DNA from: Muribaculaceae bacterium
GTDB lineage: Bacteria; Bacteroidota; Bacteroidia; Bacteroidales; Muribaculaceae
Assembly (NCBI GenBank): GCA_022510425.1
Contig: JAFLTO010000001.1
Span: 1-64,000 of the forward strand
DNA: 64,000 nt
Direction: 5' to 3'
Shown: positions 1-64,000 of the stretch, piece by piece
How positions within the stretch are numbered: the first letter of the stretch is position 1
How the letters are laid out: each line of letters opens with the position of its first letter
Notes under the pieces: model-generated
Told to the model about the DNA's origin: nothing
Seen by the model: only the letters and a program-made list of their open reading frames with translations
Databases searched by the model: none
Translations under genes and position numbers: made by a program

Positions 1-2
1 AT

Positions 3-488
3 ACTAAAGATATTCTTGAAAAATTCATGGAGTCAGTGAACAAAGCCATTGATTCTGCAAAAACAGAGCTGACACTTAAAACAGATAAATCAAAAATCAC
101 TCTTTCTAACGGAAAAGCTCTTTTAACCGTCTTGAAATGGATAAAACAGAGCTATAGTTCAATTGAAGATAAACAGGCTTTATCCTCTTTTGACAAATCA
201 GACATAGAAAGGATGTTCCCTTTTAATAACGAATCCGATTCTGTTTTGATATGGTATTTTGCAAAGCTCCTGAGATATTTCTTTGACATAAATCCTCAGT
301 TCAAAGGAGACAGCAGAAAATATCAGGGAGTGTCACTCAGTAAATATATGCTTATTTCCTCGTTGATCTATAAACTTGGTCTATCCCGTAATGAAAATTT
401 CTTAATGAGTGATGAAACTTTAAAAGGCTTCTTCAAACAATATAAAAATAAAGAGATAAAAACATTAGGCAATATCTATTTCTATTAG
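3..488 (+). CDS. Unrecognised protein, N-terminus outside window
   Basis: The frame is open from the first bases of the window to the stop at 486-488. The first in-frame ATG is at 27, but eight sense codons precede it without a stop, so the gene probably starts upstream of the window. The visible part is lysine-rich and mostly helical in appearance, with hydrophobic runs such as SVLIWYFAKLLRYFF in the middle and a tyrosine-rich end. It has no signal peptide or recognisable motif. It sits at the head of an accessory block and may be an element-borne regulator or accessory protein, but I do not recognise the family. Confidence 0.55.
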   Translation, partial: TKDILEKFMESVNKAIDSAKTELTLKTDKSKITLSNGKALLTVLKWIKQSYSSIEDKQALSSFDKSDIERMFPFNNESDSVLIWYFAKLLRYFFDINPQFKGDSRKYQGVSLSKYMLISSLIYKLGLSRNENFLMSDETLKGFFKQYKNKEIKTLGNIYFY

Positions 489-565
489 AAAGCTCTTATA
501 ATCAGATACTTTGACTCCTGTTGTTCCTTTGAGAATGACAGGATTTCTTGTTTTATACCATTTCA

Positions 566-578
566 TTAGAGGGGAGTA
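566..578 (+). repeat. 13-bp motif TTAGAGGGGAGTA, copy 1
   Basis: This exact 13-mer occurs three times in the accessory block, at 566-578, 4877-4889 and 9260-9272, always on the + strand and in noncoding DNA downstream of a gene. Here AGAGG can pair with CCTCT about 15 nt further on, giving a short hairpin. A conserved terminator or a protein-binding site are both possible. Confidence 0.6.
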
Positions 579-600
579 ACCAACCACCTCTCGTTTACTC

Positions 601-663
601 TCTGTGCACAGAAAATGAAAAAAATAATTTTGCAACGTAATCGAAAACAAAATAAGTGCACTT
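601..663 (+). promoter_or_regulatory. Promoter with two GTGCAC palindromes
   Basis: TAATTTTG at 625-632 fits the Bacteroidota -7 element. A perfect 12-bp palindrome, TCTGTGCACAGA, lies at 601-612 where the -33 element would be. A perfect 10-bp palindrome, AAGTGCACTT, lies at 654-663, just past the expected start of transcription. Both share the core GTGCAC and their centres are 52 bp apart, close to five helical turns. This is the layout of a repressed promoter with paired operators. The controlled gene would be the one starting at 721. Confidence 0.5.
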
Positions 664-720
664 GAAAATCGGTTATACGAGACTTTAAAATTTATTTTTA
701 ATACTTTTAAATTTTTTCAG

Positions 721-1563
721 ATGAAAAAAAACATGAAAAAGGTTATTGCCAACCTCAATGGCACACAGACAGAAATTATCATCGGTTACTCCATTTATAA
801 TATGGAGCGTCCAAAAGACAAAGAAAATCTCACAGCAATAGTTGACAGAGAGAAATTTCTCTCACGCATATTCCACCTCGCAGACCCAAAACCATTTTGG
901 AAAGAAGGAGTGGAACTGAGAGACAGTGAAGGAAATCTCATTGAGGAAGGAACACCAAACGTATATGTTCCATGTGATACAGCTGATACCTATACATGGT
1001 TTGAAGTTGAGGGTATGCTCCAAAATGTGGAAATCCACCATTATGAAACATTAGAAGAATACGGCAAAGTAATAGGTAACTCAACTTTACACAGCCGTAA
1101 ACTCAACAATGTTGAGGCAGTTGGAGTAGCTTCGTTGGCTTCCAATAACGAAACATATAAGGCAGTCCATAGAATTGCTCTAAAGTATAATGTTCCAATG
1201 AACACCGCACAGTTGGCTCTTGATGTGAAGCTAAAACAGGCAGACACTATCAAGTTGGCAATGGGTATGGAAGTGAAAGGACTTCCTGAAGTTGGCCGGT
1301 CGGTTCAAGACGCTGAAACATTGCTTGACGCAGCTTTATGTGTCTTTACTGAGAAAGAACTCAGAAGCCGTTATATCATAAGTGCCATAAATGAGACACT
1401 TAAAAAATATGACATACCTACCGTGGTAGAAGCATTAGAAAAAATCCCTGCTTCCTCAATCACTTCATACCGTATTAGTGATTGCAATGGGAAGACAGCC
1501 TGTCTTGCTATGGAACTGACTTTGTTCATAGAAGAACTCAAAGAACGTAAGAAAGCGGCTTGA
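721..1563 (+). CDS. Unrecognised 280-aa element protein
   Basis: This is a soluble protein with no signal peptide or membrane segment. The N-terminal half (residues 1-115) is mixed alpha/beta and rich in acidic residues. The middle (residues 120-185) is alanine- and leucine-rich and looks helical. The end carries a conserved-looking CNGKTACLAMELTLFIEEL stretch. An in-frame ATG four codons downstream (733) is an alternative start. It is the first gene after a promoter with paired palindromes and is followed by a strong hairpin at 1589-1646 before the helicase-like gene. The setting suggests a regulatory or DNA-processing role in a mobile element, but no family is recognised. Confidence 0.65.
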   Translation: MKKNMKKVIANLNGTQTEIIIGYSIYNMERPKDKENLTAIVDREKFLSRIFHLADPKPFWKEGVELRDSEGNLIEEGTPNVYVPCDTADTYTWFEVEGMLQNVEIHHYETLEEYGKVIGNSTLHSRKLNNVEAVGVASLASNNETYKAVHRIALKYNVPMNTAQLALDVKLKQADTIKLAMGMEVKGLPEVGRSVQDAETLLDAALCVFTEKELRSRYIISAINETLKKYDIPTVVEALEKIPASSITSYRISDCNGKTACLAMELTLFIEELKERKKAA

Positions 1564-1588
1564 CATAGCTGATTATTAAAACTTCTTG

Positions 1589-1646
1589 GGCGGTAGATTT
1601 TGGAAGGGTGCCCATAATAACAAAAATTTCCAAAGTTTCTACCGCC
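1589..1646 (+). promoter_or_regulatory. Strong intergenic RNA hairpin
   Basis: GGCGGTAGA (1589-1597) pairs perfectly with TCTACCGCC (1638-1646). Inside it TTTGGAA (1599-1605) pairs with TTCCAAA (1628-1634), leaving a loop of about 22 nt. No T-run follows directly, so it does not look like a simple terminator. An mRNA-processing or stability element, or an attenuator between the 280-aa protein and the helicase-like gene, fits better. Confidence 0.5.
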
Positions 1647-1683
1647 TGAGAAATTCTCAAAAATCCTAAAATAAAATCAGATT

Positions 1684-3525
1684 ATGCAGACAGTTACGAT
1701 AGACATACATAAATATGAATGGTTAAGTGAAGCATTAATGCGTCATGGCTATGGTGGTGTGATACCTTCTAATATTATACTTGATAAAACTGTTACAGGA
1801 TTGGGAGCTACACACTGTGAATTATATGCTCATAGAAATTCCATAATAATAGAGCCTAATGTTCCCGTAATTCTATGTAAACTTGACAATGAAGACTTAA
1901 AATTGGAGGGAGTATATGAAAAGGTCACTCCCATGCCATTATCAAAATATTTGACTTCACAAGATATTACTTATAAGAAGATTCTGACAACTCCTGAAAG
2001 TTTCTATAAGATTACAAGAGAAGCTTTAAAAACAGGTATTGACATATTCAGTGAAGATTGGTTCTGTCTTTATGATGAATGTGAAAAAATAGTACAAGAC
2101 CATGATTACCGTCCTTCTATTTCACTTCCAATGCAAGACTTCTTTTCTTTTAAAAGAAAAGCAATGGTGTCTGCAACTCCATTAGAGCCGTCTCACCCAA
2201 TGTTTGAAACTCAGAATTTTAAAAGGTTGAAGATACTTCCTTCTTATAATTACAGGAAAGACCTCATACTGATTGTTACAAACAGTTTTAAAAGGACTTT
2301 GACTGAAAGAATTGCTGAGTTGGCACAGAGTGAATGTATCTGTATTTTCATGAACAAGACTGATAGCATAGAAGCCATAATAGAAGAACTTGGAATGAAT
2401 GATTATAAAATCTTTTGTTCAGAAAAGAGTGTGAAGAAACTAAATGGCAGAGGTATATCAAATGCCTTTTCACAAATAGATTATCCCCTTGCAAGATATA
2501 ACTTCTTTACTTGCAGATTTTATTCAGGACTTGATATTACAATATTTCCAATTTTGCCTGACATCATTATGCTTACAGACCTTAGGACAGCCACCTATAC
2601 AATGATAGACCCTCTAACAGAAGCAATACAGATTCAGGGAAGATTCAGGAAAGGAGATGTTGAAGGAATCACTTATAAATCTTTGACACATATTTCTACG
2701 GTCAATCCAAACATGAAATTCTTTTCAAGAGGTGAATTGAATAGAATGGTGGAAAGATACGCAGATACTTATACACATTTAATGGAGGAACATAACACAG
2801 AAAAGGATTCTGCAAGAAAGACTGCCATTAATACAGATATGAAGAATCTGAAATATAGAGATCTTTTAAATGATAACGGAACGCTTAATTATTTTGCACT
2901 TGATAACCTTTATAATGAAGAAAGAGTAAAGTCTTATTATATGTCTCCTGAGTCTTTATTAAACGCTTACGAAAGTTCCAATTATTTTAATGTTCTATTT
3001 ATACCACATATTTACACAGTTGGAGAAGATGATATTTTCAGAATAAATCAGTCCAAATTAGCCATAGAGAGAAGGAAACTTATAACAGAAGCTTTGGAAC
3101 GGATAGAAACAGATTTTAAAAACGGACGTATTGATGAAGCTTCCAAAAGAATATATTTAGAGCCATTGTCAATGATTGACGAAGGTGTATTCGTTATTCA
3201 ATCTTATAAAAAGATTGGAGCTGACGGATTAAAGAAATGTGGTTATAAAAAGTCTTTGATTGAAGAAGCAATTAAAGGATATGACAAAGAAGAAGCTGAA
3301 AAACTAAGATTCAGTCCGCAAGTAATAGATGAAATACAAGCTGAATATGAAATAGGAGTCTATCTCTCAAAGAAAGTGATTCAGGAAAGGCTAAAACAGA
3401 TATATGCTAAGTATGGAATAAAATATAAAGTCACGCAGACTACTATAACGGATTATTACAGCAAATACAAAGAAAGCAACTCAAAAAAAGACCCTTCTTA
3501 TAAATTATTACAATTCAGATTCTGA
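1684..3525 (+). CDS. Helicase-like ATPase with altered P-loop
   Basis: The 613-aa protein has the motif order of a superfamily 2 helicase. A glycine-rich segment, KTVTGLGATHCEL (residues 36-48), sits where Walker A should be. A Walker B-like LYDECEKI lies near residue 137, a motif III-like VSATPL near 163, and a motif VI-like QIQGRFRKGD near 320. The usual GKT lysine is not present in the glycine-rich loop, which reads GLGAT. The C-terminal third is charged and helical with no recognised domain. The family appears to be one seen in Bacteroidota mobile elements and phages (from memory). A role in element replication or transfer is inferred. Confidence 0.6.
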   Translation: MQTVTIDIHKYEWLSEALMRHGYGGVIPSNIILDKTVTGLGATHCELYAHRNSIIIEPNVPVILCKLDNEDLKLEGVYEKVTPMPLSKYLTSQDITYKKILTTPESFYKITREALKTGIDIFSEDWFCLYDECEKIVQDHDYRPSISLPMQDFFSFKRKAMVSATPLEPSHPMFETQNFKRLKILPSYNYRKDLILIVTNSFKRTLTERIAELAQSECICIFMNKTDSIEAIIEELGMNDYKIFCSEKSVKKLNGRGISNAFSQIDYPLARYNFFTCRFYSGLDITIFPILPDIIMLTDLRTATYTMIDPLTEAIQIQGRFRKGDVEGITYKSLTHISTVNPNMKFFSRGELNRMVERYADTYTHLMEEHNTEKDSARKTAINTDMKNLKYRDLLNDNGTLNYFALDNLYNEERVKSYYMSPESLLNAYESSNYFNVLFIPHIYTVGEDDIFRINQSKLAIERRKLITEALERIETDFKNGRIDEASKRIYLEPLSMIDEGVFVIQSYKKIGADGLKKCGYKKSLIEEAIKGYDKEEAEKLRFSPQVIDEIQAEYEIGVYLSKKVIQERLKQIYAKYGIKYKVTQTTITDYYSKYKESNSKKDPSYKLLQFRF

Positions 3526-3582
3526 CGGTATATTTTTCAAGTCAGGACTATAAAAGAAAAAATTATAAAAATTCTGTCTCAG

Positions 3583-3610
3583 CTCCATATCCACAAAATA
3601 TGGAGTTTTT
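3583..3610 (+). terminator. Intrinsic terminator after helicase-like gene
   Basis: CTCCATA (3583-3589) pairs with TATGGAG (3599-3605), followed directly by five Ts. It lies 58 nt after the stop of the helicase-like gene. Confidence 0.7.
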
Positions 3611-3747
3611 CATTTTTCCATAATATCCACTTCCAATTTAAAAGGAAATAGATCCATGCAATTTTTATCAGTTTTAAAAGCCACGTTCATTATATAAAGG
3701 TTAATTATAAAAATCCCCCCTCCCCTTTTGCTAAAATGCCATAATTA

Positions 3748-3800
3748 TATTTTTGATTGAGTTAGGGGCGAATAACTGCACATCACTCTTAATCCCCCTA
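3748..3800 (+). promoter_or_regulatory. Promoter and leader hairpin for DUF3871-like gene
   Basis: TATTTTTG (3748-3755) matches TAnnTTTG, with TTTG at 3727-3730 as a possible -33 box. In the leader, TAGGGG (3763-3768) can pair with CCCCTA (3795-3800). The remainder of the 3526-3851 gap is AT-rich with a C-rich run near 3715-3725 and no ORF. Confidence 0.4.
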
Positions 3801-3851
3801 CCACTTCTGAGAGTAAAAATAAAAATTACTAACCTTTAAACATACTGATTT

Positions 3852-4874
3852 ATGGAAAATCTAATTGTTTTCAATTCAGTTGAGCCACAGAGACAAAGTT
3901 GGCTCAATGGGTATGCCACAGATGCAGAAGTGCTAACAGATTTTGAGACTACTGTTAAAAAGTCAAGTCCCTTCATTGAAGCAAACACAAAGGAAGTGAA
4001 TATTTCACACCTTAGAAATGACTGCATAGTTCCCGTTTTCAGTAAAGATAATGAGTTGACTATTTCTCATAATGCCTTTATTGAGACAGTGGAAGAAGCG
4101 GTAAACCTGTTTTTCAGCGGAGAAAAGATTGATTCCCCTGATATCCGTGTCTCACACATTATCAAAGGGAGAATCCCTGAAGCTATCCATAAACCTGCAA
4201 ATCAGCTCTTGGAAAGTGATAAAACAATCTATTACGAAAGAATGATGTTTTGCATGGAAGTTCCAACGATATGGGAGAATGTGAACGGAAACAGGCTTAA
4301 TCTCACTATTGGTGGAGAAAGAGCCTACAATCACATGAATCTATATTCTAAGAAATCCCCTGAAAAGTTCAAAATTTTCATTGGATTTAAGAATCTTGTT
4401 TGCACAAACCTATGTGTCAGCTCAGACGGATATGTGGAACAGCTTGAAGTGTCAAGTATAAATGACCTCAGAATGAAGGTTCTTGAAATGCTTGAACACT
4501 ACAACCCTGCAAAACATCTTCATCTTATGCAGACTCTTGGAGAGACTTCTATGACTGAACACCAATTCTGTCAGATTCTTGGAAAGATGAGACTTTATCA
4601 GGCACTCCCACAGAAGCTACAAAGGGAAATTCCACGTCTCCTTATAACGGACACACAGATAAATGCTGTTGCAAAAGCCTATATAAGCGATGAAAATTTC
4701 AGAGCAGAGGGTTCTGAAATAGATATGTGGAGATTCTACAATCTTCTGACAGGAGCTAATAAGAGCAGTTATATCGACAGTTTTCTTGACCGTTCTTATA
4801 ATGCTACAGAGATTGCTCAAGGAATTAGAGACGCACTTCATGGAGACAGTAGTTATTCTTGGTTTATCAACTGA
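3852..4874 (+). CDS. DUF3871-like mobile-element protein
   Basis: This 340-aa soluble protein resembles the DUF3871 family, which is common in Bacteroides conjugative and mobilizable elements and has no assigned function. The family call comes from overall sequence feel (N-terminal MENLIVFN, a central IGGERAYNHMNLYSKKSPE region, a C-terminal RDALHGDSSYSWFIN end) and length, not from a search. It has no signal peptide, membrane segment or catalytic motif. It has its own candidate promoter and is followed by a terminator-like hairpin at 4881-4909. Its presence is the main hint that the first 10 kb belong to an integrative element. Confidence 0.6.
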   Translation: MENLIVFNSVEPQRQSWLNGYATDAEVLTDFETTVKKSSPFIEANTKEVNISHLRNDCIVPVFSKDNELTISHNAFIETVEEAVNLFFSGEKIDSPDIRVSHIIKGRIPEAIHKPANQLLESDKTIYYERMMFCMEVPTIWENVNGNRLNLTIGGERAYNHMNLYSKKSPEKFKIFIGFKNLVCTNLCVSSDGYVEQLEVSSINDLRMKVLEMLEHYNPAKHLHLMQTLGETSMTEHQFCQILGKMRLYQALPQKLQREIPRLLITDTQINAVAKAYISDENFRAEGSEIDMWRFYNLLTGANKSSYIDSFLDRSYNATEIAQGIRDALHGDSSYSWFIN

Positions 4875-4876
4875 AT

Positions 4877-4889
4877 TTAGAGGGGAGTA
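4877..4889 (+). repeat. 13-bp motif TTAGAGGGGAGTA, copy 2
   Basis: Second exact copy of the motif, three bases after the DUF3871-like stop codon. Here it forms the left arm of a 10-bp hairpin. Confidence 0.6.
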
Positions 4890-4917
4890 TTTTAAAAGGA
4901 TATTCCCCTTCTTCTTT
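4881..4917 (+). terminator. Terminator after DUF3871-like gene
   Basis: AGGGGAGTAT (4881-4890) pairs with ATATTCCCCT (4900-4909) over 10 bp with one G-T pair. A pyrimidine-rich tail CTTCTTTT follows. Confidence 0.65.
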
Positions 4918-4932
4918 TAAATACTACAGATT

Positions 4933-5070
4933 ATGAATATTAGTAAAAGAAGTAAAAGAACAGGGTGGATTCTTATAATACTCTTTATAATTGGATTATT
5001 CACTTTCCCCTTTGCCACCATAGCAACAGTTTGGATTGGTGCAATTATTTATGATGTATTGACCTGTTAG
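4933..5070 (+). CDS. Small membrane protein, 45 aa
   Basis: The short frame runs from ATG at 4933 to TAG at 5068-5070. It encodes a basic N-terminus (MNISKRSKRTG) followed by a hydrophobic stretch of about 30 residues (WILIILFIIGLFTFP, then ATIATVWIGAIIYDV), probably one or two membrane spans with the positive end inside. Codon use looks like its neighbours. It lies between the DUF3871-like gene and the structured block at 5091-5388. No function can be assigned. It could be a spurious ORF, but the hydrophobic pattern after a basic head argues for a real small protein. Confidence 0.45.
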   Translation: MNISKRSKRTGWILIILFIIGLFTFPFATIATVWIGAIIYDVLTC

Positions 5071-5090
5071 AAAATGAGAAATTTATCCTT

Positions 5091-5388
5091 ACAATAGCTC
5101 CTACTCTAACATTTTTCAGTATATTTGCGACTGATTGGCACAGCCATAGAGTTGGCGAACAGTCAGTCGTAATACTGAAAGGTGTTATTGAAATTATCTT
5201 CTCAGTTCAAATCTCGCAAGTTTGAAATCTCTTGAAGATGATTGACAATAGCACCTGCATTGGAAGCTCTATATTCCACCTTATGGGGTGGACTATATAG
5301 CAAGACGGTGTGGGAGCTATTGTCTTATTCAAGAGATAGGCAATGCGAGAGCCTGAACTGAGAGTAAGACAATACGAATCCTCACACC
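5091..5388 (+). ncRNA. Candidate structured RNA: four tandem long hairpins
   Basis: Four long stems follow each other with few unpaired bases between them. Hairpin 1: 5114-5122 with 5172-5180 (9 bp), then 5126-5137 with 5160-5171 (12 bp). Hairpin 2: 5181-5190 with 5246-5255 and 5192-5201 with 5234-5243. Hairpin 3: 5266-5280 with 5287-5301, with two mismatches. Hairpin 4: 5307-5314 with 5381-5388 and 5319-5330 with 5362-5373. In addition 5091-5104 can pair with 5310-5323 over 14 bp (one G-T), which would enclose hairpins 1-3 and disrupt hairpin 4. No ORF explains the region. It may be a large noncoding RNA, a switch upstream of the lipoprotein gene, or a single-stranded-DNA structure such as a replication or transfer origin. 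Confidence 0.55.
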
Positions 5389-5445
5389 TTTCTTTTGTAA
5401 AATATTTTAATGCTTCAAAGAGGATTCAGAAGCACTAAAATTTAT

Positions 5446-5922
5446 ATGAAATTAATTAAAAATCAATGTGCCTTATTATTATGCATTCTTGTTTTGTCTA
5501 TCTTTATGAGCAGTTGTAAAGGGAAAAGACATATTAGAATAAATGAGGAAAGTGCCTATTATGTTCATACTATTGGGAAAAATATATTGCTTACAACAAG
5601 CTCTTATCCTTATTTTAAATCTGATTCTATAAGTAAATATAAATTTTATTCAGAAGGGGGAGATAAAATTTTTATTGGGGATATTGATAACCAAATTTTC
5701 TTCTGTTCTTTGATTTCTGAAGAAAAACCTGCAATCATAAAAAAAGGGATATACACAAGTAAAGGTGTTCATAGAGACAAGGTTTTAATATTTATTTATG
5801 AAGATACTTTAGATAATAGTATTACAAAAAATAGAATTTTCGTTGGCACACCACTTTTAGAATCATATAAACATAAAAATAAAGATTTAATTCTCAATTA
5901 TTTATATGATTTTCCAATGTAA
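5446..5922 (+). CDS. Small lipoprotein A, unrecognised
   Basis: I chose the ATG at 5446 rather than the upstream in-frame ATG at 5410 because it places a lysine-rich head directly before a hydrophobic signal core and the lipobox MSSC near residue 25. The mature part, about 130 residues, is lysine-rich with alternating hydrophobic residues typical of a beta-rich domain. It should be an envelope-anchored lipoprotein. It is the first of a same-strand series of exported proteins (5446-6831) and lies directly after the structured block. No family is recognised. Confidence 0.6.
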   Translation: MKLIKNQCALLLCILVLSIFMSSCKGKRHIRINEESAYYVHTIGKNILLTTSSYPYFKSDSISKYKFYSEGGDKIFIGDIDNQIFFCSLISEEKPAIIKKGIYTSKGVHRDKVLIFIYEDTLDNSITKNRIFVGTPLLESYKHKNKDLILNYLYDFPM

Positions 5923-5976
5923 GGATTGATATAATGTATTGATATGAAATTTCCAATTTTTATTTATAAATTTTTT

Positions 5977-6435
5977 ATGAAATCAAATTTAAAATACCTC
6001 CTCATATTTTTCATCGGAATTATTGCAATTATTAGTTGTAATAAGAAAAAATCATATTCAATTACAATAGAAGGGAATAATCTTTATATAACAATGCCTT
6101 ATCCAAGAGTAGGAGTAAGTGGTATTAATAAAAGAGATTGGAAGGATTTTACACTAAATGAGTTAATAGAAGATACCTTCCAAGAGTTAAAAGATTGTTC
6201 TAAATCAGGTATTAATACAGTATGGGTGTGTGTTAAACTTGAAAAACCAAAGAAAGATAAATACGGAAATGAAGAAATGACCTACAATAGTCAATTCATT
6301 GCAGAAATACCAATTAACGAAGTCAACAAATATAAAGACTATAAATATTTTGATAGAAGTTTCAGGATTAGTGATAATATTAACCGAGCTATAGAAAGGA
6401 ATAAAAAGGTGTTAGAATTTCCAAGTTTCAGATAA
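5977..6435 (+). CDS. Small lipoprotein B, unrecognised
   Basis: The ATG at 5977 gives a canonical lipoprotein signal: MKSNLKYLLIFF, hydrophobic core, lipobox IISC, then NKKK. An upstream in-frame ATG at 5944 would put 11 extra residues before it and is less likely. The mature protein (about 130 residues) holds an ITIEGNNLYITMPYPRVG stretch and a charged helical C-terminus. It lies 54 bp after the stop of lipoprotein A and 21 bp before the next gene, so the series is probably one operon. Function unknown. Confidence 0.6.
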   Translation: MKSNLKYLLIFFIGIIAIISCNKKKSYSITIEGNNLYITMPYPRVGVSGINKRDWKDFTLNELIEDTFQELKDCSKSGINTVWVCVKLEKPKKDKYGNEEMTYNSQFIAEIPINEVNKYKDYKYFDRSFRISDNINRAIERNKKVLEFPSFR

Positions 6436-6456
6436 ATCTATAAAAAATATCTTTAT

Positions 6457-6831
6457 ATGAAAAACTTATTAAAAAGAGTATTGATTAGTACAGCAATCCT
6501 TTTCATGCCTATGTTTGCAAGTGCATGGATTCAAGTCAGAGCGACATATAATAATAAAGGATATGCCTCCACTGTTATTGCTACTCCTTCTAATGTTAGC
6601 AATAAGACAATCACTTCAATTAAATTTATTATAGTATCAAAACAGATTGGAAGCAGTCCCTTTAATACAAGTGGATATAGTTATGATACCAAAATTATTT
6701 CCACCAATATACCACCTTCACAATCAAAGCAAGTTACGATTCCTTTTAATATTAAAGAAGGATATAAGTTTGACGGTGCATTTATAGAACAGGTTAGCTA
6801 TTCCGACGGAACAATAAAAACTTATGATTAA
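6457..6831 (+). CDS. Secreted beta-rich protein, 124 aa
   Basis: The N-terminus is a clear cleavable signal peptide (MKNLLKRVLISTAILFMPMF ending in ASA before W). The mature 100 residues are serine- and threonine-rich with alternating hydrophobics and look like one immunoglobulin-like beta-sandwich, with no cysteine for lipidation. The leader before it (AATCTATAAAAAATATC) resembles the leader of the next gene at 6855. It belongs to the accessory exported-protein cluster. No family is recognised. Confidence 0.55.
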   Translation: MKNLLKRVLISTAILFMPMFASAWIQVRATYNNKGYASTVIATPSNVSNKTITSIKFIIVSKQIGSSPFNTSGYSYDTKIISTNIPPSQSKQVTIPFNIKEGYKFDGAFIEQVSYSDGTIKTYD

Positions 6832-6854
6832 TTAATCTATAAATCAAATATCCT

Positions 6855-7061
6855 ATGGAATTATTTATTTTAATTATTATTGGCATAACTGTTTGGGCTA
6901 TGTTTTATGCTCCATATAAAAGACATAAGGTACAAAAGGATTGTCCTAAGTGTGGTACAAGATGTAATGCAAGTCCATGGGGAACTTCCTTGCAATATGA
7001 AAAAAGATTTAAGTGTCCTAAGTGCGGACATAAATTCAATAATTTTGATTTAAAAATTTAA
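6855..7061 (+). CDS. Membrane-anchored zinc-ribbon protein, 68 aa
   Basis: One N-terminal membrane segment (LFILIIIGITVWAMFYAP) is followed by a basic linker and two CPKCG knuckles (CPKCGTRC near residue 31 and CPKCGHKF near residue 54). Together these would bind one zinc ion as a ribbon facing the cytoplasm. Such mini-proteins are common and their partners vary, so no role is assigned. It follows the secreted protein by 23 bp and probably shares its transcript. Confidence 0.6.
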   Translation: MELFILIIIGITVWAMFYAPYKRHKVQKDCPKCGTRCNASPWGTSLQYEKRFKCPKCGHKFNNFDLKI

Positions 7062-7157
7062 GGCAAGGCAATAATGTAAAAGATTTATGAAAATATTAAT
7101 TGATAAGAGCAAAGAACATACTCCTAAGTATGTTGCTAAGACTGTAGGGAACGTAAG

Positions 7158-7685
7158 GTGTATTTAATAGGTTATGGCTTAACTCCTGAATTAGCATTAG
7201 AAGATTTAAGAAGTACAATACAGTCTATCATAGACAAGGAAGCAGGGAATTCAAAGAGTTGGTCTAATGAAATGAAATATCTTTCTGAATACTATGCAGA
7301 GGGAGAACTTCATGTATATTTGACAGATAATAGCAACTTTAATCTTCATTTTGAGAATCAACCTGAATCTACTCCAAATACATTGAATATAGTTGTTGAA
7401 GCACCAAAAGACAGATTCCAACAATATATGGCATGGTTTCTAAAACAGCCTGAGGATTTAGCTTTAATTACAGGTACAGGTAATTCAACAGAGGAAGCAT
7501 TAAAAGACCTTCAAGAAACGTTACAATATTATATTAACGGAGATTTCGCTAATGAAACGGAAATGATGTTGGCTAATAAGATAGTTCCGGTTATCCAAAA
7601 GTCAAAGTTCAAAGTTTATAAAGCGGTTGAATTTCCTTTTGAATTGAATTTTGATAACATCTTTCTTGATGAGGTCTCTTATTAA
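7158..7685 (+). CDS. Two-repeat protein; start region frameshifted
   Basis: The main frame opens with GTG at 7158 and encodes 175 aa containing two related units. GYGLTPELALEDLRSTIQ (residues 5-22) resembles TGTGNSTEEALKDLQETLQ (about residues 106-124), suggesting an internal duplication. A second frame from ATG at 7087 encodes a plausible N-terminus, MKILIDKSKEHTPKYVAKTV, which stops at 7165 after overlapping the main frame. Joining the two needs a one-base shift. Either the gene is frameshifted and perhaps inactive, or the protein really starts at the GTG. No family recognised and no signal peptide seen. Confidence 0.5.
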   Translation: MYLIGYGLTPELALEDLRSTIQSIIDKEAGNSKSWSNEMKYLSEYYAEGELHVYLTDNSNFNLHFENQPESTPNTLNIVVEAPKDRFQQYMAWFLKQPEDLALITGTGNSTEEALKDLQETLQYYINGDFANETEMMLANKIVPVIQKSKFKVYKAVEFPFELNFDNIFLDEVSY

Positions 7686-7923
7686 GGAATCTCAGTAAGG
7701 CTTTTAGATTTTCAAGAATAGATACTCATATAGGAATTTAAATAAAGCTAAGACCCTTCTAAAGTCAAGAAAAGATATATACAACATTTTTTGAAAATTT
7801 CTCTATTTATAGGGGTAGTTTGAAAAATGTAGTAGTTTTTTGATAGGTATATTTTTGAAAAATTTTATAGTCTATAGACAGGACTTGAAAAATCTACCTC
7901 TTACAAAATTCAAATTTTATAGA

Positions 7924-8616
7924 ATGAGAATCTCACAATTACTCATAATAAGCATTATAGCACTTTCAATAGTCGGTTGTCAATCCAAATCAAAAGAGAC
8001 AAGTAATAATACTGCTAATAATTTTGTTCAGATTGAAGGAGTAGCTAATGATTCAATAGAAATATTAAGGAATGTGAGAGATACTCTTATTGGTAGATTC
8101 AATGGAATAGATATAGATACTCTTATTAGTGAGCCGTTAGATAAGAGAGGGTTTCCAAGACGGAATGAGAATTGGAGAGTTTATAGCAAAAAAGGAACGG
8201 TTAAGGATTTAATCATCACCAATACCGTTTCATGTATGCTAAGATATGAGGGAGATTTAGACTTAAACGGAATAGAGGAATTTGGGATAGATCACTTTAA
8301 AGACGGAGAATGGTTTGATTATCCTGTCTATACTTATGACAATGGAGAGTGGAAATATATCTATGACCCAACTAATCTAAATTCAAATAACTATGCTGTT
8401 GAAAGGTGGAAAACAATGGATAGCATAGTGGAATCCACAGGAAGGAAAGGAGAGATACATTTAAGAGTGGCAGGTTGGGATTTTGAATATTCAACTCCTG
8501 TAGATACAGTGGTAAAAGTTGAGTTTTATCCTCTTATTCAAAAAGACGGAGTTTCTATAGATAACCTGTATCAGTATATAGAAGAAAAATCTGATAGAAT
8601 GTTTGGTAAACCATAA
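7924..8616 (+). CDS. Lipoprotein C, about 230 aa
   Basis: ATG at 7924 gives MRISQLLIISIIALS with lipobox IVGC. The longer frame from 7840 would bury this signal behind 28 residues and is rejected. The mature protein is acidic and rich in aromatic residues. It contains an LDLNGIEEFGIDHFKDGEW segment resembling the acidic loops of FG-GAP or calcium-binding repeats, which is only a resemblance. It lies on its own between gaps of about 240 and 137 bp. It is likely outer-membrane anchored. Function unknown. Confidence 0.6.
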   Translation: MRISQLLIISIIALSIVGCQSKSKETSNNTANNFVQIEGVANDSIEILRNVRDTLIGRFNGIDIDTLISEPLDKRGFPRRNENWRVYSKKGTVKDLIITNTVSCMLRYEGDLDLNGIEEFGIDHFKDGEWFDYPVYTYDNGEWKYIYDPTNLNSNNYAVERWKTMDSIVESTGRKGEIHLRVAGWDFEYSTPVDTVVKVEFYPLIQKDGVSIDNLYQYIEEKSDRMFGKP

Positions 8617-8753
8617 GAACCCTGAAATTATAAGGGATTAAGAGACTAATTTGTCTTTGCTGTTTATCATTTTAATACTAAAAGAACGATTTTGGCTTTA
8701 AAATTTGGATAATTCGCTGATTTTAATTACATTATTTCTTAAAAGAAAATATT

Positions 8754-9098
8754 ATGAGACAACTTAAATTAGACCGAAATAAGATTAATTTCAATAATCC
8801 TAAATATAATAAAGAAGAAACTCAAATAAAATTAAAGGAATTACAGGAGAAAATTAGTAAGCTCCCTTGCAAAGATGAAGCTATTTGGATAAATATTTTA
8901 GAATACATTGAAACGCACCCACGTTTTATTTACTTAGAATGTGATAAGTGTAAACATTGTGGTGGTATGAGAACAAAAATACATCATGAGGAAGAATATA
9001 ACGGTGATATGGTACATGGTGCTTTTGGCTTTCTTATATTTTGTTCTGATTGTGGAACCCATGAATTTAAAGAAAGACGTTATTATCATTCTATGTAA
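8754..9098 (+). CDS. Cysteine-motif protein, 114 aa
   Basis: This is a small soluble protein with a lysine-rich helical N-terminal half. The C-terminal half carries CDKCKHCGG (residues 62-70) and CSDCG (near residue 99), four or five cysteines that could coordinate one zinc ion. The first motif has the spacing CxxCxxC, which could also bind metal on its own. No recognised family. It is the last gene before the repeat-flanked radical-SAM-like gene. Confidence 0.5.
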   Translation: MRQLKLDRNKINFNNPKYNKEETQIKLKELQEKISKLPCKDEAIWINILEYIETHPRFIYLECDKCKHCGGMRTKIHHEEEYNGDMVHGAFGFLIFCSDCGTHEFKERRYYHSM

Positions 9099-9158
9099 CT
9101 GAATATCTACCATAATAAAATAACTTTTATCTCTTTTCAAGATTATAAGACAATTCCG

Positions 9159-9190
9159 TTTATTACAGTTTTAGAAGTAATTCAGAATCA
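9159..9190 (+). repeat. 32-bp direct repeat, left copy
   Basis: The 32-bp sequence beginning TTTATTACAGTTTTAG occurs here and at 10149-10180 with two mismatches (30 of 32 identical), in the same orientation. The copies lie 990 bp apart and enclose the radical-SAM-like gene and its upstream region. The 9099-9342 gap also holds the third 13-bp motif copy. Confidence 0.65.
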
Positions 9191-9259
9191 AATTAAGAAG
9201 GTAATTTTTAACTTGATTTATTTTTGAATCTCTTTTTCACACTTTTAATATTACTACTA

Positions 9260-9272
9260 TTAGAGGGGAGTA
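9260..9272 (+). repeat. 13-bp motif TTAGAGGGGAGTA, copy 3
   Basis: Third exact copy. Spacing between copies is 4311 and 4383 bp. No strong hairpin forms here, which argues against the motif being only a terminator stem. Confidence 0.6.
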
Positions 9273-9342
9273 ATTTCCTTTTAAATAATTATTCACCTGA
9301 CAGATTCTTTAGCTTCTATATCTTTGAACAAAAATTTAAATT

Positions 9343-10119
9343 ATGAAGCTGAATCCAATTTCAGGGAATATGTATAAGTTTATTACTCATACATGGAATC
9401 CAATTAAAGGCAAGTGTTTGCATGACTGTGCCTATTGTTATATGAAGACCATGCCATATTCATTAGGTCAAATGAGACTTGATATGGAGGAGCTAAAGGG
9501 AAAATTTAATCCTGAGCATTTTATTTTCATAGGTAGTTCCACTGATTTCTGTGCTGACAACGTTCCTTTTGAATGGATAAAGAAGGTTTTTGACTTTTGT
9601 TATACCAAAACGAATGGAGGTCTTTTTGATGAAGAATTTGACGATAACAGGACACGGTTTTTGATTCAGACGAAAAATCCAAAACGATTATTGCAATTCA
9701 AAGACCATCCTCTTTTTAATCCTAAAAGGAATCAGGTTGTGATATGCACCACTTTGGAAACAAACCGCTTTATTCCGGAAATTATGAAGAATTCTCCTAC
9801 TCCTTTAGAAAGAGCTGAAAACATGGCTTTGTTAGCTAAGAATGGATTAAAGACTTATGTCACTTTAGAACCGATTATGGATTTTGACAAAGAGGAATTC
9901 TTAGAGCTTATAAGAATCTGTAAGCCTGAGCAGGTAAACATAGGGCAAAACACCAATGAAAGTGTTTTCCTTCCACCTCCTACTGAGGAAAAGTTAATTG
10001 ACTTGATTAAGGAACTTCAAGCCTTCACTAATGTTTTCTTAAAAGATAATATTGATAATCGGTCGGAAGTAATAGAAAAGAGTGGTTTAGCTTTGGAATT
10101 ATCCCAAGCAGGATTGTAG
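9343..10119 (+). CDS. Radical-SAM-like protein in a repeat-flanked segment
   Basis: The N-terminus (residues 15-35) contains WNPIKGKC and then CLHDCAYCYM, a CxxxCxxC motif as in radical SAM enzymes that bind a 4Fe-4S cluster and S-adenosylmethionine. Following segments fit a partial TIM barrel: HFIFIGSSTDF, RFLIQTKNPKR, VVICTTLET, YVTLEPIMDF and VNIGQNTN. The layout resembles DUF5131 or spore-photoproduct-lyase-like phage and element proteins, but the substrate is unknown. At 258 aa it is a short single-domain member. It is bracketed by 32-bp direct repeats at 9159 and 10149, as if a cassette. It has no obvious partner gene. Confidence 0.65.
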   Translation: MKLNPISGNMYKFITHTWNPIKGKCLHDCAYCYMKTMPYSLGQMRLDMEELKGKFNPEHFIFIGSSTDFCADNVPFEWIKKVFDFCYTKTNGGLFDEEFDDNRTRFLIQTKNPKRLLQFKDHPLFNPKRNQVVICTTLETNRFIPEIMKNSPTPLERAENMALLAKNGLKTYVTLEPIMDFDKEEFLELIRICKPEQVNIGQNTNESVFLPPPTEEKLIDLIKELQAFTNVFLKDNIDNRSEVIEKSGLALELSQAGL

Positions 10120-10148
10120 CTTAATAAACAGGATTCTCTTATTTCACA

Positions 10149-10180
10149 TTTATTACAGTTTTAGTAGTAAGTCAGAATCA
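10149..10180 (+). repeat. 32-bp direct repeat, right copy
   Basis: Right-hand copy of the repeat at 9159-9190. It starts 30 bp after the radical-SAM-like stop codon. Confidence 0.65.
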
Positions 10181-10231
10181 GGAAACACTTGAAAAAGATA
10201 CCTTGATATGAGCTGATTCCTTTTGATTTAC

Positions 10232-10350
10232 TTGCTACGCCCGATAAGAATGATTAAATTTGCTTTAGAGAACAATCACATAGTATTAACCTGAAAACAA
10301 GGGTATGTTTTCTCAAATGTTTTAACCGTATCTTTTAATAGTGAGAAAAC
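10232..10350 (+). promoter_or_regulatory. tRNA promoter and leader with rival hairpins
   Basis: TAAATTTG (10255-10262) preceded by TTG at 10232-10234 with a 20-bp spacer is a good Bacteroidota promoter. In the leader GTTTTCTCA (10307-10315) pairs perfectly with TGAGAAAAC (10342-10350). Its first part can instead pair with GAAAAC at 10293-10298. These two hairpins exclude each other. The tRNA-like gene follows 22 nt after the leader hairpin. Confidence 0.5.
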
Positions 10351-10372
10351 AATACAAGTCTTGATTTCATAA

Positions 10373-10491
10373 AGTCCCATAGCTCAGTTGGTTGCATAGA
10401 AAAGATGAGCGAAGCGCATCTTTTATATGCCGAAGAGAGCACCTGACTCATAATCAGGGAGTCCTTGGTTCAAGCCCAAGTGGGACCACCA
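10373..10491 (+). tRNA. tRNA-Met(CAT)-like gene with hairpin inserted in D-loop
   Basis: The acceptor stem (10373-10379 with 10481-10487), D stem (GCTC 10382-10385 with GAGC 10437-10440), anticodon stem (10442-10446 with 10454-10458) and T stem (10464-10468 with 10476-10480, loop TTCAAGC) are all present. The anticodon is CAT at 10449-10451, and discriminator A plus CCA are encoded (10488-10491). Two things are abnormal. Bases 10394-10435 (42 nt) are inserted in the D-loop, and most of the insert forms a hairpin (10394-10410 with 10414-10430, two mismatches, GAA loop). The first pair is A1-C72, where an elongator would have a pair. The anticodon stem lacks the three G-C pairs of initiators, so elongator Met or lysidine-type Ile is more likely. 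Confidence 0.75.
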
Positions 10492-10498
10492 CAAAATC

Positions 10499-10530
10499 AA
10501 GCAGTTACTAAATGTAGTGACTGCTTTTTT
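10499..10530 (+). terminator. Terminator after the tRNA-like gene
   Basis: An 11-bp stem (10499-10509 with 10516-10526), six-base loop and a run of six Ts. It directly follows the encoded CCA, so the interrupted tRNA still has a complete transcription unit. Confidence 0.85.
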
Positions 10531-10637
10531 ATTGATTTTAGCATCTGTATAACACCCTTTTCAAAAGAAATATTAATTAAAAGTGTGGAAATATTTACAC
10601 TTTAATTAATATTTATTCTTGTTTTAAATAAATTTAT

Positions 10638-10645
10638 TAATTTTG
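10638..10645 (+). promoter_or_regulatory. Promoter for the 10.65-kb RNA candidate
   Basis: TAATTTTG matches the -7 element. A TTG at 10619-10621 is a weakly spaced -33 candidate (16 bp). The expected start is about 10652. Confidence 0.5.
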
Positions 10646-10651
10646 CAAAGT

Positions 10652-10778
10652 AATAGGCCATGAAACATTTATTACTTCATTTGTAATAAAGTCAAACTTA
10701 TAGAAGGAAACTCGTCTTGACAATTGGGGTCAAATGCAAAATGGATGAAGTGCATGTGCCGCGAGTTTCCTTCTTTTA
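10652..10778 (+). ncRNA. Candidate small structured RNA with own promoter
   Basis: A perfect 8-bp hairpin (TTTATTAC 10668-10675 with 10683-10690) is followed by a perfect 13-bp stem (10702-10714 with 10762-10774). Inside that stem are two small hairpins: TTGAC 10717-10721 with GTCAA 10729-10733, and ATGCA 10734-10738 with TGCAT 10751-10755. Together these make a three-way junction. The long stem ends in TTCTTTTA, so it may double as terminator. There is no ORF of note and no gene on the + strand downstream, so a free small RNA is more likely than a riboswitch. I do not recognise the family. Confidence 0.5.
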
Positions 10779-10852
10779 TATGAGGAGGGTCACAAAGTTT
10801 TTTATCCTTTCAATCATTGCAAATGCACATATGACCTTTCTTCTTTCTTTTA

Positions 10853-11112
10853 TTAATCAATTTTCTTTATGAATTTTGCCGGATTCCCGGCTACAATTGT
10901 ATCCGACGGAACATCTTTCGTAACCACAGAACTTGTCCTTACAACCCACCTGCTGCCATCATTAGACAACCATTCTTACCTATAACATTCTTACCGATTT
11001 TAACCTCAGGAAATCGTATTTTAACCTCAGGAAATCGTACTCCAGTTATTGGAGCCATAACACGGCTCCCCTCTTCCATTTCAGGAAAAATATTCCTCAG
11101 CCGTTCTTCATA
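10853..11112 (-). pseudogene. Hexapeptide acetyltransferase C-terminal remnant
   Basis: On the - strand a broken frame ends in the typical left-handed beta-helix acetyltransferase tail SSVVTKDVPSDTIVAGNPAK, then FIKKID and a stop. The upstream part reads VRFPEVKI, repeated once by a 21-bp tandem duplication (10998-11039), then GKNVIGKNGCLMMAAGG and a TAA caused by a frameshift. The N-terminal two thirds are missing. It was probably a sugar or serine O-acetyltransferase. It lies right beside the tRNA/RNA junction and is clearly decaying. Confidence 0.7.
10998..11039. repeat. 21-bp tandem duplication in the pseudogene
   Basis: Two exact head-to-tail copies of the 21-bp unit beginning TTTTAACCTCAGG. 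It keeps the frame and duplicates seven residues. Confidence 0.85.
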
Positions 11113-11158
11113 TTTTATAAATGAAAAGATGACTTATAAAATTCTTGGGTCTACTCCT

Positions 11159-11683
11159 TCATTTATTTTTTAATGTTTCTAAAGTATTTGTATCTTGGTA
11201 AATAAAATCTGTTTCATCATCCTCAGGCCTTTCAAATCCCTGCCAATATTCAGAAAATTGATCTTTAGAAACAATTAAGTCATCGGGACTGTCACCTTTC
11301 CTTAATAAAAGGCGTTTCCATAATATTTCTTTGTTAGCAAAACAATAAACAAATACGGGGTTTATATTAACTTCGGCACATAAATTTCGAATTTCATTCC
11401 TTACTGACCGTTTACAATTTGTGGCATCCAAAACAACTTTATGACCAGACTTAAGCAGTCTCCGGAGGTTATTCCGAATTTCTTGATTACAAAGAGTAAA
11501 AAGTTCTTTTTGTCTCTCTTTAGATAATCCATATAACTCCGCACCTACCTTTTCCCATATTAGACTATCAGTGGAAAGTCTTATGTAGCCTTCTTGCTCA
11601 AATTCACGGGCATAAAATGTTTTTCCTGATCCACTGATTCCACACATTATTATGGCCTGTTGGTTTATGTTATATTTATTCAT
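11159..11683 (-). CDS. P-loop kinase, AAA_33 / polynucleotide-kinase-like
   Basis: This 174-aa protein opens with a Walker A motif, GISGSGKT (residues 15-22), then a LSTDSLIW segment (typical DxxR-like substrate loop), VVLDATNCKRSVR (Walker B region near 84-96), and an arginine-rich lid (WKRLLLRKGDSP). This is the arrangement of polynucleotide-kinase or zeta-toxin-like ATP-binding kinases. No antitoxin gene lies next to it, so a housekeeping nucleotide or RNA kinase is more likely than a toxin. Its start overlaps the end of the upstream DUF362 gene by 8 bp, so the two are co-translated. Confidence 0.75.
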   Translation of the reverse strand: MNKYNINQQAIIMCGISGSGKTFYAREFEQEGYIRLSTDSLIWEKVGAELYGLSKERQKELFTLCNQEIRNNLRRLLKSGHKVVLDATNCKRSVRNEIRNLCAEVNINPVFVYCFANKEILWKRLLLRKGDSPDDLIVSKDQFSEYWQGFERPEDDETDFIYQDTNTLETLKNK

Positions 11684-12575
11684 CAGGAGCTACAGGTTCT
11701 ACAGTTATAAGTTCATAATTGTTACTTCCCAATCCTAATTCTTCAGCATATTCGAGTAGATATGTACCATTTCTCTCTTCAATACGTTCAATAAGGTGAA
11801 TCTTTCCCTGATCTTTCGATGAATATACTGCATCTATACATGCGCGGTCTAAAGCGACAGGGTCAAGAGAAGCAAAGATGCCAATATCTTCCATTTTAAT
11901 TGGTTCCGGTTCAGCACAACAGTCACAATCCACCGACAGGTTGTTAGCTACATTTATATAGAGAATTTTATCTCCAACGTGATCAAAAACAGATTCACAT
12001 GCTTCTGCCATTGATTCCAAAAAATCATTTTGTGGAGGAACATTTTCCCAATCTACAGGCACGTCTCTTGATTTTCCCGCCGTGTGTATCAATGCCTTTC
12101 CGGCTGATGATGCGATCCCAATAGCTACGTTTTTCAAAGCACCTCCGAATCCTGCCATCGGATGTCCCTTAAAATGAGATAGAACCATTGTGAAGTTATA
12201 GTCAAGATAATTTTTCCCTATATAATTTTCTTTAAGGTGTTTACCTTTTTTTACCGGAAGAGCTACATCACCCTCTGCATCCATTATATCAACTTCAGCG
12301 ATTGCAGTAAATCCATGTTCAGCTGCTGTTTGAAGATGATCTTGGGAATTCATACGTCTTCCTTCGTAAGCTGTATTACACTCAACAATGGTTCCATCCA
12401 CCAGATGTACCAGACCTTTAATTACATCAGTGCTTAGATGATTAGGATTGCCAGCTTCTCCGGTTGAAAGTTTTACTGCTACTCTTCCTTTGGCCTCACG
12501 ACCAAGTGCTTTATAAACTTTTATTAGATTTTCTGCTGTTATACGAGAAATGAAATAAACTTTAGATTTGCTCAT
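11676..12575 (-). CDS. DUF362 protein, cytoplasmic paralogue
   Basis: The 299-aa protein lacks a signal peptide. It carries the DUF362 hallmarks: HFKGHPMAGFGGALKNVAIG near residues 154-173, a cysteine cluster CDCCAEPEP near 228, and DPVALDRACIDAVY near 247. The family is usually linked to iron-sulfur proteins of unknown activity. Its neighbour at 12783 is clearly related over almost the whole length but has a lipoprotein signal, so this pair arose by duplication with a change of location. It overlaps the kinase gene downstream by 8 bp. Confidence 0.8.
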   Translation of the reverse strand: MSKSKVYFISRITAENLIKVYKALGREAKGRVAVKLSTGEAGNPNHLSTDVIKGLVHLVDGTIVECNTAYEGRRMNSQDHLQTAAEHGFTAIAEVDIMDAEGDVALPVKKGKHLKENYIGKNYLDYNFTMVLSHFKGHPMAGFGGALKNVAIGIASSAGKALIHTAGKSRDVPVDWENVPPQNDFLESMAEACESVFDHVGDKILYINVANNLSVDCDCCAEPEPIKMEDIGIFASLDPVALDRACIDAVYSSKDQGKIHLIERIEERNGTYLLEYAEELGLGSNNYELITVEPVAPDE

Positions 12576-12734
12576 TTTGGTTTATTATTTTATTAACCAT
12601 AAATATAATAAATTCTTCTAACATGGAAAACTTTATGTCGATAAATTCTTTAAATAAATGATTAAGGGATTTTTACAACACAAAGACCAGACTTCCGTTA
12701 TAGACTTAAGAATTTTCATTTACATTATTCTTTA

Positions 12735-12772
12735 ATTAAAAAAATAATGGTGTCCCTTTTGTGAGACACCAT
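12735..12772 (-). terminator. Terminator after the DUF362 lipoprotein
   Basis: An 8-bp stem (12747-12754 with 12765-12772). On the - strand a run of seven Ts (12737-12744 region) follows with one interruption. Confidence 0.7.
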
Positions 12773-12782
12773 AAAGAAAAGA

Positions 12783-13787
12783 TTAATCTATATTAATTAG
12801 TTCATAATTAGTTGTGCCTAATCCTATTTTCTCGGCGTGGTCAATTATATGAGTACCATGTAATTCTTTTATCCTCTCAATCATTGGCCCGGCGTCGTCA
12901 CCTTCTTTGGATTCATGATTGAACACCATATCTATAGCAGCCTTATCAAGAGCTACGGGATCGGTAGAAGCCAAAATTCCCATATCTAAAAGTCCCGGAG
13001 CCGTGGGATGACCATTACAATCACAATCTATTGACATATTGTTCATAACATCTATATACACAATGTCTTTACCGGGCTGTTTAAAATAATTATGTACACC
13101 TTGTGCCGCTGAAGCCATAGATTCAATAAATCCGTCTTGATTATCTGTATATTCCCAGAAATGTTCCCAATCTTCAGCGCGGCCGGCTGAGTGGATGTAT
13201 GTTTTCCCGGCGGTTGAAGCCACTCCGATACTTGCATTTTTCAAGACACCTCCGAAACCTCCCATTTGATGACCTTTGAAATGAGCAAGGTTTACCATAA
13301 AGTCATAATTTGGAAGATGTGAACCTACTATATCATATTTTATCCATGTTGTATCGTTTACCGGTATTTTTAAATCTCCCTCAGAATCCAAGATATCAAC
13401 TTCTGCAATATCCATATAGCCTCTTTCTTTAGCCGCCTTAAGATGAGCTTCGGTAGTATTTCTATTGCCGGCATAAGCAGTATTACTTTCAACTAAAGTA
13501 CCATTCACTTTAGACACTAAATCCTTAATTAGCTCAGGTTTTAAGTTATAGGATTCGGCAGATTCTCCCGTTGAAATTTTCACAGCCACTTTCCCTTGAG
13601 GTGTTACCCCTAATGCCTCATAAATTTTTACAAGAGATTCCGGTGTTATATCTTTTGTAAAGTATACTTTTGCTACCGGAATAGTATCATTCGGCATTTC
13701 CTCAGTTTCTTTTGAAGACTGCTTGTTTCCACAAGCAGTCAGTATGACTGAAGCCATTAAAATAAACGATAAATTTCTCTTTTTCAT
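12783..13787 (-). CDS. DUF362 lipoprotein
   Basis: The N-terminus MKKRNLSFILMASVILTAC is a lipoprotein signal with lipobox LTAC, so this 334-aa DUF362 protein is exported and anchored. The domain covers residues 40-330 with HFKGHQMGGFGGVLKNASIG, the shorter cysteine cluster CDCNGHP, and DPVALDKAAIDMVF. It closely parallels the cytoplasmic copy at 11676-12575. Its own terminator separates it from that gene, so the two can be expressed independently. Its catalytic activity is unknown. The 12576-12734 gap holds nothing else that I can identify. Confidence 0.8.
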   Translation of the reverse strand: MKKRNLSFILMASVILTACGNKQSSKETEEMPNDTIPVAKVYFTKDITPESLVKIYEALGVTPQGKVAVKISTGESAESYNLKPELIKDLVSKVNGTLVESNTAYAGNRNTTEAHLKAAKERGYMDIAEVDILDSEGDLKIPVNDTTWIKYDIVGSHLPNYDFMVNLAHFKGHQMGGFGGVLKNASIGVASTAGKTYIHSAGRAEDWEHFWEYTDNQDGFIESMASAAQGVHNYFKQPGKDIVYIDVMNNMSIDCDCNGHPTAPGLLDMGILASTDPVALDKAAIDMVFNHESKEGDDAGPMIERIKELHGTHIIDHAEKIGLGTTNYELINID

Positions 13788-13866
13788 ACAGTTTAATTTT
13801 TATTAAATAACGCATTCTACTTCTTTTTATTTTGAATCATTAACTTCAAGATAATTATATATATAA

Positions 13867-14097
13867 GTCCCTTCTACACATGATGTTGTTTCTTATGATT
13901 TAGATATAGATTTTATTCAGTCCGATGGAATTTTTTATAAGATTGGGAATTTTGATAAAGAGATGTCCTGTTTCAGTTATTGTATAAATAACCCATGGAA
14001 TGAAAAATATAGAAATTATTTATGGAAATGTAATAGTATATTGGCAACAATAAACGAGAAAATGCAAAAAATCAAAACTTTATTATTAATATTGTAG
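13867..14097 (+). pseudogene. Open frame without start, possible gene remnant
   Basis: The 317-bp gap between the DUF362 lipoprotein and the beta-helix gene contains a 76-codon open frame with no start codon near its 5' end (first ATG at 13963). It has coding-like composition: LDIDFIQSDGIFYKIGNFD and INNPWNEKYRNYLWKC. It ends at TAG 14095-14097, seven bases before the next possible start. It may be the tail of a decayed gene. Chance is not excluded. Confidence 0.3.
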
Positions 14098-14137
14098 AAA
14101 ATTTATGATTCTAGTAGTTTTAAATATAAAAAATTAT

Positions 14138-16627
14138 ATGCTAAGACCATTCATTTTCTCTATCTTATTATTTTTTACTCCAATATTATTAGCTCATTCC
14201 CTAAAAATTGATACGGAAGCAGGATCTTTCAAAATAGGAGGACAAACTTATATTCTTAATGAAAAGAACTTTCTTCTTACTCCTGATAAATACGAATCAC
14301 CCTATATTTTTAATGATGCGTTAAAAGCTATAGATGCCATAAACAATAGTGAAGCTTCCAGTATAACCCTTTTTGTCTCGCCTTCTGTTTACTGGCTTGA
14401 CAATCCTGATGATCCAGCCATTAGATATCCATTTTCAAAAGAGGAAAGCATTCCTTATGCCACTGAAATAATCTGTGATACTCTTTCAATCATAGGTCTA
14501 ACCAATAATCCTGAAAATGTGGTCTTTGCAGTGAATCGAGGTCAAACCCAAGGAGCTATTGGCAACTATACAATGTTACATTTCAAAGGTAGGAGTCTTC
14601 ACACCGAAAATATGACATATGGTAACTATTGCAATATCGATCTTGAATATCTATCTGATCCGTCATTGAACCGCCCTAAACGAAATAATGCGATAGTACA
14701 GGCCCAACTTGGTATCTGCGATGGCACCGATCGACTTTTTGCTCGTAACTGCAGGTTTCTTAGTCGATTAAATCTTTGTCCCCTCATAGGAGCTCGACGT
14801 TCTTTATATAAGGACTGCTATTTTGAATGTACGGATGATGCTCTTTCTGGGTCAGCTGTCTACCTTGACTGCGAATTTACTTTCTACAGTGGTAAACCCT
14901 TTTATTCTACTTCACAGACAGGAGCAGTCTTTCTCAATTGTGATATCAATTCTCTAGTAGATGGAATTCAATATATGACTAAAATGCCGGGCATGATTAC
15001 TTTGATAGATACCCGTTTTAAGGGAAATCCCGATCTTACGTTGCAATGGACACCTTCTATCTCTTCAATACGAAGCTATCAAAGTAATGTTACGCTTAAT
15101 AATGAACAGGTTAAAATAGACACTAACCGTTCAGAACTTGGGGTAGATATTACAGACTCCAAGATATTAAGTGCATATAAAGTAGTAGATAATGATAGTA
15201 TCATTTACAATACCCCTAATTTGCTTGGTGGAAATGACGGTTGGGATCCCCTCAATGTTTTGACTTCGATTAAGGAAATAGAGAAAAAGACGAACCAACA
15301 GTTGATTTCTTTACCGGTTATGCTTACAATTAATACGACAACAAGACAGCTTGAACCTGTTGGAGACACACTACATCTTACTGTATCACCACGGCTATGG
15401 GGTGACTACCCTTTAAAAAATTATAATATAGAGAACTTTCATTGGATTGGTCCCTCTTCTATTAACCTCATCGAGCAAAACAATGATGCTATAGTTATCA
15501 GTTCAAATCATTCTCCGGAAGATAAAGAAGAAATCATTTCAGTCAATACATCCGAAGGTTTGGTAGGTGCAACAAAAATAAGAATTCATCCTCTTTTGAA
15601 AGATGCTCCCGAATTTAAAGAAAAACCCACTCTTACATTAGATGATTCTATGATCAAGATGCAATATTCTCTCGGTTCAATTAACAATGATGAAAGCTTC
15701 ATTGTTTGGTATCGTTCTAAAGAAAGAGATGGAAGTGATAGAATTCCTGTCCTTCAAGGAGAAGGAGAAAAAGGGTCCAACTATAAACTGACAAGCGCTG
15801 ACCAAGGATATTACATATCAGCATCTATTAGTCCCAAGCTATCAGATTCCCATCAGGGACTTCCTGAATTCGTATCTCTCGATTGTGTAATCTCAGAGGA
15901 AATTTCAAAATCTTCTCCGGGTAAAGAACACTTTTTATCCACATCTTTTGCAGAAATTCCAATTGTTAAAGGACAATTAGGGAAGCCTGGATTTTGGAAT
16001 TTTGACAGCTATAAGCCTATTGATACTAAAGATCATGACTGGAAGGCAGATGAAAATTTGAGTTGGTATTATGGAAATGGAACTGATGCCTCCACAGGTG
16101 TTGGTCTTGTACAAGCAACAAGGGGAGCACGACTTTCCTATACACCTACTCTTACCGATTGTAAGTCTATGCGCTTATCGCTCATTGCAGAACCATGTAA
16201 AGGTCCCGGACAGGGATTTGGAAGTGCCACAGGTCAATATATGGATATTTGCGTTAATTTCGATCCAATCTTACTTAACGGATACGCTTTACGCATTGAA
16301 AGAACTCCCAATTATGATAAGGCAGTGACATTCACTCTCGTAGAATACAAAGACGGCCTTGTTACTCCGGTGAGTGAATCAATTGCATCCAATTGCTTCA
16401 GAAATCCATGTAATATCTCTTTAGAATTTACGGGAGATTCATTCACGGCTTCAGCATCAACCGAGGCACCTATGGTAGAAACAAGTAATCCGGATATAAA
16501 GCCATTTGTAAATTTATACGTTCCAATTGAGCAACCCACTTCCAATAATTCCTTTGTCATACAACATACGGGGACAGTGGGAGCTTCCGCCACGCTTATT
16601 AGGGACCTTAAAGTCACATGGGAATAG
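14138..16627 (+). CDS. Secreted beta-helix protein (pectinesterase-like)
   Basis: With the ATG at 14138 the protein begins MLRPFIFSILLFFTPILLA, a clean signal peptide. The ATG at 14105 would add 11 residues in front and is less likely. Residues 50-370 show short strand-turn repeats typical of a right-handed parallel beta-helix as in CE8 pectinesterases and pectate lyases (for example SLYKDCYFECTDDAL, SAVYLDCEFTF, GAVFLNCDIN). The middle holds Ig-like segments, and the last 200 residues look like a carbohydrate-binding beta-sandwich. Catalytic residues could not be fixed with certainty. It likely acts on glycans at the cell surface. Confidence 0.6.
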   Translation: MLRPFIFSILLFFTPILLAHSLKIDTEAGSFKIGGQTYILNEKNFLLTPDKYESPYIFNDALKAIDAINNSEASSITLFVSPSVYWLDNPDDPAIRYPFSKEESIPYATEIICDTLSIIGLTNNPENVVFAVNRGQTQGAIGNYTMLHFKGRSLHTENMTYGNYCNIDLEYLSDPSLNRPKRNNAIVQAQLGICDGTDRLFARNCRFLSRLNLCPLIGARRSLYKDCYFECTDDALSGSAVYLDCEFTFYSGKPFYSTSQTGAVFLNCDINSLVDGIQYMTKMPGMITLIDTRFKGNPDLTLQWTPSISSIRSYQSNVTLNNEQVKIDTNRSELGVDITDSKILSAYKVVDNDSIIYNTPNLLGGNDGWDPLNVLTSIKEIEKKTNQQLISLPVMLTINTTTRQLEPVGDTLHLTVSPRLWGDYPLKNYNIENFHWIGPSSINLIEQNNDAIVISSNHSPEDKEEIISVNTSEGLVGATKIRIHPLLKDAPEFKEKPTLTLDDSMIKMQYSLGSINNDESFIVWYRSKERDGSDRIPVLQGEGEKGSNYKLTSADQGYYISASISPKLSDSHQGLPEFVSLDCVISEEISKSSPGKEHFLSTSFAEIPIVKGQLGKPGFWNFDSYKPIDTKDHDWKADENLSWYYGNGTDASTGVGLVQATRGARLSYTPTLTDCKSMRLSLIAEPCKGPGQGFGSATGQYMDICVNFDPILLNGYALRIERTPNYDKAVTFTLVEYKDGLVTPVSESIASNCFRNPCNISLEFTGDSFTASASTEAPMVETSNPDIKPFVNLYVPIEQPTSNNSFVIQHTGTVGASATLIRDLKVTWE

Positions 16628-16693
16628 AAAAAAAAACTTATTCGACCCTTTCCTTTCAAACTCCTTTGACATTTATCATAAGAAACGGAGATC

Positions 16694-16730
16694 CTCAAAA
16701 AAACAGAGATATACAAAAATGTATATCTCT
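16694..16730 (-). terminator. Terminator after dxs-like gene
   Basis: A perfect 11-bp stem (16705-16715 with 16720-16730) with an AAAA loop. On the - strand a seven-T run follows, so it serves the dxs-like gene reading leftwards. Confidence 0.75.
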
Positions 16731-16803
16731 ATTAACTTAATCTTCTTGTGTTTATTGAACTAAACAGTCCCACTAAAATTGGAATGATTGTAAATTCTTA
16801 GTT

Positions 16804-18558
16804 TTAAAGATTGGATAGGATCATGTCTACTATTTGTTCAGGAAGCAAATGATTGGCTTGTTCCAATTCTGAGAGTTTGTACCGGTCTACAAACTTCTTT
16901 TCCACGCCAAAATTTAGGACTTTCAAACCACTGGTTCCGAGTGTGGAAGCCACTCTCTGTCCGAATCCTCCTTCTATTGATCCATCTTCAATTGTTACAA
17001 CAATCTTATGTTGCTTATTCAAATTGCCAAGAAGTTCTGTATCAACGCCTGAAATGAACCTTGGATTAATCAAAGTGGCGTTTATTCCTTTAGTAGCCAA
17101 GATATCTACAACTTTTCTTGCTTTTATCAAAAAATCACCGACACCGATAATGGCCACATCCTTACCTTCTTTAAGCACTTTAAATTTATTAAGGTCAGAA
17201 TAATCTTTATCCACCTCATAATCGGCATGCTCGGTAGTATACACCGGCTGTCTTACAGCAACTTTATATTTATCTTGAGAAAGTCCCCATTCAAGCATGG
17301 AGTCAAACTCCTCAAGGTTAGCCGGGGCAAGATAAATAATATCCGGTATAGAAGTTATCATTGGAATATCCCAAAAACCAAGGTGAGTTTGATCTTTATT
17401 GGCTGCTATACCTGTTTCTGCCACAACCATTAAAGCGGGAGAGGGATCCATTGCCCAATCTTCAATAAGTTGATCGTAGGCTCTTTGCAAGAATGTACCC
17501 ACAACTGAATATACCACTTTAGCCCCTCCTCTACCGGCTCCGGCCATTACTGCTACACCTGTTTGTTCAGCAATCCCTACATCGATATAATGTTCACCCA
17601 ACATTTCTCTTTCTTTGGCATTCAAACCGAAACTATCGGGAGTAGCGGAAGATATTGCCAAGAAGGTAGGATATTTTTTTACACTTCTATTTATAAAGTT
17701 TTTAAGAACCGTTGTGGAATTGGGGCCCTCATTAACTACAAGAAGATCGCCTGTGGCAATATCATATGGATCTCTATAGTGGAAGGCCTCGCGATATTCT
17801 TCAGCGGGAGTATAACCTTCCCCTTTCTGAGTGTTTATATGTATTACAGTCGGTTTCTTAGAATTCTTAACTTTTTGTAAAGCCTCGATCACTTTCTGCA
17901 CATTATTTCCTTCAGCTACGTATAAATATTCCCAATTGAAAGCTTTAAAAAGATTGTCTGAAGCTGTGCCATTGGTCTCTCTAAGATGTTCCAGGTGCTT
18001 ATAAATACCTCCGTGATCTTCAGCAATAGCCATTTGATTGTCATTAATTATGCATATTAAGTTGGAATTAAGAGCTCCACCGGCATCCAGACCTTCAAAG
18101 GCCTCTCCACCGCTAAGGGCTCCATCTCCAACTAAAGCCACTACATTATAGTTATCTTTCTTCAAATCTCGTGCTTTAGCAAGACCCACACAAAGGCTCA
18201 ATGCCGGCGAAGTATGTCCGGCCCAAAAAATATCATATTCGGGGCTCTCTACAGGGCTTGTATACTCTCCTACTTTAGAAAAATCTTGCCTGTAAAGATA
18301 CCCATCAACTCTTCCGGTTAACATTTTATGAGGGAAAGCCTGGTGAGAAACATCATAAACTAATTTATCGATAGGAGCGTCAAAAACATAGTGCATACCT
18401 ATAATTGTTTCCACTGCCCCTAAATTCGGACCCACGTGCCCTCCTATCTGGGATGTCCTGTTTAAAACTGCTTCTCTCATCTGTGAAGCTATATGTTCCA
18501 ATTCTTGAAAATTCAATCCTTTAATGTCTTTTGGAGACTTAATATCCTGTAGTTCCAT
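16804..18558 (-). CDS. dxs: 1-deoxyxylulose-5-phosphate synthase-like
   Basis: DXS condenses pyruvate and glyceraldehyde 3-phosphate with thiamine diphosphate to start the MEP isoprenoid pathway. The protein has the DXS signatures GGHVGPNLGAVE (near residue 40), DVSHQAFPHKMLTGR (near 70), the thiamine-binding GDGALSGGEAFEGLDAGG (near 143) followed by NDNQMAI, and the C-terminal VVTIEDGSIEGGFGQ. At 584 aa it is some 40-60 residues shorter than standard DXS and the GDG loop differs from the usual GDGAMTAG form. It may be a paralogue of a second, canonical DXS elsewhere. It is transcribed alone, toward a - strand terminator. Confidence 0.75.
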   Translation of the reverse strand: MELQDIKSPKDIKGLNFQELEHIASQMREAVLNRTSQIGGHVGPNLGAVETIIGMHYVFDAPIDKLVYDVSHQAFPHKMLTGRVDGYLYRQDFSKVGEYTSPVESPEYDIFWAGHTSPALSLCVGLAKARDLKKDNYNVVALVGDGALSGGEAFEGLDAGGALNSNLICIINDNQMAIAEDHGGIYKHLEHLRETNGTASDNLFKAFNWEYLYVAEGNNVQKVIEALQKVKNSKKPTVIHINTQKGEGYTPAEEYREAFHYRDPYDIATGDLLVVNEGPNSTTVLKNFINRSVKKYPTFLAISSATPDSFGLNAKEREMLGEHYIDVGIAEQTGVAVMAGAGRGGAKVVYSVVGTFLQRAYDQLIEDWAMDPSPALMVVAETGIAANKDQTHLGFWDIPMITSIPDIIYLAPANLEEFDSMLEWGLSQDKYKVAVRQPVYTTEHADYEVDKDYSDLNKFKVLKEGKDVAIIGVGDFLIKARKVVDILATKGINATLINPRFISGVDTELLGNLNKQHKIVVTIEDGSIEGGFGQRVASTLGTSGLKVLNFGVEKKFVDRYKLSELEQANHLLPEQIVDMILSNL

Positions 18559-18724
18559 AATCTTTTAATTAATAGTTATATAGATATAACATATTAATTC
18601 CTCAATGGTTGAATCATTAGTAATTTTAAGTTCTTTCCTCCAAGCTCTTTCTACTTAAAGAATAATTCTTTATTAACATTGACTCTTTTATCAAAACAAT
18701 TTTTTTAAGTTGATGTTTTTTTTC

Positions 18725-18732
18725 TAAATTTG
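18725..18732 (+). promoter_or_regulatory. Promoter of the OmpH-like gene
   Basis: TAAATTTG matches TAnnTTTG, 45 bp before the ATG at 18777. Confidence 0.6.
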
Positions 18733-18776
18733 CAATTCATTATTAATTATAAAGAAAACAGAAAAAAGATATAAAG

Positions 18777-19379
18777 ATGAAAAAGTTTTTTTCTATTAAC
18801 TCTTTGTTGGCACTCGCATTATGTTTAGTGGCAATTTCATGTGGAAAGAACGAAAACCAAGAGGATGCAACAAAAGCAAAGATATCAAGCATAATAGCTA
18901 AATCGGATTCATTGCTTCCGAACTACCGATATGTAGACCTTGATTCCATTTTAAGCAACTATAACCTTGCTAAAGATTATAATGAAGAAATGCTTAGAAT
19001 GCAAAGCAACATGCAGAACGAAGTGAAACGCCATGAAAATTCATTACAATCTTTGGCCACTACAATGCAGAATAAACTTCAAAATAACGGTTATTTAAGT
19101 GAAGCATCTCTTCAGGCTGACCAGCAACAATATGCCGATATGCAAAACAAAGCTCAAAGAGCTGTGGCCGCATTACAGAACAATTTTGAAAACACTGCTT
19201 TAATGGCACAGAAAACAGTTAACGATTCAATTGAGGCATATATTTTGGAATACAATTTGAAGAAAGGGTATGATGCCATTTTCTTTAAAGCTGCAACTCT
19301 TTATATCAACCCTGCTCTCGATATAACCGCAGAAGTAATTGAAGGATTAAATGCTAAATACAACAAAGTGAAGAAATAA
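18777..19379 (+). CDS. OmpH/Skp-like lipoprotein
   Basis: The protein has a lipoprotein signal (MKKFFSINSLLALALCLVA, lipobox AISC) and then a 170-residue helical domain rich in glutamine and alanine (NMQNEVKRHENSLQSLATTM, then ALQNNFENTALMAQKTVND). It ends with the short strand region YDAIFFKAATLYINPALDITAEV seen in OmpH/Skp chaperones. The family forms trimers with helical tentacles that hold outer-membrane proteins in the periplasm. Here the lipid anchor would keep it at the membrane. It is monocistronic with its own promoter and a terminator at 19411. Confidence 0.8.
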   Translation: MKKFFSINSLLALALCLVAISCGKNENQEDATKAKISSIIAKSDSLLPNYRYVDLDSILSNYNLAKDYNEEMLRMQSNMQNEVKRHENSLQSLATTMQNKLQNNGYLSEASLQADQQQYADMQNKAQRAVAALQNNFENTALMAQKTVNDSIEAYILEYNLKKGYDAIFFKAATLYINPALDITAEVIEGLNAKYNKVKK

Positions 19380-19410
19380 TTAATAATTTCAAATTTTGAA
19401 TTGTTATATA

Positions 19411-19445
19411 GGCAGGAAGGACTCCAATTCACTCCTGCCTTTTTC
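19411..19445 (+). terminator. Terminator after OmpH-like gene
   Basis: GGCAGGA (19411-19417) pairs with TCCTGCC (19433-19439), followed by five Ts. Confidence 0.85.
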
Positions 19446-19465
19446 ATTTTATAAGATTAAACTAT

Positions 19466-20710
19466 ATGATTGAAGACAATATTATAAATAAAGAAATTAA
19501 CGAAAGAGCTGTTTTAGTGGGCTTGGTTACATTAAAGCAAGATGAAAATAAGGTGAAAGAATACCTTGACGAATTGGATTTCCTTGCCCAGACAGCAGGA
19601 GCTGACCCTGTAAAAAATTTCATCCAGAAACTTGACTACCCCAATCCTCGCACATATGTCGGCAAAGGAAAACTTGAAGAGATAAGACAATATGTAGAAG
19701 ATAACGAAATCGGTTTGGTAATTTTCGATGATGATCTCTCCACTAAACAAGTTGCTAATATTGAGAATGAATTGAAAGTTAAAATTCTCGATCGTACAAG
19801 TTTGATTTTGGATATTTTTGCAAAAAGGGCACAAACAGCTACAGCAAGGACACAAGTGGAACTTGCACAATATCAATATTTACTTCCCAGGCTCACAAGA
19901 ATGTGGACTCATCTGGAACGTCAAAGAGGAGGTATAGGTATGAGGGGACCGGGAGAAACACAGATTGAGACTGACCGACGTATAATTCTTGATAAAATAT
20001 CCCGACTTAAAGAAGAATTGAAACATATCGACAGGCAAAAAAGTGTTCAGAGAAAAAACAGAGGAAAACTTACCCGCATAGCTTTAGTGGGTTACACAAA
20101 TGTAGGTAAGTCAACATTGATGAATCTGTTGAGTAAGAGTGATGTTTTTGCAGAAAATAAACTTTTCGCCACTCTAGACACAACCGTAAGAAAAGTGATT
20201 ATTGATAATTTGCCTTTCCTTCTAACTGATACTGTCGGATTTATAAGGAAACTTCCTACTCATTTGGTAGATTCCTTTAAGTCAACTTTAGACGAGGTTA
20301 GAGAAGCTGATCTGCTTGTACATGTAGTAGATATTTCCCATCCCGGTTTTGAGGAACAAATAGAAGTAGTGAATGAAACCCTGAAACAAGTATGTGGAGA
20401 AAAACCAATACCTGTCATAATGGTATTCAACAAGATAGATGCCTTCACTTATAGTCCTAAGGATGAGGATGATCTCACCCCTTTCAAGAAAGAAAATATT
20501 CCATTGGAAGCGCTTAGGGAGTCGTGGATGTCTAAAATGGCAAATAATTGTGTTTTTATTTCCGCAAAAGAACATATTAATATTGAAGCATTGAAAAATC
20601 TTCTTTATGAAAAAGCGAGGGAAATACATGCGGAACGTTTCCCATATAATGACTTTTTATACCAAAAGTATGACGAAGACGTCGACTATCCGGAATCAAA
20701 TGAGCAATAA
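19466..20710 (+). CDS. hflX: Ribosome-associated GTPase HflX
   Basis: HflX binds the 50S subunit and splits stalled ribosomes. The 414-aa protein has the N-terminal HflX domain (DPVKNFIQKLDYPNPRTYVG near residue 43), the glycine-rich linker GGIGMRGPGETQIETDRR (near 154), then the GTPase domain with G1 GYTNVGKST (near 210), G3 DTVGF and G4 FNKID. The C-terminus is a short acidic tail. The last codons overlap the start of the DUF4954 gene (20700), which is therefore translationally coupled. Confidence 0.93.
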   Translation: MIEDNIINKEINERAVLVGLVTLKQDENKVKEYLDELDFLAQTAGADPVKNFIQKLDYPNPRTYVGKGKLEEIRQYVEDNEIGLVIFDDDLSTKQVANIENELKVKILDRTSLILDIFAKRAQTATARTQVELAQYQYLLPRLTRMWTHLERQRGGIGMRGPGETQIETDRRIILDKISRLKEELKHIDRQKSVQRKNRGKLTRIALVGYTNVGKSTLMNLLSKSDVFAENKLFATLDTTVRKVIIDNLPFLLTDTVGFIRKLPTHLVDSFKSTLDEVREADLLVHVVDISHPGFEEQIEVVNETLKQVCGEKPIPVIMVFNKIDAFTYSPKDEDDLTPFKKENIPLEALRESWMSKMANNCVFISAKEHINIEALKNLLYEKAREIHAERFPYNDFLYQKYDEDVDYPESNEQ

Positions 20711-22382
20711 TGATTCGAAATTGAGAAATCTTTCTCTTGAAGAAATAGAAAGGTTAAAGGCGCAAGGCTGTACTGCTAATGACTGGAACCTTATTTCTAT
20801 TTCATCTTGGCTTGATTTGTCAAATATAGTCAACGTATATTTTAAAGGTTATGTCAATATTTACAAGGGAGTGAAGATAAGAAATCTCCCCGGAGGAATT
20901 TCAGGTTTAACCATAAAGGAAAATGTTATTATAGAAAATGTGGCTTCTATAGAATGTGAAGAAAGTTCACATTTTGGAGCCGGAACTAAGGTATCAGTTC
21001 TTGACGAAACCGGATCTCGCGCCGTGCCTATATACCCCGGGTTATCATCTCAAATAGCCACACTTCTTGCAAGAGAGCCAAAATTATTGCAATATAATTT
21101 TAAGTCTTCTCTTAAAGGTTTCATAGATTCTCGTGTCACTTCTGCTGAAATTGGAGAAAATTCTATTATTAAAAATTGCGGAAGCATTAAAAATGTCAGC
21201 ATAGGTGCAGAAATCACTATTGATGGTGCTTCAAGACTTGAAAACGGTTCAATAATAAATAATGCCGCTCAGGGTAAAAGTTTCACTTACATAGGGAATG
21301 GTGTGGATGCTGAAAATTTTATTCTTGAAGACGGAAGATTAGAATCAAAAAGCCATGTATATAATTGTTATATAGGACAAGGTGCAATTTTAGGGAGCGG
21401 TTTCGCGGCCCATGATTCCCTTTTCTTTGCCAATTGTGAAATGGAAAATGGTGAGGCCCATTCTTTATTGGCTGGCCCTTATACGGTCAGTATGCATAAA
21501 GGTTCTCTTCTGATAGGTTGCCAGACTTCTTTCATGAACGCAGGTTCGGGAACCAATCAAAGTAACCATATGTATAAGATGGGACCCATACATTGGGGAG
21601 TTTTGGAACGTGGAGTGAAAACTTCTTCCGGATCCTACCTTATGCTGGGGGCTAGAATAGGTGCATTTTCTTTATTGATGGGACCTCATAAAAATCACCC
21701 GGATACTTCTGATTTTCCTTTTTCATATTTGTTTGGAGACGACAGAGGATACACTACTATAGTTCCGGGCCTCATGCTTCGTTCCTGTGGACTATTAAGA
21801 GATGAAAAGAAATGGCCATTAAGAGACCGCAGATTAAACAGAAAGCTACCTTTGATAGATCATATTACTTTTGAAGTTCTTAATCCATCAACAGTCGAAA
21901 CCTTGCTAAATGCTATAGATAATTTAGACAATCTCCTTTCCAAGCCGGCGGAGGACGACTTTTACATACGCTACAAAGGATTAAAAATTACACGTGCAGC
22001 AGCTGAAAGAGCGAAATCACTATACACTCTCGCCATTTCTAAATATTTGTATTCAGTGCTTCATAACTTAGAATTCCCTGAAAATGATGGTGGCAGGCCC
22101 GATGAATGGGTAGACATAGGGGGACAAGTAATTACACGTCGATATCTACATATGATTTTAAATTCAGAAACCATAAATGAAGCCCAGGCGTTATTTGATG
22201 AAGCATTTGAAAAATTTAAAGAGCTTGAATTAAAATGGATTGGACGTCGTTTTGGCAAGTATTGGAGAGAAAGAAAAGATGAAATTAAAAACAATGCCCG
22301 TCGATTGGACGAGATAATTGAGGAAGACCGTCAAGATTATCTTGATATGCTGGCACATGAGACGGATATGCTTGCTTTGTGA
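20700..22382 (+). CDS. DUF4954 left-handed beta-helix protein
   Basis: I chose the ATG at 20700, which overlaps the last codons of hflX, because it begins the recognisable protein (MSNNDSKLRNLSLEEIERLK). A longer frame from 20607 lies wholly inside hflX. The 560-aa product has hexapeptide-like turns (IGENSIIKNCGSIKNVSIGA, then IGNGVDAENFILEDGRLES) forming a left-handed beta-helix as in acyl- and nucleotidyl-transferases, plus a helical C-terminus. DUF4954 is largely restricted to Bacteroidota and its activity is not established. Coupling to hflX may be just operon packing. Confidence 0.75.
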   Translation: MSNNDSKLRNLSLEEIERLKAQGCTANDWNLISISSWLDLSNIVNVYFKGYVNIYKGVKIRNLPGGISGLTIKENVIIENVASIECEESSHFGAGTKVSVLDETGSRAVPIYPGLSSQIATLLAREPKLLQYNFKSSLKGFIDSRVTSAEIGENSIIKNCGSIKNVSIGAEITIDGASRLENGSIINNAAQGKSFTYIGNGVDAENFILEDGRLESKSHVYNCYIGQGAILGSGFAAHDSLFFANCEMENGEAHSLLAGPYTVSMHKGSLLIGCQTSFMNAGSGTNQSNHMYKMGPIHWGVLERGVKTSSGSYLMLGARIGAFSLLMGPHKNHPDTSDFPFSYLFGDDRGYTTIVPGLMLRSCGLLRDEKKWPLRDRRLNRKLPLIDHITFEVLNPSTVETLLNAIDNLDNLLSKPAEDDFYIRYKGLKITRAAAERAKSLYTLAISKYLYSVLHNLEFPENDGGRPDEWVDIGGQVITRRYLHMILNSETINEAQALFDEAFEKFKELELKWIGRRFGKYWRERKDEIKNNARRLDEIIEEDRQDYLDMLAHETDMLAL

Positions 22383-22411
22383 TTAACAGCAAGCTTAATA
22401 ATATCTTGAAA

Positions 22412-22443
22412 TTTGCAAATTAATGATTTTTAATATAATTTTG
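22412..22443 (+). promoter_or_regulatory. Promoter of rpsA
   Basis: TTTG at 22412-22415, a 20-bp spacer and TAATTTTG at 22436-22443. This is the best-matching promoter in the core region. The leader is about 55 nt and contains a small AGGC/GCCT hairpin (22451-22462) that could matter for S1 autoregulation. Confidence 0.75.
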
Positions 22444-22506
22444 CATCCCAAAGGCTAAGGCCTAAAAAATAAGTGAATCATTAACCTAATTTATTAACCC
22501 CTTTTA

Positions 22507-24297
22507 ATGAGCGAATCAAAAGTTCAAACCCCTATCGAAGATTTCGATTGGGAAGCCTATGCAAATGGCGAAACAGCAGGTTCGAAGAGCAAAGAAGAGC
22601 TTATAAGCACTTACGATGAATCTCTTAAGACTGCTAAAGACAACGAAGTGGTGACTGGTGTCATCAAATCAATTTCAAAAAGAGAAGTAAGAGTAGACAT
22701 TGGCATGAAGTCTGATGCTATCATTCCTATCTCTGAGTTCCGTTATAATCCAGACCTAAAAGTTGGTGATGAAGTAGAGGTTTATATTGAAAACCTTGAA
22801 GACAAAAACGGACAGTTAAAACTTTCTCACAAGAAAGCATGCCAAACACGTAGCTGGGATAGAGTTAACCAGGCTCTTGAAAATGATGAAATAATCAAGG
22901 GTTATGTTAAATCACGCACTAAGGGCGGTATGATTGTAGACGTATTTGGTATCGAGGCATTCTTGCCAGGTTCTCAAATCGATGTACGTCCTATTCGCGA
23001 TTACGATGTGTTTGTTGACAAAACTATGGAATTCAAGGTTGTAAAAATCAACCAAGAATACAAGAACGTAGTTGTATCTCATAAAGCTCTAATAGAAGCT
23101 GAACTCGAGGCTCAAAAGAAAGATATAATATCCAAACTTGAAAAAGGCCAGGTTCTCGAAGGTAAAGTTAAGAATATCACACCGTATGGTGTATTCGTTG
23201 ACCTCGGAGGTGTTGATGGACTCGTGCATATCACGGATCTTTCCTGGGGACGCGTTTCTGACCCTCGTGAAGTAGTTGAGCTTGATCAGGACATAAAGGT
23301 TGTTATCCTTGATTTCGATAATGAGAAGAAACGAATTGCACTCGGAGTAAAACAACTTCTCCCCCATCCTTGGGATGCACTTGATCAAAACGTCAAGGTA
23401 GGAGACAAGATCACAGGTAAAGTTGTGGTAATGGCTGACTATGGTGCGTTCGTTGAGGTTCAACCGGGTGTTGAAGGTCTCGTACATGTTTCTGAAATGT
23501 CTTGGAGCCAGCATCTTCGCAGTGCTCAGGATTTCTTAAAAGTCGGTGACGAAATCGAAGCTGTGGTTTTGACACTCGATCGTGATGACCGTAAGATGAG
23601 CCTTGGTATCAAACAACTGAAAAATGATCCATGGGAAAACATTGAAAGCAAATATTCAATCGGTTCACGCCACACTGCAAAGGTGAGAAACTTCACAAAC
23701 TTCGGTGTTTTCGTGGAAATTGAAGAAGGTGTGGATGGTCTTATCCATATTTCCGATCTCTCATGGACAAAGAAAATCAAACACCCTTCAGAGTTTACAC
23801 AGGTTGGCAATGAAATAGAAGTTCAAGTGTTGGAAATTGACAAAGATAATCGTCGTCTCTCACTTGGTCACAAGCAACTTGAGGAAAATCCTTGGGATGT
23901 ATTTGAAACTATCTTTACAGTAGGATCTGTGCATGAAGGCACTATCACTGAATTGATGGATAAAGGCGCTGTGATAGCTCTCGAATATGGTGTGGAAGGT
24001 TTTGCAACACCGAAACATCTTGTAAAAGAAGATGGCTCACAAGCTAAACTTGACGAGAAACTTCCTTTTAAAGTGCTTGAATTTAACAAAGACAGCAAGC
24101 GTATCATCCTTTCGCATAGCCGTATAGCAGAAGATGCTACTAAAGCTGAGGCTAAGGCTCAAAAAGCTCCGGCTAAGAAAGCAAAGAAAGAAGAGGAACA
24201 ACCTCAACTAACCCAGAATGTAGAAAAAACTACTCTCGGTGATCTCGACGCTCTTCAAGCACTCAAAGAGCAACTTCAAAAAGAAGGAAAGAAATAA
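22507..24297 (+). CDS. rpsA: 30S ribosomal protein S1
   Basis: S1 brings mRNA to the 30S subunit. The 596-aa protein holds six S1 RNA-binding repeats, starting near residues 45, 130, 215, 298, 385 and 472. Repeats 3-5 are the most typical, with endings GLVHITDL, GLVHVSEM and GLIHISDL. Repeat 6 is divergent (EGFATPKHL). The C-terminus is a lysine- and alanine-rich tail. It has its own promoter and is closed by a UUCG-loop terminator, so it is monocistronic. Confidence 0.95.
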   Translation: MSESKVQTPIEDFDWEAYANGETAGSKSKEELISTYDESLKTAKDNEVVTGVIKSISKREVRVDIGMKSDAIIPISEFRYNPDLKVGDEVEVYIENLEDKNGQLKLSHKKACQTRSWDRVNQALENDEIIKGYVKSRTKGGMIVDVFGIEAFLPGSQIDVRPIRDYDVFVDKTMEFKVVKINQEYKNVVVSHKALIEAELEAQKKDIISKLEKGQVLEGKVKNITPYGVFVDLGGVDGLVHITDLSWGRVSDPREVVELDQDIKVVILDFDNEKKRIALGVKQLLPHPWDALDQNVKVGDKITGKVVVMADYGAFVEVQPGVEGLVHVSEMSWSQHLRSAQDFLKVGDEIEAVVLTLDRDDRKMSLGIKQLKNDPWENIESKYSIGSRHTAKVRNFTNFGVFVEIEEGVDGLIHISDLSWTKKIKHPSEFTQVGNEIEVQVLEIDKDNRRLSLGHKQLEENPWDVFETIFTVGSVHEGTITELMDKGAVIALEYGVEGFATPKHLVKEDGSQAKLDEKLPFKVLEFNKDSKRIILSHSRIAEDATKAEAKAQKAPAKKAKKEEEQPQLTQNVEKTTLGDLDALQALKEQLQKEGKK

Positions 24298-24317
24298 TTT
24301 TGATCCCTCTAAAATAG

Positions 24318-24352
24318 AAAATGGAGAAACTTCGGTTTTTCCATTTTTTTTT
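24318..24352 (+). terminator. rpsA terminator with UUCG tetraloop
   Basis: A 13-bp stem (24318-24330 with 24335-24347) closed by C-TTCG-G and followed by Ts. Confidence 0.9.
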
Positions 24353-24378
24353 GTAATTTTACTCTCTATTATCCTCGG

Positions 24379-24717
24379 ATGGTTTTAAAAAATAAAATAT
24401 CGGCTGTCATTTTGGGTTGTCTATTGCTGACCTCCCCTCTTGCCATTGCTCAAGATCATCAAAACCTTTGGATCGAAGCAAAGTCAATAAGTGGTAATTT
24501 CAAAGCAGTCACCACACAACCCGATATAGAGATATTTTCTGCCCCTAACGTCATTATGTTAAAAGTGAATGAAAATGTCGAAGTGAGACTCTTCACCATC
24601 TTGGGTAAACTTATCTCTGCTCAGCAACTTGAACCCGGTATTTTTCAGTTTAATATGGACACACATGGCATCTATATTATTAAAACCGACAAAACCTCTT
24701 GTAAAATAGCAATTTAA
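24379..24717 (+). CDS. Secreted mini-protein resembling a T9SS sorting domain
   Basis: A signal peptide (ending LAIAQ, about residue 25) is followed by about 85 residues only. The C-terminal 60 residues (EVRLFTILGKLISAQQLEPG, then FNMDTHGIYIIK) resemble the type A sorting domain found at the end of cargo of the type IX secretion system, but no cargo domain precedes it. It begins 27 bp after the rpsA terminator and 32 bp before ilvE. It may be a standalone beta-sandwich or the remnant of a larger secreted protein. Confidence 0.5.
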   Translation: MVLKNKISAVILGCLLLTSPLAIAQDHQNLWIEAKSISGNFKAVTTQPDIEIFSAPNVIMLKVNENVEVRLFTILGKLISAQQLEPGIFQFNMDTHGIYIIKTDKTSCKIAI

Positions 24718-24749
24718 TTCTATATAATTAAAAGTTATAAATTAATTCC

Positions 24750-25775
24750 ATGAACACACCCGATTTAAACTGGTCTGATTTGACATTCAGTTACACTCCA
24801 ACTGACTATAATGTGCGTTGCACCTTTAAAGACGGTAAATGGGGAGACATAGAGGTGACAGATTCTCCATATCTTCAAATGCACATGTCGGCAGTTTGTC
24901 TTCATTATGGGCAAGAATCATTCGAAGGGCTTAAGGCTTTTCGTGGAAAAGATGGGAAAATTAGAATTTTCAGAATGGACGAAAATGCTAAAAGATTCAT
25001 ACGTTCTGCAGAAAGAATGCTTATGGCCCCTATGCCCGTTGACTTATTCTGCGAAATGGTTAAGAAAGTGGTAAAACTAAACGAACGGTTCGTACCTCCC
25101 TATGGCACAGGAGCATCTCTATATATTCGTCCACTTGAAATTGGCATCACTCCTAAAGTAGGTGTCAGCAGTGCTTCTGAATTTATGGTCATCATGTTTG
25201 TAACTCCTGTAGGTCCGTATTTCAAAACAGGTTTTAAACCTATGAAAGTATGTATCACAAGAGATTATGATCGTGTCGCTCCAAAAGGAACAGGATCAAT
25301 TAAAGTGGGAGGAAACTACGGTGCGTCACTTCTTGCAGGAGAGAAAGCACATGATTTAGGTTACTCAAATATACTTTACCTTGATCCAAAAGAAAAAAAA
25401 TATATTGACGAATGCGGGGCAGCTAATTTCTTTGGGATTAAAGATAACACTTATGTCACACCGTCAAGCGAGTCTATATTACCTTCAATCACCAATATGA
25501 GTCTGCAAGAAATCGCAAAAGATCTTGGTTTGAAAGTTGAGAAAAGAAACATACCTCTGGAGGAGGTAGACACTTTTGAAGAAGCTGGCGCATGTGGCAC
25601 AGCAGCAGTTATTTCTCCTATAGCAGAAATCGATGATTTAGACACAGGAAAATCTTATATTTTTACAAAGAATAACGAAGCCGGGCCCATATCTACCAAA
25701 TTATATGAAACAATAAGAGCTATACAATATGGGGAGGCTCCCGACGAACATAATTGGTGTGTAATCGTAGATTGA
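24750..25775 (+). CDS. ilvE: Branched-chain amino acid aminotransferase
   Basis: IlvE transfers the amino group between glutamate and branched-chain 2-oxo acids using PLP. The 341-aa length is typical of the long bacterial/eukaryotic subgroup. SIKVGGNYGASLLAGEKAH (near residue 188) contains the PLP lysine. The catalytic surroundings LYIRPLEIG and IDECGAANFFGI are intact, and the C-terminal substrate loop EEAGACGTAAVISPI is present. The HD-domain gene starts 4 bp after its stop, suggesting one transcript. Confidence 0.93.
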   Translation: MNTPDLNWSDLTFSYTPTDYNVRCTFKDGKWGDIEVTDSPYLQMHMSAVCLHYGQESFEGLKAFRGKDGKIRIFRMDENAKRFIRSAERMLMAPMPVDLFCEMVKKVVKLNERFVPPYGTGASLYIRPLEIGITPKVGVSSASEFMVIMFVTPVGPYFKTGFKPMKVCITRDYDRVAPKGTGSIKVGGNYGASLLAGEKAHDLGYSNILYLDPKEKKYIDECGAANFFGIKDNTYVTPSSESILPSITNMSLQEIAKDLGLKVEKRNIPLEEVDTFEEAGACGTAAVISPIAEIDDLDTGKSYIFTKNNEAGPISTKLYETIRAIQYGEAPDEHNWCVIVD

Positions 25776-25778
25776 TGA

Positions 25779-26339
25779 ATGGCAAGTGTTGTTGACATAA
25801 ACTGGCTTTATCATAAATATTATGGTGACAATCCTCAATTAAGGAGGATTGTCACTGTTCATTCTAAACAAGTGGCAAAAAAAGCATTGGAAATCGCAGA
25901 AAAAAAGAACTTGCCATTAGATTTTAAAGATATTTATATTGCTGCGATGCTTCACGATATCGGAGTTGTGAAATGTAAGGCCAATGATATTTATGCTTTT
26001 GGTGAACTACCCTACCTGCAACACGGAATTGAAGGAAAAAAAATTTTAGAGTCCTATGGTCTTCATAAATTCGCCAATATATGCTTAACACATACAGGAG
26101 CCGGCATTACTAAATCAGAAATTAAAAAAAATAGACTCCCTCTTCCGGTAAAAGATATGGTCCCATATACCTTATTGGAAAAACTTATTTGTTATGCAGA
26201 TAAATTTTTTTCTAAATCCGGGGACCTCACTAAAGAAAAAACATTGGAAGAAGTTATTAATCAAATGAAAAATTACGGAGAGGCTTCTCTAAAAAGATTC
26301 ATGGAGATGCATGCTCTTTTTAAGGAGGAAGGCAATTAA
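25779..26339 (+). CDS. HD-domain phosphohydrolase-like protein
   Basis: The 186-aa protein has the HD-domain order: HSKQVAKKALE (first histidine near residue 27), MLHDIGVVKC (HD pair near 60), HGIEGKKILE and ICLTHTG later histidines. This fits a small metal-dependent phosphohydrolase of the YfbR/RelA-like HD group. The substrate is unknown. The C-terminus is helical. It sits 4 bp behind ilvE. Confidence 0.8.
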   Translation: MASVVDINWLYHKYYGDNPQLRRIVTVHSKQVAKKALEIAEKKNLPLDFKDIYIAAMLHDIGVVKCKANDIYAFGELPYLQHGIEGKKILESYGLHKFANICLTHTGAGITKSEIKKNRLPLPVKDMVPYTLLEKLICYADKFFSKSGDLTKEKTLEEVINQMKNYGEASLKRFMEMHALFKEEGN

Positions 26340-26364
26340 ATATTATTTTTTCACGTTTTATACC

Positions 26365-26372
26365 TAACTTTG
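26365..26372 (+). promoter_or_regulatory. Promoter of the LptD-like gene
   Basis: TAACTTTG matches the -7 element. The start of transcription would be about 20 nt before the TTG start at 26399, a very short leader. Confidence 0.6.
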
Positions 26373-26398
26373 CACTCTAACAGCAATATTCCATTGAT

Positions 26399-29323
26399 TT
26401 GAGGCGATTCTTTATATATATATTTGCCTTAGTGGTCCTTGGCATTGCTTTTGCCCAAACTCCGGACTCTCCAGAAACCACTCCTTTTTTTGTAACAGAG
26501 CCCGAAGATTCCACAAAAATTCATGCGTTTGTGCCCATAGACTCTTTAACAGTCAATACAGAGATGGGTACGAACCGTAATGACACATTCTATTTTGCAT
26601 ACGACTCTCTGCTTGCCACCACTGATTCAATAATAGAATTACCTTCAGTTACAGGTGATTCCTTAAATCTTGACTCAATAAGAAACGACTCGGTTATTAG
26701 CAGACATAGGGCAAGAAATCCGCATTCTTTTGACAAAACCAACTTTGATTCCACTCGTACCACTGTATCAAGAATTAACAGGGAAAAAGTGGATTTGGAA
26801 ACTGCTGTCACTTTTAGTGCCAAGGATTCTCTAATTATGGAAGGTACCAACAATGCTTTCCTTTTTGGAGAAGGAAATGTAGAATATGGTCAGTTTAAAC
26901 TAACGGCCCAAGAAATCAGGATGGAACTTGATAAATCTACAGTATATGCAAGGGGTGCTACCGATTCAATTGGAGAACTATTTGGAACGCCGGTATTTAA
27001 AGACGGAGGTGAAGAATATGAATCCAAACAAATGACCTATAACTTTAAAACCGAGAGAGGATACATCACTGATGTTATTTCTGAACAAGGGGAAGGCTAT
27101 CTCACGGGTGGGGCTTCTAAAAAAATGGAAGACGGATCTTTCTTCGTTCAAGACGGGAAGTACACCACCTGCGATGACCATGAACACCCACATTTCTATT
27201 TCAATGTCACCAAAGGAAAAATGATTCCAAATAAAAATATTGTCACGGGGCCGGTTTATATGGTGCTTGCGGATGTACCCCTTCCCTTGGCTCTACCTTT
27301 TGGATATTTCCCGTTCTCCAAAAGTTATTCAAGCGGTATCATTTTCCCCACTTTTGGAGAAGATTATAACAGAGGCTTCTATCTAAGAGACGGAGGATAT
27401 TATCTTGCGTTGTCAGATTATGTTGATTTAGCATTAAGAGGAGAAATATACACCAAAGGTTCATGGGGAGTGTCGGGTGCATCCACCTATTCTAAAAGAT
27501 ATAAATTCCGTGGCAATATAAGTTTTTCCTATATAACAACAATTTACGGCGAAAAAGGTAGTCCCGACTATTCTAAACAAAACAATTTCCAGTTTATTTG
27601 GAGCCACTCTCAAGATTCAAAAGCCAATCCAAACATGTCGTTCTCGGCCTCCGTTAACTTTGCAACATCAGGATATTCGAGAAATGACCTAAACTCCTAC
27701 TATAATTCTTCCTTTACTGAAAATACAAAGTCATCTACTGTAAACATGACTTATAGATTCCCCGGTACCAAATGGAGTCTTTCCACCACAGCAAGCATCA
27801 CACAGAGAACACAAGACTCCACATTAGCCGTTTCCTTTCCAAATCTGAACGTTACTCTGTCGCAAGTGGCTCCTTTTAAAAGAAAGAAATCTGTGGGTGG
27901 TGAAAGATGGTATGAAAAAATAAAACTTTCTTATTCCGGTCAGTTTCAGAACTCTCTGACTACCCAACAAGACGTTTTTTTTAAGAAAAGCTTGATAAAA
28001 GACTGGCGAAATGGAATGAGACACAGCATGCCGGTTTCTGCAACTTTTTCCCTTTTCAAATACATAAATATTTCTCCTTCAATTTCCATGAACGACAGGA
28101 TGTACACATCCAAGATACGTCGTCAATGGGACACCCAGGCTTCCAAAGAGGTACAAGACACAACTTATGGTTTTTATAACCTTTTTGATTTCAATGCTTC
28201 TATTTCATTGGATACAAAAATATATGGTTTCTGGAAACCATTGAAAATTTTTGGTGACAAAGTGCAAATGATCCGTCATGTTTTGACTCCGACTGTTTCA
28301 TTTTCTGCTTCCCCCGATTTTTCCGATCCATTCTGGGGAGTGTATGGCACTTACGAATACACAAATTCTGCTGGTCAACTTATGACCCAGAAATACAATT
28401 ATTTCTCTCATGGTGTTTATGGGTCGCCTGGGCAAGGCAAAACCGGAATGGTTTCAGTTAGTCTGGCCAATAACGTGGAGATGAAGGTAAGAAATGATCA
28501 AGACTCTACCGGAACAAAAAAAATATCTTTGATAGAAAATTTTTCTATAAGTCAAAGTTATAATTTTGCAGCCGATTCCATGAATTGGAGTAATATCAAT
28601 ACTTCTATACTTCTGCGACTTGTAAAGAACTTTAATCTTAACCTCTCGGCAACTTGGGATCCTTATACCTATCGTTTAAATTCTTCAGGCAGTCCTGTAA
28701 GGGTGAATGTGCCTAGGTGGAAAGCCGGCAAAGGATGGGCGAGACTTTCATCTACAGGTACTTCATTCTCTTATACCTTCAATAATCAAACCTTTAAAAG
28801 AAACAAGAACAAGGATTCAAAAAATCCCGACAATGGTTTTGACGATAATGAAGAGGAAGATGCTTTTAATGGTAATATTGATGCAGCAGAAGAAAAACGT
28901 CGACGACGACAGGAAGCAAGAGAAGCGGCAGCCTCGGCTGATGCTGATGGTTACGCTAAATGGGAATGCCCTTGGAGTCTGTCGGTCAATTATTCCATTA
29001 ACTATGGGTATGGGGCATTTGACTACGATAAACTTGAATATAAGGGCAAATGGACTCAAAACCTTTCGTTCTCAGGAAATATACGTCCCACAACGAATTG
29101 GAATTTTTCCTTCTCCGCTTCGTATAATTTCGACTTACATAAGCTGGCTTATATGAATTGTACAATATCACGTGATTTGCATTGCTTTACAATGTCAGCT
29201 TCTTTTGTTCCGGTTGGACCATATAAATCATATAATTTTCATATTTCGGTAAAATCCTCTTTACTTAAGGATCTTAAATACGATAAACGTTCATCTACAC
29301 GAAATGGCATCCAATGGTATTAA
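26399..29323 (+). CDS. lptD: LPS assembly protein LptD/OstA-like
   Basis: LptD is the outer-membrane barrel that inserts lipopolysaccharide. The 974-aa protein has a signal peptide (RRFFIYIFALVVLGIAFA), a low-complexity serine/aspartate stretch (20-120), an OstA-like beta-jellyroll (ALIMEGTNNAFLFGEGNVEY to about residue 250) and a long barrel with strands of alternating aromatic residues to the end. A charged loop (residues 800-850, with EEKRRRRQEAREAAASAD) probably faces out. No ATG is near and the first usable start is TTG at 26399. It is flanked by its own promoter and by the zapA operon promoter at 29396. Confidence 0.8.
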   Translation: MRRFFIYIFALVVLGIAFAQTPDSPETTPFFVTEPEDSTKIHAFVPIDSLTVNTEMGTNRNDTFYFAYDSLLATTDSIIELPSVTGDSLNLDSIRNDSVISRHRARNPHSFDKTNFDSTRTTVSRINREKVDLETAVTFSAKDSLIMEGTNNAFLFGEGNVEYGQFKLTAQEIRMELDKSTVYARGATDSIGELFGTPVFKDGGEEYESKQMTYNFKTERGYITDVISEQGEGYLTGGASKKMEDGSFFVQDGKYTTCDDHEHPHFYFNVTKGKMIPNKNIVTGPVYMVLADVPLPLALPFGYFPFSKSYSSGIIFPTFGEDYNRGFYLRDGGYYLALSDYVDLALRGEIYTKGSWGVSGASTYSKRYKFRGNISFSYITTIYGEKGSPDYSKQNNFQFIWSHSQDSKANPNMSFSASVNFATSGYSRNDLNSYYNSSFTENTKSSTVNMTYRFPGTKWSLSTTASITQRTQDSTLAVSFPNLNVTLSQVAPFKRKKSVGGERWYEKIKLSYSGQFQNSLTTQQDVFFKKSLIKDWRNGMRHSMPVSATFSLFKYINISPSISMNDRMYTSKIRRQWDTQASKEVQDTTYGFYNLFDFNASISLDTKIYGFWKPLKIFGDKVQMIRHVLTPTVSFSASPDFSDPFWGVYGTYEYTNSAGQLMTQKYNYFSHGVYGSPGQGKTGMVSVSLANNVEMKVRNDQDSTGTKKISLIENFSISQSYNFAADSMNWSNINTSILLRLVKNFNLNLSATWDPYTYRLNSSGSPVRVNVPRWKAGKGWARLSSTGTSFSYTFNNQTFKRNKNKDSKNPDNGFDDNEEEDAFNGNIDAAEEKRRRRQEAREAAASADADGYAKWECPWSLSVNYSINYGYGAFDYDKLEYKGKWTQNLSFSGNIRPTTNWNFSFSASYNFDLHKLAYMNCTISRDLHCFTMSASFVPVGPYKSYNFHISVKSSLLKDLKYDKRSSTRNGIQWY

Positions 29324-29371
29324 TTACCGGATTAAATCTTTAAATTTTTATTTATATTGCCGAAATTTTTA

Positions 29372-29403
29372 TTTGCATCTGTCATCATAATTAATTAATT
29401 TTG
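29372..29403 (+). promoter_or_regulatory. Promoter of the coiled-coil/zapA unit
   Basis: TTTG at 29372-29375, a 20-bp spacer and TAATTTTG at 29396-29403. The ATG follows at 29421. Confidence 0.75.
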
Positions 29404-29420
29404 TACAAACTTCGGAAAGA

Positions 29421-29720
29421 ATGGCCAAGCCAGAGCTTATCTCCACATTATCAACTTTGTCAAAAAAAATTGACAGTTTGATAGCCACTCAGGAAAAGCT
29501 CAAAAACAGGGTTATTGAATTGGAATTCAATAACCTGGAACTGAGAAAACAACATGAAGAGGATCTGAAGTTAATTTCAAAGGCTCAACAAGATATTGAT
29601 TATTTGACAATGTCGTATAGGCTGGCAGACTCTCCCGAAGCTTTAGTTGAAGCAAGGAATAAAATTTCCAAGCTTATAAGAACCATTGACAGTTGTATTC
29701 GATTGATTAGGGAAGATTGA
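29421..29720 (+). CDS. Short coiled-coil protein upstream of zapA
   Basis: This is a 99-aa, almost wholly helical protein with heptad-like leucines (residues 1-90). Its central portion reads LKNRVIELEFNNLELRKQHE. It precedes zapA with a 2-bp offset (zapA ATG at 29723). Genes in this position in Bacteroidota resemble ZapB-like septal coiled coils, which bridge ZapA and the chromosome, but I cannot confirm that by sequence. Confidence 0.55.
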   Translation: MAKPELISTLSTLSKKIDSLIATQEKLKNRVIELEFNNLELRKQHEEDLKLISKAQQDIDYLTMSYRLADSPEALVEARNKISKLIRTIDSCIRLIRED

Positions 29721-29722
29721 AT

Positions 29723-30028
29723 ATGAAAGGTGCTGACAATGTAAGAATGAATATAAATATAGGCGGTGAACTCCTCCAACTTGATGTAAAATTTGATGAT
29801 CAAACAGAAGTTCGAAATGCCGAAAGAGAGATAAAACTCTATATAGAAAGATTAAGGAATACCTGGAACGATGCTTCCGATAGGAAACTTCTGGCCATGG
29901 CAGCTTTCCAATTTGCAAGCTGGTATATTAAACTATCTAATATTCAGAAAAATGCAATTGAAATGATTAACCTTAAATCTAAACAAATAGAAGATTCGGA
30001 ACAAAATTTATCTTCTGAAGAAGCTTAA
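29723..30028 (+). CDS. zapA: Cell division protein ZapA
   Basis: ZapA stabilises FtsZ filaments. The 101-aa protein has the ZapA N-terminal strand region (RMNINIGGELLQLDVKFDDQ) and a long C-terminal helix (residues 35-95, EREIKLYIERLRNTW). The upstream coiled-coil gene overlaps or abuts it. The 113-bp gap to rny holds a small ACAAT/ATTGT hairpin but no gene. Confidence 0.8.
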   Translation: MKGADNVRMNINIGGELLQLDVKFDDQTEVRNAEREIKLYIERLRNTWNDASDRKLLAMAAFQFASWYIKLSNIQKNAIEMINLKSKQIEDSEQNLSSEEA

Positions 30029-30141
30029 AGCTCATTCTACATTAGTTAGACGTCCTGCTATCCATTTTTCATAATCTTTACAATTGTCGATTGTGAAATT
30101 GACTTTTGTTTATTTTATTATAAATATTTTCGAGTAATTAT

Positions 30142-31683
30142 ATGGAAACAGCTATATGGATTATAATAGCCGCGGGAGCAGCAATCATCGGCTTCATAGT
30201 GGCATTGATTGTGGCTAAAAAGAATGCCAAAAGTGCGGCCAACGTTATTATTGAAGAGGCTAAAATGGAAGCCGGTGTCATTAAAGAAAAACAACTCCTC
30301 AAGGCAAAAGAAGAAGAATTAAAAATAATTTCAGAAGCTGAAAAATCTGCCAATCAGAAAATGCAAAAAATTCAGGCTTCAGAAAATCGGGCGCGTCAAA
30401 AAGAGCTGCAGCTGAATCAGCAACAAAGTGATTTGGCCAAAAGGAAAAATGAACTTGATGCTCGCCAGAATTCAATTGAAAAATTGGAAATTTCCATATC
30501 AGCTAAAAGTGAAGAAGCTGAAAATTTAATCAAAAATATCCGCGAAGAACTTGAAAAAGTATCCGGTATTTCGGCGGAGGAAGCTAAAGAAAGACTTGTG
30601 GAAAGCCTTAAAGAAGAGGCAAAGACTCAAGCTGCCGGTTACATCAACGATATAATGGATGAGGCAAAACTCACAGCTTCTAAAGAAGCAAAGAAAATAG
30701 TGGTGCAATCCATTCAACGTCTCGCAACAGAAGCGGCTGTTGAAAACTCTGTCACTGTTTTTCCTATTGATAACGATGAAATCAAAGGTAGAATTATTGG
30801 TAGAGAAGGCAGAAATATCCGAGCTCTTGAAGCAGCTACCGGTATTGAAATTATCGTTGACGACACACCGGAAGCCATCGTGCTGTCCAGTTTTGATCCC
30901 GTGAGAAGAGAAATTGCTCGGCTTGCTCTCCATCAACTCGTGGTGGATGGTCGAATCCATCCGGCACGTATAGAAGAAGTGGTGGCAAAAGTAAAACGTC
31001 AGGTTGAAGAAGAGATCATTGAAACAGGAAAAAGAACAGCCATAGATCTCGGCATACATGGTCTTCATCCGGAATTGATACGTATGGTGGGGAAAATGAA
31101 GTATCGTTCTTCCTACGGTCAAAATTTATTGCAACATTCACGTGAAACTGCCAACTTATGTGCAATTATGGCTTCTGAATTGGGCTTGAATCCAAAGAAA
31201 GCTCGTAGAGCGGGTCTTCTTCATGATATAGGTAAAGTGCCTGATGATGAACCGGAGTTGCCGCATGCATTGTTAGGAATGAAACTGGCAGAAAAATTCA
31301 AAGAAAAACCTGATATCTGCAATGCCATAGGAGCGCACCATGAGGAAGTGGAGCAAACTTCACTTTTAGCACCAATTGTGCAGGTATGCGATGCAATCTC
31401 GGGAGCAAGACCCGGTGCTCGAAGGGAAATTGTGGAAGCTTACATTAAACGGTTGAATGATTTGGAACAAATTGCTCTATCCTACCCCGGAGTTTTAAAA
31501 ACATATGCAGTGCAAGCAGGCAGGGAACTCCGTGTGATTGTCGGGGCTGACAGAATATCTGATGAAGAGACTGAAAAATTATCTTCTGAAATCGCAAAGA
31601 AGATTCAAGATGAAATGACCTACCCCGGACAAGTGAAAATTACCGTAATACGTGAAACCCGTTCCGTTGCATTCGCCAAATAA
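30142..31683 (+). CDS. rny: Ribonuclease Y
   Basis: RNase Y is a membrane-anchored endoribonuclease that starts mRNA decay. The 513-aa protein has an N-terminal membrane span ([20 protein letters not shown]), a long coiled coil (residues 35-190), a KH domain ([19 protein letters not shown], near 216) and an HD domain with [11 protein letters not shown] (near 357) and AHHEEVE. All catalytic motifs are intact and the length is standard. It directly precedes ricT by 20 bp, so the two should be co-transcribed. Confidence 0.95.
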
Positions 31684-31703
31684 ATTTATTCACTTTTTGT
31701 GTT

Positions 31704-32939
31704 ATGGAAGGGTGGTTGAATAATAATTTTATAAACGCTTGTCCTAAATGCTTGAGAAATCACGATTGTCGAAATTGTGGCAGGAGTGAACCCCGAGGAA
31801 AATTAACAGCCACTGATTGGCTTGCCGATAAACCCGGTATAGAAGCTAATCAGAAATTAGTGGAAGTTTTATTTAAAAACACACGCGTTGGTTTCTTTGA
31901 AAACACTGATAACATTCATATTCAGATCGGTGATCTGATTGTAGTGGATGGCACTCCCGGTTATGATATCGGGAGAGTTAATATGTTGGGGCATTTAGTT
32001 AGCCTCCAAATGAAAAAATCAGGATTTAAAGATTTTTCGGAACTCAAATCAGTTCTGAGGTTAGCTACAGAAGAGGATTTGGCTAAATTCGAAGAGGCAC
32101 GCTCAAGAGAACATTCCACAATGATTAAGGCCCGTTCCATTGCTGAAGAGTTGGGTCTTGCCATGAAAATTGGGGATGTGGAGTTTCAGGGGGATGGTAG
32201 TAAAGCAATATTTTACTATATCGCTGATGAACGTGTCGACTTTAGAAAACTAATTCGTATTCTTGCTGAAACCTTCAAAGTAAGGATAGAAATGAAACAA
32301 ATCGGGGCTCGCCAGGAAGCGGGACGCATTGGAGGAATAGGTCCATGTGGAAGACCTTTATGTTGCTCCTCTTGGATGAATAGATTTGTTTCTGTGGGTA
32401 CCGGTGCTGCAAGATTGCAAGATCTTTCCATGAATCCTCAAAAACTTGCCGGTCAATGTGGAAAACTCAAATGCTGCCTGAATTTTGAAATTGATGCTTA
32501 TGCTGAAGCGAATAAGGAGCTTCCTCCTCGTGAAACTCATCTCGAAACTAAAGATAATGTATATTATCTTTTTAAGACCGATATTCTTGGAAGGAAGTTG
32601 ACTTATTCAACAGACAAACATCTTCCGGCCAATCTTATTACAATTGAAGCAAAAAGAGCTTTGGATATTATAGACCTGAATAAAAAAGGAATTAAACCGG
32701 AGTTTCTATCAGACGAGTTACCTTTAGAAACGCCTTCTGAATTCGGTGACATTATAGGACAAGATAGCCTTACTCGGTTTGACAAAAAAAACAATAAAAA
32801 GAAAAAGAAAAAGAAACAATCTCAAAACGAACCCGTTCCACAAAACAGTGACGATTCTCAATCCCAAGATATAAACAGAAAGCAAAGACATTTTCATAAT
32901 AATAAAAATCAAAGAAATAGAAATCAAAATCCTCAATAA
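31704..32939 (+). CDS. ricT: PSP1-domain protein, RicT-like
   Basis: RicT (YaaT) belongs to the PSP1 family. In Bacillus it forms the Y-complex that modulates RNase Y. The PSP1 core spans residues 55-150, and the cysteine motifs GPCGRPLCCSS (near 215) and GQCGKLKCCLNFE (near 252) match those that bind 4Fe-4S clusters in RicT. An additional N-terminal cluster, CPKCLRNHDCRNC, could form a metal knuckle. The C-terminus is a low-complexity KKKKKKK/NQNR tail. It lies immediately behind rny. No RicA or RicF gene is nearby. Confidence 0.8.
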   Translation: MEGWLNNNFINACPKCLRNHDCRNCGRSEPRGKLTATDWLADKPGIEANQKLVEVLFKNTRVGFFENTDNIHIQIGDLIVVDGTPGYDIGRVNMLGHLVSLQMKKSGFKDFSELKSVLRLATEEDLAKFEEARSREHSTMIKARSIAEELGLAMKIGDVEFQGDGSKAIFYYIADERVDFRKLIRILAETFKVRIEMKQIGARQEAGRIGGIGPCGRPLCCSSWMNRFVSVGTGAARLQDLSMNPQKLAGQCGKLKCCLNFEIDAYAEANKELPPRETHLETKDNVYYLFKTDILGRKLTYSTDKHLPANLITIEAKRALDIIDLNKKGIKPEFLSDELPLETPSEFGDIIGQDSLTRFDKKNNKKKKKKKQSQNEPVPQNSDDSQSQDINRKQRHFHNNKNQRNRNQNPQ

Positions 32940-32941
32940 TA

Positions 32942-33424
32942 ATGAAAAGAATACATACATCATATCTTCTTTTCTTTATTATAAGTAATGTTATATTTTC
33001 TTCATGTATCGATATTAATATTAGAGAATCAACTTATGTTGATTTTAATGAAAAAGGTATGACGACACATGAAGAATACACTTTTTATCCTTTTGATGAA
33101 ATAGACTCTAAATATTCAAAAGGTCTTTTTGATTTATATGTATCTTTGAGGTATACTGAGGCTTGTAAACTGAATTATCTTCCTTTAAAGATTGAATTTG
33201 CTTCTCTTGAAAAAGACTCTATTAAGGAAAAATCTTTAAATATTCCACTTTTTGATGACAAGGGTAATTATAAAGGAAAGGGTAATTTAGGGATATATGA
33301 ATCAGAAGTGATTTTAGAAAATAATCAACCTTTTGAGGAAGGTTTTTTTATATCAATCTCCACTACTGAAACCGACACGGAAGGTATTATTTCTTTAGGA
33401 ATAATAAGTAAAAAAGTTTTATGA
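32942..33424 (+). CDS. gldH: GldH-like gliding-motility lipoprotein
   Basis: A short lipoprotein signal (MKRIHTSYLLFFIISN, lipobox FSSC) is followed by a beta-rich domain of about 135 residues. Size, the YVDFNEKGMTTHEEYTFYPF segment and the position right after ricT match GldH, needed for gliding and secretion in Flavobacterium. The species probably does not glide, and the function in non-gliding Bacteroidota is unclear. It begins 2 bp after the ricT stop and overlaps the peptidase gene by 4 bp. Confidence 0.7.
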   Translation: MKRIHTSYLLFFIISNVIFSSCIDINIRESTYVDFNEKGMTTHEEYTFYPFDEIDSKYSKGLFDLYVSLRYTEACKLNYLPLKIEFASLEKDSIKEKSLNIPLFDDKGNYKGKGNLGIYESEVILENNQPFEEGFFISISTTETDTEGIISLGIISKKVL

Positions 33425-34602
33425 AACTCATCCCTTATAATTTTAAAAACGAGATTTTATTACGAATCAATAAAATAAAATCAATTTTAAAAGATTCTGC
33501 CTCTGATGCTATTTTAGTGGCTTCCAATGCTAATATTTATTATACAACAGGAAGATTTTTCCGAGGTTATATATACATTCCGGTTGATAAGGCTCCAATA
33601 TGGTTTATAATAAAACCAAATGTATATGAGGAAGAAGACGGAATTTTTTATATTAGAAAACCGGAAGATATAAACACGATTCTTAAATCTCAAGGTTATG
33701 ATACACCTGTTTCAATAGCATTAGAAGAAAACGATCTTTCATATTCTGATGTAATTCGGCTTAAAGCTATATTTCCTGATTCCGTTTTAACTAATGGTTC
33801 CCCCCTACTAAAAAAAGCAAGGATGGTTAAAACTGAATGGGAACTCAATGAAATGAAGGAAGATGGATTGCATCAGTCCAAAGTATATGGAGAAGTTAAA
33901 GATTGCTATCATCAGGGAATGACTGATCTTGAACTCCAGATTGAAATAGAAAAAAGATTACGTTTGGAGGGATCTTTAGGAGTTTCAAGAGTTTCAGGAA
34001 ATCTTATGGAGATTAATCTTGGTTCTGTGATAAGCGGCGCTAATGCCGATAATCCAGGCCCCTATGAGTTTACTATGGGAGGAGAAGGGGTTCATCCGGC
34101 TCTTCCTGTGGGTGCCAATAATTCTATTATTCTTAAAGGACACACTGTTATGATTGATATGAACGGTGCCTTTAATGGTTATCAATCAGATATGACAAGA
34201 GTGTGGAGTTTAGGTGAAACATCTGATCTTGCCTTAAAAGCACATGCTTGTTCCTTAAAAATATTGAGAAAATTAGAAAAGGAAGCTTTACCCGGTGTGC
34301 CTGTGAAAGATTTGTATTTCATAGCAATGGAAATTGTTAATGAAGACTCTCTTCAAGAGTTTTTTATGGGTCACAAATCTCAAGTAGGATTTATTGGGCA
34401 TGGTGTGGGAATTGAACTTAATGAATTGCCTGTTTTAACACCAAAGAGCAAGGATATTTTAGAAGAAAACATGACCATTGCAATCGAACCTAAGTTTGTA
34501 ATTCCTCAAGTTGGTGCAGTGGGAGTGGAAAATACCTATATCGTTACAAATACCGGGCTTGAAAATATAACTATCTTCCCGGAGGATATTCAGAAGTTTT
34601 AG
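33421..34602 (+). CDS. M24 family Xaa-Pro aminopeptidase-like
   Basis: The 393-aa protein is a creatinase/prolidase-type metallopeptidase. The N-terminal domain covers residues 1-130. The pita-bread catalytic domain has ligands in MIDMNGAFNGYQSDMTR (two aspartates near 241-252), GHGVGIELNE (histidine near 329) and MTIAIEPKFV (glutamate near 359). It overlaps gldH by 4 bp, so it is co-translated. It acts in the cytoplasm on proline-containing peptides. Exact specificity is unknown. Confidence 0.85.
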   Translation: MKLIPYNFKNEILLRINKIKSILKDSASDAILVASNANIYYTTGRFFRGYIYIPVDKAPIWFIIKPNVYEEEDGIFYIRKPEDINTILKSQGYDTPVSIALEENDLSYSDVIRLKAIFPDSVLTNGSPLLKKARMVKTEWELNEMKEDGLHQSKVYGEVKDCYHQGMTDLELQIEIEKRLRLEGSLGVSRVSGNLMEINLGSVISGANADNPGPYEFTMGGEGVHPALPVGANNSIILKGHTVMIDMNGAFNGYQSDMTRVWSLGETSDLALKAHACSLKILRKLEKEALPGVPVKDLYFIAMEIVNEDSLQEFFMGHKSQVGFIGHGVGIELNELPVLTPKSKDILEENMTIAIEPKFVIPQVGAVGVENTYIVTNTGLENITIFPEDIQKF

Positions 34603-34605
34603 TTT

Positions 34606-36060
34606 ATGGATTTTCTGAAAAAACTTGATGCACCGGTTTTTCATTTGATTGGTGAAACTGCTGACCAACTTGGAAGAGAGGTTTATGTGGTAGGAGGTTT
34701 CGTTAGAGACCTGTTTTTAGAGCGACCCTCTAAAGATATTGATTTTGTCACTGTTGGAAGTGGGATTGAACTTGCGTCTGAAGTTGCTAAGAAATTGGGG
34801 CATAAAGCTAAACTCACTATTTTCCCTAATTACGGAACCGCTCAAGTTAAATATAAAGACTTAGAGTTAGAGTTTGTCGGAGCCAGAAGGGAATCTTATA
34901 ATAGAGATTCGAGAAACCCTATTGTTGAAAATGGCACTTTAGAAGAAGATCTAACAAGAAGAGATTTCACGATCAATGCAATGGCTGTATCAATCAATAA
35001 GAATAATTATGGTGAACTGCTCGATCCTTTCCATGGTCTTCTCGATTTAAGCAAAGGTATAATTAAGACTCCAACTAATCCGGATGTAACTTTTTCAGAC
35101 GATCCTCTGAGAATGTTAAGAGCTATTCGTTTTGCCTCTCAGTTAACCATCCCACAAAATCCTGAAGATAAAAAATTAATGCCATGGGAACTCGAAAACT
35201 TTAAACTTTCTCCTGAAACTTTTAATGCGATTAAAAGAAATGCTTCCAGAATGGAAATTATAACAAGAGAACGGATTAATACAGAACTTTCAAAAATAAT
35301 GATGTCTCCCAAACCGTCTGTTGGGTGGAAACTTTTGGATGAAACCGGTCTCCTGCCATATGTTTTCCCATGCTTAATTCCACTTAAGGGTGTGGAAATT
35401 GTGGGAGGAAGAGGTCATAAAGATAATTTTCATCACACCATTCAGGTTCTTGATAATGTAGCAGTACGTTCAGATAATGAATGGCTCCGTTGGGCAGCTT
35501 TATTCCATGACATAGCCAAACCGGCTACAAAAAAATATGATCCGGTTCTTGGTTGGACTTTCCATAGCCACAATTTTGTGGGGGAAAAGATGGTGCCTGC
35601 TATATTCAAGGAAATGAAATTACCTCTGAATGATAAAATGAAATATGTGGCAAAACTCGTAGGCCTGCATATGCGTCCTCAGTCGGTTGGAGAATCGGGT
35701 GTTACTGATTCAGGTGTACGTCGCCTTATCACCGAAGCTGGAGAAAACCTTGAAGATTTAATGATTCTTGCAGAATCGGATATCACCTCAAAAAAACCGG
35801 AAAAGGTAAGAATTCAATTGGAAGGTTTTAAGAAACTTAGAGAAAGAATTGACCAGATAAATGATGCAGATGCATTAAGAAATTGGAAAAATCCGGTGAA
35901 CGGAAGAGAAATAATTGAAAAATTAGGGGTGCCCGAAGGTCCTGAAGTAGCTGCTTTGAAGGATATTATCAAAGAAGCTATCTTGGAAGGAAAAATCCCA
36001 TACGATCATGATGCCGCATGGGAATATCTTATAGACCAAATGAACTTGACAAATCCTTAA
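34606..36060 (+). CDS. cca: CCA-adding / poly(A) polymerase with HD domain
   Basis: The 484-aa protein has the class II nucleotidyltransferase head GGFVRDLFLERPSKDIDFVTV (residues 31-51, catalytic DxD), ERIN-like RNA-binding helices, and an HD domain (AALFHDIAKP near residue 300). This matches the bacterial tRNA nucleotidyltransferase with an added HD phosphodiesterase. It restores CCA on tRNAs. It starts 4 bp behind the M24 peptidase and converges with yraN, the stop codons overlapping. Confidence 0.9.
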   Translation: MDFLKKLDAPVFHLIGETADQLGREVYVVGGFVRDLFLERPSKDIDFVTVGSGIELASEVAKKLGHKAKLTIFPNYGTAQVKYKDLELEFVGARRESYNRDSRNPIVENGTLEEDLTRRDFTINAMAVSINKNNYGELLDPFHGLLDLSKGIIKTPTNPDVTFSDDPLRMLRAIRFASQLTIPQNPEDKKLMPWELENFKLSPETFNAIKRNASRMEIITRERINTELSKIMMSPKPSVGWKLLDETGLLPYVFPCLIPLKGVEIVGGRGHKDNFHHTIQVLDNVAVRSDNEWLRWAALFHDIAKPATKKYDPVLGWTFHSHNFVGEKMVPAIFKEMKLPLNDKMKYVAKLVGLHMRPQSVGESGVTDSGVRRLITEAGENLEDLMILAESDITSKKPEKVRIQLEGFKKLRERIDQINDADALRNWKNPVNGREIIEKLGVPEGPEVAALKDIIKEAILEGKIPYDHDAAWEYLIDQMNLTNP

Positions 36061-36443
36061 AAAATATCGGCAGCCACAAAGGCATCTTCAAAAATTTCAA
36101 GTTGATAATTCTCCATATTTCCCGTTATAGTAGCTATATCAAATCTATACTGATATTGTCCTTTTAACCTTTTTATATAGGAATCAGCAGCTCTGATCAT
36201 TCTTCTCCTTTTATCTGAAGTGATGGTTGCCAAGGGATCTTCATCATCTCCACTTCTTGCCTTAACTTCTATAATAACAATAACATCCTCATTTTGTGCA
36301 ATGAGATCTATCTCAGTCTTACCAATCCGCCAGTTTCGTTCCAATATAGTATAACCATCTTGTATATAATACTGCGCTGTGATTTCTTCACCAAATTTTC
36401 CAAATTCAATTGCCTCTTTTTTCTTGTAATTTTTATCCATCAT
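36057..36443 (-). CDS. yraN: YraN-family protein (UPF0102)
   Basis: This is a 128-aa endonuclease-like fold with conserved GEEITAQYYIQDGYTIL and the nuclease-type core EIDLIAQNEDVIVIIEVKA (E, D, E-x-K). The family has the restriction-endonuclease fold but its role is uncertain. The stop lies inside the convergent cca stop. It starts 48 bp beyond the end of nadC and may share its transcript. Confidence 0.85.
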   Translation of the reverse strand: MMDKNYKKKEAIEFGKFGEEITAQYYIQDGYTILERNWRIGKTEIDLIAQNEDVIVIIEVKARSGDDEDPLATITSDKRRRMIRAADSYIKRLKGQYQYRFDIATITGNMENYQLEIFEDAFVAADIF

Positions 36444-36490
36444 AAGAGGTTTGTAAATTTCTTATTAATATCTTTAATTCGGGTACAAAG

Positions 36491-37339
36491 CTAAAAGGCT
36501 TTAAATGACATATCAAGTCCTTTTACACTATGTGTCAATGCTCCCACAGATATAAAATCAACACCGGTTTCCCCATAATCTCTTAAGTTCTCTATTGTTA
36601 TTCCTCCTGACGATTCGGTTTCTTTTTTGCCAGCTACAATCTTTACAGCTTCTTTAGTAAGTTCCGGTGTGAAATTATCAAACATGATTCTATCCACTTC
36701 AGGCATTTCAGTGAGTTTCTTTACATCTTCAAGGGTTCTGGCTTCAACCTCTATTTTAAGATTTTTTCCCTTTAGATTACAATAGTCTTTTGCTCTTTTA
36801 ACCGCCTTTTCAATACCACCGGCAAAATCAATATGATTGTCTTTTATAAGAATCATATCAAATAGGCCTATTCTATGGTTTTCTCCTCCTCCTGTTTTTA
36901 CAGCTTCTTTTTCTAACAATCGCATTCCGGGTGTAGTCTTTCGGGTATCAAGCACTTTTGTTTTAAGTCCTTTTAGACGGTCTTGATATTTTTTGGTCAT
37001 TGTAGCCACACCGCTCATTCTTTGCATTATGTTCAACATAGTTCGTTCTGCCATCAACAGAGATCTGACAGAACCCTCAGCAGTAAAAACAATGTCTCCT
37101 GGTTTAACTTCCGACCCATCGTTTATTAACACATTAATTTTTATAGACGGATCTATTTTATGTAAGACTTTTCCAGCCATCTCCACTCCGGAAACTACAC
37201 CTTCCTCCTTAATTAAGAGCTTTGAACGGCCCATTTCCTCTTCAGGAATGGTAGAAAGAGTTGTATGGTCACCGTCTCCTATGTCTTCAGCAAAGGATAA
37301 ATCCAGCAATTCGTCTATTAATTCTTCGCGTGTTTTCAT
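36491..37339 (-). CDS. nadC: Nicotinate-nucleotide diphosphorylase (quinolinate PRTase)
   Basis: NadC makes nicotinate mononucleotide from quinolinate and PRPP. I use the ATG at 37339 because a promoter lies inside the longer frame (TAATTTTG at 37376-37369 on the - strand). That gives 282 aa, standard for the family. Key segments are RMSGVATMTKKYQ, the DTRKTTPGMRLLEKEAVKTGG active-site block (near residue 140), ENHRIGLFDMILIKDNH, and the C-terminal FISVGALTHSVKGLDMS. It runs into yraN. Confidence 0.93.
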   Translation of the reverse strand: MKTREELIDELLDLSFAEDIGDGDHTTLSTIPEEEMGRSKLLIKEEGVVSGVEMAGKVLHKIDPSIKINVLINDGSEVKPGDIVFTAEGSVRSLLMAERTMLNIMQRMSGVATMTKKYQDRLKGLKTKVLDTRKTTPGMRLLEKEAVKTGGGENHRIGLFDMILIKDNHIDFAGGIEKAVKRAKDYCNLKGKNLKIEVEARTLEDVKKLTEMPEVDRIMFDNFTPELTKEAVKIVAGKKETESSGGITIENLRDYGETGVDFISVGALTHSVKGLDMSFKAF

Positions 37340-37368
37340 CTTTTTACTTAAATTTTTACACGTTTTTG

Positions 37369-37376
37369 CAAAATTA
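37369..37376 (-). promoter_or_regulatory. Promoter of nadC
   Basis: TAATTTTG on the - strand. It fixes the nadC start at 37339 rather than the longer frame beginning at 37381. Confidence 0.6.
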
Positions 37377-37478
37377 ATCAAAATAATTGCTATTTTTTTA
37401 AAAAACTTTCCTTTCCCCTTTCACGTTATATTTTTAGATGAATTACAAAAATAATAATAACCATAAACCATTTTACAA

Positions 37479-38906
37479 ATGAATAAATCCGCAGTAGTTG
37501 CAATGCTTGCGCTTGCGATCGCTCCTGTTTGTGCCAAAGACCGTCTGACACATAATCCTAAAGTAACAAATGATGAGACTATACTTCATGTCTGGAGTTG
37601 GAATTTCCCTACTATCGCTGAAAATATGTCTAAAATAGCAGATTCCGGCTTTACTATGATACAAACTTCTCCGGTTCAAGAAAGTTTTCAACCGGAAGGT
37701 GCAGGTAAAAAGATTTTTGATGCCGAGGAAGGCAACTGGTATTACTATTATCAGCCTACTGCCTGGAGTGTGGGCAATTATATTCTGGGCACTAAGGAAC
37801 AAATGCAGCAGATGCTCGACTCGGCTAATAAATATAATGTTAGAGTGATAGTTGACGTGCTTCCTAATCACACCGCTTTTGATGTGGATGCCGTATCTGA
37901 TGAATTTGTAAATGCGGTTGGTGGAAGAGATAAACTTTATCATTCCAACGGTCTTCAACCAATTAATGATTATAATGATCGTCTCGAATGTACCCTTTGG
38001 GCTTCCGGTGGACTTCCTGATGTTAATACAGAAAACCCGGCTTTCCAAAAATATTATATGCAATTTGTAAATGAACTTCTGGATATGGGTGTTGGTGGGT
38101 TCCGTTATGACACTGCTAAACATATAGGCTTACCCTCAGATCCTGTTGATACTGCATCAGGTGTAGTCATTAACGATTTCTGGGATGTTGCAACAGGGCG
38201 TAAAGCCGTCGACGGTGTGCAACTGGCAGTCCCTTACGAAGATTTATTTGTCTATGGAGAAGTGCTTCAAGACAGAAATGTTAATGAAGAAGGATATGCT
38301 GAATATATGGGTCAAACCGCTTCTTCATATGGTCATGTTCTTCGTGAAGCTCTTGAAAAAGGAAGTGCAAATGGCTATGACCTTAAAAATTGGTATCATT
38401 CAAGTGCTCCTGAATATCTCACCACATGGGTAGAAAGTCACGACACTTATGCCAATGCTCATGAATCCGCACATCTCTCAGATGATCAGATTCGCACCGG
38501 ATGGGTTTTCTTGACAGCTCGTCAAAATGGGATACCTTTATTCTTTAGCCGTCCTATGGGTTCTACCCGTCAAGCATATTGGGGTGACAATGTTTTAGGT
38601 GCTCGTGGTAACGATGAGTTCTTCCATCCGGAAGTTGTGGCTGTTAATAATTTCCGTAAAGAAATGTCAGGTCAACCTGAAGATATACAAATAACAGATA
38701 ATGGCCAAGTATTGGTAGTGAACAGAGGTAAAAAAGGTGCCGCTATCTCTAATATTGCTAATATTGCCAATTTTGTCAATGTTCCGACCGGGCTTCCTAA
38801 TGGCACTTATAAAGATGAAGTTTACGGAAAAGAGTTTAAGGTTAAGAATGGTATATTATCAGGTATTGCAGCACCTTTGACCACATATATCCTTAAAAAG
38901 AAATAA
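37479..38906 (+). CDS. Secreted GH13 alpha-amylase
   Basis: The signal peptide MNKSAVVAMLALAIAPVCA is followed by a compact GH13 catalytic domain. Region I is VIVDVLPNHT (near residue 122). The nucleophile aspartate lies in GGFRYDTAKH (near 213), the acid/base glutamate in VYGEV (near 262) and the third acid in WVESHDTYAN (near 321). The C-terminal 85 residues form the beta-domain. Starch hydrolysis in the periplasm or at the surface is expected. It has no carbohydrate-binding module and no sus-type neighbours. Length 475 aa is at the small end for GH13. Confidence 0.85.
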   Translation: MNKSAVVAMLALAIAPVCAKDRLTHNPKVTNDETILHVWSWNFPTIAENMSKIADSGFTMIQTSPVQESFQPEGAGKKIFDAEEGNWYYYYQPTAWSVGNYILGTKEQMQQMLDSANKYNVRVIVDVLPNHTAFDVDAVSDEFVNAVGGRDKLYHSNGLQPINDYNDRLECTLWASGGLPDVNTENPAFQKYYMQFVNELLDMGVGGFRYDTAKHIGLPSDPVDTASGVVINDFWDVATGRKAVDGVQLAVPYEDLFVYGEVLQDRNVNEEGYAEYMGQTASSYGHVLREALEKGSANGYDLKNWYHSSAPEYLTTWVESHDTYANAHESAHLSDDQIRTGWVFLTARQNGIPLFFSRPMGSTRQAYWGDNVLGARGNDEFFHPEVVAVNNFRKEMSGQPEDIQITDNGQVLVVNRGKKGAAISNIANIANFVNVPTGLPNGTYKDEVYGKEFKVKNGILSGIAAPLTTYILKKK

Positions 38907-38996
38907 TCTCTTATTTTGGCATATAATTTGTCTTGATAAGAGAGATTGTAATGTAATCATATATAAGTAACCAATAACTTAAATCTAAAATACAAT

Positions 38997-39269
38997 ATGA
39001 ATCTAAAACCACTTGCAGATAGAGTACTTATCAAACCTACTCCTGCAGAAGAAGTCACTATGAGTGGCATAATTATTCCTGATTCTGCCAAAGAAAAACC
39101 TTTACGTGGAACTGTACTGGCAGTTGGAAACGGTACAAAGGATGAAGAAATGCATCTTAAAGAAGGTGATCAAGTGCTTTATGGTAAATACGCCGGCACT
39201 GAAATAGAATACGAAGGTGATAAATACCTTATCATGCGTCAATCTGATGTATTTGCTGTTATCGGATAA
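38997..39269 (+). CDS. groES: Co-chaperonin GroES
   Basis: A 90-aa single-domain cap of the chaperonin. Visible hallmarks: [12 protein letters not shown] at the start, the mobile loop [18 protein letters not shown], and [20 protein letters not shown] near the end. It forms the usual pair with groEL 43 bp downstream. Confidence 0.96.
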
Positions 39270-39296
39270 CCTTATAATTTTAAATGTAAAAACTAA

Positions 39297-40949
<1,653 letters not shown>

Positions 40950-40988
40950 TCCTTACATCTATCTTTTAAAATAAATAGTTTCTAAATA

Positions 40989-41026
40989 TACAAACGGTTG
41001 GATTAAATCCAACCGTTTGTATTTTA
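40989..41026. terminator. Bidirectional terminator between groEL and the SIMPL gene
   Basis: A 15-bp perfect stem (40989-41003 with 41007-41021) with a three-base loop. T-rich sequence follows on the + strand, and the - strand gene at 41056 also ends nearby. Confidence 0.85.
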
Positions 41027-41055
41027 TAAGAACATAGTTCAATTAGTTCTTACTA

Positions 41056-41766
41056 TTATTCTAAATAATAAATTATCGAAGACACTACCCGAATTTTCTT
41101 AATATAAGGAGTATATTGATCACGATCTTCAATAGAGAATTGACCTTGTGATGCAGTTTGTATCCTGCCAACTTTGCTGCCTGAATCTTCTGCAAATTTA
41201 TCGGCTGCTTCTCTTGCGTTTTGGGTAGCTTCTGCTATCATCTCAGGTTTTATAGCATTTAAATCCGTGTATTCATAGATAGTTTGATATTGATAATCAC
41301 CTGCAACTATTGCAATTCCTTGTTTCAATAGTTCTGCCTGTTTCTTTATAAGTTCATTAATTTTATCCACCTTGGAAGAGGTGACAACTACTACATTTGT
41401 TACATTGTATCTGTATGGATTCTGGTTATAGGAATATCGGTCGGCCTGTAAATCTATAACAGCCGGAGGATTTATGGAGATTTCAGAATCTTCTATTCCG
41501 TTTTGTTTTAGAAAATCTAATATCACTCGGTTGGTGTTTTCAATATTTGCAAAAATACTGGGTAAATAACTGCCCACTTCCTTACTTACAATAGGCCAAG
41601 TAACTTTATTGGCTCTTACTTCTCTTTCACACAAACCTCTTACGGTAACTGTGCGGTTACTATCATGCAGATGTGTCAAGCCATATCTCAAAAATATTCC
41701 CAACACAATCAATCCTATGCATACCAAAAAACCTTGGAGGGTCACACTTCCTTTCAATCTATTCAT
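41056..41766 (-). CDS. SIMPL-domain (DUF541) protein
   Basis: An N-terminal membrane anchor (LQGFLVCIGLIVLGIFL) is followed by a SIMPL domain (residues 35-230). Typical segments are TVRGLCEREVRANKVTWPI, FLKQNGIEDSEIS, VNNVVVVTSSKVDKIN-like LIKKQAEL, and the closing IKKIRVVSSIIYYLE. The function of the family is poorly defined (some members bind signalling partners or stress factors). It starts 4 bp after dtd ends and shares its transcript. Confidence 0.8.
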   Translation of the reverse strand: MNRLKGSVTLQGFLVCIGLIVLGIFLRYGLTHLHDSNRTVTVRGLCEREVRANKVTWPIVSKEVGSYLPSIFANIENTNRVILDFLKQNGIEDSEISINPPAVIDLQADRYSYNQNPYRYNVTNVVVVTSSKVDKINELIKKQAELLKQGIAIVAGDYQYQTIYEYTDLNAIKPEMIAEATQNAREAADKFAEDSGSKVGRIQTASQGQFSIEDRDQYTPYIKKIRVVSSIIYYLE

Positions 41767-41770
41767 AATT

Positions 41771-42223
41771 TTATTCCTTCAATTTTGAATCAATAATAAT
41801 AGTAACTGGTCCATCATTTATAAGTGATACCTTCATATCGGCCCCAAAGATACCTTTTTTTACTTGATCTCCAAGTTTTTCAGATAATAAATCACAAAAT
41901 TTATTATATAATGGCAATGCATCTTCAGGTCTTGCGGCCCTTATATAACTTGGTCTATTGCCTTTTTTGGTTGAAGCAGTCAAGGTAAATTGACTTATGG
42001 CTAAAATTGCGCCATTAATATCCTTTATAGATAAATTCATTACATTTTCTTCATCCGGGAAAATTCTCATATTTATAATTTTATTTGCCAGCCAGTCTGC
42101 ATCCCCGTCAGAATCTCCGTTCTCAATACCCACAAAAATCAACATCCCTTTTCCTATTTGGGCAATCTTTTCTTTTAAAACTTCTACCGAGGCCTCACAA
42201 ACTCTTTGTATCACTAATCTCAT
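41771..42223 (-). CDS. dtd: D-aminoacyl-tRNA deacylase
   Basis: Dtd removes D-amino acids from tRNA. I start at the ATG 42223 (MRLVIQRV), the classic beginning. A TTG two codons upstream is unlikely. The catalytic motif SQFTL (near residue 78) and the C-terminal NDGPVTI (the NxPxT motif) are intact. Length 150 aa is standard. Confidence 0.93.
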   Translation of the reverse strand: MRLVIQRVCEASVEVLKEKIAQIGKGMLIFVGIENGDSDGDADWLANKIINMRIFPDEENVMNLSIKDINGAILAISQFTLTASTKKGNRPSYIRAARPEDALPLYNKFCDLLSEKLGDQVKKGIFGADMKVSLINDGPVTIIIDSKLKE

Positions 42224-42321
42224 AAGCAAAAATTATTATAGAAGAAAAACAGGCAAAATTAATGAAAACATAAATCGACTAAAAAATGTTATACTAATAG
42301 TTTGTATAAATTATTGAAATA

Positions 42322-44592
42322 ATGGCAAAAGTTACTAAAGAAATGGCCTTGGAATACCATGAAGAGGGTAAGCCGGGCAAAATTGAAATAGTTCCCACAA
42401 AACCTTATTCATCGCAACGAGATTTAGCATTAGCTTATTCACCTGGAGTGGCATTCCCGTGCCTGGAAATAGAAAAGGATCCGGAAGATGCCTATCGGTA
42501 CACAAATAAAGGAAATCTGGTAGGTGTTATCAGTAATGGCACCGCTGTATTAGGACTCGGGGATATAGGTGCATTGGCAGGTAAACCCGTAATGGAAGGT
42601 AAAGCGCTATTATTTAAAATATTTGCCGGACTCGATGCATTCGACATTGAAATAAATGAAAAAGACCCGGATAAGGTTATTGAAATTGTAAAAGCTATAT
42701 CCCCCACTTTCGGTGGAATTAACCTTGAAGATATCAAAGCACCTGAATGTTTCACTATAGAAAAAAGACTCAAGGAAGAATGTGAAATCCCTATAATGCA
42801 TGATGACCAACACGGCACTGCAATTATATCCGGAGCCGGGTTGCTTAACGCTCTTTTGATTCAAGGGAAAAAAATAAAAGATATAAAATTGGTAGTTAAT
42901 GGTGCAGGTGCTGCTGCTATTAGCTGCACAAAACTATATGTGGCTCTTGGAGTTGATCCCGAGAATGTGGTGATGTGCGATTCTAAGGGAGTAATAAGGT
43001 CGGATAGAGAAGGATTAACAGGCGAAAAGAAAAAATTTGCCACTAAACGAGACCTTCACACATTGTCAGAAGCTATGGTAGATGCCGATGTATTTTTAGG
43101 ATTAAGTGTAAAAGGAGTTTTGACTCCGGAAATGATTAAGACGATGGCACCCAAACCAATAGTTTTTGCATTGGCAAACCCTGATCCTGAGATAACGTAT
43201 GAAGAAGCCATAGACTCTCGCCCTGATGTTATAGTTGCCACCGGTAGAAGTGACTATCCAAATCAGATTAACAATGTAATAGGATTTCCTTACATATTCA
43301 GAGGAGCATTGGATTGTGGAGCTACCGGTATAAATGAAGAAATGAAAATTGCCGCTGTACATGCAATAGCGGATCTGGCACGTCTGCCGGTACCTGCAGT
43401 TGTTGACGAAGCATACGGACGGAACAACATTAAATTTGGAAGAGATTATATTCTCCCAAAACCTTTGGATCCCCGGTTACTACTGTCAGTGGCTCCTGCA
43501 GTAGCAGAAGCTGCCGACAAATCAGGAATAGCCAAAAGGCCTATTAAAAATTGGGACGAATATCAAAACAAATTAAGAAGCCTAATGGGAGATGACGGAA
43601 AGATGATGCGTCGTCTCGCAGATTTGGCAAGGGAAGACAAACGAAGGGTTGTAATTTGTGAAGGTAATACTGATAACATGCTTCGTGCTGCCGTAAGACT
43701 TGCTCATGATGGTGTTTGCCGTCCTGTAGTTTTAGGTAATGAAGAAATGATTGAAAAAAGAGCTAACCGTTTGGGTCTTGACTTGGCAGGCATAGAAATT
43801 GTGAATCCTCGCCATGATAGAGAAGAGGTGACTCGTCATAGATATGCTTCTATTTTGGCTACAAAGAAAGGAAGACAAGGATACACCTACGCATTGGCTC
43901 TTGAAAAAATGTACGACCGTTCTTATTTCGGTATGATGATGGTTGAAGCAGGCGATGCCGACTCTTGTTTAGTAGCTACTTATTCTGCCGGTGAATCTAT
44001 TGCCGGGGATATGGCTGATATTATCGGAATTCAAGATGGTTTCAATCATTTCGCAACCATGCATATTCTGAATACAAGAAAGGGAACTTACTTCATAGCA
44101 GATACCGCAGTTAATCCTGATGCAGATACGTCAGCCTTGGTTGATATTGCTCGTCTCTGTGACCAGTCTGTCAGATTCTTTGCTCAAGAACCGGTAATGG
44201 CTATGCTTTCTTATAGTAATTTCGGTTCTTCAAAAAAGAAAGAGGCGACAATGGTGGCAGATGCAGTGAAAATTCTTCATGAAAAATATCCTGAAATTAA
44301 GGTGGATGGAGAAATGCAAGTGGATTTTGCTCTCAATACAAGAAGAAGAGATGAGCGGTATCCTTTCAACTCAATAAAAGGTAAAGAAGTCAATACCTTG
44401 ATTTTCCCTAATTTGACAGCGGCAAATGTAACCGGCAAATTGATGTTGAGCATGGGTATAGGATCGATAATTGGACCCATACAGATAGGACTTAAAAAAC
44501 CTGTGTATTTTGTTAATGGTAATGCAAGTGAAAGTGAAATTTATGATATCGTTACCATATCAGCTGTTGAGGCAAGCCTTAAGCATAAATAA
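42322..44592 (+). CDS. maeB: NADP-dependent malic enzyme, MaeB-type
   Basis: The 756-aa fusion has an N-terminal malic enzyme (residues 1-410) and a C-terminal phosphotransacetylase-like domain (residues 430-756). The malic part shows [12 protein letters not shown], the metal-binding DDQHGTA, and the nucleotide site [12 protein letters not shown]. The PTA part has [11 protein letters not shown]-like sequence and [13 protein letters not shown]. MaeB decarboxylates malate to pyruvate in the cytoplasm. The PTA domain is generally regulatory. It converges with the U32 gene, only 25 bp apart. Confidence 0.93.
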
Positions 44593-44617
44593 AAAAACTA
44601 TGAATGTATTCAAGGAG

Positions 44618-46387
44618 TTAATCCAATAGTACTTTCATTTCACAATTTTTGCAATCAAAGTCTAAACGAAATTTGCCTCCATCATATTTCAAATAAAGAG
44701 GGAATCTGACTTGTTCAGATTTCTTCTTTTCTTTTTTGCATATCCCAAGTTCACGGAGCAAACAATATCTTGTTGTCATCACGACATCTCCTTTATTAAG
44801 GTTTTGAGATATTTCAGCAGCTTTTTCTATTGTTTTCACCCCATGCTCTCTATAAAATTCTTCTGCCAAATGATTAGCTATGTTTTCTCTGTAATCAACA
44901 TGTTCGTTTGGGAAAACTACCTTTTTCTCATCTCTTCTATATTCGTAGGGATATGTGGATAAATTAGCCGTTTGAAGCAAATTTATCATTTTTCTCTTTA
45001 TAAGATTCAATTCAGAGATTCTATAAAAACGGTTTGTTTCTATTTTATTAACAAAATTTTTAATTCGATATATTGTATTTCCCAATTTATTAAATATCTC
45101 AAAATATTCCATGGGCTTTTGGGCCGGTTCAAATGGCAAATCAAATGGCAAGATCACTTGCACTCCCCTTTCATCTTTAACTTTAATCCTATTATTTTCT
45201 AAAGTGAGATCTAAATTAATCTTTCTGATAGCAGTTTCCCCTTTAATCATTTTATCCCATTTTATATCAGAAGTCCTATAAATTTCGGAACCTTTTGGAA
45301 TAATAACTTTTCTTGCAGGAATTATTTTGCCGTATTCAATTTTATTTACATTGACACCGTTAAAACAACCGTTTTTATCGTAAAAACCGATTCCGTCTCC
45401 ATTATTTAGATCACTTATTTTCCGTATGTGCTCACCTTGTGATTTAGGAGACAGTAAAGATGCTATTTTTATGGGTTTTCTATTCTCAAGAAAATAAGAC
45501 GTAAAGCCTCTGTTGAAACTTTTGTCAGCCTTGGGAGAAAATTTTAAACTTACCTCTCCAAAGGAACTTCTTATATATTTATCAGGTGTTTTTCTTACGA
45601 TCTTATTCAATTGAATATTGTAGAGAGAAGTGATATTTTTTATATATCCCACATCCTTAAGCCTCCCTTCTATTTTAAAAGAACTGACCCCGGCAGCTAC
45701 TAAATCCTCTAAATTATGATGGGCATTGAAATCTTTTAAGGATAATAAATATTTATTGTCAGAAATCTTTTTCTCGTTAGAATCAATCAAAGAATAGGGC
45801 AATCTACAAATTTGGGCACATTCTCCTCTGTTAGCACTTCTTCCTGTCAAGGCAAGACTGGCATGGCATTTTCCGGAATAACTTACACATAATGCCCCAT
45901 GAACAAATGTTTCAACTGGAACAGTTACTGATGAGGCTATTTCTTTTATTTCATTTAAAGTCAATTCTCGAGCAAGAACCAATTGAGAAAAACCCACATC
46001 TTGAAGAAATTTTGCTTTTTCCGGAGTTCGAATGTCACATTGTGTACTGGCATGCAAAGCAATTGGTGGAATTTTCATCCTTAAGATTCCCATATCCTGC
46101 ACAATTATTGCATCAACTCCAACAGTGTATAGGTCTTTTATTAAGGTTTCAACTTGCCGGATTTCATTCTCAAATATGATTGTATTGACAGTGGCATAGA
46201 CTTTAGCACGAAATTGATGGGCAAAATCCACAACTCTTTCAATATCTTCTATAGAATTGGATGCTGATTTCCTGGCACCATGCGAAGGTGGTCCAATGTA
46301 TACGGCATCGGCTCCGTGAAGAATGGCTTGGACGGCACTTTCTGCAGTTGATGCCGGAGAAAGTAATTCCAGTTTTTTTGGAATCAT
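44618..46387 (-). CDS. U32 family peptidase (RlhA/TrhP-like)
   Basis: Residues 1-330 form the U32 domain with [17 protein letters not shown], the signature [16 protein letters not shown] (near 165) and [17 protein letters not shown] (near 190). Conserved cysteines probably bind an iron-sulfur cluster. Related proteins hydroxylate tRNA or rRNA uridine or cytidine in E. coli. The long C-terminal extension (DUF3656-like, to residue 589) ends in [11 protein letters not shown]. The start overlaps the end of smpB by 4 bp, so the two are co-translated. Confidence 0.8.
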
Positions 46388-46836
46388 CGCTTCATTATTC
46401 TGTCAATATTCCTTTTATCTTCTCGTTCTTTAATACTCTGACGTTTATCGTATTGCTTCTTACCTCGTCCTATTCCTATAACAAGTTTAGCAAATCCTCT
46501 TTCATTAATAAATATTCTGATTGGCACTATGGTATACCCCGGTTCATCTGCAGCTTTTGCTATCTTGGATATTTCCTTTTTATTTAATAATAGTTTTCGG
46601 TCTCTCTTTACACTATGGTTATTGTAACTACCGTAGAAATATTCAGAAATATGCATGTTCTTAACCCATACCTCCCCGTTTTCAACCATGCAATATGAAT
46701 CAGCAAGGCTTGCTTTTCCATCACGGATTGATTTAATCTCAGTTCCGGTTAAAACCATTCCTGATGTAAACGTGTCCCCTATCTCATAATTAAAATGAGC
46801 CTTTTTGTTTTTTATATTTACCTGCTGAGCTTTCAT
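46384..46836 (-). CDS. smpB: SsrA-binding protein SmpB
   Basis: SmpB brings tmRNA to stalled ribosomes. The 150-aa protein shows [35 protein letters not shown] (near residue 33) and a lysine-rich helical tail. It is followed by the U32 gene (4-bp overlap) and preceded by the Yip1 gene by 16 bp on the same strand. Confidence 0.96.
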
Positions 46837-46852
46837 AATCTTTTCTATTTTT

Positions 46853-47536
46853 TCAATAGGGTAATATTTCGTTCAATATCCAATCGATGAAGAGAGGCAC
46901 TCCTATTACAGAAGCTCCACTTATCACAAAAAATTTCATCTCATCCTTTGTCGGGAATTTGAAAAATCTTACTCCTTTAAACATAAGATACAAAGTCCAT
47001 ATCGGTAAAAATATTAAAATTGGCCAAAGCATGGGCAAAATGTTTGTGACTATTGAAAACATAGCCAATGTAGACATGGATATCAATAAATACTCTTTCC
47101 CAAATTTTTCCTCAAAAATCTTAAAGATATCTTTTGACAAAATCCAGCTCAATACCATCTGAACGCAAAAATATCCGAAAAAGAAAGCCACAAAAGCTAT
47201 CACTGCTTGTGTTATTACTTGCTGCAAACTTACGTTGACTGAATAAAAGAATTCCGCAAAATTACTTAAGGCAAGTAATGCTAAAAGGGGATAGAAACAT
47301 CCAGATTGTAAAGATTCCACACCGATTTGTGAACGGCGCAGGGACTTCCATCCTTGTACCGGATTGAACATTATTTTTAATAAATTTCCAAAAGGAGTTG
47401 ATTTCTTATTATTTTGTTCCTTTTCCTCAACCTCTTCTTGTCTTTCATGATCTTCATAGGCTGCAAAATTGAGGGGAGATTTTTCGGTCTCCTCTTCTTC
47501 TAACATATAATAATTATCATTGTCTTCTGCTGACAT
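46853..47536 (-). CDS. Yip1-domain membrane protein
   Basis: The 227-aa protein has an acidic cytoplasmic head (residues 1-45, [13 protein letters not shown]) and then about five membrane spans in residues 75-225. The segment [15 protein letters not shown] is typical of bacterial Yip1-domain proteins. Function is unknown. It heads the - strand cluster with smpB and the U32 peptidase. Confidence 0.7.
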
Positions 47537-48070
47537 AGGATTAGGTGTTTTTATTTAAAAACTAACAAGTTATAATTGTTGAATAATTCCCTTTCAACCA
47601 TATGTTTCCATTCTTACAATAGTGCTCCTTATATTTCTTGGCCGGGATTTAATTTGGAATTCAAAATTAGTAAAAATATACCTTAATTTAAAATCTTCGA
47701 AAATCCACTTTTATCCTTAGAACCTAACTACACAAAAAAAATTGATTGCCTCCCGACAACCAATCTTCAATTAACCTTAAAATCTAATACCATGAAAAAC
47801 TCAATGCAAAATTAATAAATAATTTATAAAACTATGCTTTATAACATAAAAAATTTGCGTATTTAACTTTATTTAACAGAGAACGGTTATTTAACTGAAA
47901 AAATATAATCCTAATTACCTTCATATTATCCACGAATTTTTAATTAAAAAGATTTTAATCTTTCTATTTTTATGTTTTTCTTTTGTAGCGAAATTATTAA
48001 ATTTGCATTAGCTGATTTTGTTTCTCTATTGCATTAAGACAGAAAAAATTTAAATCTCACATACAATCTA
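47537..48070. other. Divergent intergenic region, possible leader peptide
   Basis: This 534-bp gap separates the Yip1 gene (-) from the tricorn-like gene (+). On the - strand GATTGGTTGTCGGGAGGCAATC (47737-47762 region) can form a small hairpin followed by eight Ts. On the + strand there is a short frame MKNSMQN from ATG 47791 behind the typical leader AACCTTAAAATCTAATACC. TAAATTTG at 47998-48005 is the best promoter for the downstream gene. I see no other gene. Confidence 0.4.
47998..48005 (+). promoter_or_regulatory. Promoter of the tricorn-like protease
   Basis: TAAATTTG matches the -7 element, 65 bp before the ATG. Confidence 0.6.
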
Positions 48071-51000
48071 ATGAAACTATTTCACTCAATATCCGTTGGA
48101 TTTTTTCTATTAACTAATATATTTACCTTTGCAGAATCTCCGAGATGGCTTGTGAAACCGGCTATTTCTCCCGATGGAAAGAATATAGCATTTTCCTATA
48201 AAGGAGAGATTTTCACAGTGCCCTCTTCAGGTGGCAATGCCTTTCAATTAACTTCCAACAAAGCATATGATTCTAATCCTGTATGGACACCTGACAGTAA
48301 AAGGATTGTCTTCCTAAGCGATCGTGAAGGATCAGATGATATATATATCACTTCAGCCAACGGAGGAACTCCAATACGACTCACAACCCACAGTGGGAAC
48401 GAAACTCCTCTGGCGTTTCTGAATGACTCAACCCTGCTTTTCAATGCATCTATACTTCCGGGAAAAGATTCTTCAAGAGCACCTTTCTTTACTCAAATTT
48501 ATTCTTTGAACGTAAATAAGCCCGGTAGCAGACCATTGCTTTATCTTTCACTTCCTGTGAATTCTATAAATGTAAATTCTAAGGGAGAGCTTATTTATCA
48601 AGACAGGAAAAGTTATGAAGACGTGTTTAGAAAACATGAAAGATCTTCAGGCACTTCAGATATTTGGACTTATTATAAAGGAGAATTCACTCAGTTAACC
48701 CATTTTAATGGCTCTGACCAATCACCGGTTTGGGGGAAGGGAGATACTTTCTATTACTTATCTGAGAAAGACGGTACGCTTAATGTTTTTGAATCACAAA
48801 TAGGCGATGAAACCGAACAACAACTTACTCATTTTGAAAAACATCCGGTGAGAAGCCTATCTGCTTCTAACAATGGTATTCTTGCATTTAGCTGGGATGG
48901 TGATATATACACTTTAAAAACCGGAAATCAACCGCAAAAAATAGATATTAACATCAATGCGGATCTTTATGACGGTGATCGTGTAAAAAAATATGTGAAC
49001 AATGGAGTTTCAAACATCGCAGTTTCGCCGGAAGGCAATGAAATTGCATTGGTGATAAGGGGCGACTTATATGTGACTAATTCGAAATATAAAACCACAA
49101 AAAGGATAACCGACTCTCCTTCTCAGGAAAGATCAGTTTCATTCTCTCCTGACGGAAGGTCTTTGGTTTTTGATAGTGATGTAGACGGCATTTGGCAACT
49201 TTATATTGCCAAGATTAAAAATGACAACGAAAAAGAATTTGCATATGCCACAGATATTGATATACAGCCCCTCTATTCTTGTGGAACATCAGCAATGCAA
49301 TCTTTATTCTCACCTGATGGAAAGAAAGTGGCTTTTTTGGAAAATCGGGGAGCAATTCGTGTCATAGACATAGACTCTAAAAAAGTAAATACAGCTCTTG
49401 ACGGAAAATATAACTATTCTTATTCCGATGGTGACATTGAATTCTCCTGGAGTCCGGATAGTGAATGGCTTTTAACTTCATATATGGGTCCCATGGGATG
49501 GAACAATATGGATATTGCTGCTGTGAGAGCTGATGGTAGTGAAGTGGTGGATCTAACTGAAAGCGGTTATAATGATTATCAACCTAAATGGGTATTAGAT
49601 GGTAAAGCAGTGGCATATGAAACCGCTAAATATGGGATGAAGGCTCATGGTTCATGGGGTAATCAAGACGATATCATGTTAATGGCTTTAGACGGAGACG
49701 CCTGGGATCAATTCAATTTCACAGAAGAAGAAACGGATATCTTTGAAAAAGAAAACCAAGAGAACGAAGATGAAAAGGATTCACAAAAAGTTCCTAATAA
49801 AAAAGCTTCAAAAACAAAGAAAGGGGAAAAAAAGGTAACAGAAGAGAAAAAAACAAATACCTTGGATTTTGCTAACCGAAGATACCGAACTAAAAGGTTA
49901 ACCGGCACCTCAGCCAACATAATTGACTTCTTTTTAGCCCCCAAGGGAGATCAACTTTATTACATAGCTCAAAGTCCAGACGGTGAATACAACCTCATGG
50001 TATCGAATCTTAAGAAAGGGGATACAGAGGTGTTAGTGCCCGGGACATTCGGAGGTATGGAAGTAGATAAAAAGGGAGAAAACCTTTTCCTTCTTTCTTT
50101 CGAGGGTATAAAAAAAGTGTCACTCCCTGACGGGGATGTAAAAATTGTGGAATTTGAGGCACCATATGACCGTCATCCTTCATTGGAACGTCTTTATATC
50201 TTCGATCATATGGCCAAACAAGTGGAAGATAAGTTCTACGACCCTAATCTTCATGGTGTAGATTGGAAATATTACACTGATCATTACCGTGAATTCTTAC
50301 CCTACATTTCTAATAATCGCGATTTTGCAAATCTTTTGAGTGAGACACTTGGAGAACTAAATGCTTCTCACACGGGAGGTCGGGCTTATGGACAAGGAGC
50401 TGAACTATCTACAGCCTCTTTGGGAGCATTCTTTGACGAGAACTATACCGATGAAGGTCTGAAAATTGCAGAGATTTTCCCACGAGGTCCTCTCGCCAAT
50501 AAAAGTGCTGGCGTAAAACCCGGGGATATAATTGTTTCTATAGATGGCGATGAAATCAAAAGTGGACAAGATTATTACCCTCTTTTGGAAGGTAAAGCCG
50601 GTAAAAAAGTGAGACTCGGAATTAAAACTTCTGAAGGGGAAAATAAATTTATTAGTGTTCGACCTCTTTCTTCGGGTCAACAATCAGCCATGGCATATCA
50701 AAGATGGGTGGAAAGAAATGAACAGATTGTAGATAGTGTGTCAGGTGGAAAGGTAGGTTATGTACATGTGCAAGGAATGGACACACAAAGTTTCCAAAAT
50801 GTCTACGACCGTCTTTTAGGGAAATATAGAAATTATGATGCGGTTGTGGTTGATACCCGTTTCAATGGAGGTGGTTGGCTACATAATGATCTCGCCATAC
50901 TGCTAAATGGGAAACAATATGTAACTTTCTCACCCAGAGGAGAAGAAATTGGAATCGAGCCTTTCTCCCAATGGACTAAACCGAGCGTAATGCTAGTGAA

Positions 51001-51304
51001 TGAAGCTAATTACAGTGATGCACATGGGTCACCCTACACTTATCAGACACTTGGAATCGGCGAAGTGGTGGGAGCTCCTGTTCCGGGAACCATGACTGCA
51101 GTTTGGTGGGAAAATCAGATTGATCCAAACATTGTATTCGGAATCCCTCAAGTGACAAATATGGCAAATAATGGCACTATATTGGAAAATACACAACTGA
51201 ATCCCAACGTTATCATATATAATGAGCCGGCAGAAGTTGAATCGGGCAAGGATGCCCAACTTGAAGGAGCTGTGAAAATTCTTCTTGAAAAGATTAACAA
51301 TTGA
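48071..51304 (+). CDS. Tricorn-like S41 protease with beta-propellers
   Basis: The 1077-aa protein has a signal peptide (first 22 residues), two WD/PD40 propeller regions (residues 25-300 and 300-550; repeats such as SPDGKNIAFSY, TPDSKRIVFLSDREG, SPDGRSLVFDSD), a PDZ domain (GVKPGDIIVSIDGDEI near 820) and a C-terminal S41 domain. The nucleophile serine lies in NEANYSDAHGSP (near 980), after VVDTRFNGGGW. Between the propellers and the C1 domain lies a Lys/Glu-rich insert (560-600). It should trim peptides in the periplasm. It stands alone. Confidence 0.88.
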   Translation: MKLFHSISVGFFLLTNIFTFAESPRWLVKPAISPDGKNIAFSYKGEIFTVPSSGGNAFQLTSNKAYDSNPVWTPDSKRIVFLSDREGSDDIYITSANGGTPIRLTTHSGNETPLAFLNDSTLLFNASILPGKDSSRAPFFTQIYSLNVNKPGSRPLLYLSLPVNSINVNSKGELIYQDRKSYEDVFRKHERSSGTSDIWTYYKGEFTQLTHFNGSDQSPVWGKGDTFYYLSEKDGTLNVFESQIGDETEQQLTHFEKHPVRSLSASNNGILAFSWDGDIYTLKTGNQPQKIDININADLYDGDRVKKYVNNGVSNIAVSPEGNEIALVIRGDLYVTNSKYKTTKRITDSPSQERSVSFSPDGRSLVFDSDVDGIWQLYIAKIKNDNEKEFAYATDIDIQPLYSCGTSAMQSLFSPDGKKVAFLENRGAIRVIDIDSKKVNTALDGKYNYSYSDGDIEFSWSPDSEWLLTSYMGPMGWNNMDIAAVRADGSEVVDLTESGYNDYQPKWVLDGKAVAYETAKYGMKAHGSWGNQDDIMLMALDGDAWDQFNFTEEETDIFEKENQENEDEKDSQKVPNKKASKTKKGEKKVTEEKKTNTLDFANRRYRTKRLTGTSANIIDFFLAPKGDQLYYIAQSPDGEYNLMVSNLKKGDTEVLVPGTFGGMEVDKKGENLFLLSFEGIKKVSLPDGDVKIVEFEAPYDRHPSLERLYIFDHMAKQVEDKFYDPNLHGVDWKYYTDHYREFLPYISNNRDFANLLSETLGELNASHTGGRAYGQGAELSTASLGAFFDENYTDEGLKIAEIFPRGPLANKSAGVKPGDIIVSIDGDEIKSGQDYYPLLEGKAGKKVRLGIKTSEGENKFISVRPLSSGQQSAMAYQRWVERNEQIVDSVSGGKVGYVHVQGMDTQSFQNVYDRLLGKYRNYDAVVVDTRFNGGGWLHNDLAILLNGKQYVTFSPRGEEIGIEPFSQWTKPSVMLVNEANYSDAHGSPYTYQTLGIGEVVGAPVPGTMTAVWWENQIDPNIVFGIPQVTNMANNGTILENTQLNPNVIIYNEPAEVESGKDAQLEGAVKILLEKINN

Positions 51305-51340
51305 TAATTTTAATTCCTAATTAGGTCTTTATATTTTCCA

Positions 51341-54300
51341 ATGAATTTTACTCATCTACATGTACATTCCCAATATAGTTTGCTTGACGGAAAGGCTTCG
51401 ATAAATGAACTTGTGGACAAAGCCATAACCGACGGCATGAAGGGACTTGCACTTACCGATCACGGAAACATGTTCGGAATCAAGGAATTCTTCAATTATG
51501 TCAAGAAGAAGAATTCAGGGAAAACTCCTGAGGAAAAATTCAAACCTATACTAGGGTGTGAGATGTATGTGGCAAAAGACAAGATGACCGAAAGAAAAGA
51601 TAAAAATGATAACGGTTATCATCTCATAGTGCTTGCAAAAAACGAGAAAGGCTATCACAATCTTATCAAACTTGTCAGCAAAGCTTGGACTGATGGTTTT
51701 TATTACCATCCACGAACCGATCGTTATGAACTTGAAAAACATAAAGATGGACTGATAATTTGTTCGGCTTGTCTTGGCGGAGAGATACCTCAGCTGATAA
51801 TGCAGGGAGACAGGACAGGTGCCGAGGAACGAGTGAAATGGTTTAAAGACACATTTGGAGAGGATTTTTATCTGGAGCTTCAACGTCATGAAACATTTAA
51901 AGAAAATTCCAACCGTGACGTTTTTCCTGAACAACAAAAGGTTAATGCGGTTCTTCTTGAATTCGCAAAAAAATATAATATTAAAGTGATTGCCACCAAC
52001 GATGTGCATTTCACTTATGAAGATGATGCAGAGGCTCATGATAGGCTGATATGTGTATCTACCCAAAAGAAATTCAATGAGGCAAGAATGCATTATACTA
52101 AGCAGGAATGGCTAAAGTCTCCTAAAGAGATGGAAGAAATTTTTACCGATATTCCTGAAGCAATCAGCAATACACAGGAGATTCTTGACAAAGTTGAATT
52201 CTATTCGATCGATCATGGTCCCATTATGCCTGAATTTGATATTCCCGTTGAATTTGGCACTGAGGAAGATTATCGAAAGCAATTCACAGAAGAAGATCTG
52301 TTCAATGAATTCACCAGGGATGAAAACGGTAATGTTGTACTTTCTCAGGAAGATGCTGATAAGAAAATCAAGACATTGGGGGGATACGACAAGCTTTACC
52401 GTATCAAGTTGGAAGCGGATTATCTTGCAAAATTGACTTGGGAAGGAGCTAAAAGACTTTATGGTGACCCGGTGCCTGAAGATGTGAAAGAAAGAGTACG
52501 TTTTGAACTTCACATTATGAAAACAATGGGTTTCCCCGGTTATTTTCTTATCGTTCAAGATTTCATTAATGTTGCAAGGAAGGAACTTGGAGTTAGCGTT
52601 GGTCCGGGTCGTGGTTCCGCTGCCGGAAGTGCAGCGGCCTATTGTTTGGGAATAACCCAGATCGACCCTATAAAATATGACCTGCTATTTGAAAGGTTCC
52701 TTAATCCCGACCGTATATCTTTGCCTGATATCGATGTTGACTTCGACGACGACGGGCGTTATGCTGTGCTTGATTATGTAACAAAAAAATACGGAGCCGA
52801 GAAGGTAGCTCATATTATCACTTACCAAACAATGGCTACAAAAATGGCCATTAAAGACGTTGCAAAAGTTCTCGACCTTCCTCTTCCGGAATCAAATAGG
52901 CTTGCACGATTAGTGCCCGACCGTTTGCCCGAAGTAAATGGTAAAGCCACTAAAGTAAATTTTAAAAATTGTCTCGCCTACTGTAAGGATTTTGAAAAAG
53001 AAACCAGAAATGAAAATCCTATAGTTAGGGAGGTGATGAAATACGCCCAGCAGTTGGAAGGTAATGTAAGAGGAACCGGTATCCATGCTTGTGGGGTTAT
53101 AATTGGAAGAGATGACATCACTGACTGGGTGCCCATCTCCATGGCTACAGATGCCGATGGATCTAAGGTAATTTCAACTCAATATGAAGGTAGTGTGATT
53201 GAAGAAACGGGTCTCATAAAGATGGATTTCTTGGGCCTTAAAACTCTTTCCATTATAAAAGAAGCCTTGGCAAATATTAAACGCACTCATGGATTTGATC
53301 TTGACATTGAGAACATACCACTCGATGATCCTGAAACATTCAAGTTATATTGTGAAGGGAAAACCACTTCTACATTTCAATTCGAATCAGTAGGTATGCA
53401 ATCTTCCCTAAGGGAATTGAACCCATCAAAATTCGAAGATTTGATAGCCATGAATGCCCTCTATCGTCCGGGTCCTATGGATTATATCCCTTCGTTTGTG
53501 AGAAGAAAACATGGAGAGGAACCTATCACATATGATATTCCTATCATGGAGAAATATCTGCATGAAACCTATGGAATCACAGTTTATCAGGAACAGGTGA
53601 TGCTTTTATCACGACTTCTTGCCAATTTTACTCGAGGAGAGAGTGATATGCTCCGAAAGGCAATGGGTAAAAAGCAGATCGACAAGATGCTTTTGCTCAA
53701 AGAAAAATTCATGAGCGAAGGTCAGAAAAACGGTCATCAAGCTGAAGTGTTGGAAAAAATCTGGGGAGATTGGGAGAAATTCGCATCTTATGCATTCAAT
53801 AAAAGCCATGCTACTTGCTATACATGGGTAGCATATCAGACAGCCTATTTAAAAGCCCACTATCCTGCAGAATATATGGCCGGTGTTTTGAGTAGAAACT
53901 TAGGGTCAGGCGACAAGCTCAAAAAAATTATGGATGAATGCATAAGAATGGGTATCAATGTAAAAGGACCTGACGTTAATGAATCTGATGTAAAATTTAG
54001 TGTTAATAAGAAAGGGGAAATACGATTTGGTCTCGGTGCGATAAAAGGTGTAGGTGTTAATGCCGTGTCAGCTATTATCAAAGAAAGAGAAAACGGGCCA
54101 TTCAATGATATTTATGATTTTGTGGAAAGAATTAATCTGAGCAGTTGCAATAGAGGTGCCATAGAGAATTTGGCAATTGCGGGGGCTTTTGATTCTATGG
54201 GATATGCACGCGAAGCTTTCGTAGAACCCGTCTATGACTCCACTTTTACAGATGTTTTGGTGAAATATGGCCAGACAATTCAAAATGATAAGAATTCCCT

Positions 54301-55015
54301 TAATACTTCTCTTTTTGGAGACTTAGAACCAATTGATACCCCGAAACCGGAGTTTCCGACGGTGGCTCCATGGAATCGTCTTAAACTTTTAGAAGAGGAA
54401 AAGAAACTTGTCACAATTTATCTGTCTGCCCATCCCTTGGATCCTTATTATATGGAGGTTACTTATGGGTGTTCGTGTAAATGTGGAGAATTTGACGAAC
54501 TAAAAGAGGCCGGGAATGTTTATACTTTAGGTGGTGTGGTTACCGCTGTAGATATGGGTACAAATCAAAAAGGGAATCCTTGGATGAGCTTTACACTCGA
54601 AGATTTTTCTGGTAACTATACATTCAAAGTTTTTGGAAGGGACGTTGCCAATGTGAAAAACCGGGTTCAACCCAATGATTTCATAAGGGTGAAAGCAAGA
54701 GTGAGCGAAAGCACATATAGAGCCGGTTTCTTGGATATAAGAATTGAAGATATCCAATATTTGCAGGATTTGTCTGCAACCACAGCCAACGCAGTGAGGA
54801 TATATCTTGATAGAAATTTCAGCCAAACTGAATTTTATGATCAACTCATGGAATTCAAAGCCTCTGAGCGACCCGGAGATCTTTACCTAAAAATATATGA
54901 CAAAGAGCGAAATCAAATTATTAACATCCATTCACGTCAAAAATTTCCAATCTCGAAAGATTTAGTCGAGTTCTTGGACGATTGGGGTGTTAAATATGAG
55001 GTGTTGAGTAATTAA
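51341..55015 (+). CDS. dnaE: DNA polymerase III alpha subunit
   Basis: The replicative polymerase. The 1224-aa protein has an N-terminal PHP domain (FTHLHVHSQYSLLDGK, LTDHGNMFG), the catalytic C-family core with the acidic DIDVDFDDDGR (near residue 464, two metal-binding aspartates) and GPGRGSAAGS, helix-hairpin-helix segments (ALIAMNALYRPGPMDY, FGLGAIKGVG), and a C-terminal OB fold (GGVVTAVDMGTNQKGNPWMSFTLED). It shows no sign of splitting. trxA lies 67 bp downstream. Confidence 0.97.
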   Translation: MNFTHLHVHSQYSLLDGKASINELVDKAITDGMKGLALTDHGNMFGIKEFFNYVKKKNSGKTPEEKFKPILGCEMYVAKDKMTERKDKNDNGYHLIVLAKNEKGYHNLIKLVSKAWTDGFYYHPRTDRYELEKHKDGLIICSACLGGEIPQLIMQGDRTGAEERVKWFKDTFGEDFYLELQRHETFKENSNRDVFPEQQKVNAVLLEFAKKYNIKVIATNDVHFTYEDDAEAHDRLICVSTQKKFNEARMHYTKQEWLKSPKEMEEIFTDIPEAISNTQEILDKVEFYSIDHGPIMPEFDIPVEFGTEEDYRKQFTEEDLFNEFTRDENGNVVLSQEDADKKIKTLGGYDKLYRIKLEADYLAKLTWEGAKRLYGDPVPEDVKERVRFELHIMKTMGFPGYFLIVQDFINVARKELGVSVGPGRGSAAGSAAAYCLGITQIDPIKYDLLFERFLNPDRISLPDIDVDFDDDGRYAVLDYVTKKYGAEKVAHIITYQTMATKMAIKDVAKVLDLPLPESNRLARLVPDRLPEVNGKATKVNFKNCLAYCKDFEKETRNENPIVREVMKYAQQLEGNVRGTGIHACGVIIGRDDITDWVPISMATDADGSKVISTQYEGSVIEETGLIKMDFLGLKTLSIIKEALANIKRTHGFDLDIENIPLDDPETFKLYCEGKTTSTFQFESVGMQSSLRELNPSKFEDLIAMNALYRPGPMDYIPSFVRRKHGEEPITYDIPIMEKYLHETYGITVYQEQVMLLSRLLANFTRGESDMLRKAMGKKQIDKMLLLKEKFMSEGQKNGHQAEVLEKIWGDWEKFASYAFNKSHATCYTWVAYQTAYLKAHYPAEYMAGVLSRNLGSGDKLKKIMDECIRMGINVKGPDVNESDVKFSVNKKGEIRFGLGAIKGVGVNAVSAIIKERENGPFNDIYDFVERINLSSCNRGAIENLAIAGAFDSMGYAREAFVEPVYDSTFTDVLVKYGQTIQNDKNSLNTSLFGDLEPIDTPKPEFPTVAPWNRLKLLEEEKKLVTIYLSAHPLDPYYMEVTYGCSCKCGEFDELKEAGNVYTLGGVVTAVDMGTNQKGNPWMSFTLEDFSGNYTFKVFGRDVANVKNRVQPNDFIRVKARVSESTYRAGFLDIRIEDIQYLQDLSATTANAVRIYLDRNFSQTEFYDQLMEFKASERPGDLYLKIYDKERNQIINIHSRQKFPISKDLVEFLDDWGVKYEVLSN

Positions 55016-55081
55016 GATACCTGAGTTTGGAAAATATTATCACAATATAAACTAAATATTATAAACCATAAATTAAAAACC

Positions 55082-55399
55082 ATGGCACAACAATTCACAG
55101 ATCAAACTGCCCGCGAAGCCATAGAATCGGGTAAAATCGTTGTAATCGACTTTTGGGCAACCTGGTGTGGCCCTTGTATCAAGCTTGGTCCCATAGTGGA
55201 AGAGCTCGCTGAAAAATACCCCGATATTACAGTGGGCAAACTCAACATCGACGATAATGATGAAATAGCAAGCGAACAAAGAGTTCGTAATATCCCGACA
55301 GTGCTTTTCTTCAAGAATGGTGAACTAAAAGAACGTAGCGTAGGTTTAGTGAGCCTCCAGGTACTTGAAGATAAACTTAATCAAGTTATTGCGGAATAA
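55082..55399 (+). CDS. trxA: Thioredoxin
   Basis: A 105-aa single-domain thioredoxin. The active site WCGPC is in IDFWATWCGPCIKLGP (near residue 32), cis-proline in RNIPTVLFF. It reduces protein disulfides in the cytoplasm. It is convergent with the NlpC/P60 gene, whose stop lies at 55400, the next base. Confidence 0.96.
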   Translation: MAQQFTDQTAREAIESGKIVVIDFWATWCGPCIKLGPIVEELAEKYPDITVGKLNIDDNDEIASEQRVRNIPTVLFFKNGELKERSVGLVSLQVLEDKLNQVIAE

Positions 55400-55957
55400 T
55401 TATTTCATCCCGGGAACTCGTCCGTATTTTATAAAAGCTTTTTGATAATAAGGGGTGGTCATTTCAGAAAGGATCACCCCTTTGCTTGCAGAGGCATGTA
55501 CAAACTTACAGCCATCTATCATCACTCCAACATGTGAAATTTGCTTTTTATCTTTTCCAGTGGCAAAAAAAACCAGATCTCCGGGCTTAATTTCTTTTTC
55601 TTTTAATTTCTCGCAGAAATCAGCTTGTTGAGCAGAATTTCTTGGAAGTTTGATTTCAGCTATATCTCTATAAAGCACAAGCACCATTCCTGAACAATCC
55701 GTTGCAATCCCTTTCTCGCTGTGACCGTATTTGTAGGGTGTACCAACCCATGTAAGGGATTCTTCCACTATTTTTTCTCGCGTTTCGTTATGTTTTCTTT
55801 TCTTCTGCCCTCTAACTTCAACTTGTTCTCCAATATAAGCAGAATCATTATCTGTAGTCTTATTTTTATGACTTTTGCATGAAAATATTCCCAATGTCAA
55901 AAACAGTGAGAACAGATACATTAAAAGTTTATTTAATAATTTTGGTATCGATTTCAA
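55400..55957 (-). CDS. NlpC/P60 lipoprotein
   Basis: A signal with lipobox (LGIFSC near residue 27) leads to a 125-residue NlpC/P60 domain. The catalytic cysteine is in ATDCSGMVLVLY (near 87), the histidine in KQISHVGVMID (near 138). It likely cleaves peptide stems of peptidoglycan from the cell envelope side. Convergent with trxA, with no space between their stops. Confidence 0.85.
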   Translation of the reverse strand: MKSIPKLLNKLLMYLFSLFLTLGIFSCKSHKNKTTDNDSAYIGEQVEVRGQKKRKHNETREKIVEESLTWVGTPYKYGHSEKGIATDCSGMVLVLYRDIAEIKLPRNSAQQADFCEKLKEKEIKPGDLVFFATGKDKKQISHVGVMIDGCKFVHASASKGVILSEMTTPYYQKAFIKYGRVPGMK

Positions 55958-56037
55958 TTTTACTATTATTAGGACTTACAAAATTAATACTTTTATTTTA
56001 TGGTTCAAAAATTGTAGATAGTTGAATAAAGTCTTGG

Positions 56038-56068
56038 TTGGGGGATAATAAGAATATGATTAATTTTG
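56038..56068 (+). promoter_or_regulatory. Promoter of the ribE-dnaB run
   Basis: TTG at 56038-56040, 20-bp spacer and TAATTTTG at 56061-56068, 47 bp before the ribE ATG. It may drive the whole packed run to dnaB. Confidence 0.7.
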
Positions 56069-56114
56069 TAATTCCTCCTAAAAATATAATTTAAACTTAA
56101 ATTCTATTCTAAAT

Positions 56115-56720
56115 ATGTTTTCCGGAATTGTTGAAGAAGCGATAAAAGTTGTTGGATTAAAACATGAAGACACAAATCTCCATATCACTCTGAAATGTCA
56201 TTTTTGCGATGAATTAAAAATCGACCAGAGCATCAGCCATAATGGTGTATGTCTAACTGTCGTTTCCTTACCAGGAGACGGCACATATACCGTCACTGCT
56301 ATAAAGGAAACTCTGGACCGTTCAAATTTAGGCGAACTTCAAATAGGAGATCTTGTCAATATAGAAAGGAGCATGAAAATTGACGGAAGATTAGACGGCC
56401 ATATAGTGCAAGGACATGTAGATACCACTGCCTTATGCACTAAAGTTGAAAACCTTGATGGCAGCTGGAAATATTCTTTTAAATACGAAATTCCTATAGA
56501 AATGGCACGTAAAGGATATATGACTGTTGAAAAAGGATCAGTTGCCGTTAATGGGGTCAGTCTGACTGTGTGTGATTCAGAAAAAGATTCTTTTGCTGTC
56601 AATATTATACCTTATACTCATGATCATACCAATTTTTGTGATATAAAGGAAGGAACTAAAGTGAATCTTGAATTCGACATTATAGGGAAGTATCTTGCAC
56701 GCCTAAATGATTTCAAATGA
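56115..56720 (+). CDS. ribE: Riboflavin synthase alpha subunit
   Basis: The enzyme disproportionates two lumazine molecules to riboflavin. The 201-aa protein consists of two lumazine-binding repeats: MFSGIVEE to residue 95 (with SISHNGVCLTVV) and residues 96-190 (with GHIVQGHVDTTAL and GSVAVNGVSLTVC). Length is standard. It overlaps the first possible cmk start, so coupling is likely. Confidence 0.94.
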   Translation: MFSGIVEEAIKVVGLKHEDTNLHITLKCHFCDELKIDQSISHNGVCLTVVSLPGDGTYTVTAIKETLDRSNLGELQIGDLVNIERSMKIDGRLDGHIVQGHVDTTALCTKVENLDGSWKYSFKYEIPIEMARKGYMTVEKGSVAVNGVSLTVCDSEKDSFAVNIIPYTHDHTNFCDIKEGTKVNLEFDIIGKYLARLNDFK

Positions 56721-56721
56721 T

Positions 56722-57465
56722 ATGAATGAGCCACTTGAAATTACAGATGCGCCAAAAATTGTAGTTGCTATTGACGGATACTCTTCTTCAGGTAAAAGCA
56801 CTATGGCCAGAGAACTTGCTAAACGAGTAGGTTATGTTTATGTGGATTCCGGTGCTATGTATCGTGCAGTCACACTTTTCGCTTTAAGAAATGGTTTGAT
56901 TAATGAAGATGGATTGGTTAATAAAGAAGGTTTGATACCTCACCTTCATAATCTTGAGGTATCTTTTGAACAAAAAACCGGGAAAGATGGTGTTCAACAC
57001 ACTCTGCTTAATGGTGAAGATGTAGAGAAGGAAATTCGTGAAATGAGAGTTAGTAGTCACGTAAGTCCTGTAGCAGTTATTCCTGAGGTAAGAGAAAGAA
57101 TGGTGCAACTTCAGCAACTGATGGGTAAGAAAAAGGGTATAGTAATGGATGGACGTGACATAGGCACCACTGTTTTCCCGAATGCAGAACTGAAAGTTTT
57201 TGTATATGCTGGACTTCATGAGCGAGCCAGACGTCGCTGGAGAGAACTGGCAAATAAAGGAATGGACATTCGTTTTGAAGAAGTTTATTCCAATCTTGAG
57301 GAAAGAGACAGAATAGATACCACTCGAGAGGTTTCTCCTTTAATAAAGGCTGAGGATGCCATAGAACTCGATAATGGTGCCGTCACTCATGAAGAACAAA
57401 TGGAGTGGTTGATAAAGCTTTTCCAAGACACGATTGAAAGAATAGAAAATGAAAGTAGAAGTTGA
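56722..57465 (+). CDS. cmk: Cytidylate kinase
   Basis: CMP and dCMP phosphorylation. The start at 56722 follows the ribE stop by one base. An in-frame ATG at 56707 would overlap ribE and cannot be excluded. The P-loop GYSSSGKST, DSGAMYRAVTLFA, and MDGRDIGTTVFPNA (near residue 140), plus the arginine-rich lid ARRRWRELANKG, are all intact. Its last 17 bp overlap ispH. Length 247 aa is slightly longer than the usual 220-230. Confidence 0.93.
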   Translation: MNEPLEITDAPKIVVAIDGYSSSGKSTMARELAKRVGYVYVDSGAMYRAVTLFALRNGLINEDGLVNKEGLIPHLHNLEVSFEQKTGKDGVQHTLLNGEDVEKEIREMRVSSHVSPVAVIPEVRERMVQLQQLMGKKKGIVMDGRDIGTTVFPNAELKVFVYAGLHERARRRWRELANKGMDIRFEEVYSNLEERDRIDTTREVSPLIKAEDAIELDNGAVTHEEQMEWLIKLFQDTIERIENESRS

Positions 57466-58330
57466 TTCAAATTCCGGATTCTGTTTTGGAGTGGTCACCG
57501 CCATCAATAAAGCCGAAGATGAATTGGCTTCCAAGGGACAGCTATATTGCCTCGGAGATATTGTTCATAATGCCCGTGAAGTGGAACGTCTTCAGGATAA
57601 AGGTTTGAAAACTATCACCCATTCTGATCTTGATAATTTGAAAAACGTCAAAGTTTTGCTGAGAGCACATGGAGAACCTCCTAAGACTTACGAAACCGCT
57701 CATAAAAACAATATAGAAGTTATAGACGCTACATGTCCTGTGGTGCTACAACTTCAACGTAGGATAAAGAAAACGTATGATGAGGGTGTTGAGGAAGAAA
57801 AAAAAGGAGGCCAAAAACCGCTTATCGTGATATATGGTAAAAACGGACATGCTGAAGTTAATGGTCTCGTTGGGCAAACTAATGGAGAGGCGGTAGTGAT
57901 TCAAGATAAAGAAGGTATTGACACACTTGATTTAAGCCGTGATATAATTCTTTATTCCCAGACCACTAAATCCATTGAAGGTTTTAAGGACATTGTCGAA
58001 GAGATTGGCAAAAGAAAGAAAGATGGCAAATTCGAATATTATGACACCATTTGCAGACAAGTGGCCAATCGCATGCAGAAAATGAAAGAATTCGCTCAGA
58101 GTCATGATGTGATTTTCTTTGTAAGTGGGGCTAAAAGTTCTAACGGCAAAGTGCTTTATGAAATGTGCAAGGGGGTAAATCCAAAAACTTATCTTATATC
58201 TGATGAATCGCAATTGGATATGTCTCTTATTAAAGGAGTGGAAAGTGTGGGGGTATGCGGTGCCACCTCTACCCCAACATGGTTGATGGAAAAAGTAGCT
58301 ACCATAATTCAAAAAAGTACTAATTTTTAA
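57449..58330 (+). CDS. ispH: 4-hydroxy-3-methylbut-2-enyl diphosphate reductase
   Basis: IspH makes isopentenyl and dimethylallyl diphosphate at the end of the MEP pathway. Three conserved cysteines are visible in SGFCFGV (near residue 12), DATCPVV (near 93) and GVCGATSTPTWL (near 270). VHNAREVERL and the histidine in LLRAHGEPP complete the active site. The length is 293 aa. It overlaps cmk by 17 bp. Pairing of cmk with ispH is also known in Clostridia, there fused to S1. Confidence 0.95.
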   Translation: MKVEVDSNSGFCFGVVTAINKAEDELASKGQLYCLGDIVHNAREVERLQDKGLKTITHSDLDNLKNVKVLLRAHGEPPKTYETAHKNNIEVIDATCPVVLQLQRRIKKTYDEGVEEEKKGGQKPLIVIYGKNGHAEVNGLVGQTNGEAVVIQDKEGIDTLDLSRDIILYSQTTKSIEGFKDIVEEIGKRKKDGKFEYYDTICRQVANRMQKMKEFAQSHDVIFFVSGAKSSNGKVLYEMCKGVNPKTYLISDESQLDMSLIKGVESVGVCGATSTPTWLMEKVATIIQKSTNF

Positions 58331-58362
58331 CTTTTGACACCTTTCCTATAGACCATAATATT

Positions 58363-58812
58363 ATGCTTGATCCCAGAGATGAATATTACATGAGTCTTGC
58401 AATGCGTCAGGCTGAAGAAGCTTTTGATAACGATGAAGTCCCTGTAGGGGCTGTAGTGGTTTGTAATGGTAAAGTGATTGGCACAGGATATAATCAAACA
58501 GAAGCTCTAAATGACGTAACAGCTCATGCTGAAATGATAGCATTAACAGCCGCTGCTAACAATTTAGGGGGTAAATATCTTCCTCAATCTACCTTATATG
58601 TCACAGTCGAACCATGTATCATGTGTGCCGGAGCATTAGGATGGAGCCAAATTGGAAGAATTGTCTACGGAGCATCTGATCCTAAAAGAGGTTTTACAAA
58701 ATTTTGTCAAGAAAACCTCTCCCCCCTTCATCCCAAAACAATTGTGACTAAAGGTGTCATGGAGGAAGAAGCATCAGAACTCATGAAAGAGTTTTTCAAA
58801 AGAAAAAGATAA
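58363..58812 (+). CDS. tadA: tRNA-specific adenosine deaminase
   Basis: TadA deaminates the wobble adenosine of tRNA-Arg(ACG) to inosine. Zinc ligands are in TAHAEMIAL (catalytic HAE near residue 55) and EPCIMCAGAL (near 86). The N-terminal MRQAEEAFDNDEVPVGAVVV and the C-terminal LMKEFFKRKR fit. 149 aa is standard. Confidence 0.93.
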   Translation: MLDPRDEYYMSLAMRQAEEAFDNDEVPVGAVVVCNGKVIGTGYNQTEALNDVTAHAEMIALTAAANNLGGKYLPQSTLYVTVEPCIMCAGALGWSQIGRIVYGASDPKRGFTKFCQENLSPLHPKTIVTKGVMEEEASELMKEFFKRKR

Positions 58813-58813
58813 T

Positions 58814-59719
58814 ATGAAAGAATGGATCGAAGCGATGAGATTACGCACTTTACCGGTGAGTGTTGCGGGGGTCGTGGCAGGCACTGCATGTGCCATATAT
58901 CATCATGGATTTTCAGTTCTTCCTTTTCTGATATGTCTTTTTTTTGCTATTCTTGCTCAAATAGCTTCCAATTTTGCCAATGAATATTATGACTTTAAGA
59001 ACGGTCTTGACAAAAAAGGACGTGAAGGCTTTCGAAGAGGAGTAACAGAAGGAGATATTACACCGAAAGCTATGAAGAGAGCTACCTTTATAACTTTAGG
59101 TATTGCCTCATGCATAGGTGCAACTCTCATAATTTGGGGTGGCTGGTGGATCATCTTTGTTGGTCTTTTTATTGGTCTTTTTGCCTTGGCATATAGCACA
59201 GGTCCTTTTCCTTTGTCCCATAATGGACTCGGAGAAATCGCTGTAATAATTTTCTTTGGATTCGTACCTGTCTTCTTCACGGAATATGTTCAGACAAGGA
59301 TGCTATATTTTGACAGTACGACTATGTTTACAGGTGCAGCAGTCGGACTTATGGCAGCAAATGTTTTAATAGTTAATAATTATCGTGATATGGACGATGA
59401 TAAAGCTGTGGGCAAGCGAACATCGGTAGTGATTTTGGGACGCAAAACAATGGGAGCGGTTTATTTCTATGATGGTATTTTGTCTGCTGTCTTTCTGGCC
59501 ATGGCATCTTCGGCTCTTCCTTTTTGGGTGTCTGCCGGATGGCTTTCATATTTTGCTTTTCATGCAATGCTATGGACCAGATTGACCACACATAGTGGCA
59601 AAGATTTAAATGATGTCTTAAAGTGGACATCTATCTTGCTTCTTATAGTGAGTTGCTATCTATTAATAATCTTTTCTACCCTTAAACCTGATACTAATTA
59701 TAATTTTCTCTTTCCTTAA
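58814..59719 (+). CDS. menA: 1,4-dihydroxy-2-naphthoate prenyltransferase
   Basis: MenA attaches the prenyl tail in menaquinone synthesis, in the cytoplasmic membrane. The 301-aa protein shows about eight membrane spans. The prenyl-diphosphate site is NEYYDFKNGLD (near residue 58) and the second acidic motif is NNYRDMDDDKAVGK (near 192). It starts 1 bp after tadA and 16 bp before dnaB. Isoprenoid supply comes from the MEP genes dxs and ispH in this window. Confidence 0.9.
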   Translation: MKEWIEAMRLRTLPVSVAGVVAGTACAIYHHGFSVLPFLICLFFAILAQIASNFANEYYDFKNGLDKKGREGFRRGVTEGDITPKAMKRATFITLGIASCIGATLIIWGGWWIIFVGLFIGLFALAYSTGPFPLSHNGLGEIAVIIFFGFVPVFFTEYVQTRMLYFDSTTMFTGAAVGLMAANVLIVNNYRDMDDDKAVGKRTSVVILGRKTMGAVYFYDGILSAVFLAMASSALPFWVSAGWLSYFAFHAMLWTRLTTHSGKDLNDVLKWTSILLLIVSCYLLIIFSTLKPDTNYNFLFP

Positions 59720-59734
59720 TCAACAAACTTTAGA

Positions 59735-61276
59735 ATGGCTAAAAAACCTGAAATAAAACAAATACTGACTGATGCTACGGGCAAGCTGCCCCCAAGGGAT
59801 ACAGAACTAGAAGAAATAGTATTGGGAACGTGCATGTTGGAAAAAGATGCATATATGAATGTATGCGACATTCTTGTGCCTGATAGTTTTTATGATCCTG
59901 TAAATAAAAAAATATTTGAGGCTATCACCACTTTGGGTTTGAATCAAAGGCCAATAGACATGATGACTGTCACCGAGCAGCTACGACGTGACGGAACGCT
60001 TGAAGAAGTTGGAGGAGCTGTTCATATTGCAGAGCTTACAGCTCGAGTTTACTCTTCGGCCAACCTTGAATTCCATGCCAGTATAGTGGCACAAAAATAT
60101 CTTGCCCGAAGACTCATTACTTTTGCAGTTGATGTAGAAACGAAGGCCTACGATGAGAGCAACGATATAGAAGATCTTCTTCAGGATACTGAAAGCCAAC
60201 TTTTCGATATTTCCCAAAATCAATTAAAAAGGGAGGTGACGCAAATTGACCCGGTGATTAATATGGCCTTGGAGCAAATTCAAAATGCCGCAAATAATGA
60301 AAGCGGGCTTTCGGGTCTTCAGACGGGATACAGGGATTTAGATAAAATGACTTCCGGGTGGCAAAATTCCGATCTCATAATAATCGCGGCTCGTCCGGCT
60401 ATGGGTAAAACGGCCTTTGTTCTATCTATGGCTAAAAATATGGCAGTTGATTATAATGTGCCAATTGCGATTTTCACTCTTGAAATGTCGAATGTGCAAT
60501 TAATAAAAAGATTGATTAGCAATGTGGCTTCTTTGGAGGGTGAAAAAATAAAGAGCGGAAGGCTTTCTGCTGAAGAAGAAGACAGGTTAAATTCAAGAAT
60601 AAGGACAGTCTATGGCGCACCTCTTTATTTAGATGAGACCCCGGGATTATCCATAAGCGAATTAAGAACAAAGGCCAGAAGATTGGTAAGAGAAAAGGGA
60701 GTAAAAATGATAATGATAGACTATCTTCAGCTCATGAATGCTACCGGCCAGAAACATGGAAGCCGTGAACAGGAGGTTAGCACCATCTCACGTTCTCTTA
60801 AAGCATTGGCAAAAGAACTGGATATTCCTATCATAGCCCTTTCTCAATTAAACCGCAGTACCGAAAACAGAGAAGACAAACGTCCGGTACTTTCGGATCT
60901 TCGAGAGTCAGGTGCTATAGAACAAGATGCCGACATCGTATGTTTCATTCATCGTCCGGAATATTACACCCGTGCCACTCAAGATGGAGAAGGAAACAAT
61001 ATCAAAGGGTTGGCATATTTGATTGTAGCTAAACATCGTTCAGGTGGTGTTGGCGACGTCAAACTTCATTTTGTATCCAAATTTGCTAAATTCGAGAATT
61101 GGGAAGAAGGATACGAAGTTCTACAAGAAACTCTTTCAGAAAACAGGCTGAAAATTGAATCCAGAATGAACAGAAGTGATGATATTCCCGGTGATTTTGG
61201 TAATTCATTTGGTTCGCCTAATTCTCCATTACCCGACAATATGATGGCGCAAGGTAATGATGAGGTGCCTTTTTAA
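59735..61276 (+). CDS. dnaB: Replicative DNA helicase DnaB
   Basis: A hexameric helicase of the fork. N-terminal domain (LPPRDTELEEIVLGTCMLE, residues 18-110), linker, then RecA-like core with ARPAMGKTAFVLSMAKN (Walker A, near 222), EMSNVQLIKRLIS, MIDYLQLM (Walker B, near 327) and SQLNRSTENREDKRP. The C-terminal tail is long and disordered. 513 aa is standard for Bacteroidota, and I see no intein. Confidence 0.96.
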   Translation: MAKKPEIKQILTDATGKLPPRDTELEEIVLGTCMLEKDAYMNVCDILVPDSFYDPVNKKIFEAITTLGLNQRPIDMMTVTEQLRRDGTLEEVGGAVHIAELTARVYSSANLEFHASIVAQKYLARRLITFAVDVETKAYDESNDIEDLLQDTESQLFDISQNQLKREVTQIDPVINMALEQIQNAANNESGLSGLQTGYRDLDKMTSGWQNSDLIIIAARPAMGKTAFVLSMAKNMAVDYNVPIAIFTLEMSNVQLIKRLISNVASLEGEKIKSGRLSAEEEDRLNSRIRTVYGAPLYLDETPGLSISELRTKARRLVREKGVKMIMIDYLQLMNATGQKHGSREQEVSTISRSLKALAKELDIPIIALSQLNRSTENREDKRPVLSDLRESGAIEQDADIVCFIHRPEYYTRATQDGEGNNIKGLAYLIVAKHRSGGVGDVKLHFVSKFAKFENWEEGYEVLQETLSENRLKIESRMNRSDDIPGDFGNSFGSPNSPLPDNMMAQGNDEVPF

Positions 61277-61317
61277 GTAGTTTGCAAAAAAAATTTCTTT
61301 TTTTTCAAAAAATGAAT

Positions 61318-61325
61318 TAACTTTG
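61318..61325 (+). promoter_or_regulatory. Promoter of the small membrane protein
   Basis: TAACTTTG is a -7 element. It overlaps the GTG at 61325, which would otherwise be the start, and so argues for the ATG at 61373. Confidence 0.55.
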
Positions 61326-61372
61326 TGAACAAGGAACAAGAAAATAATGTTATAATATCAAATAATAATTCA

Positions 61373-61603
61373 ATGGTCATGGAAAGAGACGAAAGACATA
61401 AGCATGAAGATCACGACAACGCTGATATGATTGCAAGGTCTATGGAAGCGCAACAAAAAGATAAACAAAGGGAATCCACCCGTAGAATGAATAAACTTTG
61501 GATATGGTTAGGAGTCCTATTCTTGGTAGCGATATTGCTCTGGTGGATATTCTCAATAGGTTTCTTCGAAGATACAAGTGGTGTAACTAACTTCGGGAAC
61601 TGA
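61373..61603 (+). CDS. Small membrane protein, 76 aa
   Basis: The longer frame from GTG 61325 is rejected because the promoter's -7 element overlaps it. From the ATG at 61373 the protein has a charged histidine- and aspartate-rich head (residues 1-25, RDERHKHEDHDNAD), a basic coil (KDKQRESTRRMNK) and one membrane span (LWIWLGVLFLVAILLWWIFSIG). The head would lie in the cytoplasm and could bind metal. No family recognised. It is followed by a structured RNA-like segment. Confidence 0.6.
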   Translation: MVMERDERHKHEDHDNADMIARSMEAQQKDKQRESTRRMNKLWIWLGVLFLVAILLWWIFSIGFFEDTSGVTNFGN

Positions 61604-61617
61604 TAAAAAAATATTAA

Positions 61618-61715
61618 GACCCGGCCATTCATAGTTCTATAAAAGGGCTTTTACACATACGTGGTTACAGGACCGGGACAATAGCCTCCTTTCGTGGAAA
61701 CACTGAGGGGGCTAT
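61618..61715 (+). ncRNA. Structured 3' element with GNRA hairpin
   Basis: CCCGG (61620-61624) pairs with CCGGG (61673-61677). The next helix (61681-61689 with 61707-61715, 9 bp with a G-T pair) contains GTG-GAAA-CAC, a GNRA tetraloop hairpin. The block ends at the terminator at 61714, whose first two bases overlap it. It may be a processed 3' UTR RNA or a small RNA. Confidence 0.35.
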
Positions 61716-61750
61716 ACTTTTAATCCCGCCTTTGGCGGGATTAAAAGTAT
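61714..61750. terminator. Perfect 17-bp bidirectional terminator
   Basis: A 17-bp perfect inverted repeat (61714-61730 with 61734-61750) with a TTT loop between convergent transcripts, GC-rich at the top and A/T-rich at the base so that both strands end in T-rich sequence. Confidence 0.9.
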
Positions 61751-61779
61751 ATTAGAAAAGATTCTGTATTTAGAGAAAT

Positions 61780-63135
61780 TTACTTGACAGAACGGACAGC
61801 GGCAATAAGGACTTCACTCACTGTTGGATGGCCGAAAATTATATCCTTAAATTCTTTTAGAGTTGTGTTTCTATTCATAAGGTCGGCACATTGCTGAGCC
61901 AAGTCGGCTGCTTCAACTCCCATAATGTGGGCACCTATCAGAAGACCGTCTTCCTTTTTGAAAATCAATTTACATATTCCGTCTGTTTCTCCTAAGGCCA
62001 TGGCTTTACCATTGGCTCTGAAGAATGAAGTTCCAACCATTATTTCCAGTTTCTCTTCCTTACATTGTTCCTCGGTTTTACCCACCATTCCGCATTCGGG
62101 AACAGTGAAAACTGCACTGGGGATCAGATCGAATCTAAGTTTATCAGAAACTCCGTTTATCACATTCAGTGCTCTTTCACCCTGAGCTGATGCAACATGA
62201 GCCAACATCATTTTTCCATTTACATCGCCGATAGCGAATATTCCCTGTACGTTGGTTTGCATGAATTCGTCTACCGGAATTCCTTTGGGAGAATAATTAA
62301 CTCCTGCTGCTTCAAGATTCAGGCCCTCAACACGAGGAGTACGACCAACTGCCATTAAAAGATCGCTCGACACTATTTTCTCCTCTTTACCTTTAACTTC
62401 ATAAACCACCTCTATTTCGTAGAATTCATTCTGACGTATTTCTTTAGCTGAGGCTCCGGTAATTATATTTATACCTTTCTTGGTTAAAGATTGTTTCAGT
62501 CTCTTGGCTATATCGGAATCAAATGGAGGTAGGATCTGCTTCATGAATTCAATGACTGTAACCTTTGACCCAAGTTGATGGAAAATTGAAGCGAACTCCA
62601 TGCCTATCACTCCACCTCCTATAATGGTCAGAGTGGCGGGAATATATTCAAGTTCCAATATTGTCGAAGAGTCCATGACACATTTTAAATCGTGTCCGGG
62701 AATCTGAAGGGACTTGGAAACAGATCCTGTTGCTATGATTATTCTGTCACCTTCATATTCTTCTCCATCCGCTATCACTGTTTTCGCATTCTTGAAAACC
62801 GCTTTAGAATTTACAACAGTCACTTTCGCTTGAGTGAGTAAGGTTTCAACACCTTTTCTTAGATTTTCCACCACTTCCCTTTTTCTTTCGATCACTTTAT
62901 TGTAATCTAAGGTGAAGGTAAAATCATCAATACCAAATTTGTCGCCTTCTTTAAAAAGCGAAACTACTTCAGCATTTTTGCAAAGACATTTGGTGGGTAT
63001 ACAACCTTCGTTAAGGCAAGTGCCACCAAGTTTATCTCCATTAAAAAGAATAACGCTTTTACCTTGACGGGCTGCAGTCAAAGCGGTTTCATAACCTCCC
63101 GGGCCGGCTCCTATAATCAACAAATCAGCTTTCAT
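61780..63135 (-). CDS. lpdA: Dihydrolipoyl dehydrogenase
   Basis: The flavoprotein E3/L-protein. The 451-aa protein has the FAD motif GAGPGGYETA (residue 8), the redox-active disulfide CLNEGC (near 41), the NAD motif GGGVIGMEFAS (near 174), a second FAD contact AIGDVNGKMMLAHVA, and the catalytic HPTVSE pair (near 437). It overlaps the upstream gcvPB by 4 bp, so it serves as the L-protein of the glycine cleavage system. Confidence 0.95.
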   Translation of the reverse strand: MKADLLIIGAGPGGYETALTAARQGKSVILFNGDKLGGTCLNEGCIPTKCLCKNAEVVSLFKEGDKFGIDDFTFTLDYNKVIERKREVVENLRKGVETLLTQAKVTVVNSKAVFKNAKTVIADGEEYEGDRIIIATGSVSKSLQIPGHDLKCVMDSSTILELEYIPATLTIIGGGVIGMEFASIFHQLGSKVTVIEFMKQILPPFDSDIAKRLKQSLTKKGINIITGASAKEIRQNEFYEIEVVYEVKGKEEKIVSSDLLMAVGRTPRVEGLNLEAAGVNYSPKGIPVDEFMQTNVQGIFAIGDVNGKMMLAHVASAQGERALNVINGVSDKLRFDLIPSAVFTVPECGMVGKTEEQCKEEKLEIMVGTSFFRANGKAMALGETDGICKLIFKKEDGLLIGAHIMGVEAADLAQQCADLMNRNTTLKEFKDIIFGHPTVSEVLIAAVRSVK

Positions 63136-64000
63136 GCTTCGTTTTCTTTTAATGCCTTGAATGTAAGAATAGGATTTTTTGCAGCTGTTGTCTCATCGAG
63201 TTTACGAACAATAGTGTTGTTCGGGGCATTCTTCACAAGCTCAGGATTCTCTTTAGCTTCTTTCGCTATAGTATGCATCACTGCTATAAATTGATCCAAG
63301 GTATCTTTGCTTTCTGTCTCTGTGGGCTCAATCATCATTGATTCATGGAATAGCAATGGGAAATAAATAGTGGGAGCATGGAATCCATAATCAAGCAATC
63401 TCTTGGCTACATTCAGAGTGGTGACTTCTGTAGACTTATCTCTTAAACCATCGAACACAAATTCATGTTTACATACACCTTCAATCGGTAGAAGATAATC
63501 ATCCTTCAGATTTTCCTTAATGTAATTTGCATTCAAGGTTGCCAAAGGTCCCACATTTTTAATATTTTCCTTACCTAAGGTGAGGATATAAGCATAAGCT
63601 CTCATCATCACACCAAAGTTACCTAAGAAGGATGAAATATTACCTAAAGCATCTTCATTATTGGATGTTATGTGGAATTTCCCATTTTCATCTTTCACTA
63701 CCCTTGGATTGGGAAGATGCTTCACAAGATGAGGAGCAACACCCACAGGACCCGAACCCGGACCCCCACCACCGTGAGGTGTCGAGAAGGTTTTATGAAG
63801 ATTGATATGCATGATATCAAAGCCCATATCACCCGGTCTCACCTTTCCTAAAAGAGGATTGAGATTCGCACCGTCATAGTAAAGCAGACCACCGGCTTCA
63901 TGCACCAATTTTGCTATTTCTGTTATCTCAGTTTCAAACATACCGAGAGTATTGGGATTAGTCATCATTATACCGGCAACGGTATCGTCAAGAAGAGGTT
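63132..64000 (-). CDS. gcvPB: Glycine dehydrogenase subunit 2, cut by window edge
   Basis: The frame stays open to the right edge (the first visible codons read NLLDDTVAG), so about half the protein is missing. The visible C-terminal half has TNPNTLGMFE, YYDGANLNPLLG, the PLP-lysine segment HINLHKTFSTPHGGGGPGSG, and a normal end. The sequence matches the separate beta subunit of P-protein (split gcvPA/gcvPB) rather than an internal part of a fused GcvP, since it ends with its own C-terminus (KALKENEA). It decarboxylates glycine together with lpdA, four bases overlapping. Confidence 0.85.
   Translation of the reverse strand, partial: PLLDDTVAGIMMTNPNTLGMFETEITEIAKLVHEAGGLLYYDGANLNPLLGKVRPGDMGFDIMHINLHKTFSTPHGGGGPGSGPVGVAPHLVKHLPNPRVVKDENGKFHITSNNEDALGNISSFLGNFGVMMRAYAYILTLGKENIKNVGPLATLNANYIKENLKDDYLLPIEGVCKHEFVFDGLRDKSTEVTTLNVAKRLLDYGFHAPTIYFPLLFHESMMIEPTETESKDTLDQFIAVMHTIAKEAKENPELVKNAPNNTIVRKLDETTAAKNPILTFKALKENEA

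Follow-up and report, generated by a model that had tools for sequence, protein, structure and literature searches.

The question raised by this locus is why a gene with nearly every part of a tRNA-Met(CAT) should be broken in its D loop by a hairpin. In the window, meaning the whole stretch of 64,000 nucleotides analysed here from a Muribaculaceae assembly, positions 10373-10491 of the forward strand resemble, on direct reading, a tRNA-Met(CAT) whose D loop is interrupted by 42 nt between GGTT and AGAGC. The D stem consists of GCTC (10382-10385) and GAGC (10437-10440), G18G19 are found at 10390-10391, the anticodon CAT at 10449-10451, A73 at 10488 and CCA at 10489-10491; position 1 (A10373) faces C72 as an A.C pair, and six of the seven acceptor pairs are formed. 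An earlier note on this DNA had described the sequence in these terms, and both direct reading and folding bore it out. Two of its details, the encoded CCA and the GAA loop at the tip of the hairpin, hold for the window copy but are not family traits: the intact tRNA-Met on contig C42 of the same genome reads ACC ACC and then T, and the GAA loop is not common to all relatives. The predicted fold, a cloverleaf with a long D-loop hairpin (-41.9 kcal/mol, z -4.29), was equalled in stability by none of 200 shuffles. ARAGORN called no tRNA anywhere in the window, and 10373-10491 scored 23.5 bits with the Rfam tRNA model, under the cut-off of 29 bits. An Rfam scan of 9500-11500 gave no intron family, in agreement with the earlier view that a 42-nt insert fits neither a group I intron nor the usual variation of the D loop. 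The promoter and terminator that had been ascribed to the gene also have counterparts, promoter-like at 10232-10262 and terminator-like at 10499-10526; a sigma-70 scan found no promoter on this strand.

Based on the comparisons below, we consider 10373-10491 to be, with a probability of about 85%, the attR, or far attachment junction, of an element that carries a tyrosine integrase and has inserted in a tRNA-Met(CAT) gene. The features of the window that bear on this reading are:

1-10490, forward strand: candidate right part of the integrative element (contig C1 begins at window position 1)
1684-3525: gene of 613 aa, with strong homologues in six other hairpin-tRNA elements
3852-4874: DUF3871 gene (Pfam E 8.7e-155), with homologues in seven other elements
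9343-10119: last gene before the junction, resembling DUF5131 just under the Pfam cut-off, with homologues in G134 and G482
10232-10262, forward strand: promoter motif TTG-N20-TAAATTTG, presumably of Bacteroidetes type, pointing towards the tRNA-like sequence
10268-10291, forward strand: AT-rich stretch GAGAAC...TATTAAC, common upstream of the repeats (by eye)
10307-10327, forward strand: pair of putative integrase arm-type repeats, GTTTTCTC / GTTTTAACC; a similar pair precedes the C42 integrase
10373-10393, forward strand: mimic of a tRNA-Met 5' half, from acceptor strand through D stem to GGTT, putatively supplied by the element; the intact copy differs at position 1
10394-10435, forward strand: 42-nt D-loop insert, the hairpin being 10394-10430, then CGAAG
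10436-10490, forward strand: tRNA 3' half (putative att core and displaced host part), 55 nt identical to the intact tRNA-Met on C42
10499-10526, forward strand: terminator-like hairpin followed by a T run (sequence scan)

The genome (2.93 Mb in 66 contigs, 98.18% complete) contains intact tRNAs that include one Phe, one Gly(CCC) and three Met(CAT), as called by ARAGORN, which does not tell initiator, elongator and Ile2 types apart among Met(CAT) calls. It also contains two further interrupted tRNAs: a Phe(GAA) on contig C7, with a related hairpin at the same place as in the window Met copy, and a Gly(CCC) on C15. On C42, close to the contig end, an integrase gene starts 115 bp after an intact tRNA-Met (1818-1893, minus strand); its product has arm-binding, SAM-like and catalytic domains. 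The identity between this tRNA-Met and the window copy runs from AGAGCA on, after which the two diverge. Integrases of this clade number exactly two in the genome, one beside the intact tRNA-Met on C42 and the other beside an intact tRNA-Gly on C11, and they match the interrupted Met and Gly tRNAs. We infer that the left end on C42 and the right end on C1 belong to one element of at least 12 kb that is split between contigs; two of the three elements in this genome appear to be divided in this manner.

Similar structures occur well beyond this genome. Our catalogue holds 31 interrupted tRNAs, nearly all of them from Bacteroidales: 12 Phe, 6 Met, 5 Lys(TTT), 4 Lys(CTT), 3 Gly(CCC) and 1 Thr(CGT). 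G374_Val (Val(TAC)), G316_Lys and a tRNA-Lys of Bacteroides finegoldii stand outside these 31 and their counts, the first two nevertheless being included in the count of hairpin-arm pairs given below. In the genus, 9 of 111 genomes had a match to a covariance model of the D arm and insert; a wider model, with no more than 13 candidates scored per genome, matched at least 11 of 393 genomes of the order and at least 4 of 395 of the phylum, with the own genome included each time. Among the four phylum matches were the own genome and another from its order; G887 had hairpin repeats but no tRNA, and G799 matched weakly. Pattern searching gave 13 of 397 genomes in the family and 5 of 295 in the order, and with the reversed pattern as a control, among the matches listed, one genome was hit in the family set and none in the order set. 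When genome contigs were searched with the pattern, 15 of the 16 matches had a tRNA, under Bacteroidales labels except for one Merdimonas; the remaining one, L128 (Marinomonas), was dropped for having no tRNA there. The pattern scan of viral contigs returned no match. Acceptor stems are mispaired in several members, largely so in two Lys members, and position 1 is often A against C72. The earlier note had allowed for a dead pseudo-tRNA should there be no transcript, an intact elongator tRNA-Met(CAT) elsewhere and further decay in relatives. An intact tRNA-Met is indeed present in the genome, but the structure is found again, in differing sequence, in one genus after another, and simple decay is therefore no explanation.

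The evidence for an attachment junction comes from what lies upstream. In 17 of the 31 cases, an intact tRNA with the same anticodon and on the same strand is situated 1.6-15.4 kb upstream, while the chance of such a partner is roughly 0.4% per locus. The contig or the fetched flank ends too soon in 12 of the 14 remaining members, and G001_Phe and G092_LysT have no intact partner despite 13.7 and 14.6 kb of upstream sequence, respectively. In 12 of the 17 pairs, the intact tRNA is followed at 90-135 bp by the start of a homologous tyrosine integrase (fragmentary in three of these: Coprobacter, G232 and G917); for the other five pairs, no integrase match was found. The 47 nt from the anticodon arm to position 73 are identical between intact and interrupted tRNA in 13 of the 17. 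Short direct repeats (GTAAACC and variants), which we read as putative arm-type integrase sites, occur as a pair with a spacing of about 12 bp ahead of the interrupted tRNA, and another such pair overlaps the integrase start or lies immediately before it. Inspection by eye located them at both ends for 12 of the 17 tRNA pairs, the same 12 that have the integrase; a loose regular expression placed them at both ends in 10, of which one was spurious, and missed three. The repeat variant tends to agree within an element, with GTCAACC at both ends of the genome's own Gly pair, GTTTTAACC and GTTTTTACC at its own Met ends and GTTTAAACC in G032_Lys. An upstream intact tRNA, an integrase and repeats at both ends together mark the interrupted tRNA as the probable far junction, and because the left junctions are intact and without a hairpin, the hairpin and the tRNA 5' half that precedes it would come with the element. 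No empty site was present among the loci examined.

The left end would accordingly be an intact tRNA followed by the integrase gene, here on C42, and the right end a chimera of the element-borne tRNA 5' half, carrying the D-loop hairpin, and the displaced 3' half of the host gene. Recombination would take place in the anticodon arm, and in the excised circle the interrupted-tRNA sequence would form attP. In G055, the identity is clear only from the anticodon loop on, and the junction is preceded on its left by sequence other than a tRNA 5' half, although a nearby AGAGC could be a decayed D stem; this is consistent with a crossover in the anticodon arm, without proving it.

The same arrangement was approached from the integrase side. 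A contig of B. finegoldii, deposited as plasmid 17 but with chromosomal genes, carries tRNA-Lys(TTT), repeats and integrase, and about 10 kb further on, repeats and a hairpin-interrupted tRNA-Lys(TTT) that was recognised by eye and missed by the detector; its hairpin folds (z -2.98) and its D stem is damaged. A far copy of the tRNA 3' half was absent from the stretch examined in the P. massiliensis record L192 and in the other B. finegoldii record, L197; the far end was thus seen within that stretch for one of the three near integrase matches among plasmid records. Integrase searches of 198 and 144 genomes yielded eight loci with a visible or inferred far end. Seven of them had the hairpin (G178, G215, G057, G134, G903 and, across contigs, two of the present genome), all previously found via the hairpin. 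G243, found by the integrase alone, has an intact tRNA-Phe at both ends and no hairpin, and its two ends share an identical stretch that begins 33 nt ahead of the tRNA and reaches 126 nt beyond the tRNA start, a pattern that might be left by gene conversion. Far ends found by the integrase alone therefore number two, one with the hairpin (B. finegoldii) and one without (G243). At the remaining integrase loci, either the contig end was reached or there was no far end in the stretch examined. As a separate observation, two scaffolds of a faecal phage collection, MT838459 (L194) and MT839350 (L195), start inside a tRNA and continue with an integrase 48% identical to the query; they may represent virion DNA or contamination.

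Two other origins of the insert had been proposed in the earlier note, and neither fared well. Rickettsia palindromic elements are palindromic inserts inside genes, with many copies in unrelated genes, and the palindrome seen here likewise sits within a gene whose fold tolerates it. However, a search of the own genome for further copies of the hairpin returned the three interrupted tRNAs as the only strong matches (the weaker ones were short or lay in D arms), and in relatives the hairpin occupies the same point of the D loop, accompanied by integrase and repeats; it is tied to attachment junctions and not dispersed, which makes a repeat landing in tRNA genes by chance extremely improbable. 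Hardly better are the prospects of a removable, intron-like insert in a tRNA later used for translation. The remainder of the window copy is a nearly perfect tRNA, but the genome has the intact Met, Phe and Gly(CCC) tRNAs, so that no removal is needed for translation, the acceptor stems of several relatives are mispaired, and the intron scan was negative between 9500 and 11500. Group I introns, which occur in bacterial tRNA genes and have a core of some hundred nucleotides, share the insertion in a tRNA gene with our case, whereas the insert described here is far too short, lies in the D loop and is part of a candidate att site.

The function of the hairpin within the junction is less certain than the junction itself. 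Pairing is kept in 94.3% of cells across 23 aligned members (22 distinct), 8 of 19 pairs having changed on both sides; the covariation score was 0.264 against 0.127 in shuffles, in an alignment that was fitted to the model and leans towards pairing. Among 26 distinct arm pairs there were 267 Watson-Crick, 16 G.T, 8 A.C and 4 other pairs, with seven of the eight A.C at one position; the excess of G.T hints at a folded strand of tRNA sense. A palindrome serving as a protein-binding site was rejected on the grounds that all four bases occur at one stem position, each with a complementary partner, as expected for pairing. Template switching is presented as a palindrome-perfecting process in two publications (PMC8604942, PMC8794818). 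Compared with its relative G994, the hairpin of G917 has its inner part inverted and its arms perfected, a 30-nt run being the reverse complement of G994, as one template-switch-like event would do. Such switching explains part of the hairpin covariation and weakens the pairing argument against a protein-binding palindrome. A terminator within the hairpin was also considered and discarded, as a T run is lacking in the Thr member and the stem of one Lys member is weak.

Spacing provides a different line of evidence. Among the 17 members with an intact comparator, the insert measures 32-33 nt in four, 40 nt in one and 42-44 nt in 12. The distance from repeat to T loop, for the 26 of 31 members in which the regular expression located repeats, is 127-129 in five, 139-142 in 12 and 148-152 in nine. 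A Rayleigh test on 12 distinct values gave p of approximately 0.004 at 10.5 bp, post hoc and on related sequences, with periods of 11 to 12 bp performing equally or better; G243, with a distance of 154, is outside the phasing. Insert sizes of about 32 or 43 and distances of about 128, 140 and 149 thus step by approximately one DNA turn, which suggests a spacer in the DNA.

Signals for transcription are present in a part of the family. The motif TTG-N(19-21)-TAnnTTT[GAC], which we take to be the Bacteroidetes-type promoter consensus, was found upstream of 11 of the 31 members, the window included, against 0.6 expected from mononucleotide shuffles and 1 of 31 in antisense; a strict form gave 4 of 31 against 0.16 expected and none in antisense. 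It should be noted that the motif was searched for after examples had been seen. In several members without it, a motif near TAACCTATCC.ATA is visible by eye upstream of the repeats (right ends of L085, L086, L133, L125, L137 and L115). The element promoter could serve a tRNA-like RNA, or the integrase in the circle, a task performed by a promoter in ICEclc. A terminator-like hairpin, identified by eye between the intact tRNA and the integrase, counts against the latter. Use of the junction tRNA in translation is unlikely in view of its loose acceptor pairing.

Taken together, a role in the DNA is the likeliest of the hairpin readings, although we hold it only tentatively and at slightly under even odds: the hairpin may act as a spacer measuring whole helical turns, by which arm repeats and core stay in phase, and may at the same time bar a second working tRNA on the element. 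We lean somewhat against a passive relic, in which an old palindrome in a captured tRNA half would have been kept palindromic by template switching during replication and would have no function. The G917/G994 event, the wide variation of the insert sequence among members and the lack of a hairpin in G243 speak for it; its disadvantages are that the hairpin occupies the same place in all catalogued members, falls into two size classes and retains internal mismatches across species. Doubtful, but worth stating, is a new kind of attachment site, with a tRNA-shaped, hairpin-marked right half-site that would be read as a folded strand (promoter-driven RNA or extruded DNA), would control integration, excision or neighbouring genes, and would be shared by elements aimed at different tRNAs. 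We regard as rather improbable a functional tRNA-like RNA made from the element promoter and acting as a decoy or regulator, for instance towards the HepT-like RNase that some elements have next to it, or with an effect on how the integrase is expressed in the circle. The promoter counts, the pairing maintained through double changes, the G.T excess and the HEPN and/or MNT genes that adjoin four Phe junctions are in its favour, but 20 of the 31 members are without a motif that was itself picked in hindsight, several acceptor stems are mispaired, the A.C pairs to which G.T is compared are nearly all from a single position, and the HEPN/MNT genes are confined to 4 of 33 element slices.

As a kind, the attachment junction is ordinary; its form is unusual, with a hairpin-bearing tRNA 5' half at the same place across targets and genera. 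Among the Bacteroidales mobile elements that target tRNA genes by means of lambda-type integrases, NBU1 inserts in the 3' end of a tRNA-Leu gene and CTnPi/MTnPi in tRNA genes of Prevotella intermedia (PMC4755523, PMC10865867). NBU1 and CTnPi resemble the present elements in having a tyrosine integrase beside a tRNA gene rebuilt at one junction; they differ in that here the other junction is formed by a mimicked tRNA 5' half whose D loop bears a hairpin, and in that the proteins scanned included no recognisable mobilization gene. In the tRNA-dependent lysogeny of actinobacteriophages, as outlined in one of them (PMC10865867), an integrase likewise has its attB within a tRNA gene, and the element brings along a tRNA of matching isotype; there, however, the host tRNA is not rebuilt and is replaced by a working phage tRNA, whereas here the left tRNA is intact and the element copy is interrupted. 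In the open-access literature searched, we found no description of such an end architecture, in which an att site contains half a tRNA with a hairpin in its D loop. A broken tRNA becomes a readable junction in this way, and offers a signature by which the far ends of this family of integrative elements in Bacteroidales can be located; in draft assemblies, such elements tend to be broken at the repeated tRNA. A further question is why an element should bring along one half of the tRNA that it targets, with a D-loop hairpin in it. Should this hairpin turn out to be required, a structural component would be added to the reading of attachment sites by tyrosine integrases.

The gene content of the elements is varied. 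Pfam recognised no relaxase, mobilization/transfer or virion gene among eight proteins of the G178 element, five of the window and five of L132; the G178 element has a gene for an ADP-ribosylglycohydrolase. In G000_Phe, G001_Phe, G057_Phe and Coprobacter, the junction adjoins HEPN and/or MNT genes. The hairpin tRNA was considered as a partner of a HEPN-MNT toxin-antitoxin pair and this was abandoned; with these genes at four Phe junctions only, we treat them as cargo. Genes for DUF3791 and DUF3990 follow the interrupted tRNA-Phe of the present genome (L083, 5156-5823). At three other Phe loci, a second integrase, only about 25% identical, starts 226-288 bp after the interrupted tRNA (L125, 4264-5490; L117, oriented, approximately 3025-4140; L133, 18729-19907), as if another element had entered the same tRNA in tandem. 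Finally, tandem tRNA-Met-like units with altered, longer anticodon loops, mostly without a D arm, were noticed in L088 (G005:C27:5500-8500), L090 (G013), L093 (G011), L094 (G034) and L095 (G026), and tRNA-Asn-like ones instead in L096 (G018). These units are found near intact copies, with terminator-like hairpins between them, and are spaced about 107 bp apart in G005.
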